A stretch of 33,088 bases of DNA from Terriglobales bacterium (GTDB taxonomy: Bacteria; Acidobacteriota; Terriglobia; Terriglobales; Acidobacteriaceae), in the NCBI GenBank assembly GCA_025934735.1, contig JAICWP010000033.1, positions 1 through 33,088 on the forward strand. The letters run 5' to 3'. Below are positions 1 to 33,088 of this stretch, piece after piece (within the stretch, counting starts at the first letter, position 1; each line of letters starts with the position of its first letter). The translations under genes and the position numbers were made by a program. A model generated the notes under the pieces. That model had not been told where the DNA came from, did not search any database, and saw only the letters and a list, made by a program, of their open reading frames with translations.

Positions 1-1
1 C

Positions 2-580
2 ATCTGGGAGGCGGAGCTGGCCTACTTTTCCCTGGAATCCAGCTCAGAGAAATCAGATCCGCTGGCGGCAGCCCGTCGCGATCGCCGTCAATTTCCTCGT
101 TTCCGCTGTGGAGGGAACGTGCAGGTCAGCCGAGCCGAATCTGCTCAGCACCTCTGGGCCAAGCTGGGCGACCTCAGCCTGGGCGGCTGCTACGTCAATA
201 CCCCGGTGCCGGAGCCTGTCGGCACCAAACTTCGCCTTGTCCTTGAACTTCAGGAAAATAAAATTTCGGTCATGGGTGAAGTCCGCACATGCGTCCCGGC
301 GTTAGGCATGGGCGTTCAATTCACCAGCTTTGAAAGCGGCTCGCGCGAACTCCTGAAACAGGTTATGGGCCGGCTCAGCCCGGCGAAATTGGCCGGCCAA
401 CCGCAAATTACCAGCCTTCCTCAGTTACCCAGCAGCGTGCAGGCTCTGCTGGCCGCGGTGCGCGACCATTTCGAAGGCAACAACGTCCTGACCAGCCAGG
501 ATTTTGAGGAAATCGTGCGCGCACTGGCCGGCAAAAAACCAGCTCCCGCGGACCAACCACCCGCCGCCAAACCTGCCTAA
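2..580 (+). CDS. PilZ domain protein, 5' end outside the window
   Basis: The frame is open from the first complete codon to the stop at 580, so the gene starts to the left and only its last 192 residues are seen. A start at the internal GTG at 119 would cut off half of the conserved motif and is unlikely. The PilZ domain shows an RRDRRQFPRFR stretch (the RxxxR element) followed about 30 residues later by DLSLGG (the D/NxSxxG element). This is the canonical pair of c-di-GMP-binding motifs. After the PilZ barrel there is a linker and a C-terminal helical tail (about 65 residues, acidic then Pro/Ala-rich) of no recognised family. Upstream of the PilZ motif lies part of another segment (WEAELAYFSLES) that may be the end of a partner domain. 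Role inferred: a c-di-GMP effector. The target is unknown, though polysaccharide precursor genes lie just downstream on the opposite strand. Confidence 0.85.
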   Translation: MWEAELAYFSLESSSEKSDPLAAARRDRRQFPRFRCGGNVQVSRAESAQHLWAKLGDLSLGGCYVNTPVPEPVGTKLRLVLELQENKISVMGEVRTCVPALGMGVQFTSFESGSRELLKQVMGRLSPAKLAGQPQITSLPQLPSSVQALLAAVRDHFEGNNVLTSQDFEEIVRALAGKKPAPADQPPAAKPA

Positions 581-585
581 CTGCC

Positions 586-1548
<963 letters not shown>

Positions 1549-1554
1549 GAGAGG

Positions 1555-2964
1555 TTAATGGGAGCCCGGCGCGGTACCAGCATTGGCCGGCTGCGACTTA
1601 GGTGCTGCGGGAGGACGGCCGATACTGTAGTAGTGAATGCCATGCGCTGCCATTTGCTCCGGGTTATACAAATTGCGTCCGTCTATCACAATCGGATAGC
1701 GCAACTGTTCGCGCAAGCGGTCCAGGTCCAGCGCCGCAAATTCTTCCCAGTCGGTGAGCACCAATAGCGCATCCGCGCCCCCAGCCGCTTCATAGGGATT
1801 GGCCGCAAAGGTTACCCGATCACCCAGCACTTCCCGTGCCCGCTCGGTCGCGGCTGGATCGTACGCGACTATCTGGCTGCCTTCCTTCAGCAGCAGTTCC
1901 ACCAGGCACAGAGCCGGCGATTCGCGCACGTCGTCGGTGCCGCCTTTGAAGGACAAGCCCAAAACCGCCAGCCGCTTGCCCTTGAGCGTCCATAAGGCAT
2001 TGCGCACCTTGCGCAGGAAGCGCTGCCGCATGTCTTCATTGATGCGGATCACCTCATCGAGCAGGCTGAAATCGTAGCCGCACTCCCGGGCCACCGCGCG
2101 AAACGCCATCAGGTCCTTGGGAAAGCAGGAGCCGCCATAACCCACCCCCGGGCTGAGAAAACGCGGTCCGATTCGCGAGTCGGTGCCGATGCCTTCGCAA
2201 ACCTGGGAAACATCCGCACCCACGTTTTCGCAAACGCTGGCCACGGCATTGATAAAGGAAATCTTCATGGCCAGAAAAGCGTTAGAGGCGTGCTTGATCA
2301 GTTCCGCGCTCTTGGTGCTGGTGACGATCAGCCGCGGCGGCACCCGAACCCCATCCGGTCCGGGCACGGCATTCTTGCCGCGATAATAGCTGCCGTCCGT
2401 CATGGGCCGGTAGATTTCGCGCAGAACGGCGGCACAACGCTCGTTGTCGGCGCCCACCACGATGCGGTCTGGATACAAGAAGTCAGTTACCGCCGTGCCT
2501 TCGCGCAGGAACTCGGGATTGGACGCGACATCGAATGAACTCTCCTGCGCGCCATTGAGCAGCATTACCTTGCGAACCCAGGTGCTGGTGTAGACCGGGA
2601 CCGTGCTCTTCTCCACCACGATCTTGTAGCCGCCGTTGACCGCGCCCGCCACCTCACGGGCCACCGATTCCACGTAGGAAAGATCGGCTTCTCCCTCTTC
2701 GGTCGGCGGCGTGCCCACGGCGATGAAAATGACCGCGCTCTCCAGCGCTGCCTGGCGCAGATTGCCGGAAAACGAAAGCCGGGAGCCGCGATGCCGTTGC
2801 AGCAGTTCCGGCAAAAAGCGCTCGTGAATGGGCACCTCGCCCTTGTGCAGCGCCGCTATCTTGGCCGCGTCATTGTCCACCAGGGTCACATCGTGTCCCA
2901 GTTCCGCGAAACACGCGCCCGCCACCAGGCCGACGTATCCCGAGCCCACCACTGCAATTCTCAT
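1555..2964 (-). CDS. ugd: UDP-glucose 6-dehydrogenase
   Basis: A 469-aa cytoplasmic enzyme that oxidises UDP-glucose to UDP-glucuronate with two NAD+. The N-terminal dinucleotide fold begins [12 protein letters not shown] (G7, G9, G12). The middle domain carries K225 and N228 in [14 protein letters not shown] and the catalytic cysteine C280 in [12 protein letters not shown]. The C-terminal UDP-binding domain includes [17 protein letters not shown]. It is slightly longer than usual (about 430-450) because of a loop around 191-212 and a Pro-rich tail. The ATG has a GAGGT Shine-Dalgarno 6 bases upstream. It is first in an operon with the UDP-glucuronate decarboxylase gene and diverges from the epimerase gene at 3169, so the roughly 200 bp between probably hold both promoters. 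The pathway feeds exopolysaccharide, lipopolysaccharide or glycan synthesis. Confidence 0.95.
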
Positions 2965-3168
2965 CTACTTACCTCGACCTAGTAGGAGCTATTCATGCAG
3001 TCCAAAGTTGCCTTGCTTTGGTGCAATGCAGCAGCTACATCGCTTTTTCTGCTTTCCTTGCGCGCGAAACCACCACCGCCTAATTTTTGGAAACGGTATT
3101 ACTGTAGCAGCTTCTATGTTGCCGCAAAAGGCACGCCTGGACAGCCCTTTTTCCCGTATCATTCAGCC

Positions 3169-4146
3169 ATGGCGAACTACCTGATCACGGGAATTGCAGG
3201 CTTCATCGGCTCTAATCTGGCGCGGACTCTGCTGGCGCGCGGAGAGAACGTGCGCGGCATTGATAACTTTGCCACTGGCAAACGCGAAAACATTGCTGAA
3301 ATCAGCGGCCGCCTGGATTTTCGCGAAGCCGATCTCCTCGATTTGGACGCCATGCGACAGGCCTGCCAGGGCATGGACTATGTCCTCCACCAGGCCGCTA
3401 TCGCCTCCGTTCCCCGTTCCGTGGCTGATCCCCTGGGCTCCAACCGCGCCAATGTGGACGGCACCCTGAACCTGCTGGTGGCCGCCCGCGATGCCAAGGT
3501 GAAGCGAGTGGTTTTCGCCGCCTCCTCCTCGGCCTATGGGGACACTCCAACTTTGCCCAAGCATGAGGAGATGCCAGCCAATCCCATCTCACCTTATGCC
3601 GTTTCCAAGCTGGCCGGCGAACTCTACCTGCAGTCGTTTTGGCGCGTGTACGGACTGGAAACGGTGTGCCTGCGCTACTTCAATATTTTCGGGCCACGGC
3701 AGGATCCCAATTCACCTTACTCGGGCGTGCTGGCCCGCTTTATTACTTCCATGCTGCGGGGAGAGCAGCCCACCATCTTCGGCGATGGCGAGCAGAGCCG
3801 CGACTTCACCTACGTGGACAACGCGGTGGCCGCCAATCTCCAGGCCTGCACCACGCCTGCCGCGCAAGCGGTAGGACGTGTTTTCAATATTGCCACCGGC
3901 CACCAGGCCACGCTGAACCAGACCGTCGCGGTGCTGCGCGGCATTACCGGCTACCAGGGCCCGGTGCAGTACGGTGCCGCGCGGGCCGGCGATATCAAAC
4001 ACTCCTTTGCCGATATCTCCCTGGCGCAGAAGCATCTGGGCTACCGCCCCAGCGTGGGCTTTGAGGATGGCCTGAAGCGCACCGTGGCCTGGTACCAGGA
4101 GCAGGGCGCTCCTATGGCGGCGCAAGCTTCCGAACGGTCGCGGTAA
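3169..4146 (+). CDS. UDP-hexose 4-epimerase family protein (SDR)
   Basis: A 325-aa extended SDR that interconverts UDP-glucose/UDP-galactose or the N-acetyl forms. The open frame begins at 2995, but the fold starts at MANYLITGIAGFIG, so I place the start at the ATG at 3169. The NAD loop is G8-G11-G14, the active site Ser-Tyr-Lys is in AASSSAYG and SPYAVSK (Y143, K147), and the segment YFNIFGPRQDPNSPYSGV resembles the WbpP/Gne branch that accepts UDP-GlcNAc. That substrate is an inference. The gene diverges from ugd and belongs to the same nucleotide-sugar neighbourhood. No good Shine-Dalgarno precedes this ATG. The 58 extra upstream residues have no family match and look non-coding. Confidence 0.88.
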   Translation: MANYLITGIAGFIGSNLARTLLARGENVRGIDNFATGKRENIAEISGRLDFREADLLDLDAMRQACQGMDYVLHQAAIASVPRSVADPLGSNRANVDGTLNLLVAARDAKVKRVVFAASSSAYGDTPTLPKHEEMPANPISPYAVSKLAGELYLQSFWRVYGLETVCLRYFNIFGPRQDPNSPYSGVLARFITSMLRGEQPTIFGDGEQSRDFTYVDNAVAANLQACTTPAAQAVGRVFNIATGHQATLNQTVAVLRGITGYQGPVQYGAARAGDIKHSFADISLAQKHLGYRPSVGFEDGLKRTVAWYQEQGAPMAAQASERSR

Positions 4147-4239
4147 CTGGCCCAGACGTGCGGCCCGGCATCGTCCAGACGTGCTATTACCTTAGTTATC
4201 TTCGGCCTTCCCTCCGCTCCGCATACCATCCCTTCAGCT

Positions 4240-4926
4240 ATGACGCTTGAATCGATCGTGGTCTGCAACGACTGGCAGGCGATCAGTATATTGGGAGGTG
4301 TCCTCGGTAATCTGCGCATCGGGGTGCACGTTGACTCCGAACCCCAAAGCGCGACCGACCGCCTGACCCGCTCCAAATTTGACGCCGTCATTGTGGATTG
4401 CGAGCTGCAAGGCGCCGCCGATTTCCTGCGCAATATTCGCTCTCATCCTTCTTGCCGGTCTTCCGTGCCTCTGGCCATCGCCGCCCACGGCATGGGGCTG
4501 CCCGAATTGTCGCAACTGGGCGCCCGCTTTGTTTTTGAGAAGCCGATTTCCATGGAGCAGGCGGTGCGCACGCTCTCTGCCGCGCGCAACCTGATGCTGC
4601 GCGGAAGGCTGCGCTATTTCCGCCAGGAAGTTGATATTCCCGTCAGCCTCACCTTTGCCAACAAGCGCCGGGTGACGGCCAACATCACCAATCTCAGCCA
4701 GGGCGGCATCGCGGTTGCCACCGCGGAGGTGCTCGATCCCGCCGACCCGCTTCGCCTGCGTTTTGATCTGCCGGAGACCGAAAGCTTTGTGGAAGCGCGC
4801 GGCGAAGTGGCCTGGACCGACGAGCACGGCCACGCCGGCATCCGCTTCACTGAAGTTTCCGAACGCCTGCAGAACAACCTGGAGCAGTGGCTGGCCGCCA
4901 AGTACTTCGCCGGCCTGAATTCCTAA
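4240..4926 (+). CDS. Receiver-like domain fused to a PilZ domain
   Basis: A 228-aa two-domain protein. Residues 1-115 look like a response-regulator receiver fold: a DAVIVDCEL strand holds the likely phospho-acceptor Asp (about 48-51) and FEKPIS near 105-110 has the conserved Lys-Pro. However, the N-terminal acidic pair is reduced (CND), so phosphorylation is uncertain. Residues 120-220 are a PilZ domain with NLSQGG (NxSxxG intact). The RxxxR element reads LRYFR, with the first Arg replaced or shifted, so c-di-GMP affinity may be weak. It stands alone between the epimerase gene and a convergent gene. It could be an integrator of phosphorelay and c-di-GMP inputs; no partner kinase is in the window. 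Confidence 0.82.
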   Translation: MTLESIVVCNDWQAISILGGVLGNLRIGVHVDSEPQSATDRLTRSKFDAVIVDCELQGAADFLRNIRSHPSCRSSVPLAIAAHGMGLPELSQLGARFVFEKPISMEQAVRTLSAARNLMLRGRLRYFRQEVDIPVSLTFANKRRVTANITNLSQGGIAVATAEVLDPADPLRLRFDLPETESFVEARGEVAWTDEHGHAGIRFTEVSERLQNNLEQWLAAKYFAGLNS

Positions 4927-4950
4927 CAGTTTACTTTTGAGAACGGGTGG

Positions 4951-4982
4951 CCCACTCAAGCCTTCTCTTTGGCTTGAGTGGG
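4951..4982. terminator. Perfect 12-bp hairpin between convergent genes
   Basis: CCCACTCAAGCC (4951-4962) and GGCTTGAGTGGG (4971-4982) are exact reverse complements around an 8-base TTCTCTTT loop. It lies 24 bases past the stop of the plus-strand PilZ gene and 50 bases past the stop of the minus-strand gene. Position suggests a bidirectional transcript end or RNA-stabilising stem. There is no U-tract on either strand, so a classical intrinsic terminator is not certain. It may instead be a copy of a dispersed palindromic repeat. Confidence 0.5.
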
Positions 4983-5032
4983 AATGGAAATGCCCGATAG
5001 AGGTTTAAGGAAAGTGCCAGGTAGGAGCCGGA

Positions 5033-5407
5033 CTACGCCGGCTTTTCTTCATGCAGCGCCTTCAGGCGGGCCACGCGGTCACGCGCAATCAACTCATGCA
5101 GATCGTAGCTGTAGGAACCGTAACCGTGGAACGTGTCCTCATCAAACAGGCGCTTGATGCCGCAACCCAGGCAGACCTGGTAGGAATAGCCTTCCACCCG
5201 GATGGGCCAGCTCATCTTTCGGTGCCAGCACCCACGGAGCACCACCACCGCCGCTCCCGCGATGCCGGTGGTCATCAGGCCCACGGGCCAGAACCAGCGC
5301 GGCATGGCTTTACGGGGCTTCTTTTCCTTATCTTTACCTTGTTCGGCCACGGCTACTTTGGACTTGTCCAGCAACTCTAACCATATCACCTTTCGCCCGG
5401 TTTTCAT
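5033..5407 (-). CDS. Small membrane protein with a C-terminal CxxC knuckle, unknown function
   Basis: I place the start at the ATG at 5407 (124 aa, MKTGRKVIWLELL) because the longer frame to 5542 has a low-complexity, shadow-like N-terminus and nearly reaches the upstream gene. The start is not firmly set: a GGGTAGG lies directly against this ATG. The protein has a short basic/acidic N-terminal region and one hydrophobic segment (about 36-55, FWPVGLMTTGIAGAAVVVL). The C-terminal part has VCLGCGIKRLFDE, a single CxxC pair, and an aromatic YGSYSYDLHELIARD stretch. One CxxC is too few for a zinc site in a monomer, so a dimer or heme/redox role is possible. I do not recognise a named family. It is downstream of, and in the same direction as, the PilZ-GAF-Sel1 gene. 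Confidence 0.55.
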   Translation of the reverse strand: MKTGRKVIWLELLDKSKVAVAEQGKDKEKKPRKAMPRWFWPVGLMTTGIAGAAVVVLRGCWHRKMSWPIRVEGYSYQVCLGCGIKRLFDEDTFHGYGSYSYDLHELIARDRVARLKALHEEKPA

Positions 5408-5528
5408 CCTACCCAAATTGGCTACTCTCCAGCTCTTTCCTAAGCTGGAAATCCACCGCGCGCCTGGCCGCCAGGCGCAGCTTTCCGCCGACTGCGGCCA
5501 AGTCGTTGTTAGATCGTGTGATGATGGC

Positions 5529-7187
5529 TTAGTTGGTGGCAAAACGGGTAGCCACAGGCTGGCTTAAATGAGCCTGGCGCCAGCGGGCAGTGCGTTGCTC
5601 GCCTTCCATGATCTGCTGTTCCGTCATGTGCGCCCGCAGGATGGATAAGCGATAGCGGCTGGCCTCGTCTCCGCCCAGCCTGGCGATGGAAGACCACATG
5701 TAGGCGCTGACGTCATCCTGGGGCACGCCGCGTCCTGCCCAGTAATAGGCTCCCAGGGTGGCTGCCGCCAGCACCTGCCCGCCCTCCGCGGCGCGGGTGA
5801 ACCACTTCACCGCCTCGGCATAATCCTGCGGAGCATCCTCGCCGGTTGCGTACTTAGCGCCAATTTCAAACTGGGCATCGGAGTCGCCACTTTGCGCCCG
5901 TTGCCGTAATTCCCGCAAAGCCGGGGCTAGGTTTTCCGCCGAAGCAGAACTCGCGGGCTGCTCCAGGGCCGAAGGGCGGACCGACGTGGATTCCGCCGCA
6001 TCCACTTTCTTCAGCTCTCCCGAATCCCGACCCAGCACAAGCCACAAACCGACGATCAACAGGGCTGCTACCAGGCCTAGCAGCACGATGCGCTGTCCCG
6101 CGCCGTCACTCGCCACCTGCTGTTCCGTCGCGGAAACTGACACAGGCAATGCTTCCGTTGCGGTCGGTAAAGCAGCTTCCGGCGCGACTGCGGTGGCCGT
6201 CGCAACTGCCGCCATTGCAACCGGTGGAGGCGCAGCAGTCACTTCAGCGGGCTGGGTTTCGGGCGCGGGCGCAGCCTCTGCCGGCTGCGCTAACAGTGTG
6301 GATTCTGCTTCTCTAACTGTTTCCGCTGCGGGCGTCGGCGGAAACTCTTTCTCCGTTTCCGTTGCAGCCACGGCGGGAGCCGCTTCCTTTGGCTTAAGCG
6401 CTAACGCTACGCTTTCCGCCAGCGCCTGCAGCGCCAAACAATGGCTTTCGCTGAAGGCGTAGGCGTGACGGGAAAATACCTCGATCAGCCCCAGAACCGT
6501 TTCTCGTTCGCGGATCGGAACAGCCAGAACGGAATTGATGCCGAGTGACTGGCAGCTCTCGCGGTCCACATGGGGATCTAAATTGGGATCGTCGCAGCGC
6601 AACCAGCGGCCTTCGCGTAGGCAGGCTCCGGAAATGCCAGTCTGCGCGTCCAGGCGCGTTCCCGGAGGCGGCGCAATTTCTCCCGCCGACGCCCGGCACA
6701 CAAGTTCCCCGCTCTCGGCCAGCGCCACAGCCGCGCCCTGCGCTCCGGTGACGGCCAGGGCCTGCTCGGCTAGGAGACGGAAAGCAGGGTTTCCGGTATC
6801 TGATGGGCTGGGGAGCGGCTGCGCGGCGGGCACTTTTGCGACCTGCGAAAATTGCCCCGCGGTTTCGCTGGCCAGCAGGGCGTTCAACAGCAGCCACTGC
6901 TGCAATTGCCGGCGCGACTCTCCCGTGAGATTAAGGAATTCCAGGCCAGCCCGGCCGTCATCGCACCAGGCCACGCGCGCCGGCGTCACCGCCGAACTGT
7001 GCGTCTCCAGCAGATCCAGGCGCAGGTCCACAAAGGAGTGCGGCGCCAGGCGCGCCACGCTCTCCACCGCCGCGCCCCGCTCGTTGGCGTCCAGCACAAC
7101 TCCACCCACTCCTGCCCCGATGCTGGCGTAGGCGGGACTGTGCACCTTGTGCCGTAAATGACGGCGCCGTTCTACCACCATGAGCAT
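5529..7187 (-). CDS. PilZ-GAF-transmembrane-Sel1 repeat fusion protein
   Basis: The frame opens at 7280, but ERRRHLRH, the usual beginning of a PilZ domain, follows shortly after two ATGs at 7187 and 7181. I use 7187, which has an AGG 5 bases upstream (552 aa). In order (numbered from 7280): PilZ about 38-135 with RHLRH (R39, R43) but DANERG where D/NxSxxG is expected; GAF about 165-295 with GISGACLREG and LRCDD; an Ala/Pro/Glu-rich linker 296-395; one hydrophobic helix 397-416; two Sel1/TPR-like repeats about 462-499 and 500-535 (AQFEIGAKYATG, AATLGAYYWAGRG). The topology would place the sensor domains on one side of the membrane and the Sel1 scaffold on the other. Role inferred: signal-responsive scaffold. 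The S-to-N change in PilZ makes c-di-GMP binding doubtful. Confidence 0.85.
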   Translation of the reverse strand: MLMVVERRRHLRHKVHSPAYASIGAGVGGVVLDANERGAAVESVARLAPHSFVDLRLDLLETHSSAVTPARVAWCDDGRAGLEFLNLTGESRRQLQQWLLLNALLASETAGQFSQVAKVPAAQPLPSPSDTGNPAFRLLAEQALAVTGAQGAAVALAESGELVCRASAGEIAPPPGTRLDAQTGISGACLREGRWLRCDDPNLDPHVDRESCQSLGINSVLAVPIRERETVLGLIEVFSRHAYAFSESHCLALQALAESVALALKPKEAAPAVAATETEKEFPPTPAAETVREAESTLLAQPAEAAPAPETQPAEVTAAPPPVAMAAVATATAVAPEAALPTATEALPVSVSATEQQVASDGAGQRIVLLGLVAALLIVGLWLVLGRDSGELKKVDAAESTSVRPSALEQPASSASAENLAPALRELRQRAQSGDSDAQFEIGAKYATGEDAPQDYAEAVKWFTRAAEGGQVLAAATLGAYYWAGRGVPQDDVSAYMWSSIARLGGDEASRYRLSILRAHMTEQQIMEGEQRTARWRQAHLSQPVATRFATN

Positions 7188-7398
7188 TAAACCTGAGTAG
7201 CAGGTCCATCTTACGGCTTTCGCCGCCAACGCCCAAGGTAAATGTCGCATGATTTGTGCAATGGTTGTCAAAACCATCACGTTGGCGGTGGGACGAAACC
7301 TTTTAGATCGTGCTTAGCGGTGGAAGCCGCAGCTCTAATCGTCACCAGGAGGGCGGAGCTGATTGTTGTCGCGCATGGTCAGCCCATTAACAGTTGGG

Positions 7399-7440
7399 GC
7401 TGAGCGCTGACGGCTGAATGCTGAATGCTGATCGCTAACC
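7399..7440 (+). repeat. Six tandem 7-nt units of GCTGANN
   Basis: Reading on the plus strand the units are GCTGAGC, GCTGACG, GCTGAAT, GCTGAAT, GCTGATC and GCTAACC, running exactly into the stop codon of the minus-strand GAF gene. In that gene's transcript the array lies just 3' of the coding region and reads NNTCAGC. A similar but inverted array is at 8813-8840. Function unknown. It may be a dispersed genomic repeat or a site recognised in the RNA. Confidence 0.75.
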
Positions 7441-8222
7441 TACAGCTGCTTTCTGTGCGCCGGCATCCCCGCGGCGCGCGCGATGGCCGCTACCATGAAT
7501 CCCGCCAGCATCTGCAGGTTGGCGACAGCCAAGTCATCGAAGGCAAAGCTTTCGGTGGAGAGCACTTCAAAAATGCCCAGCGTCTGCCGGAAATGTTGCA
7601 GCGGGGCCACGAGAATGGAGCGCACTCCCAGCCAACGGGCCACGCTGCGCTCCACGCTGGGATCGTCTTCGGTATCGTCACAGCGCAGAATCTGTCCGCT
7701 GCGCAGGCATTCGCCGGATAAGCCGGAGTCCGTCTGCAGGCGCACGCCCAGATCAGGCGCGGTGCGGCCGGAGCGTGCGCTGCACACCACTTCCCCGCCC
7801 CACTGCAGGCCGATGGCGCTGCCGCTGGCCCCGGTCAGCGATTGCGCCCGTTCCGCGATCACCGAGATCGCCGGCTCCAAATCCAGCTGCGCCGGCGCTA
7901 CTGGCAGTTCCAGCGCCGTTACCACTTGGTCCAATGCGCTGCACGCGGCAATCGCCGGCTTCCGCACCAGTTCCGCCCGCGATGGCACCGACTCGATGAG
8001 GTCGCGTACCAGTTGCTCCATTGCCTCGTTCTGCAGCAGCGTCGCCCGCGGCTGCTGGCCCAACGAGCCCCCGAAGAGTCGCGAGACGCTGAGCAGGGCG
8101 CTGCTGCCGCAGGCCAGGCAATTGGAGCTGTTGTTTTCGTGAATCAGTTCGCACTGCGCGCAGAACACCGCGTTCTGCAGGCGCAGGAAACTCAGCTCCG
8201 GACGAGGTTTGAACAGTCCCAT
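7440..8222 (-). CDS. Zinc-ribbon GAF domain protein
   Basis: A 260-aa protein. The start at 8222 (MGLFKPRPELSF) is set by AAGGAG 7 bases upstream; the open frame to 8366 is not coding in appearance. Residues 21-38 form a four-cysteine ribbon (C21, C24, C35, C38), and about 120-250 is a GAF domain. The GAF shares a distinctive run with the GAF of the neighbouring PilZ-GAF-Sel1 protein: GVRL..DSGLSGECLRSGQILRCDD here against GTRL..QTGISGACLREGRWLRCDD there. The two are paralogous. The shared Cys residues in SGxCLR and RCDD could be redox or ligand sites. There is no output domain or membrane segment. Ligand unknown. Confidence 0.82.
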   Translation of the reverse strand: MGLFKPRPELSFLRLQNAVFCAQCELIHENNSSNCLACGSSALLSVSRLFGGSLGQQPRATLLQNEAMEQLVRDLIESVPSRAELVRKPAIAACSALDQVVTALELPVAPAQLDLEPAISVIAERAQSLTGASGSAIGLQWGGEVVCSARSGRTAPDLGVRLQTDSGLSGECLRSGQILRCDDTEDDPSVERSVARWLGVRSILVAPLQHFRQTLGIFEVLSTESFAFDDLAVANLQMLAGFMVAAIARAAGMPAHRKQL

Positions 8223-8419
8223 TCTCTCTCCTTCAGGGTTGCAAAAATCTGTTGTTCGGAAGAACCGCAGATTTACGGAAGCGTGAAAATAAACTTCAGG
8301 GCTGTGGAAGAGTAAGTGGCAGTGCTGGTTCCCGCAGAGGAATATGTGGAGTGCAGGAAATTGCACACACGGGCCGGGATGCAGCAGGAGTGGAAGCGTG
8401 CGGCTTCAGCCGCCCGAAA

Positions 8420-8797
8420 TCAGCGCCCTGTCAGGAATTTATATTGCGTCTCATTCAGCGGCACCACCGAGAGTCTTCCCTGTCGCAGCAGCGGCGAATC
8501 GCCGAACAACTTGTTGGCTTTGATTTCCGCCAGCGCGGTCGGGTTCAGCTTTTTGCCGGAGCGAATTGTGACCCGTGGATCCTTCGGGTCGCCAGCATCC
8601 ACCGACACCACCGTGGCCGTGCCCATGGTGCGCTTTTCATCACCGGTGTGATAAATGATCAGCTCATCGCCCGGCTGCATCGTGCGCAGGTTCTTCAGCG
8701 CCACCGGATTGCTCACCCCGTCCCACACCGTGGATTTGTCGCGCTCCAGGTCGGCAAAGGAGTATTCGGAAGGCTCGGTTTTCAGAAGGTAGTGCAT
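8420..8797 (-). CDS. EVE domain protein
   Basis: A 125-aa protein that is all one EVE domain, a PUA-like fold that in characterised members reads modified bases in DNA or RNA. Diagnostic segments are YLLKTEPSEYSFADLERD at the N-terminus, TVWDGVSNPVALKNLR at about 23-38, PGDELIIYHTG near 43-53, and PLLRQGRLSVVPL near the C-terminus. It is a little shorter than typical members (135-155) but both ends of the domain are present. A GAGGAA Shine-Dalgarno lies 6 bases before the ATG. It follows the esterase gene on the same strand with a heptanucleotide array between. Binding to a specific modified base cannot be told from sequence. Confidence 0.85.
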   Translation of the reverse strand: MHYLLKTEPSEYSFADLERDKSTVWDGVSNPVALKNLRTMQPGDELIIYHTGDEKRTMGTATVVSVDAGDPKDPRVTIRSGKKLNPTALAEIKANKLFGDSPLLRQGRLSVVPLNETQYKFLTGR

Positions 8798-8812
8798 GAG
8801 GGTTCCTCGGTT

Positions 8813-8840
8813 ATCCAGCGTTCAGCAATCAGCATTCAGG
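8813..8840 (-). repeat. Four heptanucleotide units of the GCTGANN type
   Basis: On the minus strand the units are CCTGAAT, GCTGATT, GCTGAAC and GCTGGAT, followed by AACC. They begin 3 bases after the esterase stop and end just before the Shine-Dalgarno of the EVE gene. The array resembles the one at 7399-7440 and also ends in TAACC, but it has the opposite orientation relative to transcription. Confidence 0.6.
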
Positions 8841-8843
8841 CCG

Positions 8844-10598
8844 CTACTTGTAATGCCACTTCGCCGTATCGGTTCCCTTGGGTGCGTGCTTCACAATGTA
8901 ACGCGCCATGGCGCGCACCAGCTGGACATTGTCCAGGGGCGACCAGCCGTGCCCTTTCATCGGCCGTCCATAGGAGAAGGAGCCCGCGTAATACGGATTC
9001 TTGGTGCCCTTCAAAAAGTCCTCCATCTGGTAAACGGGCAGATTCAAGTAGTAGTTGTCCATGTCGCCGACAAAGACATGAATCTTCCCCACCAGCTGCG
9101 GCCCGATCTTGGGCCAGTTCTCTTGCAGGTAGTAGCGCAAATCGTAGCCGTGGTCGCGCATGTAGTCTGCCACGCTGTGGTCAATCTGGCCGGTCAACTT
9201 ATTCCACAGGGGCTGAGGATAGCCGTCATCGCCCACCGGCCCGTACACCGCTTCCCATGCCTCCAGTTGCTGAGCGGAGCGGCCGTGCGTGCCCAGCACT
9301 TCCTCCATCAGGCTCATCTCCCGCTCGGTGAAGGTCACCTGGCCTTCGGTGGTGCGCTCCAGCGGCCGCTCCGGTACCGGCGGATCAAAACCCGGCACCA
9401 GGAACGCATTCTCGTCCTTATAGATGTTCACCAGCTGGTACCGGCTGAAATCTATAGGGTCGGGATAAAAGGTCCAGGTGCCGCCGAAAAAGTCGGGATG
9501 AAACACCTGCAGGGCCAGGGACTCCCAGCCTCCGGTCGAACCTCCGGTCAGCACGCGCGCATAGGGCTGGCGCAGCATGCGGAAATGCTGCTCCAGATAA
9601 GGAACCAACTCCTTCAGGAGCGCGTCGCCGTAGGGACCGTCATTGGCGGAGTTTACCGCGTAGGAATCGTCAAAATAGGGCGTGGGGTGCTGGAAAGTGA
9701 CCGCGATCATGCGCGGGAACTCGGGTGAGTTCCACGCCTTCTGGAATTCGTAGCCATTCACCCAATGCGTGACCCCTACTGCCGCCAGGTAAGCCGTAAA
9801 CCCCGCATCGTGCGAATCCGGCGTCGTACTGAAATAAAACGGCGGGTTCAAATTGAAGTGGTCCTGGAGATATATGACCGGATAGCGCACATTAGGATGG
9901 TTTTCGTAGCCTTTGGGCAGCAGCACCGTGGCTCCGATGTAGAACGGATGGCCCCAGAACCGGGTGAGCAGCTGGCTCTGAATCTTAATGTGCTTCACTT
10001 GGGCAGTATCCGCCGGCATCTCCACCGGCGGGATCACGTGGGTCAGGCTCAGCTTTACATCGAATCCCGCCGCGGGGTCAATGTGCACCTTCTGCACGTC
10101 GCTATACAGATTTCCCGGTGATTCAGTGAACTGCTGACCTTCCCAATGGTCCATGTGCGCCCAGATACTGTGCCCGTCGGCACGGTGAAACTCCGTGTAC
10201 ACGTTCAGCAGGGCTTCGACGTAGTAGTCTCCGGCCGCCACTCCGCACAGGCTTTGGAACGGAAAACCCAGGGTCCCGGAATTAACCGCCAGCGTGGTGG
10301 TCTCGCCTGGCTTGAGCTGGTCCACATCCTCGCCGAAATAGGGAGTGCGTTGCGTCCAGGAACCGATCTGCTCGCGCGGGTCGGGATCGGGCCGGCGGGC
10401 CAGAACTACGAACACGCGGCCAGTGATGGGAGCGGCATGCGCCGACTCCGGGAACGACACTTCCAATTTGATGGGCTTGCTCGTCTGCTGCGCCGTGCAG
10501 CTGATTTCCTGGGCCGGCGCCACTTGCGCCCGAGCGCCAGCACAAAAGACCAAGCCGACCGCCAGCAGACCAATTTCTGTTTTCACTCTGATCCCCAT
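8844..10598 (-). CDS. Secreted esterase of the enterochelin esterase/esterase D family
   Basis: I use the ATG at 10598 (584 aa) because it begins a clean signal peptide (MGIRVKTEIGLLAVGLVFCAGARAQ); the frame is open to 10688. The N-terminal half (to about 220) is beta-rich with no named domain. The C-terminal half is an alpha/beta hydrolase of the PF00756 type: VIYLQDHFNLN strand, the nucleophile Ser near 354 in TGGSTGGWES (GxSxG), and a late GHGWSP with the likely catalytic His. Long inserts around the lid make it larger than the usual 280-400 aa esterases. Expected location is the periplasm or outside. Substrate unknown; ester-linked siderophore, sugar or peptide substrates are all possible. 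It diverges from the hsp20 gene. Confidence 0.85.
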   Translation of the reverse strand: MGIRVKTEIGLLAVGLVFCAGARAQVAPAQEISCTAQQTSKPIKLEVSFPESAHAAPITGRVFVVLARRPDPDPREQIGSWTQRTPYFGEDVDQLKPGETTTLAVNSGTLGFPFQSLCGVAAGDYYVEALLNVYTEFHRADGHSIWAHMDHWEGQQFTESPGNLYSDVQKVHIDPAAGFDVKLSLTHVIPPVEMPADTAQVKHIKIQSQLLTRFWGHPFYIGATVLLPKGYENHPNVRYPVIYLQDHFNLNPPFYFSTTPDSHDAGFTAYLAAVGVTHWVNGYEFQKAWNSPEFPRMIAVTFQHPTPYFDDSYAVNSANDGPYGDALLKELVPYLEQHFRMLRQPYARVLTGGSTGGWESLALQVFHPDFFGGTWTFYPDPIDFSRYQLVNIYKDENAFLVPGFDPPVPERPLERTTEGQVTFTEREMSLMEEVLGTHGRSAQQLEAWEAVYGPVGDDGYPQPLWNKLTGQIDHSVADYMRDHGYDLRYYLQENWPKIGPQLVGKIHVFVGDMDNYYLNLPVYQMEDFLKGTKNPYYAGSFSYGRPMKGHGWSPLDNVQLVRAMARYIVKHAPKGTDTAKWHYK

Positions 10599-10690
10599 CG
10601 CTCTGCAACCATTCCTTTCAAGTCCGCCGATTGTACACTCCTTGCGTCGCCATTCTCCTTCCATGCAGCAGTTTCGTTTTGGGTCCATCG

Positions 10691-10719
10691 TTGAATGAGC
10701 TCTGTCCTCGTCTTATAAA
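10691..10719 (+). promoter_or_regulatory. Sigma-70-type promoter for hsp20
   Basis: TTGAAT (10691-10696) and TATAAA (10714-10719) are separated by exactly 17 bases. The -10 lies 42 bases before the hsp20 ATG, leaving a leader of about 35 bases with an AGGAGG Shine-Dalgarno. No CIRCE-like inverted repeat is seen around it, so heat control, if any, would act by another route. Confidence 0.6.
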
Positions 10720-10760
10720 GGAATTTGAATTAACCAAAAATCCTACCTAGGAGGTTCAAT

Positions 10761-11240
10761 ATGGCAATGCTGACTCGCTGGGATCCATTTCGGGAGCTCA
10801 CCACCATCCAGGACCGCATGAACCGGCTCTTTCAGGATGCCTACTCCCCTAACCGCGAAGAGGGGCTCTCGACGGCTGCTTTCGCTCCTGCGGCCGACGT
10901 TTACGAGGACGAAAACCACGTCACTCTGAAGCTGGAGGTGCCGGGTATTGACGAGAAAGACCTCGACATCCGCGTAGAGAACAACAATCTCATCATCAAA
11001 GGCGAGCGCAAATTCGAGAAGGAAGAGAAAGAAGAAAATTTCCGGCGCGTAGAGCGGCAATATGGCACCTTTGTCCGCTCTTTCACGCTGCCCAGCACAG
11101 TGGATTCGGACAACATCAATGCCAGCTACGATAAGGGCGTGCTGAGCATTACGATGCCCAAGCGGGCCGAGGCGAAACCCAAGCAAATTCAGGTGAACAG
11201 CGGCAAGCGACTTGAGAGCAGAACGGGCAAGGCCGCCTGA
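10761..11240 (+). CDS. hsp20: Hsp20 small heat-shock protein
   Basis: A 159-aa cytoplasmic ATP-independent holdase that binds unfolding proteins. The N-terminal arm (1-40) includes WDPFRELTTIQDRMNRLF, standard for bacterial class A members. The alpha-crystallin domain spans about 45-138 with LEVPGIDEKDLDIRVENNNLIIKG and the closing YDKGVLSITMPK (A-x-x-x-G-V-L element). The tail has the I-x-V anchor at I143-V145, used to bind neighbouring dimers in the oligomer. AGGAGG sits 7 bases before the ATG, and a well-formed promoter and terminator show it is a single-gene transcript. Confidence 0.96.
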   Translation: MAMLTRWDPFRELTTIQDRMNRLFQDAYSPNREEGLSTAAFAPAADVYEDENHVTLKLEVPGIDEKDLDIRVENNNLIIKGERKFEKEEKEENFRRVERQYGTFVRSFTLPSTVDSDNINASYDKGVLSITMPKRAEAKPKQIQVNSGKRLESRTGKAA

Positions 11241-11257
11241 GATTTTTCTTCCAAATT

Positions 11258-11287
11258 AAAACGGGAGCCGCATGGCTCCCGTTTTTT
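11258..11287 (+). terminator. Rho-independent terminator of hsp20
   Basis: A 12-bp stem (AAAACGGGAGCC with GGCTCCCGTTTT) around a GCAT loop, followed by a T-run, 18 bases after the hsp20 stop. The A-tract before the stem could also let it serve the opposite strand. Confidence 0.9.
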
Positions 11288-11435
11288 CGCTCTTAATATC
11301 TGGCGTTCTGCCGAGGCGCTTTGCGCCGAAGCATCCCGCGTCTGACCGACAACGTCAGCCACTACACGCGAGATTCTTTCGGACTGAGGTCCCTCAGGAT
11401 CGCGCCCGCGATGAGAGATACTGAAGAGACATACT

Positions 11436-11876
11436 CTAGGTTGCCCCAGCTTTGGAGAGAGTTTCGTAACGGTCATCGGGGGCGCTCTCGTGGCTGACAG
11501 GCAGGCCACGCGGCGCCCAGCCGGGAAATACCAGGTGTCCGGTAGCATCGCTTTCCCCGCCGAAGCCGCCGCGCATTTCCAGCACCTGAGTGAAGCCGGC
11601 ATTCTGCAGCATCTCCGCCGCCTTCAACGAGCGCCCACCCACCTGGCAACCGACGACCACCTTCACGTCCTTGCCGAAGTTAGCCTCTACAATCTGTACG
11701 AATTGAGGATTCAGGTGCATCCGCCCCATTGCCGGCTCCATCAACGGGATGTTCTTGGCCCCGGGCACATGACCGGCGTCGAACTCCGGCACCGTGCGCA
11801 CATCCAGGTAGATATATTCGGGATCTTTGTCCAGCAGTTGCTTGGTTTCTTCCGGGCTGATGCGCTTGACGGTCAT
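11436..11876 (-). CDS. Rhodanese-like sulfurtransferase domain protein
   Basis: A 146-aa protein of one rhodanese domain. YLDVRTVPEFDAGHVPGAKNIPL (23-45) is the conserved substrate-side strand and loop. The active-site loop is C77-QVGGR-S83, keeping the persulfide-forming cysteine and a loop of the length seen in sulfurtransferases, not phosphatases. The tail after residue 110 is polar and is not family-typical. No signal peptide, so cytoplasmic. It lies 87 bases downstream of the radical SAM gene in the same direction and may share its transcript. Sulfur donor or acceptor unknown. Confidence 0.9.
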   Translation of the reverse strand: MTVKRISPEETKQLLDKDPEYIYLDVRTVPEFDAGHVPGAKNIPLMEPAMGRMHLNPQFVQIVEANFGKDVKVVVGCQVGGRSLKAAEMLQNAGFTQVLEMRGGFGGESDATGHLVFPGWAPRGLPVSHESAPDDRYETLSKAGAT

Positions 11877-11963
11877 GGCCGCACCTGTTGCTTGTGGGCG
11901 TTAAGGAATTTCCTGGTCCCGGGAACGCCTTACACTACACTGGCCGGACCAGCCGGGCAACTA

Positions 11964-13091
11964 TTACACCTCGGCGCGGATTCGCTTTGGGGGTCGGGGA
12001 ACAAAGGGAACAGCTGCCAGCTGGCGGTCGAACTGACCCTGCCACCTTCCGGGAATGGCAGTGCCGCATCCTGGACAGGTTCCCTCGGGCCTAAGGTGAT
12101 ACCCGCGAATCAGGTACCCGTAGCGCTCCACCAGCAGCTTGCCGCAGTTGTGGCAGCGGGTGTTTTCCAGTTCGCCCACTTGGCCCGGCAGATTTCCCGC
12201 ATAAATGTAGCGCAAACCTGCCTTTTGACCGATTTCCGCGGCTCGCAGCAGATCTTCGGGGGTGGTGTTGCGCGGGTCCGACATCTTGTAGTCCTGGTGA
12301 AACGCGGTCACGTGCCAGGGAATGTAGGGCGAAATTCCCGCCAAAAATTCGGCTAAACGCGTCAATTCTTCCGCGGAATCGTTGAACCCGGGGATCAGCA
12401 GGGTGACGATTTCCACCCATATGCCCATCTCGTGCAGCCGCCGAATCGTCTCCAGAATGGGCCCAATGCGACCTCCCAGTTCGTGGTAGTGGCGATCGTC
12501 AAAACTCTTCAGGTCCACCTTGTAGAGATCCACCCAGGGCCTAAGATATTCAAGGACTTGCTCTGTTCCATTGCCGTTGGAGACGAAGCCGGTCATCAAC
12601 CCGGCCGCGCGCGCCTCCTGGAAGACCGCTACCGCCCATTCCGACGTGATCAGTGGCTCGTTATAGGTGCTGACCACGGCTTTGGCGCCATAGCGAAGCG
12701 CTTCCTGGACCAGCATTTGCGGGGTGGCACGCAACGGGGCGCTTACCGCCTCCGGATCACGCAAAGCCTGGGAAGTAACCCAGTTCTGGCAGTAGGAGCA
12801 GTGCAGGTCGCAGCCCAGCATGCCGAAACTGTAGGCCAAGGCTCCGGGAGCGACATGAAAAAAGGGCTTCTTTTCTATGGGATCGCACTGCACGCAGCCC
12901 ACATAGCCCCACGGCACGTAGAGCTTGCCGCCGCGGTTGAAACGCACTTTGCACACGCCCCTCTGCCCCTCCGAAATGGGGCAGCAGTGTCCGCAGGAGA
13001 AGCAGCGCACCCGCTCGCGGTCCAGCTTTTCGTAGAGTTCGGGGGCGGCTTCGGCGACGTTCTGGTCCACAATGTCGCGCAGTGCAGGCAT
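11964..13091 (-). CDS. amrS: AmmeMemoRadiSam system radical SAM enzyme
   Basis: A 375-aa radical SAM protein. The [4Fe-4S] cluster ligands are C94, C98 and C101 in GCDLHCSYCQNW. An N-terminal cysteine group (C30, C33, C36, C37, C47) precedes the barrel, and a C-terminal zinc-ribbon-like part has CHNCG and CPGCG, ending PGRW. STYNEPLI and VDLYKVDLKSF match the pyruvate-formate-lyase-activase-like AmrS family. Family members usually travel with Memo and AMMECR1 genes, but neither is in the window. The reaction is not established. It shares direction with the downstream rhodanese gene. Confidence 0.9.
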   Translation of the reverse strand: MPALRDIVDQNVAEAAPELYEKLDRERVRCFSCGHCCPISEGQRGVCKVRFNRGGKLYVPWGYVGCVQCDPIEKKPFFHVAPGALAYSFGMLGCDLHCSYCQNWVTSQALRDPEAVSAPLRATPQMLVQEALRYGAKAVVSTYNEPLITSEWAVAVFQEARAAGLMTGFVSNGNGTEQVLEYLRPWVDLYKVDLKSFDDRHYHELGGRIGPILETIRRLHEMGIWVEIVTLLIPGFNDSAEELTRLAEFLAGISPYIPWHVTAFHQDYKMSDPRNTTPEDLLRAAEIGQKAGLRYIYAGNLPGQVGELENTRCHNCGKLLVERYGYLIRGYHLRPEGTCPGCGTAIPGRWQGQFDRQLAAVPFVPRPPKRIRAEV

Positions 13092-13195
13092 GACTCCCCC
13101 TTAGCTTCTGTGTCTATTTTAGTCGCTTTGTAAGTAGGTTTCGCCCTGGACTAGCGAGCGCGAAAGGTGATGTACACCGCGAGCCTTGGCAGCAG

Positions 13196-14677
13196 CTACG
13201 GCACGTTGTAGGTAATTCCGTTCGACATGTGGTTCATGATTGAAGGCTGGCCCACGGCCTTGACATAAAAAATATGCGTGCCGGAAGCGAGCTTGTAATT
13301 GTTCAAACTCAGAGAGTGGCTGCCCTGCTTCACGGTGGCGAGCTGCACCAGGCTGGTGGTGCTGGTGGAATCGTACACAACGTAGTGGTGCACCGTGGAC
13401 TCGCTGCCCGTGCTGGATGCAAAATTCAGGGCCCAGGAGAGAGTGCTGCCGGAAACGGAAGCGCTCAGGCTGAGGCAGTTGTCAATGCCGGTCTCAATCT
13501 CGGTTCCTTCCTCATAATCGTTCCACGTGACTACGCCAAGCAAAGGAAGAGGATGGGTGGAGCCCCAGTCGGAATTATGAGTGAGCTGGCGAATGCTCTG
13601 CAGGAAGGTATTGCCGCACTGCTGCTGAATGCTTCGGGGCGCGGAAGTTATCCACGGCGCGTTGGTTTCGTCAAAGCCCTTCCACGCCGCCCCGATAGTC
13701 AGCTGCGCGCCGTAATTAGCGGAGGTATCGTAGAAATTGTCCAAGTAAGCTAAGCCGTAGGTGTCGCTGGTACTGTTCCAGTTAACCCAGCCAAAGGCGC
13801 CGTCGGTTTGCGAGTGCGTAAACCCCACCCCGTTTTCAAAGATGAAGAGGGGTGCGCCGCCGGAGTAGCCCTGAACGTAACTCGCGACACTATTCCAGAT
13901 GGTGCTCCAGGTCGGTGTGGGGTTGGTGAAACAGGCCTCGCAAATAAAGAAGAAGACTACCGGCCGGCCCGCCGCCGAGATTTTCATGTTCGGATCCACC
14001 TTGAGATAGGCGTTCGACCCGAAATAGTTGCTGTTCATGTAATCCAGGTCACTCTCCAATGCATCGGTGATGCACGTGGTCTGCTGCGTCGTGCTCACCC
14101 CACCCCCGTTGATTGGGCACTTTGTCCAGATAAAGGCGCCCTGATCTTCCATGAGCGCCAGGTACAGCGGACAGGCTTGCGGCCCGCTGCAGCGGCCAGC
14201 GAGGTTGGACTTTATCTTTTGCGAGACCTGATCGTAGTTGTTCAGCGTGGGCCCGTACCAGTCCACCGCTACGCCATTAAAACCCCGGCGATGCATGTCG
14301 TTCATCTGCGCAGTGATCAGCGAGCCATTGTTGGAGTTATAGCCAACCTGGAGGTGGCCGCCGCAGGAGGTGCCGATCCCGGTGATAGTGGAACCGGAGG
14401 TCATGCAGAACCAGGGCTGAAAATGGGCCAGAACCTTGGTCGCATTTCCCCCCGGAATGAGGGTGTGAATATTGACTTGACTGACATTGCCCGCGAGCGC
14501 GTCGTAGAGGCCGCTGGTGGCATCGCTTAGCCCCAGCCATTTGGCTTGACAGTAAGCCGGCGAACCTACACTCGCGCATGCGGCCGTGTTGTTGCCCGTT
14601 TGTACCGAAAGACTGGTCGCCGAATAGGCAAGGGGGCAAAGCAGCAGGAAGACGGAGACTGCAAATACGTGGCGCAC
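13196..14677 (-). CDS. Secreted glycoside-hydrolase-like protein (GH71/GH99-like barrel)
   Basis: The frame opens with a GTG at 14701, but a second GTG at 14677 has GAGG 6 bases upstream and begins a compact signal peptide (RHVFAVSVFLLLCPLAYSA), so I use it (493 aa). The catalytic-type region shows AHFQPWFC, GVAVDWYGP and GVVTWNDYEEGTEIETG, patterns of the GH71/GH99-related TIM barrels that act on mannose- or glucose-containing glycans. The last roughly 85 residues look like a fibronectin-III-type beta domain (VHHYVVYDSTSTTSLVQLA, THIFYVKAVG). Ten or more cysteines suggest disulfides in a secreted protein. The family assignment is by motif resemblance. The HxlR gene diverges upstream. Confidence 0.72.
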   Translation of the reverse strand: MRHVFAVSVFLLLCPLAYSATSLSVQTGNNTAACASVGSPAYCQAKWLGLSDATSGLYDALAGNVSQVNIHTLIPGGNATKVLAHFQPWFCMTSGSTITGIGTSCGGHLQVGYNSNNGSLITAQMNDMHRRGFNGVAVDWYGPTLNNYDQVSQKIKSNLAGRCSGPQACPLYLALMEDQGAFIWTKCPINGGGVSTTQQTTCITDALESDLDYMNSNYFGSNAYLKVDPNMKISAAGRPVVFFFICEACFTNPTPTWSTIWNSVASYVQGYSGGAPLFIFENGVGFTHSQTDGAFGWVNWNSTSDTYGLAYLDNFYDTSANYGAQLTIGAAWKGFDETNAPWITSAPRSIQQQCGNTFLQSIRQLTHNSDWGSTHPLPLLGVVTWNDYEEGTEIETGIDNCLSLSASVSGSTLSWALNFASSTGSESTVHHYVVYDSTSTTSLVQLATVKQGSHSLSLNNYKLASGTHIFYVKAVGQPSIMNHMSNGITYNVP

Positions 14678-14762
14678 AACTAACCTCGACAAACTCAGCA
14701 CGAATCCCAGTGGCTTGGGTCCGCACGTGTGAGCAGAGAACCTGGTGGAAAGAAGATACTAC

Positions 14763-14912
14763 TTACTGGAGTAACTCTGACGGGAGTAGAAGAACAAAAA
14801 ACTACCTTAGTTCTACTTAGTCCTGACCCGGTCGAACTCCCACTTGTGCCGAGGATTAAGGCTGCAAGCTCCTGGTTAAATTTCCACAGCCCGTTCACTT
14901 GCACTTCGCAAG
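14763..14912. promoter_or_regulatory. Cluster of dyad sequences, candidate operators
   Basis: The AT-richer divergent gap between the glycoside hydrolase and HxlR genes holds several inverted repeats. These are TTACT-GG-AGTAA at 14763-14774, AGTAGAA (14785-14791) paired with TTCTACT (14811-14817), and CTTGC-acttc-GCAAG at 14898-14912. TACT/AGTA arms resemble sites used by some HxlR/DUF24 repressors. Autoregulation by the adjacent HxlR protein is an inference. Confidence 0.4.
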
Positions 14913-14937
14913 CTATATTTGCTATGGTGTCGCCAAT

Positions 14938-15420
14938 GTGGGTGGCGCGCCAAAGCCAAAACGTCGCTCCGGGTGCCCGGTAAGCATCTCCCTGGAGATT
15001 TTTGGCGACCGTTGGTCGCTGCTGGTCATCCGTGACCTGATGGTTCGCGGCTTTCGTACCTTCAAGGAGTTCGAAAACTCGGGAGAAGGCATTGCCACCA
15101 ACATTCTGGCCAACCGTCTGCGCCGGCTGGAAAGTGCGGGAATTATCACGCAAGAAGCGGAGGAGGAGGACAAGCGCCGCGTGAATTACCGGCTGACGGA
15201 AAAAGGCATTGATCTGGCGCCGGTGCTTCTGGACCTGCTTATTTGGGGTTCGCGGCACGAAGAGGCGGACGCACCCTGCGCCATTATCGAGAACATGGCG
15301 GCGAATCGCGAGCAGATCCTGGCCGAAGTTCGGCGGCGATGGGAGCAGCACGATTCGACTCCGCTTCTGCCGTGGCTTTCCGGTAGCGCTGACCGGCCGC
15401 AAATAACAAGAAAAAAGTGA
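14938..15420 (+). CDS. HxlR-family winged-helix regulator
   Basis: A DNA-binding repressor or activator of the DUF24/HxlR family. GCPVSISLEIFGDRWSLLVIRDLM opens the winged helix, followed by RTFKEFENSGEGIATNILANRLRRLESAGIIT (recognition helix) and VNYRLTEKGIDLAPVL (wing and dimer helix). The N-terminal cysteine in SGCPV is the conserved position that serves as a redox switch in some members. No ATG is in frame. The frame begins at a TTG at 14899 that falls inside a dyad, so I favour the GTG at 14938, which gives 160 aa and starts 12 residues before the domain. The tail past 120 is longer than usual. A DoxX gene follows 48 bases later. Confidence 0.85.
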   Translation: MGGAPKPKRRSGCPVSISLEIFGDRWSLLVIRDLMVRGFRTFKEFENSGEGIATNILANRLRRLESAGIITQEAEEEDKRRVNYRLTEKGIDLAPVLLDLLIWGSRHEEADAPCAIIENMAANREQILAEVRRRWEQHDSTPLLPWLSGSADRPQITRKK

Positions 15421-15468
15421 TCACAACACAGAATGATGAGTCTGCCATTGGCTGAGGAGCGTGAGGTC

Positions 15469-15867
15469 ATGCAATCGGGTGTTCAGACCGCAGTGGCGCC
15501 CAGGAAAACCGTTTGGGCCGGCTACGTTGTTAGCGCCATACCAGTGCTGATGTTGCTGTTCAGCGGCAGCGTTAAATTGCTGAGGCTGCCTTCGGTGGTG
15601 CAGGGATTCGGAGAATACGGTTATCCGGCCAGCCTGATTGCGGTCATCGGAATTCTCGAGGTCGGCTGTACCGTCGTCTATTTGATCCCGCGCACCGCGG
15701 TTCTGGGCGCCATACTAATGACTGGTTTTCTAGGCGGCGCCATCGTTTCCAACGTCCGACTTAACAATCCACTCTTCTCCGTTCCCCTAATTCTGGGCGT
15801 AATGGCCTGGGGAGGGCTTTACCTGCGCGAGCCGCGGCTGCGCGCGCTGATTCCTTTGCGAAAATAA
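15469..15867 (+). CDS. DoxX family membrane protein
   Basis: A 132-aa inner-membrane protein with four hydrophobic segments (WAGYVVSAIPVLMLLFSGSVKLL, ASLIAVIGILEVGCTVVYLIP, AVLGAILMTGFLGGAIVSNV, FSVPLILGVMAWGGLYL). This is the DoxX/DoxD-like layout, and FSGSVKLL is the usual first-helix signature. Start chosen at 15469 because GAGG lies 4 bases before it; the ATGs at 15433 and 15436 have no Shine-Dalgarno. Pairing with an HxlR regulator is common for this family and suggests a redox- or electrophile-responsive role. The biochemical function is unknown. Confidence 0.82.
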   Translation: MQSGVQTAVAPRKTVWAGYVVSAIPVLMLLFSGSVKLLRLPSVVQGFGEYGYPASLIAVIGILEVGCTVVYLIPRTAVLGAILMTGFLGGAIVSNVRLNNPLFSVPLILGVMAWGGLYLREPRLRALIPLRK

Positions 15868-15949
15868 CCTCGATCGGGCCACGCACCAGGAGATTGGCGA
15901 GACGTGCTCTTTGAAAACGATTTCATAACCGAAAACGAAGGAGAGAAGC

Positions 15950-17125
15950 ATGAGCAAGGTACGAGTGTTGGTGGGCACACGCAAGGGCGCATTCATATTG
16001 ACGGCGGACGGCAAGCGCGACAAATGGGAGGTGAGCGGGCCGCATTTTGCAGGCTGGGAGATGTACCACTTGAAGGGCTCCCCGGCCGACCCTAATCGCA
16101 TCTACGCATCGCAGACCAGCGGCTGGTTTGGGCAAGTTATCCAGCGCTCCAGCGATGGCGGCAAAACTTGGGAAGCCCCGGGCGGCGACATCACGCCAGT
16201 GCCAGGCGCCATGCCAAAAGTGGAAAGCAATAAGTTCGTGTACGACACTTCTCCCGAAGGCAAGCCGCTCACCACCCACCAGTGGTACGACGGAACCCAG
16301 CATCCCTGGGAGTTCAAGCGGGTGTGGCACCTGGAGCCGTCGCATACCGATCCCGACACCGTTTATGCGGGGGTGGAGGACGCCGCTCTTTTCCGCTCGA
16401 CCGATGGAGCTAAGAGCTGGCAGGAGCTTCCCGGGTTACGCGGCCACGGCACCGGTCCCAAGTGGCAGCCGGGCGCCGGGGGAATGTGCCTGCACACCGT
16501 CATTCTGGACAAGAAGGACCCGAAGCGCATCTATATTGCGATTTCAGCGGCGGGCGCTTTCCGCACCGACAACGGCGGCAAGACCTGGAAGCCCATCAAC
16601 CGCGGCCTCCATTCGCAATATATTCCCGACCAGACCGCCGAGGTCGGCCACTGCGTTCACCACGTGGCCATGCACCCTTCCCGGCCCAACGTGCTGTTCA
16701 TGCAAAAGCACTGGGACGTAATGCGCAGCGATGATGCCGGCGACAACTGGAGCGAAGTAAGCGGCAACCTGCCCACCGATTTCGGGTTCGTCATTGATGT
16801 CCACGCCCACGAACCGGAGACCATCTACGTGGTTCCCATCAAGAGCGATTCGGAGCATTACCCGCCCGAGGGCAAGCTGCGCGTTTACCGCAGCCGCACC
16901 GGCGGCAACGAATGGGAGGCACTGACCAAGGGTCTGCCGCAAAGCAACTGCTATGTAAACGTGCTGCGCGATGCCATGGCCGTGGACTCGCTCGACAAGT
17001 GCGGCATCTATTTCGGCACCACCGGCGGGCAGGTGTACGCGTCACCGGATGCGGGCGACAGCTGGACGCCCATTGTGCGCGATCTGCCGGCCGTTCTGTC
17101 GGTAGAGGTGCAGACACTGCCATGA
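15950..17125 (+). CDS. BNR/Asp-box beta-propeller protein
   Basis: A 391-aa protein with at least six Asp-box repeats of the S-x-D-x-G-x-T-W type at about residues 67-74 (SSDGGKTW), 150-157, 206-213 (TDNGGKTW), 260-267, 315-322 and 365-372, evenly spaced for a sialidase/sortilin-like propeller. Sialidase active-site arginines are not evident, so an enzymatic call is not justified. There is no signal peptide, so it appears cytoplasmic, which is unusual for Asp-box proteins. AAGGAG 8 bases upstream sets the ATG. Its stop overlaps the start of the MoaD-like gene by ATGA, so the two are translationally coupled and probably act together. Confidence 0.88.
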
Positions 17126-17418
17126 TCCGGGTTGTGCTTCCGCAGCATCTGCGCACTCTGGCCAAGGTGGGTTACGAGGTGGAGCTCTCGGTCACGAGCC
17201 CGGTGACGCAGCGCTCCATTTTGGACGCGCTGGAGGCCTACTATCCCATGCTGGCCGGCACCATTCGCGACCATGTGACCCAGCAGCGCCGCCCGTTCTT
17301 GCGCTTTTTTGCCTGCGAGGAGGACTGGTCACTGGAGCCACCGGACGCGCCCCTCCCGGAAGCGGTGGCCTCCGGCAAGGAGCCCTTCTACATTATCGGA
17401 GCCATTGCCGGCGGATAA
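17122..17418 (+). CDS. MoaD/ThiS-like ubiquitin-fold protein ending in Gly-Gly
   Basis: A 98-aa beta-grasp protein. The start is the ATG at 17122, overlapping the previous stop by 4 bases; the frame is open further left only as a shadow of the propeller gene. [33 protein letters not shown] and the C-terminal IIGAIAGG match the MoaD/ThiS pattern. The exposed terminal Gly-Gly is the site that E1-like enzymes adenylate and thiocarboxylate. It is slightly longer than MoaD (about 80), with an insert around 60-85. No MoaE, ThiG, ThiF or MoeB gene is nearby, so a cofactor role is not supported by context. It could be a sulfur carrier or protein modifier for something linked to the propeller protein. 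Confidence 0.82.
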
Positions 17419-17488
17419 CCAAGCAAGGCGCGTTCGCCGCGATGCTTTTCCGGCTTATTTCGAAAACATCCACTCGAAAAGGAGCGTT

Positions 17489-17890
17489 ATGCAACTCAAT
17501 TCTTACCTGCACTTCAACGGGCGATGCGAAGAGGCCTTTAAGCTTTACGAGAAGGTTCTCGGCGGCAAGATCGAGGCGATGATTCCGCACGAGGGCACGC
17601 CGGCTGCCGAGCAGGTGCCCGCGGGATGGCGCAAGAAGATCATGCATGCCCGGCTAACGGTAGACAATCAAGTGCTGATGGCTTCGGACGTGCCTCCCGG
17701 ACATTACAGTCCGCCGCAAGGTTTTCGGGTCAACATCAGCATCCAGAATCCGGCCGACGCCGAGCGCATATTTAAGGCGCTAGCAGATAAGGGAAAGATC
17801 GCCATGCCACTGGAAAAAACTTTCTGGGCGCAGCGTTTCGGCATGGTCACCGATCAATTCGGCATACCCTGGATGATCAACTGCGAGTAG
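17489..17890 (+). CDS. VOC superfamily protein, PhnB-like
   Basis: A 133-aa protein of the glyoxalase/bleomycin-resistance (VOC) fold. MQLNSYLHFNGRCEEAFKLYEKVLGGKIEAMIPHEG is the PhnB-type opening. The two beta-alpha-beta-beta-beta halves follow, with VNISIQNPADAERIFKALADKGKIAMPL and the closing FGMVTDQFGIPWMINCE. AAGGAG 5 bases before the ATG at 17489 fixes the start. Metal ligands typical of true glyoxalases are incomplete, as in other PhnB-like proteins, whose function is not established. It sits 70 bases after the MoaD-like gene and 10 bases before the secreted GxW protein, so the four may form one transcript. Confidence 0.88.
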   Translation: MQLNSYLHFNGRCEEAFKLYEKVLGGKIEAMIPHEGTPAAEQVPAGWRKKIMHARLTVDNQVLMASDVPPGHYSPPQGFRVNISIQNPADAERIFKALADKGKIAMPLEKTFWAQRFGMVTDQFGIPWMINCE

Positions 17891-17900
17891 GCACGTGCCT

Positions 17901-18332
17901 ATGAAACTTTCCATCCTGGCAGCAGTTCTGGCTCTTTGCTCTCCGGCACTGAGCCAGCAGCCTTCCCCAACGCTGCAAGGCTCGTTTATCGCTTCCGCCG
18001 GTCCGGCGACCTACCGCGGCAAGTGGAACGCGCGCATCTCCTCGCATCGGCCCAAGCTGGCGGCGGGTTCCTGGATCCTGCTGAACGAGAGGAACGACAT
18101 TGTGCTGCAGGGTACCTGGTCGGGCCAGAAAAGCGCCGCGGGATGGAAAGGAACGTGGAGAGCGCGCGTGCTCCGCGGGCGCGCGTACTCGGGAACGTGG
18201 AGCGCCTCCGAACCGGGGTTGGGCAGTAAAACTTTTGCGGACATGCTGCAAGCAGCGACGAAGGCTGGAGCTTCCGGTACTTGGAGCACTGGCGGGTATG
18301 GCGGCGCCTGGCGCTTGGGTCCGGCTCCCTGA
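17901..18332 (+). CDS. Small secreted protein with repeated Gly-x-Trp motifs, unknown function
   Basis: A 143-aa protein starting at the ATG at 17901 (a GTG lies two codons upstream), with a signal peptide MKLSILAAVLALCSPALSQQ. The mature part repeats a G-[KST]-W unit about every 10-20 residues (GKWNARI, GSWILLN, GTWSGQ, GTWRARV, GTWSASE, GTWSTGG, GAWRL). This implies a run of short beta-strands or a small beta-barrel. No cysteines in the mature part. I do not recognise a family. It is the last gene of the plus-strand run and converges on the transsulfuration genes. Confidence 0.7.
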   Translation: MKLSILAAVLALCSPALSQQPSPTLQGSFIASAGPATYRGKWNARISSHRPKLAAGSWILLNERNDIVLQGTWSGQKSAAGWKGTWRARVLRGRAYSGTWSASEPGLGSKTFADMLQAATKAGASGTWSTGGYGGAWRLGPAP

Positions 18333-18452
18333 GCGGGAGCGGCTTATTTTGACGAGTGCCGTATAAAGCCCAAGCCCGCCGAGACGGCGGTCAAGAGGTG
18401 AAGGCAGAGAATGGGCTCGGAGCTGCCCGACGCACGACTTCCTATGTTCGGA

Positions 18453-19610
18453 CTAGATTGCGGCCAGCGCCTGGTCCAGATCGGCCAGGATGTCCTCCGC
18501 GTCCTCGATGCCGACCGAGATGCGCACCATGCCGTCGGTAATGCCGATGGCCTTTCTTCCCTTCTCTCCCAAGGCGGCATGGGTCATGGTGGCGGGATGG
18601 GAGATGAGGGTCTCCACTCCGCCCAGCGATTCGCCCAGGGAGCAAACCCGCACCTTGCGCAGCATCCTTTTGGCGTTGCCAAGGGAGCCGGTTTCGAAGG
18701 TGATCATGGAGCCGAAGCCCGACATCTGCCGCCGGGCCAGTTCGTGCTGCGGATGTTCCGGGAGCCCGGGGTAGAAGACGGCTTTCACCTTTTTGTGCTC
18801 GGCCAGATACTCCGCCACCGCGCGACCGTTGCGGTCGTGCTGCTCCATGCGCACCGCCAGGGTCTTCACGCCTCGCAGGACCAGCCACGATTCAAAGGGC
18901 GACATAATCGCTCCGGCGGACTTCTGAATGAATGACAGCTGCTCGGCCTGCTCCTTGCGCGTGCAGACCACCACGCCGCCCAGGCCGTCGCTGTGGCCGT
19001 TCAGAAATTTGGTAGTGGAGTGCACTACCATGTCGGCGCCCAGGGCGATCGGCTGCTGGAAGTACGGCGACATGAAGGTGTTGTCCACCACCAACTGCGG
19101 CCCGCGCTTGCGGCAGATGCGGCTGATGGCCGCGATGTCGGTAAGGCTCATTAGCGGGTTGGTGGGCGTTTCCACGTACACCAGCCTGGTATTTCGGCCG
19201 ATCGCCTTATCCACGGCGCGCGGCTCTGAAGTGTCCACGTAGGTGAACTCCAGGCCGTAGTTCGCCAGAATCTGGTTAAACAGGCGGGGAACACCGCCGT
19301 ACAGGTTGTGGCCACAGACCACGTGATCGCCGGCCTTGAGCATGGTGGTAATGGCATTGATGGCAGCCATCCCACTGGCAAACACGCGCGCCGCCATGCC
19401 GCCTTCCAGCGACGCCAGGTTTTGTTCCAGGCGGTCGCGGGTGGGATTGGTGACACGGGCATACTCGTAGCCCATGCGGGGCTTGCCCAGCTCGTCCTGC
19501 ACATAGGTGGAGGTGGCGTAAATAGGGACACTGACCGCGCCGGTCAGCGGCTCTGGCTCCTGGCCGTCATGAATGGATCGCGTCGCAAAACCTGCTTTGT
19601 GGTTGGACAT
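18453..19610 (-). CDS. Cystathionine gamma-synthase/gamma-lyase family PLP enzyme
   Basis: A 385-aa cytoplasmic Cys/Met metabolism enzyme. K201 in HSTTKFLNGHSD forms the PLP aldimine, D176 in VVDNTF contacts the pyridine nitrogen, and YEYARVTNPTRDRLE is the phosphate-binding tyrosine/arginine segment supplied across the dimer. CSLGESLGGVETLISHP is the usual C-terminal substrate-binding loop. Length is typical. Sequence alone does not separate cystathionine gamma-synthase (metB), gamma-lyase (mccB) and related lyases. The cysteine synthase-like gene directly upstream (82-base gap) favours reverse transsulfuration, that is cystathionine to cysteine. That is an inference. Confidence 0.92.
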   Translation of the reverse strand: MSNHKAGFATRSIHDGQEPEPLTGAVSVPIYATSTYVQDELGKPRMGYEYARVTNPTRDRLEQNLASLEGGMAARVFASGMAAINAITTMLKAGDHVVCGHNLYGGVPRLFNQILANYGLEFTYVDTSEPRAVDKAIGRNTRLVYVETPTNPLMSLTDIAAISRICRKRGPQLVVDNTFMSPYFQQPIALGADMVVHSTTKFLNGHSDGLGGVVVCTRKEQAEQLSFIQKSAGAIMSPFESWLVLRGVKTLAVRMEQHDRNGRAVAEYLAEHKKVKAVFYPGLPEHPQHELARRQMSGFGSMITFETGSLGNAKRMLRKVRVCSLGESLGGVETLISHPATMTHAALGEKGRKAIGITDGMVRISVGIEDAEDILADLDQALAAI

Positions 19611-19692
19611 TTATCTCTTTCCGAATACCTGCGTGGAACTACAAAACTACACCAAGGTCATCCTGAGCAGGCCCGACCGCTTTCCTGTAGCT

Positions 19693-20643
19693 CTATAGTT
19701 CCTGCTCAAAAATCTTCTTGGACAGATAGCGCTCGGCGGAATCTGGAATGATGGTGGCCACGCGTTTGCCCGCGCCCAGCCGGCTTGCCACTTCCACCGC
19801 CGCATGAACGGCGGCGCCGCCACTGGAGCCGGAGAGCACGCCCTCCTCGCGGGCCAGACGGCGCACCATGGCGAACGCTTGCGGATCGCGCACCATGATG
19901 ACCTCATCGGCCAGGGCACCGTCGAAGGTCTTCGGGAGGAAACTTGCGCCAATGCCTTCCACCTTGTGCGACTCGCCCGCGACTCCGCCGCCCAGCACCG
20001 AGCCTTGGCTCTCCACCGCGCAGGCGCGCAGATCAGGAAGGCGCTCCTTGAGAAAACGCGCCACGCCGGTAAAGGTGCCGCCGGTCCCGGCGCCGAGCAC
20101 CACGGCATCCAGTCGGCCTTCCATCTGTTCGAAGATTTCCCGGGCGGTGGTCTGGTAATGGTAGTCGGGATTGGCCTGGTTCTCGAATTGCCCTGCGAGA
20201 AAGGAATTGGGCGTGCGAGCGGCCAGTTCGCGGGCGCGGCGGATGGCGCCTTCCATACCTTCGGCGTCCGGAGTGCGCGTGACCTCGGCGCCGAGGGCGC
20301 GCATGAGCATGACTTTTTCCTCGGAGAAATGCTCGGGCACGAACAGCGCCACGCGATAGCCGCGGCTCACGCCGATGAGCGCCAAGCCAACGCCGGTGTT
20401 CCCGGCCGTAGCCTCAATCACGGTGGCGCCGCGCTGCAGCAGGCCCTGCTCTTCCGCCCGGCGGATGATGCCGATGGCGGCGCGATCTTTCACGCTGCCG
20501 CCGGGGTTCAGGTATTCCAGCTTGGCGTAAACTTCGGCCGCACCCCGGGGCACAACCCGGCGCAAGCGAAGCATGGGCGTTTCGCCGACCAAGTTAGCAA
20601 TGTCGTCGGAGACACGCAGGCGGGTGGTTTCAGCAGTTTTCAT
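19693..20643 (-). CDS. Cysteine synthase/cystathionine beta-synthase family PLP enzyme
   Basis: A 316-aa fold-type II PLP enzyme that would condense serine or O-acetylserine with sulfide or homocysteine. The PLP lysine is K52 in NPGGSVKDRAA, EATAGNTGVGLA (77-88) binds the substrate carboxylate, and GAGTGGTFTG and SGSSGGAA bind the cofactor phosphate and ring nitrogen. EATAGNTG replaces the EPTSGNTG of classical CysK, a variation seen in the CBS-like branch. There is no C-terminal CBS pair. Start: I use the ATG at 20643; a GTG at 20688 is in frame but neither start has a clear Shine-Dalgarno. Operon with the cystathionine enzyme gene downstream. Confidence 0.9.
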   Translation of the reverse strand: MKTAETTRLRVSDDIANLVGETPMLRLRRVVPRGAAEVYAKLEYLNPGGSVKDRAAIGIIRRAEEQGLLQRGATVIEATAGNTGVGLALIGVSRGYRVALFVPEHFSEEKVMLMRALGAEVTRTPDAEGMEGAIRRARELAARTPNSFLAGQFENQANPDYHYQTTAREIFEQMEGRLDAVVLGAGTGGTFTGVARFLKERLPDLRACAVESQGSVLGGGVAGESHKVEGIGASFLPKTFDGALADEVIMVRDPQAFAMVRRLAREEGVLSGSSGGAAVHAAVEVASRLGAGKRVATIIPDSAERYLSKKIFEQEL

Positions 20644-20744
20644 GGGGCACGTTACAGGGTATGAGAGCGGCGAAGTGGCGTCAATCACCAGCTGAGGAGC
20701 GCACCTTCAACTGTGATGCCGGTCACCAAAGACGGAGAGCTTCC

Positions 20745-21797
20745 CTATTGGCCCCTGGAGGCGCGCTCGCTGCCCGCGTAGTAGCCGGTGCGCGTGCGCA
20801 CCTGCAGCTTCTTGTAGCCGTGGGCGCGGGCGATCACTTTGATGGAGCGATAGCCGCCCTGGCTCTGGGGCCGCGTGGGCCGGTATCCGATGGTGTACTG
20901 GTTGCGGATATCGTGGGCCACTTCCTGGGTGATGCTATCCACCTCGCTCAGGTCCTTGGGAAAGAACGCCACGCCGCCGGTGTCTTCGGCTACCGTGGCC
21001 AGCGCCCGCCGGGCGCGCCGTTGCCTTTCGCCTCCCAGCAGCCCGATGGTGTAAACCGTGGGCCCATTCTCCGCCTGCAGACGGCGCACTGCCTGTTCCA
21101 GCGATTCGCGGCTGGCATTATCCTCGCCGTCGGTCACCACCAGCAACACCTTTTTTTCCAGGCGTGCGTTTTTCTTCAGGTGGTCGGCGGAGGCGACAAG
21201 GGCGTCATAGAGCGCGGTTCCCCCACGCGCCTCGATTTTTTCCAGCGCATCCTTCAATTGCGGGACGCTGGAAGTGAAATCCTGGTCCAGGTAGTACTCG
21301 TCATTAAAGTTGACGACGAAGACCTCGTCCTGCGGATTGCTGGAGCGTACAAAGTTGAGTGCCGCCTGGTTCACAGCTGGGCGCTTGTCGCGCATGGACC
21401 CGGAGTTGTCAATCACAATCCCCACCGCCACCGGTATGTCTTCGCGGCGAAACGAAGTGATGGTCTGGGGCACACCATCTTCGAACACCTGGAATGCAGT
21501 CTTATCCAGATCGGTGACCATGTGCTCGTGGTCGTCGTAAACGGTGGCGTGCAGAATGACTTCTTCCACCTGCTTGCGGAAGATGTAAACGCCGTTGTTT
21601 TCACCCTCCGGGCCTCCGCTCTGGCCCTGCTGGCCGCTGGCGGCTCCCCCTTGCTGAGGCTGGGCCTGCGACGGGGGCGGGGCGGGAGGCGTGGAACTGG
21701 GGGGCGGTGCTGTGCTGGGGGCGGCCTGGGCCCACGTCCACAGGCTCAGGCAAAGCACCAGCAGCGGCAGGATGAGATAGCTACTCCGACGGCGCAT
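20745..21797 (-). CDS. Secreted VWA protein, VWFA-related Acidobacterial family (second copy)
   Basis: A 350-aa protein beginning with a signal peptide (MRRRSSYLILPLLVLCLSLWTWAQA) at the ATG at 21797; another ATG is six codons upstream. A Pro/Gln/Gly-rich linker (about 25-70) leads to a short N-terminal beta part (VILHATVYDDHEHMVTDL) and a von Willebrand factor A domain. Its MIDAS residues are intact: DNSGSM, the Thr in RGGTALYDAL and the Asp in VTDGEDN. The C-terminus NQYTIGYRPTRP...GYKKLQVRTRTGYYA is the hallmark of the TIGR03436-like family expanded in Acidobacteriota. Exported; the partner is unknown. Its start overlaps the end of the upstream paralogue, so the two are coupled. Confidence 0.85.
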   Translation of the reverse strand: MRRRSSYLILPLLVLCLSLWTWAQAAPSTAPPPSSTPPAPPPSQAQPQQGGAASGQQGQSGGPEGENNGVYIFRKQVEEVILHATVYDDHEHMVTDLDKTAFQVFEDGVPQTITSFRREDIPVAVGIVIDNSGSMRDKRPAVNQAALNFVRSSNPQDEVFVVNFNDEYYLDQDFTSSVPQLKDALEKIEARGGTALYDALVASADHLKKNARLEKKVLLVVTDGEDNASRESLEQAVRRLQAENGPTVYTIGLLGGERQRRARRALATVAEDTGGVAFFPKDLSEVDSITQEVAHDIRNQYTIGYRPTRPQSQGGYRSIKVIARAHGYKKLQVRTRTGYYAGSERASRGQ

Positions 21798-22830
21798 AGT
21801 AACCCGTTTTGGCATACACGTGCAGAGGCGGCAAACCTTTAGGCGGAACCAGCTTGACCTTTATTTTATGCCATTTGCCATCGTGCACTGGTTTGGTTGG
21901 ACGATAGCCGAGCACATATTGGTTGCGCAGCTCAATGCCGATTTTAGTGGCCACGTCCGGCAGCTCATTCGGGTTATCGATGGTAAATGTCCGCCCACCA
22001 GTCACATCCGTGACCTCGGCCAGCAAAGCTGGGCCCAGGCGCTCCTCATCGGTGCGGGGCACCTGGTCGAACAAGCCGATGGCGTAAATCTGCACGTCGG
22101 CCTCTTTGATCAGGGAATTGATCTCCCCCTCGGTATAACGGCTGTGGTTATCGCCGCCGTCGGAGATGATGAGCAAGGCCTTGCGGTCGTAGCGGGCGGT
22201 GCGCAACTTGGCCACTGCCAGGTAGATAGCGTCCAAAAGCGCGGTGCGCCCCTTGGGGTTGGCCAGCACCAGCCGGCTCTGGATGTCTTCCACCGAACTG
22301 GTGAAATCGGAGAGCACCTCCGGCTGATCGGAGAAGCTGACCACGAAAAACTCATCCTGGGGATTGGCGGTCTTGAAGAACTCCACTACCGCTTCCTTGG
22401 AGCGGTCGATCTTGTTGCTCATGCTGCCGCTGACGTCAAAAATCACGCCCAAGGAAATGGGAGCATCCTCACTGGAGAAGTGGCGGATCTGTTGGCGCTC
22501 CTTATTTTCAAACAGTTGGAAGTTGTCTTTCTCCAGGCCCGTGACCAGGCGGTTCATGGGGTCGGTGATGGTCACCGGCACCAACACCAGGTCAACCCGC
22601 GCCCGGAAAGGCCGCGTGTGGGTGTCCAGACCTGGGTCGAGCAGCGGCTTTTTGTTTTCATCTGTGGGCTTGGCACGGGGCACAACGTGGACATCATCGG
22701 CAGTTCCGCTCTGCGCCAGGAGGGTTGAGGAAACAAAGCACAGCATGAGCACAACGCCCGCCGCCGCGACCAGCAGGCGCGTTTCCGCATTCCACGAGCG
22801 TGCTTGACGGCGAACGACAGGTAGGTTCAC
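21781..22830 (-). CDS. Secreted VWA protein, VWFA-related Acidobacterial family (first copy)
   Basis: The frame is open to a GTG at 22932, but the signal-like segment (RLLVAAAGVVLMLCFVSSTLLAQ) would then lie more than 50 residues in. I prefer the GTG at 22830 (349 aa), with moderate certainty. The layout matches the following gene: VDLVLVPVTITDPMNRLVTGL beta part, VWA domain with FDVSGSM, TALLDAI and ISDGGDN completing the MIDAS metal site, and the family ending NQYVLGYRPTKP...LPPLHVYAKTGYYA. The two proteins are tandem paralogues, presumably from duplication. They differ mainly in the linker, which here is short and lacks the Pro-rich run. Confidence 0.83.
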   Translation of the reverse strand: MNLPVVRRQARSWNAETRLLVAAAGVVLMLCFVSSTLLAQSGTADDVHVVPRAKPTDENKKPLLDPGLDTHTRPFRARVDLVLVPVTITDPMNRLVTGLEKDNFQLFENKERQQIRHFSSEDAPISLGVIFDVSGSMSNKIDRSKEAVVEFFKTANPQDEFFVVSFSDQPEVLSDFTSSVEDIQSRLVLANPKGRTALLDAIYLAVAKLRTARYDRKALLIISDGGDNHSRYTEGEINSLIKEADVQIYAIGLFDQVPRTDEERLGPALLAEVTDVTGGRTFTIDNPNELPDVATKIGIELRNQYVLGYRPTKPVHDGKWHKIKVKLVPPKGLPPLHVYAKTGYYAPSE

Positions 22831-23024
22831 AACTCGACCCACGAAGCCAAACGACCCTTGCCCGCCACTGCGATTGCGGGCCAAAGCAACCTCATTTGAG
22901 GCGATACTACCACAGCTTAGCTCGGCTACCACCAGCCGTTCCGCCCGACATTAAGATGTAAAAACAAGGAAGGAAGTTCTGCCTCTTTTTAACTTGTTAC
23001 AATTCCAAGCACCAGAAAATTCTC

Positions 23025-24332
23025 ATGGCAAAAATCTTCCCTTTTCGGGCCTTACGCTACGACCCGGCCCGCGTGGCCTTGTCCCAGGTGGTCACCCAAC
23101 CTTATGACAAGATCACGTCGGCCATGCAAACAGCCTACTACGACGCCAGCCCTTATAATCTGGTGCGCATCATCCTGGGGAAACGCGACCCCGCTGACAG
23201 CAACGGCAACAATGTCTATACTCGCGCGGCTCGCGACTTCGCGGACTGGCGGCGGCAGGGCATCCTGCGGCAGGACTCAGCGCCGTCGCTCTACGCCTAC
23301 TCCCAGGAGTTCACTCCGCCCGGAACCGGCGACGGCCGTCGCTACGAACGCCGCAGCGTGGTTGCCCTGGGCGGCCTTGAGGACTACTCCGCGGGTGTTG
23401 TATTTCGCCACGAACAGACGCTCTCCAAGCCCAAGGCCGACCGCCTCGACCTGCTGCGCGCCACCCGCGCTCACTTTGGACAGATCTTTATGCTTTATAA
23501 CGATCCCCAACGGCAGCTGGAGGTTACGCTTTCCCCTGCCCGTGAGCCTGAAATCTGCGTTACCGATGAATATGGCGTCACCCACAAAGTATGGGCGCTC
23601 TCCGACCCAGCGACTGCGGCCCAGATTTGCCGCACGATGGCGGACCAGAAGCTGATCATCGCCGACGGGCACCACCGCTACGAAACCGCGCTCAACTACC
23701 GTAATGAACGGCGCGCCGCCACCGGAAAAGCTGATCCTGAAGCTCCCTACGAGCGGGTCATGATGACCTTGGTGAACGCGCACTCGCCGGGCTTGCTGAT
23801 CCTGCCCACGCATCGCGTGGTCTTCGGCCTGGCCGAATTTGAGCCCGGCGCCATGGTCGCGGCCTCGCGCTATTTTTATGGCGTTCGCGATGTGAGCCGC
23901 GAGTTCGATCCCGCCCAACCGATGGCCCTTCTTCCGCGGACCTCACCGGGCGAAACCGCCATGCTGGCGGTAACGGCGCGCCAGGCTTTCCTTTTTGTCG
24001 CCAATCCCGGAACCAAACACTCTGCCCTGGACACTGTTTCCCCGCGCCAAGCCGAACTGGATGTTGTCCGGCTGCACAACGTGGTTCTGGGGAGCGTGCT
24101 GAACATCAGCGAGGAAGCGGTTCGCGAGCAGCGCAACGTGGAATATGTTCGAGATGCCCGGGAAGCGGTGCAACGCGTGCGCTCCGGCGGCGCCAATGTC
24201 GTATTCCTGCTCAATGCGGTTCCCATTGAGCAGATGACCGCCATCGCCCTGGCCGGCGAAGTGATGCCGCAGAAATCCACCGATTTTTACCCCAAAATGC
24301 TGAGTGGCCTGACAATTTATGCGCTGGACTGA
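23025..24332 (+). CDS. DUF1015 family protein
   Basis: A 435-aa cytoplasmic protein of the DUF1015 family. Conserved segments in order are FPFRALRYDP at 5-14, VVTQPYDKI at 22-30, NLVRIILGK near 45, RHEQTLSKPKADRL near 128-141, the strongly conserved IADGHHRYETALNYRN near 206-221, and QMTAIALAGEVMPQKSTDFYPKMLSGL at the C-terminus. The family is related in fold to ParB/SerK-type serine kinases, and some members are thought to phosphorylate free serine. I cannot tell whether this one does. A TACAAT -10-like box lies about 22 bases before the ATG. The amidase gene follows after 2 bases. Confidence 0.88.
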   Translation: MAKIFPFRALRYDPARVALSQVVTQPYDKITSAMQTAYYDASPYNLVRIILGKRDPADSNGNNVYTRAARDFADWRRQGILRQDSAPSLYAYSQEFTPPGTGDGRRYERRSVVALGGLEDYSAGVVFRHEQTLSKPKADRLDLLRATRAHFGQIFMLYNDPQRQLEVTLSPAREPEICVTDEYGVTHKVWALSDPATAAQICRTMADQKLIIADGHHRYETALNYRNERRAATGKADPEAPYERVMMTLVNAHSPGLLILPTHRVVFGLAEFEPGAMVAASRYFYGVRDVSREFDPAQPMALLPRTSPGETAMLAVTARQAFLFVANPGTKHSALDTVSPRQAELDVVRLHNVVLGSVLNISEEAVREQRNVEYVRDAREAVQRVRSGGANVVFLLNAVPIEQMTAIALAGEVMPQKSTDFYPKMLSGLTIYALD

Positions 24333-24334
24333 GT

Positions 24335-25861
24335 ATGGCGTGGACTAAACGCTTGCGTCAGAACCGGCGGCGGTGGGCGCCTGGGCACTCACGCAGCTCT
24401 GTGGCTGCGGTGGCTCTGCTTCTGCTGCTTCTATGGCTGCCGCAGGCACGCCCGGTGGCGGCCCAGGAGTACCTCTCGGTTTACAGCCCCCGGGGAACTT
24501 TTTCCGTGCCTCTGCAAGAATACGGAGGGCGGGACTACGTGGCCATCCTGGACCTGCTTGCCCCGCTGGGCGAAGTAACCGCCCGCCAGGATGGGCACAA
24601 GTGGAAGCTGCGCTTCAACAACGTGGAAATAGAATTTCAGGAGGGCAAAATCCCCGTAAAATTGGCGAACAGGCGACTGGAACTGGCATCTATATTCCAT
24701 TTTCAGGACGGGCGAGGGCTGGTGCCTCTCTCCAGTCTGGTTGCTCTTCTCTCTCCGTTGCTGCAGCCGCCCGTCGAATTGCACGAAACCGCCAGACGGC
24801 TGTTCCTGGGTGGAGCGGCGGTCCACTTCTCGGCCGAGGTTGTGCGTTCCCCCAGCGACTCTGTGGTGCTGACTTTTACCGCTCCGGTGAATCCTTCCAT
24901 TGCCACCGAGCCCGGACGGTTGAGCATGACCTTCGTTCGCGAACCGCTGCTGCATCCCAGTCCCAGCACGATGAACTTTGAGGATCAGTATATTTCTTCC
25001 CTGAGCTATCGCGAGGCGGAGGGCGTGGCCGAACTGACGCTTAACAGCAATGTACCCTTGCTGGCTCGCTTTAGCTCTGACCGCAAGACCATCACCGTGG
25101 GTCCGGTGGTGCAGATTGTCGCCCAGGCCAAACCGCAGCCCGCCGCTCCCCTGGCCACGCCTGCTTCTCCGAATCCACCTTCTTCTACGCCCGTGCCCAT
25201 TCCTACTCCCAACGTCGGGGCAGCGGCTTCGGGACAGCTCGCTTTCCCGCCCCCAATTCCTCTGGCGGCGCCAGCGCCTCCGCCCGTGGTGGTGGTGGAC
25301 GCAAGTCATGGGGGCACAGAACCGGGGGCCGCCCTGAGCGACACATTGGCGGAAAAGGATGTTGTGCTCAGCATCGCGCAGCGCCTGCACAACGAATTGG
25401 AGGCGCGCGGCTTGCACACCATGCTGCTGCGCAATTCCGATACCGCCTTGAGCCTGGATCAGCGCGCTATTCTGGCCAACACTTCCCGCGCCCGCTTCTA
25501 CATCAGCCTTCACGCCGGCAGCCTAGGCTCGGGCGTGCGCCTCTATACCGCGCTGCTGCCGCCCATTACCCCGGCCAGCGGGATGTTTCTTCCCTGGGAC
25601 AGTGCGCAAGCCTCGTATCTAAGCTCGAGCCAGACCTTATCCGGAGACATCGCAACGGAACTCGGTAAGCTGAATGTCTCCAGCCGCCAAATGCAGGCGC
25701 CACTGCCTCCTTTGAACCACATTGCCGCCGCCGCGGTGGCGGTGGAAGTGGTGCCGCCGGGAGCGGACGTGACCCAGCTGAATTCCGCCGCCTACCAGGA
25801 ACAGATAGCTGGCGCAATTGCCGCAGGGGTGGCCCGCGCCCAAAATGGGGCCACGCCATGA
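24335..25861 (+). CDS. N-acetylmuramoyl-L-alanine amidase (Amidase_3) with N-terminal stalk domain
   Basis: A 508-aa exported cell-wall hydrolase-like protein. An N-terminal signal (about 20-44) is followed by a copper-amine-oxidase-N-like/stalk region (about 45-165), an AMIN-like beta domain (about 165-260), a Pro/Ala-rich linker (262-316), and Amidase_3 (317-505). Expected zinc ligands are present as H325 (DASHGG), E340 (AEKDVVL) and H393 (SLHAG), and the catalytic Glu may be E471 (VEVVPPG). Several consensus residues differ: DAGHGG is DASHGG, SxHxN is SLHAG, and the VExGFLSN motif is degenerate. Activity may be reduced or the protein regulatory. It is 2 bases after DUF1015 and overlaps the GerMN gene by ATGA. 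Confidence 0.85.
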   Translation: MAWTKRLRQNRRRWAPGHSRSSVAAVALLLLLLWLPQARPVAAQEYLSVYSPRGTFSVPLQEYGGRDYVAILDLLAPLGEVTARQDGHKWKLRFNNVEIEFQEGKIPVKLANRRLELASIFHFQDGRGLVPLSSLVALLSPLLQPPVELHETARRLFLGGAAVHFSAEVVRSPSDSVVLTFTAPVNPSIATEPGRLSMTFVREPLLHPSPSTMNFEDQYISSLSYREAEGVAELTLNSNVPLLARFSSDRKTITVGPVVQIVAQAKPQPAAPLATPASPNPPSSTPVPIPTPNVGAAASGQLAFPPPIPLAAPAPPPVVVVDASHGGTEPGAALSDTLAEKDVVLSIAQRLHNELEARGLHTMLLRNSDTALSLDQRAILANTSRARFYISLHAGSLGSGVRLYTALLPPITPASGMFLPWDSAQASYLSSSQTLSGDIATELGKLNVSSRQMQAPLPPLNHIAAAAVAVEVVPPGADVTQLNSAAYQEQIAGAIAAGVARAQNGATP

Positions 25862-26463
25862 TTCCGCGCCACCTGAAAATCACGTTCGGCCTTTTGTTGG
25901 TCGCCGCTCTGGCCAGCGGCATTTACATGTGGATGCTGAAACGTCACGAACGCCAAGCGCCGCAAACTGCCCAGCTGCAGCAGCCGGTCGCGCCACCGCC
26001 AGCCACCGGCACCCCGCTCACCGTGGCCTTGTACCTGGCGGACGATCAACAGGGCGCATTGCACCGCGAAGAGACCAGCCTCAGCTTGCCGGCCGATCCC
26101 AGCTTGCGTGCTCAATCCGTGCTGCGCGCGGTGATCGCCCGCTACACCCAGAAAGACTCTACCCATCCCCTGCCCGCGGGCGCCGACGTGAACGACGTTT
26201 ACATTGTTGATGGCACCGCCGTAGTGGACCTGAATGACGCGTTGGCCAGCGGCCATCGTTCCGGCGTGATGGTGGAGGAACTGACGGTGCTTTCGCTGGT
26301 GCAGACCGTAGCCGCCAATCTGCCCGGCATCACGCAAGTAAAAATTCTGGTCAATGGCCAGGAACGCGACACACTGGCAGGCCACGCCGACCTGGCAGAC
26401 CTTTACGATGTGGCGGCGGTGAACCGGGCGGTGGGGCAGATGGGCGGAACGAGTAGTCCATAG
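25858..26463 (+). CDS. GerMN domain membrane-anchored protein
   Basis: A 201-aa protein with one N-terminal membrane helix (about 8-27, ITFGLLLVAALASGIYMWML), a Pro/Gln linker, and a GerMN domain about 52-180. The domain shows TVALYLADDQQGALHREE, AQSVLRAVIARYT, DVYIVDGTAVVDLNDALASG and VKILVNGQERDTLAGH, the beta-alpha order seen in the germination-protein GerM and many envelope proteins. The first 4 bases (ATGA) overlap the amidase stop. Pairing with the amidase points to peptidoglycan remodelling; the GerMN protein may recruit or activate it. That role is inferred. Confidence 0.85.
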   Translation: MIPRHLKITFGLLLVAALASGIYMWMLKRHERQAPQTAQLQQPVAPPPATGTPLTVALYLADDQQGALHREETSLSLPADPSLRAQSVLRAVIARYTQKDSTHPLPAGADVNDVYIVDGTAVVDLNDALASGHRSGVMVEELTVLSLVQTVAANLPGITQVKILVNGQERDTLAGHADLADLYDVAAVNRAVGQMGGTSSP

Positions 26464-26520
26464 CGTACAAGCCGGCCTGACTTCTTCTTGCGAATTGAAA
26501 CTATGGTTAAATCAGAGACG

Positions 26521-27258
26521 ATGATCTACCGCAGCGACAACCGGGCTCCCGACCAGATGCGCCCGGTGCAAATTGTCCCCGATTTCATTTCCACCGCCGA
26601 AGGCTCCGCCCTCATCGAGGTAGGCAACACGCGGGTGATCTGCACCGCCTCGGTTGAGGAAACCGTGCCGCAGTTTTTACGCAACACGGGAAAAGGCTGG
26701 ATTACCAGCGAATACGGCATGTTGCCTCGTTCCACGCTCACCCGCACAGCGCGCGAGGTCACGCGCGGGCGTCCGGCGGCGCGCTCGCAGGAAATCCAGC
26801 GCCTGATTGGGCGCTCCCTGCGGGCGGTGACCGACCTGGCGCGACTGGGCGAGCGCACCATCTGGATTGATTGTGACGTGATCCAGGCCGATGGCGGCAC
26901 CCGCACTGCTTCCATCACCGGCGCTTTCGTAGCCCTGGGGCTGGCGCTGCAGAAGCTGGTGGAAGCGGGCACGCTCACCGCTGCGCCCATTCGTGATTTT
27001 GTCGCCGCCACCAGCGTGGGCGTGGTGGATGGGCAGGTGATGCTCGACCTGGCATACGAGGAAGATTCGCGTGCCGAAGTGGACATGAATTTCGTGCTCA
27101 CCGGCGCCAAGAGGATTGTGGAGATCCAGGCCACCGCCGAGCAGCATCCTTTCGATGACGAGCAGCTGCGGGACATGATGCAGTTGGCACGCCGCGGGGT
27201 AGAGTCTCTCATCTCTAAGCAGCGCATGATCCTGAGCGGGCTGACGCTGCGGCAGTAA
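26521..27258 (+). CDS. rph: Ribonuclease PH
   Basis: A 245-aa phosphorolytic exoribonuclease that trims the 3' end of tRNA precursors. The start at 26521 ([18 protein letters not shown]) gives the usual family length; ATG at 26503 and TTG at 26488 are alternatives. Family motifs include [46 protein letters not shown] with the phosphate-binding arginines, [25 protein letters not shown] and [22 protein letters not shown]. It is the last gene of the DUF1015-amidase-GerMN run, 57 bases after the GerMN stop. The companion rdgB usually found after rph is absent here. Confidence 0.96.
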
Positions 27259-27376
27259 AGCGGCTGGATCGATAACTAGCTGCCGGGTTGTCTTGTTATC
27301 CTTCTTATGGATAGGAAGGCTGTTCACGCCAGTTCTGGCGGACAGACCTGCACTTTTGGCGACACTGATTCCGGCT

Positions 27377-27577
27377 GTCATATTGAGCGAGGGCGCATGC
27401 CCGAGTCGAAATACCCCTAATCTGGCGGTTCCGCTGAGGGCCAAAAGGTGTTTCTGGCGAGCAACATCATCAATGTGAGAACTCCCTGGAACGGCAGTGC
27501 GGGAATAAACACTGCATAGGGGCTTCGACTTCACCGAACGGTTCGCAAGCGAACCGCCCTTTTCCGCTCAGCATGAC
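27377..27577. repeat. Inverted pair of palindromic intergenic repeats
   Basis: The 397-bp gap after rph holds two inverted copies of a short element. Copy 1 (27377-27419) reads GTCATATTGAGCGAG ... GAGTCGAAATACCCCTA. The reverse complement of copy 2 (27517-27577) reads GTCATGCTGAGCGG ... GAAGTCGAAGCCCCTA. Copy 2 contains an 8-bp-stem palindrome CGGTTCGC-AA-GCGAACCG at 27539-27556. The style is that of REP/BIME-type repeats. A partial match (GTCATCCTGAGC) is at 19657-19668. Confidence 0.7.
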
Positions 27578-27655
27578 GTCTCCTGAAATCTGGTGCCTGC
27601 CCGCTCACCGCCGTCTTTTCATTTAAAATGGGAGCGCAATCATTCAGGAGGATTT

Positions 27656-28654
27656 ATGAAGCTTACGCCAGGCAAGCTGCAGGGCATGAAAAACGTATCT
27701 AACGAGCGCGGGGTAATCGCCGCCGCCGCCATGGACCAGCGTGGGTCGCTGAAGAAAGCGCTGGGCGCGAATGCCACCGACAAAGGGTTGGAAGAATTCA
27801 AGTCGTTGGTCACGGAGGTACTGACCCCGCACGCCAGCGCCATCCTGCTGGATCCGGAGTGGGGTCTGCCCGCCTCCAAGCGCCGCGCCAAAAATGCCGG
27901 CCTGCTGCTGGCCTACGAGAAGACCGGCTACGACAAAACCGGCCCGGGCCGCCTGCCTGACCTGCTCGACCACTGGTCGGCGCGCCGCCTGAAGGAAGCT
28001 GGCGGCGATTGCGTCAAGATTCTGCTCTACTACACGCCCGCCGATCCCAAGGAGATCAATGACCAGAAGCACGCCTGGGTGGAGCGCATCGGCGACGAGT
28101 GCCGCGCGAACGACATCCCATTCTTCCTCGAGTTGGTCGGCTACGAAGAAGGCGCGGACGAAAAGGGACTTGAATTTTCCAAAAAGAAGCCGGACATCGT
28201 GGTGCGCAGCATGGAAGAGTTCACCAAGGACCGCTACGGCGTGGACGTGCTCAAGGTGGAAGTTCCGGTAAACATGAAATTTGTGGAAGGCGCCAAGGTT
28301 TTTGCCGGGCAGAAGGCGTACACCAGGAAAGAGGCCATGGAGCACTTCCGGCACGCCGCGGGCGCCACCTCCAAGCCGTTCATTTATTTGTCAGCGGGCG
28401 TGAGCAACGCCGAGTTCACCGAATCGCTGGAGCTGGCTGCCGAAGCAGGCGTGAAGTTCAATGGAGTGCTCTGCGGGCGCGCCACCTGGAAGGATGGCAT
28501 CCCCATCTACGCCACTCAGGGCGCCGCCGCTTTCCGCAAGTGGCTGGAGACCGAGGGCGTGAAGAACATCGAGAACGTGAACGCGCGCCTGAAGGCCGCC
28601 ACCTCCTGGTTTTCGATCTACGGCGTGAAAGAGCCGGCTATGGTGGGGGCATAA
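27656..28654 (+). CDS. lacD: Tagatose 1,6-diphosphate aldolase (LacD family)
   Basis: A 332-aa class I aldolase that cleaves tagatose 1,6-bisphosphate (and often fructose and other hexose bisphosphates) to dihydroxyacetone phosphate and glyceraldehyde 3-phosphate. AGGAGG 4 bases before the ATG at 27656 sets the start. AAAAMDQRGSLKKAL at 23-37, ILLDPEWGLPASKRR near 63-77, CVKILLYYTP (with the likely Schiff-base Lys), VDVLKVEVPVNM and PFIYLSAGVSNAEFTESLELAAEAG match the LacD pattern. No other lactose or galactose genes are near, so a general sugar-phosphate role is more likely than lactose use. The repeat-rich gap upstream and a hairpin downstream suggest a lone transcript. Confidence 0.92.
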   Translation: MKLTPGKLQGMKNVSNERGVIAAAAMDQRGSLKKALGANATDKGLEEFKSLVTEVLTPHASAILLDPEWGLPASKRRAKNAGLLLAYEKTGYDKTGPGRLPDLLDHWSARRLKEAGGDCVKILLYYTPADPKEINDQKHAWVERIGDECRANDIPFFLELVGYEEGADEKGLEFSKKKPDIVVRSMEEFTKDRYGVDVLKVEVPVNMKFVEGAKVFAGQKAYTRKEAMEHFRHAAGATSKPFIYLSAGVSNAEFTESLELAAEAGVKFNGVLCGRATWKDGIPIYATQGAAAFRKWLETEGVKNIENVNARLKAATSWFSIYGVKEPAMVGA

Positions 28655-28693
28655 GCGAATCTTAATGATTGAAGGATTTAGCGAGCCAGTTGG

Positions 28694-28720
28694 GCGCGTG
28701 TTGCGGCACGCGCTCTTTTG
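28694..28720 (+). terminator. Probable intrinsic terminator after lacD
   Basis: A 7-bp stem GCGCGTG (28694-28700) and CACGCGC (28707-28713) around TTGCGG, followed by TCTTTTGT. It lies 40 bases after the stop. The T-run is interrupted, so strength is uncertain. Confidence 0.55.
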
Positions 28721-28800
28721 TCTAGGATGGGACATTTGAGCGAAGCTCGAGCCGAACTTGCGAGAGCGCGAGCCCGGTGGACCTTGCGTTTTTAAAAAGC

Positions 28801-30111
28801 TTAATCAAGGATTTGGTCCTCGCGGATCGGCTGGCTTGCAGCCACGCCGTTCAGTAAGAAACCTTCAATCGCATCGCAAGCCGTGCCCACTCCATCTTCC
28901 GCCCGAATCTTGCTGCCCACTTCCGCCGCAATCAGCGCGTACTTCGGATCACGCAGCAACCGGTCCAGTTCCACCGCAACCCTCTCCGCCCGGTAACGCT
29001 CGCGCCGGATCATGCGCGCGATGCCCAGCCGTTTGGTGCGGACCGCATTATCGAACTGGTCGTGACTGAGCGGCATCACCAGCGCCGGACGGCCCGAACG
29101 CATCACCTGCGCCGTGGTGCCGATTCCGCCCTGATGCACGATGGCGCCCGCGCGCGGAAAAAGCAGCGAGAAGGGCGCGTAATCAAAAGCCACAATCCCG
29201 GAAGAGAGCAACTCCGCCGGCGGACGCGGCATGTCCTTCCCGACCAGCAGGACGGCGCGGCGCTGCAGCAGGCGGGCGGTGTTGGCGCTTTCCACAAAAA
29301 AGTCCCCTGCCGCCTGCACTGCCGCAGAGCCCAGGGTGAAAATAATCGGGGCCGGGCCTGCCTTCAGAAACGTTTCCAGCCTCGGCACCGGCGGATGCTC
29401 CCCTTCATCGCGGTCGAAAAACACAAATCCGGTGGCCCTTGCTTGCGGCGGCCAGTCAGGCTGCTGCGTCGCCAGCACCGGCGAAAACAATCCCAGCACC
29501 AGCCGCGGTGAGTGCTGCCCAGCAAAAATGGGATTGGCGCCCGGCTTCAGCCCTAATTCTGCTTCCAGCTGCCGATAAGGGCCCAGCCAGGCACCCGACA
29601 GGTGTTCGGCCGCGACATACAGAATGCGATGAAAACCGCGGCCCAACTTCGCCACGTGCTCAGGAAACGGCAATCCCGCGAATGCCGGCGGGTCATGAGT
29701 TGACATGAAACTGGCCGGCGCCAGCACGGTTGAGATCCAGGGTATGCTGCGGACGCGCGCCAGCAAGGGTCCGGCAAAGGCTACGGGGTGGGTGATGAGC
29801 ACGTCCGGGTTCCCGGCCACCGCCGCCAGATCCTGGTAGCTGTCACGCAGGTGGGGCATCAGGATTTGGCGAAATATGAACTCGGTTCCCTTGCGCCGGT
29901 CAAACACCTTGCGCATCAACTCCCGGTCAATGCGGGGCAGGTCGGGCCGAATGGCGCGGAACGCGATGCCCTCAGCTTTGATCTTCTGCCGGTAAATAGG
30001 GCTGGTGGCGATTACCGGGTCATGGCCGCGGCGCTGCAGTTCGAGCGCCAGCCCCATATAGGGATGGATGTCGCCATAGGAACCGAAAGCGTGAATGAGG
30101 ATGCGGGCCAT
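28801..30111 (-). CDS. GT1-family glycosyltransferase (UGT/RhlB-like)
   Basis: A 436-aa GT-B fold transferase. The acceptor half begins ARILIHAFGSYGDIHPYMGLALELQRRGHDPVIAT, typical of MGT/UGT enzymes. The donor half holds PIIFTLGSAAVQAAGDFF and the nucleotide-sugar motif AIVHQGGIGTTAQVMRSGRPALVMPLSHDQFDNA with conserved His, Gly-Gly, Asp and Gln. It resembles rhamnosyltransferase RhlB-type and sterol/antibiotic glucosyltransferases. The acceptor (lipid, macrolide-like or carotenoid) is unknown. No signal peptide. The upstream ORF at 30164 (52 bases away) runs the same way and may share the promoter. Confidence 0.9.
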   Translation of the reverse strand: MARILIHAFGSYGDIHPYMGLALELQRRGHDPVIATSPIYRQKIKAEGIAFRAIRPDLPRIDRELMRKVFDRRKGTEFIFRQILMPHLRDSYQDLAAVAGNPDVLITHPVAFAGPLLARVRSIPWISTVLAPASFMSTHDPPAFAGLPFPEHVAKLGRGFHRILYVAAEHLSGAWLGPYRQLEAELGLKPGANPIFAGQHSPRLVLGLFSPVLATQQPDWPPQARATGFVFFDRDEGEHPPVPRLETFLKAGPAPIIFTLGSAAVQAAGDFFVESANTARLLQRRAVLLVGKDMPRPPAELLSSGIVAFDYAPFSLLFPRAGAIVHQGGIGTTAQVMRSGRPALVMPLSHDQFDNAVRTKRLGIARMIRRERYRAERVAVELDRLLRDPKYALIAAEVGSKIRAEDGVGTACDAIEGFLLNGVAASQPIREDQILD

Positions 30112-30163
30112 GCGCCGTCAGCCATAATAAACGGCGTGGCGCACGCGCAGGATTTCGGCTATC

Positions 30164-30502
30164 TCAGAGCAATTCCCGGTTAAGCACCGGAACTTCCCGT
30201 TTGCCGTTGCGTGGAGTAGCGGCAGCAACAGCGGCAGCAGCTTTGGGCCGGCGCTCCTGTTGCAGCAACCGGCGGAGGGTGCGCAGGTCATTCAGGATGC
30301 GGCTGCCCGCCTTTAGGTGGTGCGAGAGCTTCTCCAGGTTGTAGAAGACCAGGCGCAGCGCCTCCAGCTGTTTGGGGTCGGCTCCGCCGTTGAGATCGGC
30401 GTGAACCGCCTGCTTGGCTTCGAGCACAGTCTGGTTCAGCAGCTTCAGATATTCCTGAGCGCCCTCGATACTGTCGAAGGGAGTCTCTGATTGATAGCTC
30501 AA
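30164..30502 (-). CDS. Small helical protein of unknown function
   Basis: A 112-aa protein starting with TTG at 30502; GAGG lies 6 bases before it, so the unusual start is well supported. Residues 10-85 are strongly helical and amphipathic (GAQEYLKLLNQTVLEAKQAV, LEALRLVFYNLEKLSHHL, LNDLRTLRRLLQQER), suggesting a coiled-coil bundle. The end (86-112) is Ala-rich and basic. No family is recognised. It precedes the glycosyltransferase gene in the same direction. Confidence 0.72.
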   Translation of the reverse strand: MSYQSETPFDSIEGAQEYLKLLNQTVLEAKQAVHADLNGGADPKQLEALRLVFYNLEKLSHHLKAGSRILNDLRTLRRLLQQERRPKAAAAVAAATPRNGKREVPVLNRELL

Positions 30503-30844
30503 GCTTAACCTCTCGCGCTATCTTACGCCCTCCGGCGCCAAGAAGGGAAAAACAGCTACTCTGGCACACAATTAATCAGGTGCCCAACGGCCCTGCCCTT
30601 CTGGTGAGGCGCCACAAAGGCAGGAACGAAGACAGAATTCATTGGAGCTTCCGGTGAGCGTTTGCAGCAGCCAATCAGGTAATCGCCACTTGCAATTCGG
30701 ACCGCGTGAGTGGAGGAACCGCGTGTCCGTCGGCAGAAGATCAGCCGCACACATGCACTGAGCTCGCTTGCTTCCGGCTGCTATCATTGGGAATGACGCC
30801 TCGGTGAGGTCTTTCACTTAGCACCGGGCAGCAGAGGATGGAAA
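30503..30844. other. 342-bp intergenic gap without a recognisable feature
   Basis: Lies between the divergent small helical protein gene and the HMA-like gene. It must hold both promoters, but I see no convincing -35/-10 pair, no long repeat and no RNA gene. Short frames on the minus strand (30556-30817) have no Shine-Dalgarno or family-like sequence. Confidence 0.5.
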
Positions 30845-31072
30845 ATGACTAGTCTGGACGTGCTATTCCGTTACGGCGCCCCGCCAACCGAGGGCGCCAT
30901 GCGCGCCGTGGACAGCGTGCGCGAGGTTTACGGCATTCGCCGCATTCAATTCAACGGCCGTGAGCACACGTTACGGGTGGAGTTTGACGCTTCTCGCTTG
31001 AACGAAAATACCGTGGCCGGACTGCTGCGGCGCGCCGGCATTGATGTCCAGGAAAAACTCGCCCTGGCCTAA
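30845..31072 (+). CDS. 75-aa protein with an HMA-like ferredoxin fold lacking the metal motif
   Basis: A small protein whose predicted order beta-alpha-beta-beta-alpha-beta matches heavy-metal-associated domains: LDVLFRYG, TEGAMRAVDSVREV, IRRIQFNG, TLRVEFDASRLN, NTVAGLLRRAGIDV, EKLALA. The loop where HMA domains carry CxxC reads GAPPTEGAM, with no cysteine anywhere, so copper binding by that route is excluded. An AGAGG lies about 10 bases before the ATG, a loose spacing. It is a lone gene with no transporter nearby. The fold call is an inference from pattern only. Confidence 0.68.
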   Translation: MTSLDVLFRYGAPPTEGAMRAVDSVREVYGIRRIQFNGREHTLRVEFDASRLNENTVAGLLRRAGIDVQEKLALA

Positions 31073-31643
31073 TCGCGGCGCAGATCCGTGGCCTTAATTG
31101 AAAGGAATTGGGGGAGGGCTGCGGAGCGGCCTCAAGAGGTACTTTTGGGGAAAAAGCAAAAGGGGCGCTCAAGAAAACCTCTGGCCGAAGTTATTCTCAA
31201 GAGCGCCCCTGTTGCGCGCCACTTCGTCTGGCCTTCTCAATAGCACCTCCAGTGCCAGACTCAGCTTGCTGAAAATGCACGACTTAGATTGGCCAAGTTG
31301 AGCTGCGCGGGTAGCTTTTACCGCCACTCGGAAAGATTTACTGTGCAACCAGGACAGGGGCAACTTCCCTGCCACTTGCAGCGGATTCGGAGCGCTTTTG
31401 CACAACAAACGTGTCCGAAATTCGAGCACGCCACCTGAAATCTGCACCATGGCCGATGCAAGAATGGTAGAAGTGGCTGCCTCGCAGCGATGAATGTGAT
31501 GAGCGCGTGGAGGATGAATGCCATGAACTCGTGGACGATGAGGCGGGAGCGCGGTCTCACCGTGATCGGCGGCTCAGGAGACCCGGGTTTCGAGCAGGGC
31601 GGGTTTCAGGGAAGCACAGGGTTTGTTAAGATGAAATGCAAGC
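31073..31643. other. 571-bp gap with inverted repeat and possible gene debris
   Basis: Contains AGGGGCGCTC (31161-31170) and its exact reverse complement GAGCGCCCCT (31201-31210). On the minus strand a frame ending at 31318 reads CSNFGHVCCAKALRIRC...CPCPGC, zinc-ribbon-like but missing one ligand. An overlapping frame (31169-31450) carries an RAAQLGQSKSCIFSKLSLALEVL stretch that looks like a helix-turn-helix; a frameshift would join them. No good start is present. This is only suggestive of a decayed gene. Confidence 0.35.
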
Positions 31644-31720
31644 GCGCCCTTAGCTCAGTTGGATAGAGCGTCTGGCTACGAACCAGAAGGTCGGGAGTTC
31701 GAATCTCTCAGGGCGCGCCA
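31644..31720 (+). tRNA. tRNA-Arg, anticodon ACG
   Basis: 77 bases with all arms: acceptor GCGCCCT/AGGGCGC, D arm GCTC/GAGC, anticodon stem TCTGG/CCAGA with loop CTACGAA (anticodon ACG, A34 expected to become inosine), T stem GGGAG/CTCTC with loop TTCGAAT, discriminator G and an encoded CCA. It reads CGU/CGC/CGA codons. The 3' end is 9 bases from the stop of a convergent recombinase gene, the arrangement of an integration site. Confidence 0.95.
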
Positions 31721-31729
31721 TTTTACTGC

Positions 31730-32680
31730 TTAATAAGCACTTATCCCTGTTCCGGCGCTTCTCCTTGCTACCACTTTGCTACCTTCGAACGCCTTCCGGT
31801 ACGCCTTGAGTAAGCGCTGGTCTAGTCCCATCTGGGTATAGATTGCCGCTGTTGCTAACTTTGCATGCCCCAGCAGGTCCGCGATGTCCTGCAGGGGTAC
31901 TCCACTCTGATGAAGGTGGGAACCGCAGGCATGGCGAAGTAGGTGCGGGTGAAAGTCCTCTAGGCCCTTGGCTTGTGCGATGTCATGCACGATTCGCCAG
32001 ACCTGGCGCGCGGTAATCCGCCCTGCGGTTGAGGGGTTGGGCCCGACGCTAAAGGCGAATGCCTCGGTTGTCGCTCTCATCTTCGCCAGCACCCGCTGGC
32101 GCACCGGCAGATAAGCCCGCACCGCCGCGACCGCGCCTTGGCTGAGCGGTACCTGCCTTTCCTTGTTCCCTTTGCCGTGCACCAGAAGCACCGTGCCGTG
32201 CTCGCGGAAGTCCTTCAGGCTGATGTCAACCACTTCCTGAGCCCGCAGCCCGCAATACAACAATTCCCAGATGGCGCGGTCGCGCTTCGGAAAGGCGCTT
32301 CTGGGCTTGCGGCTGAGCACCGCCCGCAATCGTTCCTGGCTGGGAACATTGGGCAGCTTGTGGCGCATCTTGGGGGCCCGCATGGCAAACAGCCAGTCGA
32401 ACGTCCCGTGCCCTTCTGCCTCCAGAAACTTGGCAAACTCTTTCAGGGCGACAAGTCGAACGCGGATGGTAGCGGGTTCGCACTGGCGCAGATGGAATCT
32501 GCTCAGCCACTCTCTGACCGCCCGCCGCTTGATGTCCTTCACCGTCGCGTCCATTCCCAGGAGCTCGATAAAGCCAGCGATGGCGGCCTGGTAAGCCCGT
32601 TGCGTGTGCGGGCTGAGCCGGCCGGCTTCGAGGTAGGTCAGAAAATCATCCAACTCTGCGTACAGATCGCGGGTGGGCAT
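31730..32680 (-). CDS. Tyrosine recombinase (phage-type integrase)
   Basis: A 316-aa site-specific recombinase. The start at the ATG at 32680 has AAGGAGGT 8 bases upstream; the frame is open to 33025 only as a shadow of the preceding recombinase gene. The N-terminal SAM-like DNA-binding domain (about 1-90) includes DDFLTYLEAGRLSPHTQRAYQAAIAGF. The catalytic domain shows GLRAQEVVDI (Arg I), HGKGNKERQVPLS (Lys), HPHLLRHACGSHL (H-x-x-R), LLGHAKLATAAIYTQM (His/Gly then the nucleophile Tyr), so all catalytic residues are present. It overlaps the end of the upstream recombinase by 35 bases and points toward the tRNA-Arg 3' end. Confidence 0.93.
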   Translation of the reverse strand: MPTRDLYAELDDFLTYLEAGRLSPHTQRAYQAAIAGFIELLGMDATVKDIKRRAVREWLSRFHLRQCEPATIRVRLVALKEFAKFLEAEGHGTFDWLFAMRAPKMRHKLPNVPSQERLRAVLSRKPRSAFPKRDRAIWELLYCGLRAQEVVDISLKDFREHGTVLLVHGKGNKERQVPLSQGAVAAVRAYLPVRQRVLAKMRATTEAFAFSVGPNPSTAGRITARQVWRIVHDIAQAKGLEDFHPHLLRHACGSHLHQSGVPLQDIADLLGHAKLATAAIYTQMGLDQRLLKAYRKAFEGSKVVARRSAGTGISAY

Positions 32681-33088
32681 GGCGCATGACCTCCTTGAGG
32701 TGCCTGAGATCGTTGTGAATGTAGATTTTGGCCGTATCCGGTGACGCCCAGCGGCCCAGGTGCTGCACGTCGCGGATGTCCATGCCGGAGCGCACCAGGT
32801 TGGTGGCAAAGCTGTGGCGGAGCATGTGCGGGTGTATCTCGCGCTGGAGCACGTCCCGGCCCAAGTCGCGGATCCGGTAGAAGAGTTCCATCCGGGTGAT
32901 GCCCTGGCCGAGTCGCCCGATGAAAAGCGTATTGCATCCCGGTTTGGGCTGGAACTTCGGCCTGCCCTCGCTGAGGTAATCGCGGACGGCGGCCACGGCA
33001 TCCGGACTAAGGGGCACCACCGCATCCTTCCCGCCCTTGCCCTTCCATACCTTCACCAGGCTGCCGTCAAGGTCAACATCCTGGAGCC
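32646..33088 (-). CDS. Tyrosine recombinase, C-terminal part, 5' end outside the window
   Basis: The frame is open to the right edge, so the gene starts beyond 33088; the GTG at 33056 is internal. The visible 147 residues cover the catalytic half: LQDVDLDGSLVKVWKGKGGKDAVVPLS (the conserved strand and catalytic Lys), HPHMLRHSFATNLV (H-x-x-R), and LGRWASPDTAKIYIHND, where the usual His of LGH is replaced by Arg-Trp, with the nucleophile Tyr kept. It ends 35 bases inside the start of the next recombinase, so the two are coupled. Confidence 0.9.
   Translation of the reverse strand, partial: LQDVDLDGSLVKVWKGKGGKDAVVPLSPDAVAAVRDYLSEGRPKFQPKPGCNTLFIGRLGQGITRMELFYRIRDLGRDVLQREIHPHMLRHSFATNLVRSGMDIRDVQHLGRWASPDTAKIYIHNDLRHLKEVMRHAHPRSVRRVG

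Follow-up and report, generated by a model that had tools for sequence, protein, structure and literature searches.

The window analyzed here, a 33,088-nt stretch of a Terriglobales genome, carries a run of five genes on the same strand, encoding in order an HxlR-type regulator, a DoxX-like membrane protein, an Asp-box propeller, a small ubiquitin-like protein (UBL) and a VOC-fold protein (Table 1). At the center of this run (contig C27 of the genome), the stop codon of the propeller gene (TGA) overlaps the start codon of the UBL gene within the tetranucleotide ATGA, and the UBL ends in ...IIGAIAGG. A preliminary description of this DNA had pointed out both the stop/start overlap and the exact Gly-Gly end of the small protein. 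Both are real, and the overlap recurs in other genomes of the class.

Table 1. The five genes of the same-strand run, with positions in the window and the evidence behind each assignment
Feature	Position	Strand	Evidence
HxlR-type regulator, first in run	14899..15420	+	PF01638, 1.4e-19; start codon uncertain
DoxX-like membrane protein	15433..15867	+	PF13564, 3.1e-18
Asp-box (BNR) propeller	15950..17125	+	ORF, 391 aa; Pfam, PDB 3b7f, fold match
MoaD/CysO-like ubiquitin-like protein (UBL)	17122..17418	+	ORF, 98 aa; profile-profile match; co-occurrence
VOC/glyoxalase-fold protein, YjdN-like	17489..17890	+	PF00903, 1.2e-13; NCBIfam YjdN below cut-off

The larger protein of the pair matches the Pfam BNR and Sortilin-Vps10 families above their cut-offs. 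Among solved structures it matches PDB 3b7f with an E value of 3.8e-67, solved sialidases matching far more weakly. This structure, a BNR protein of Cupriavidus/Ralstonia eutropha (Reut_B4987) titled as a putative glycosyl hydrolase with BNR repeats, belongs to the same propeller family. By eye, the window protein has five clear Asp boxes and one degenerate one. The modeled propeller of a homologue (L070) superimposes on 3b7f with a Z score of 51.3 and an rmsd of 1.7 over 355 residues, and the matches below 3b7f in that fold search are seven-bladed propellers such as WD40 proteins. From the Asp boxes and this fold match, the window protein is most likely seven-bladed and not six-blade-like as first proposed. 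No signal peptide was seen by eye, and the protein is probably cytoplasmic.

The window UBL taken alone gave no Pfam or NCBIfam family match at E 0.1 and no PDB match. Its assignment comes from profile-profile comparison: a 13-member profile of its family matches the UBLs of actinobacterial pairs at 98.3% (E 1.4e-14), while against the PDB the same family profile finds SAMP1 as its sole match (E 0.89). Seven UBLs from other pairs (L092, L046, L067, L069, L070, L077 and L084) pass the Pfam ThiS model (PF02597). A profile of 19 actinobacterial pair UBLs has as its top PDB match 3dwg_C (E 1.5e-21), which is listed as cfp10A and which we take to be CysO, followed by 4n6e and by MoaD and SAMP1 structures. 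Judged by its profile match to these UBLs and by their ThiS and CysO kin, the window protein is a diverged member of the ThiS/MoaD/CysO superfamily. The earlier MoaD/ThiS-like label is therefore borne out by profile-profile comparison, not by single-sequence Pfam or NCBIfam searches.

We searched 151 genomes of the window's class with each protein, counting UBL matches at E 1.8e-6 or better and propellers of 73% identity or more. At these thresholds, two genomes with only weak UBL matches (G002 and G015) were excluded, as were the weak second UBL matches of G005 and G022; 28 genomes in which every propeller has 51% identity or less were excluded too. The UBL is found in 95/151 genomes, the propeller orthologue in 95/151 and both in 93/151 (Fisher p 6e-36, a value that ignores shared descent), with two discordant genomes on either side; in one of these, G019, a contig end lies no more than 58 nt from the propeller. 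Every one of the 93 pairs sits on a single contig and strand, within 1.8 kb. The computed gap, counted without the stop codon, is 60 nt or less in 80 of the 93, including 38 pairs at -1, the window arrangement, and 23 pairs at 2; it ranges from 152 to 1757 nt in the other 13. The short gap in 80 genomes argues that the pairing is not due to chance. A mirror-tree correlation across 39 pairs (r 0.75; shuffle maximum 0.21) is confounded by species descent, and we rejected it as evidence of contact. At two loci where other genes intervene between propeller and UBL, L065 (3760-3849 and 4374-4427) and L031 (1046-1504), copies of the propeller 3' end were seen between the two; in L031 such a copy ends directly before the UBL, as if preserving the coupling sequence.

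A scan of species genomes returned at least 578 propeller relatives, the best 80 of which were kept. A UBL lies directly downstream on the same strand in 39 of these best 80. According to record titles, the 39 belong to Acidobacteriota, Gemmatimonadota, Ignavibacteriales, Eisenbacteria, Brocadiia, Chloroflexi and Actinomycetota, with one unassigned; those outside the actinobacteria are mostly metagenome bins, and many of the actinobacterial ones are named strains. The preliminary description had named restriction to a few close relatives as the outcome that would speak against a system of its own; the co-occurrence is instead wide and cross-phylum. The 41 relatives without a UBL comprise 35 from Streptomycetaceae (34 Streptomyces and one Yinghuangia, none of the 35 loci having an adjacent UBL), two loci cut by a contig end (L071 and L108) and four others (L074, L120, L143 and L145). 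The 11 Streptomyces genomes and one Yinghuangia genome that were searched have two UBL matches each, none of them seen beside the propeller, and the solo Streptomycetaceae propeller may borrow a UBL in trans.

In a plasmid collection, 24 records matched the propeller and 12 loci were read, seven of which have an adjacent UBL. In five proteobacterial loci (L037, L042, L043 from C. metallidurans, L044 and L046) the UBL gene precedes the propeller gene, and in two actinobacterial loci (L038, Arthrobacter; L039, Nonomuraea) it follows it, as found by profile search. No adjacent UBL was found in the three Rhodobacterales loci, the one Streptomyces locus or the one haloarchaeal locus read in this collection. 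The reversed gene order points to a functional bond between propeller and UBL. No natural fusion of the two in one reading frame was noticed in the loci examined.

The Gly-Gly motif is present in 39/39 cross-phylum UBLs and exactly terminal in 32 of them; L075, L078 and L091 continue past it by 2-3 residues, and L069, L070, L077 and L084 have long extensions. Within the class it is present at all 51 loci read (46 genomes), being terminal in 46 and followed by 1 to about 12 residues in the other five. The motif is kept while identity among pair UBLs falls to 24%. The Nonomuraea UBL (L039, 5084-5395) is the only pair UBL seen without a Gly-Gly end. In thioquinolobactin synthesis, residues past Gly-Gly are removed by a JAMM protease. 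As for the long extensions, three of these UBLs continue in frame past Gly-Gly into further domains: a low-molecular-weight phosphatase-like domain in L084 (7113-7811), an endonuclease III-like domain in L069 (7195-8745), and a methyladenine glycosylase followed by DUF5990 in L077 (7086-8399). L070 has a 72-residue tail. Two separate fusions of a UBL to a DNA glycosylase (L069 and L077) are odd.

The window genome holds a second pair on contig C20 (L067, 4879-7709), where a Ser/Thr kinase (Pfam Pkinase, 9.3e-56) is fused to the propeller and followed by a UBL that runs on in frame past Gly-Gly into a PNPOx-like domain. Long propeller frames (691-764 aa) occur in ten class genomes, and a UBL follows each of the eight kinase-propellers examined, one recognized by Pfam and seven by kinase motifs. 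A kinase pair and a plain pair stand in tandem in G088, G116 and G120. At 18 further paralogue loci read in the class, a UBL is beside the propeller in 10, in both gene orders; four of those 10 are among the eight kinase loci.

We ran AlphaFold2 on two natural gene pairs, L070 and L075, translated through the stop codon. The L070 alignment had 62 rows (13 read-through pairs, 27 propellers and 22 UBLs); that of L075 had 33 rows with 11 read-through pairs and is partly independent, containing no Acidobacteriota. Each chain includes a linker of about 34 residues, modeled at low confidence. The models reached pTM values of 0.90 (L070) and 0.87 (L075), with mean pLDDT of 92.9 and 90.2. By our arithmetic, a freely floating UBL would give a pTM of about 0.75, so the UBL appears to be placed on the propeller; the average error implied for its placement is roughly 3 Å (L070) and 5 Å (L075), assuming 1.2 Å for the propeller and 20 Å for the linker. 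The last three UBL residues have a pLDDT below 50 in both models, leaving the modeled Gly-Gly tail disordered. These two predictions, made on homologues of the window pair, indirectly support a physical complex of propeller and UBL, as the coupled genes had suggested.

Conservation was assessed over 85 propellers. A UBL accompanies 47 of them, namely the window protein, three others from the class, 39 from the cross-phylum set and four from proteobacteria; the 38 without one come from Streptomycetaceae (35) and Rhodobacterales (three). Thirty-eight positions are at least 97% conserved both with and without a UBL, including T10, K12, W126, H182, S199, H237, Q252, H254, R259 and R340. No position conserved in paired propellers only was found among the 85 at the thresholds used. 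In the L070 chain, the equivalents of H182 and H237 are H153 and H208, which fall close to where predicted strands begin. We infer that the conserved positions line one pocket. This putative pocket would be independent of an adjacent UBL gene, since solo propellers keep the conserved positions. The propeller may also work alone, given that it lacks an adjacent UBL at 35/35 Streptomycetaceae and 3/3 Rhodobacterales loci and retains the same invariant positions there.

The genes flanking the pair were scanned at 144 loci, many too short to show neighbors and some from one genome. Homologues of the HxlR gene were found in 15/144 loci (15 class genomes), of the DoxX gene in 8/144, and of the VOC gene in 8/144 loci of seven genomes, including P. 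aeruginosa (L037). The haloarchaeal propeller without a UBL has a helix-turn-helix gene, on the other strand, and a DoxX gene upstream. HxlR, DoxX and VOC genes accompany electrophile or quinone stress, and from these neighbors a role of the pair in redox or electrophile stress is a guess. The rhodanese at 11436, earlier suggested as a possible third partner, drops out: it matched at 2/144 loci, one match being the rhodanese domain of a MoeZ-like protein. Across the 144 loci, neither this gene nor the cystathionine gamma-synthase-like, CysK and radical SAM genes of the window are conserved beside the pair. The CysK-type cysteine synthase and the cystathionine gamma-synthase/lyase-like gene lie near the pair on the minus strand (18453-20688), and the radical SAM gene (11964-13091) encodes a protein of the AmmeMemoRadiSam system, above the NCBIfam cut-off. 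A DUF1015 gene at 23025-24332 has homologues near pairs in L056 and L068. Neighbor genes were also clustered over 101 sequences, which comprised the window, 20 loci of its class and the 80 cross-phylum loci. None of the top 45 clusters was a third gene common across phyla; as a test this is weak, since gene calling was crude and missed the UBL itself as a cluster and possibly other short genes. Besides the propeller, the clusters either had shown members from Streptomyces only or covered 2 to 4 loci.

The preliminary description had noted that no molybdopterin, thiamine or E1-like gene is nearby; indeed, contig C27 has no match to PF00899, MoaE, ThiG or Pfam ThiS. This does not imply that an E1 is lacking, since ThiF-family proteins and a JAB protease are encoded elsewhere in the genome. 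There are two such ThiF-family proteins, a ThiF-rhodanese on contig C5 and a second protein on C41. On C5, the neighbors of the ThiF-rhodanese gene encode a SAMP1-family UBL, which scores above its NCBIfam cut-off, a JAB protease, and a CysM-like protein that matches below the cut-offs. The genome's SAMP1-family protein (L155, 5300-5605), near a JAB protease, carries a cysteine-rich tail past Gly-Gly. Three further UBLs of this genome are associated with enzymes: one is a fusion with MoaE, one neighbors CysM-like, E1 and JAB genes, and one neighbors a gene that we read as threonine-synthase-like. The one MoaE match, on C44, is the protein fused to another MoaD; a short ThiS-family protein is encoded on C38, and ThiG is present.

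An E1 acting in trans would be ordinary, as one mycobacterial MoeZR charges several UBLs, namely MoaD1, MoaD2 and CysO, as stated in PMC3227635. In the class, E1 is found in 150/151 genomes (149 above cut-off), JAB in 148/151 and MoaE in 146/151; with nearly all genomes having them, their co-occurrence with the pair is uninformative. In G119 (L148) a ThiF-rhodanese E1 gene on the strand of the pair follows it at a distance of 186 nt; MoeB/MoeZ models give this E1 its best NCBIfam matches. We assessed adjacency by eye among the matches listed, and G119 alone stood out.

Three known systems invite comparison. The pair resembles the CysO-CysM-MoeZ-Mec system of M. tuberculosis in its Gly-Gly carrier, in the closeness of the 19 actinobacterial pair UBLs to 3dwg_C and in the presence of a ThiF-rhodanese E1 in the genome. 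It differs in that its partner is a propeller and not a PLP enzyme, and in that CysM-like, JAB and E1 genes are found at the separate C5 locus, not beside the pair. Like the MoaD-MoaE molybdopterin synthase, it joins a small beta-grasp protein to a dedicated larger partner; unlike it, it has no MoaE in the operon or nearby, the genome's MoaE being fused to another MoaD. SAMP1 and Urm1, modifiers that become attached to proteins, share the Gly-Gly end, and SAMP1 structures are related to the actinobacterial pair UBLs; for the pair UBLs, such attachment is hypothetical. Table 1 of the 2006 census of prokaryotic ubiquitin-like operons contains no propeller partner, and the words propeller, BNR and sialidase are absent from the available text of that census (PMC1779556). 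A search of open-access literature found no published description of a propeller-UBL pair.

We read this conserved cross-phylum pair, tentatively, as a dedicated two-protein complex in which an E1 would charge the UBL in trans and the UBL's acceptor would be the propeller. Co-inheritance, gene overlap in the class and the predicted docking of homologous products argue for a dedicated complex, and to this extent the preliminary interpretation stands, apart from the rhodanese suggested as a third partner. As for the chemistry, which we infer, an E1 from elsewhere in the genome, most likely the MoeZ-type ThiF-rhodanese protein, would adenylate the Gly-Gly end and probably convert it to a thiocarboxylate. 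The propeller would be the UBL's own acceptor, by analogy with MoaE for MoaD and CysM for CysO, and the sulfur would pass to a small molecule or protein bound in a pocket whose invariant residues are Lys, Trp, His, Gln and Arg. Several points count against this reading: the lack of an adjacent UBL at the Streptomycetaceae and Rhodobacterales loci, the L039 UBL without Gly-Gly, the disordered modeled tail, the UBLs that continue past Gly-Gly, the near-ubiquity of E1, MoaE and JAB, and a window UBL profile without a solved relative.

Some of these same observations would suit a UBL that is a non-catalytic beta-grasp subunit, stabilizing or regulating the propeller, with an inherited and unused Gly-Gly; docking is predicted with a disordered tail, and an E1 was seen beside the pair in one genome only. 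We consider this rather unlikely, as Gly-Gly is kept at every one of the 39 cross-phylum and 51 class loci despite the 24% identity. Somewhat more doubtful is protein conjugation, in which the UBL would be attached to proteins in the manner of SAMP or Urm1 and the propeller would be a target-choosing receptor or ligase-like scaffold. Conjugation would agree with the Gly-Gly end, with the near-universal presence of E1 and JAB genes in the class, with SAMP1 being a solved relative of actinobacterial pair UBLs and with the eight kinase-fused propellers, and short extensions past Gly-Gly would fit a processing step; the neighborhoods across phyla, however, share no common gene family in the weak clustering test.

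A UBL that works in the usual synthesis of molybdopterin, thiamine or cysteine, its operon with the propeller being incidental, would be compatible with MoaE in 146 class genomes and ThiG in the window genome. This is very unlikely, however, given that this genome already has the MoaD-MoaE fusion, the C38 ThiS-family protein and the SAMP1/CysO-like protein on C5, that the UBL is beside the propeller in 93/93 class genomes and that other pairs occur in both gene orders. We give almost no credence to the large protein being an exo-sialidase with an incidental UBL. Its Asp boxes and the homologue records named exo-alpha-sialidase or sialidase family protein speak for that function, but the protein falls short of the GH33 sialidase profiles (18.7 bits for PF13088, whose cut-off is 31.4, and 17.5 bits for PF13859, whose cut-off is 27), solved sialidases match over a stretch of about 30 residues with E values of 0.01 or worse, and a signal peptide is not apparent.

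More speculatively, the pair could belong to a new form of prokaryotic ubiquitin-like signaling, improbable as we consider it, in which the propeller, with a fused Ser/Thr kinase in some cases, would be the dedicated receptor of its own UBL and would direct UBL attachment to proteins under electrophile or redox stress through a shared MoeZ-type E1 and JAB protease.

Altogether, we rate the pair as a carrier of the MoaD/CysO type whose partner is of a new kind. The MoaD-, ThiS- and CysO-type carriers known so far are understood through their dedicated partners. A propeller as the conserved partner of such a carrier, found across several phyla and with the genes in either order, points to a step, whether acceptor chemistry or target recognition, that we did not find among known sulfur-carrier or ubiquitin-like pathways, and the pair puts in question the label exo-alpha-sialidase that these propellers carry in databases.
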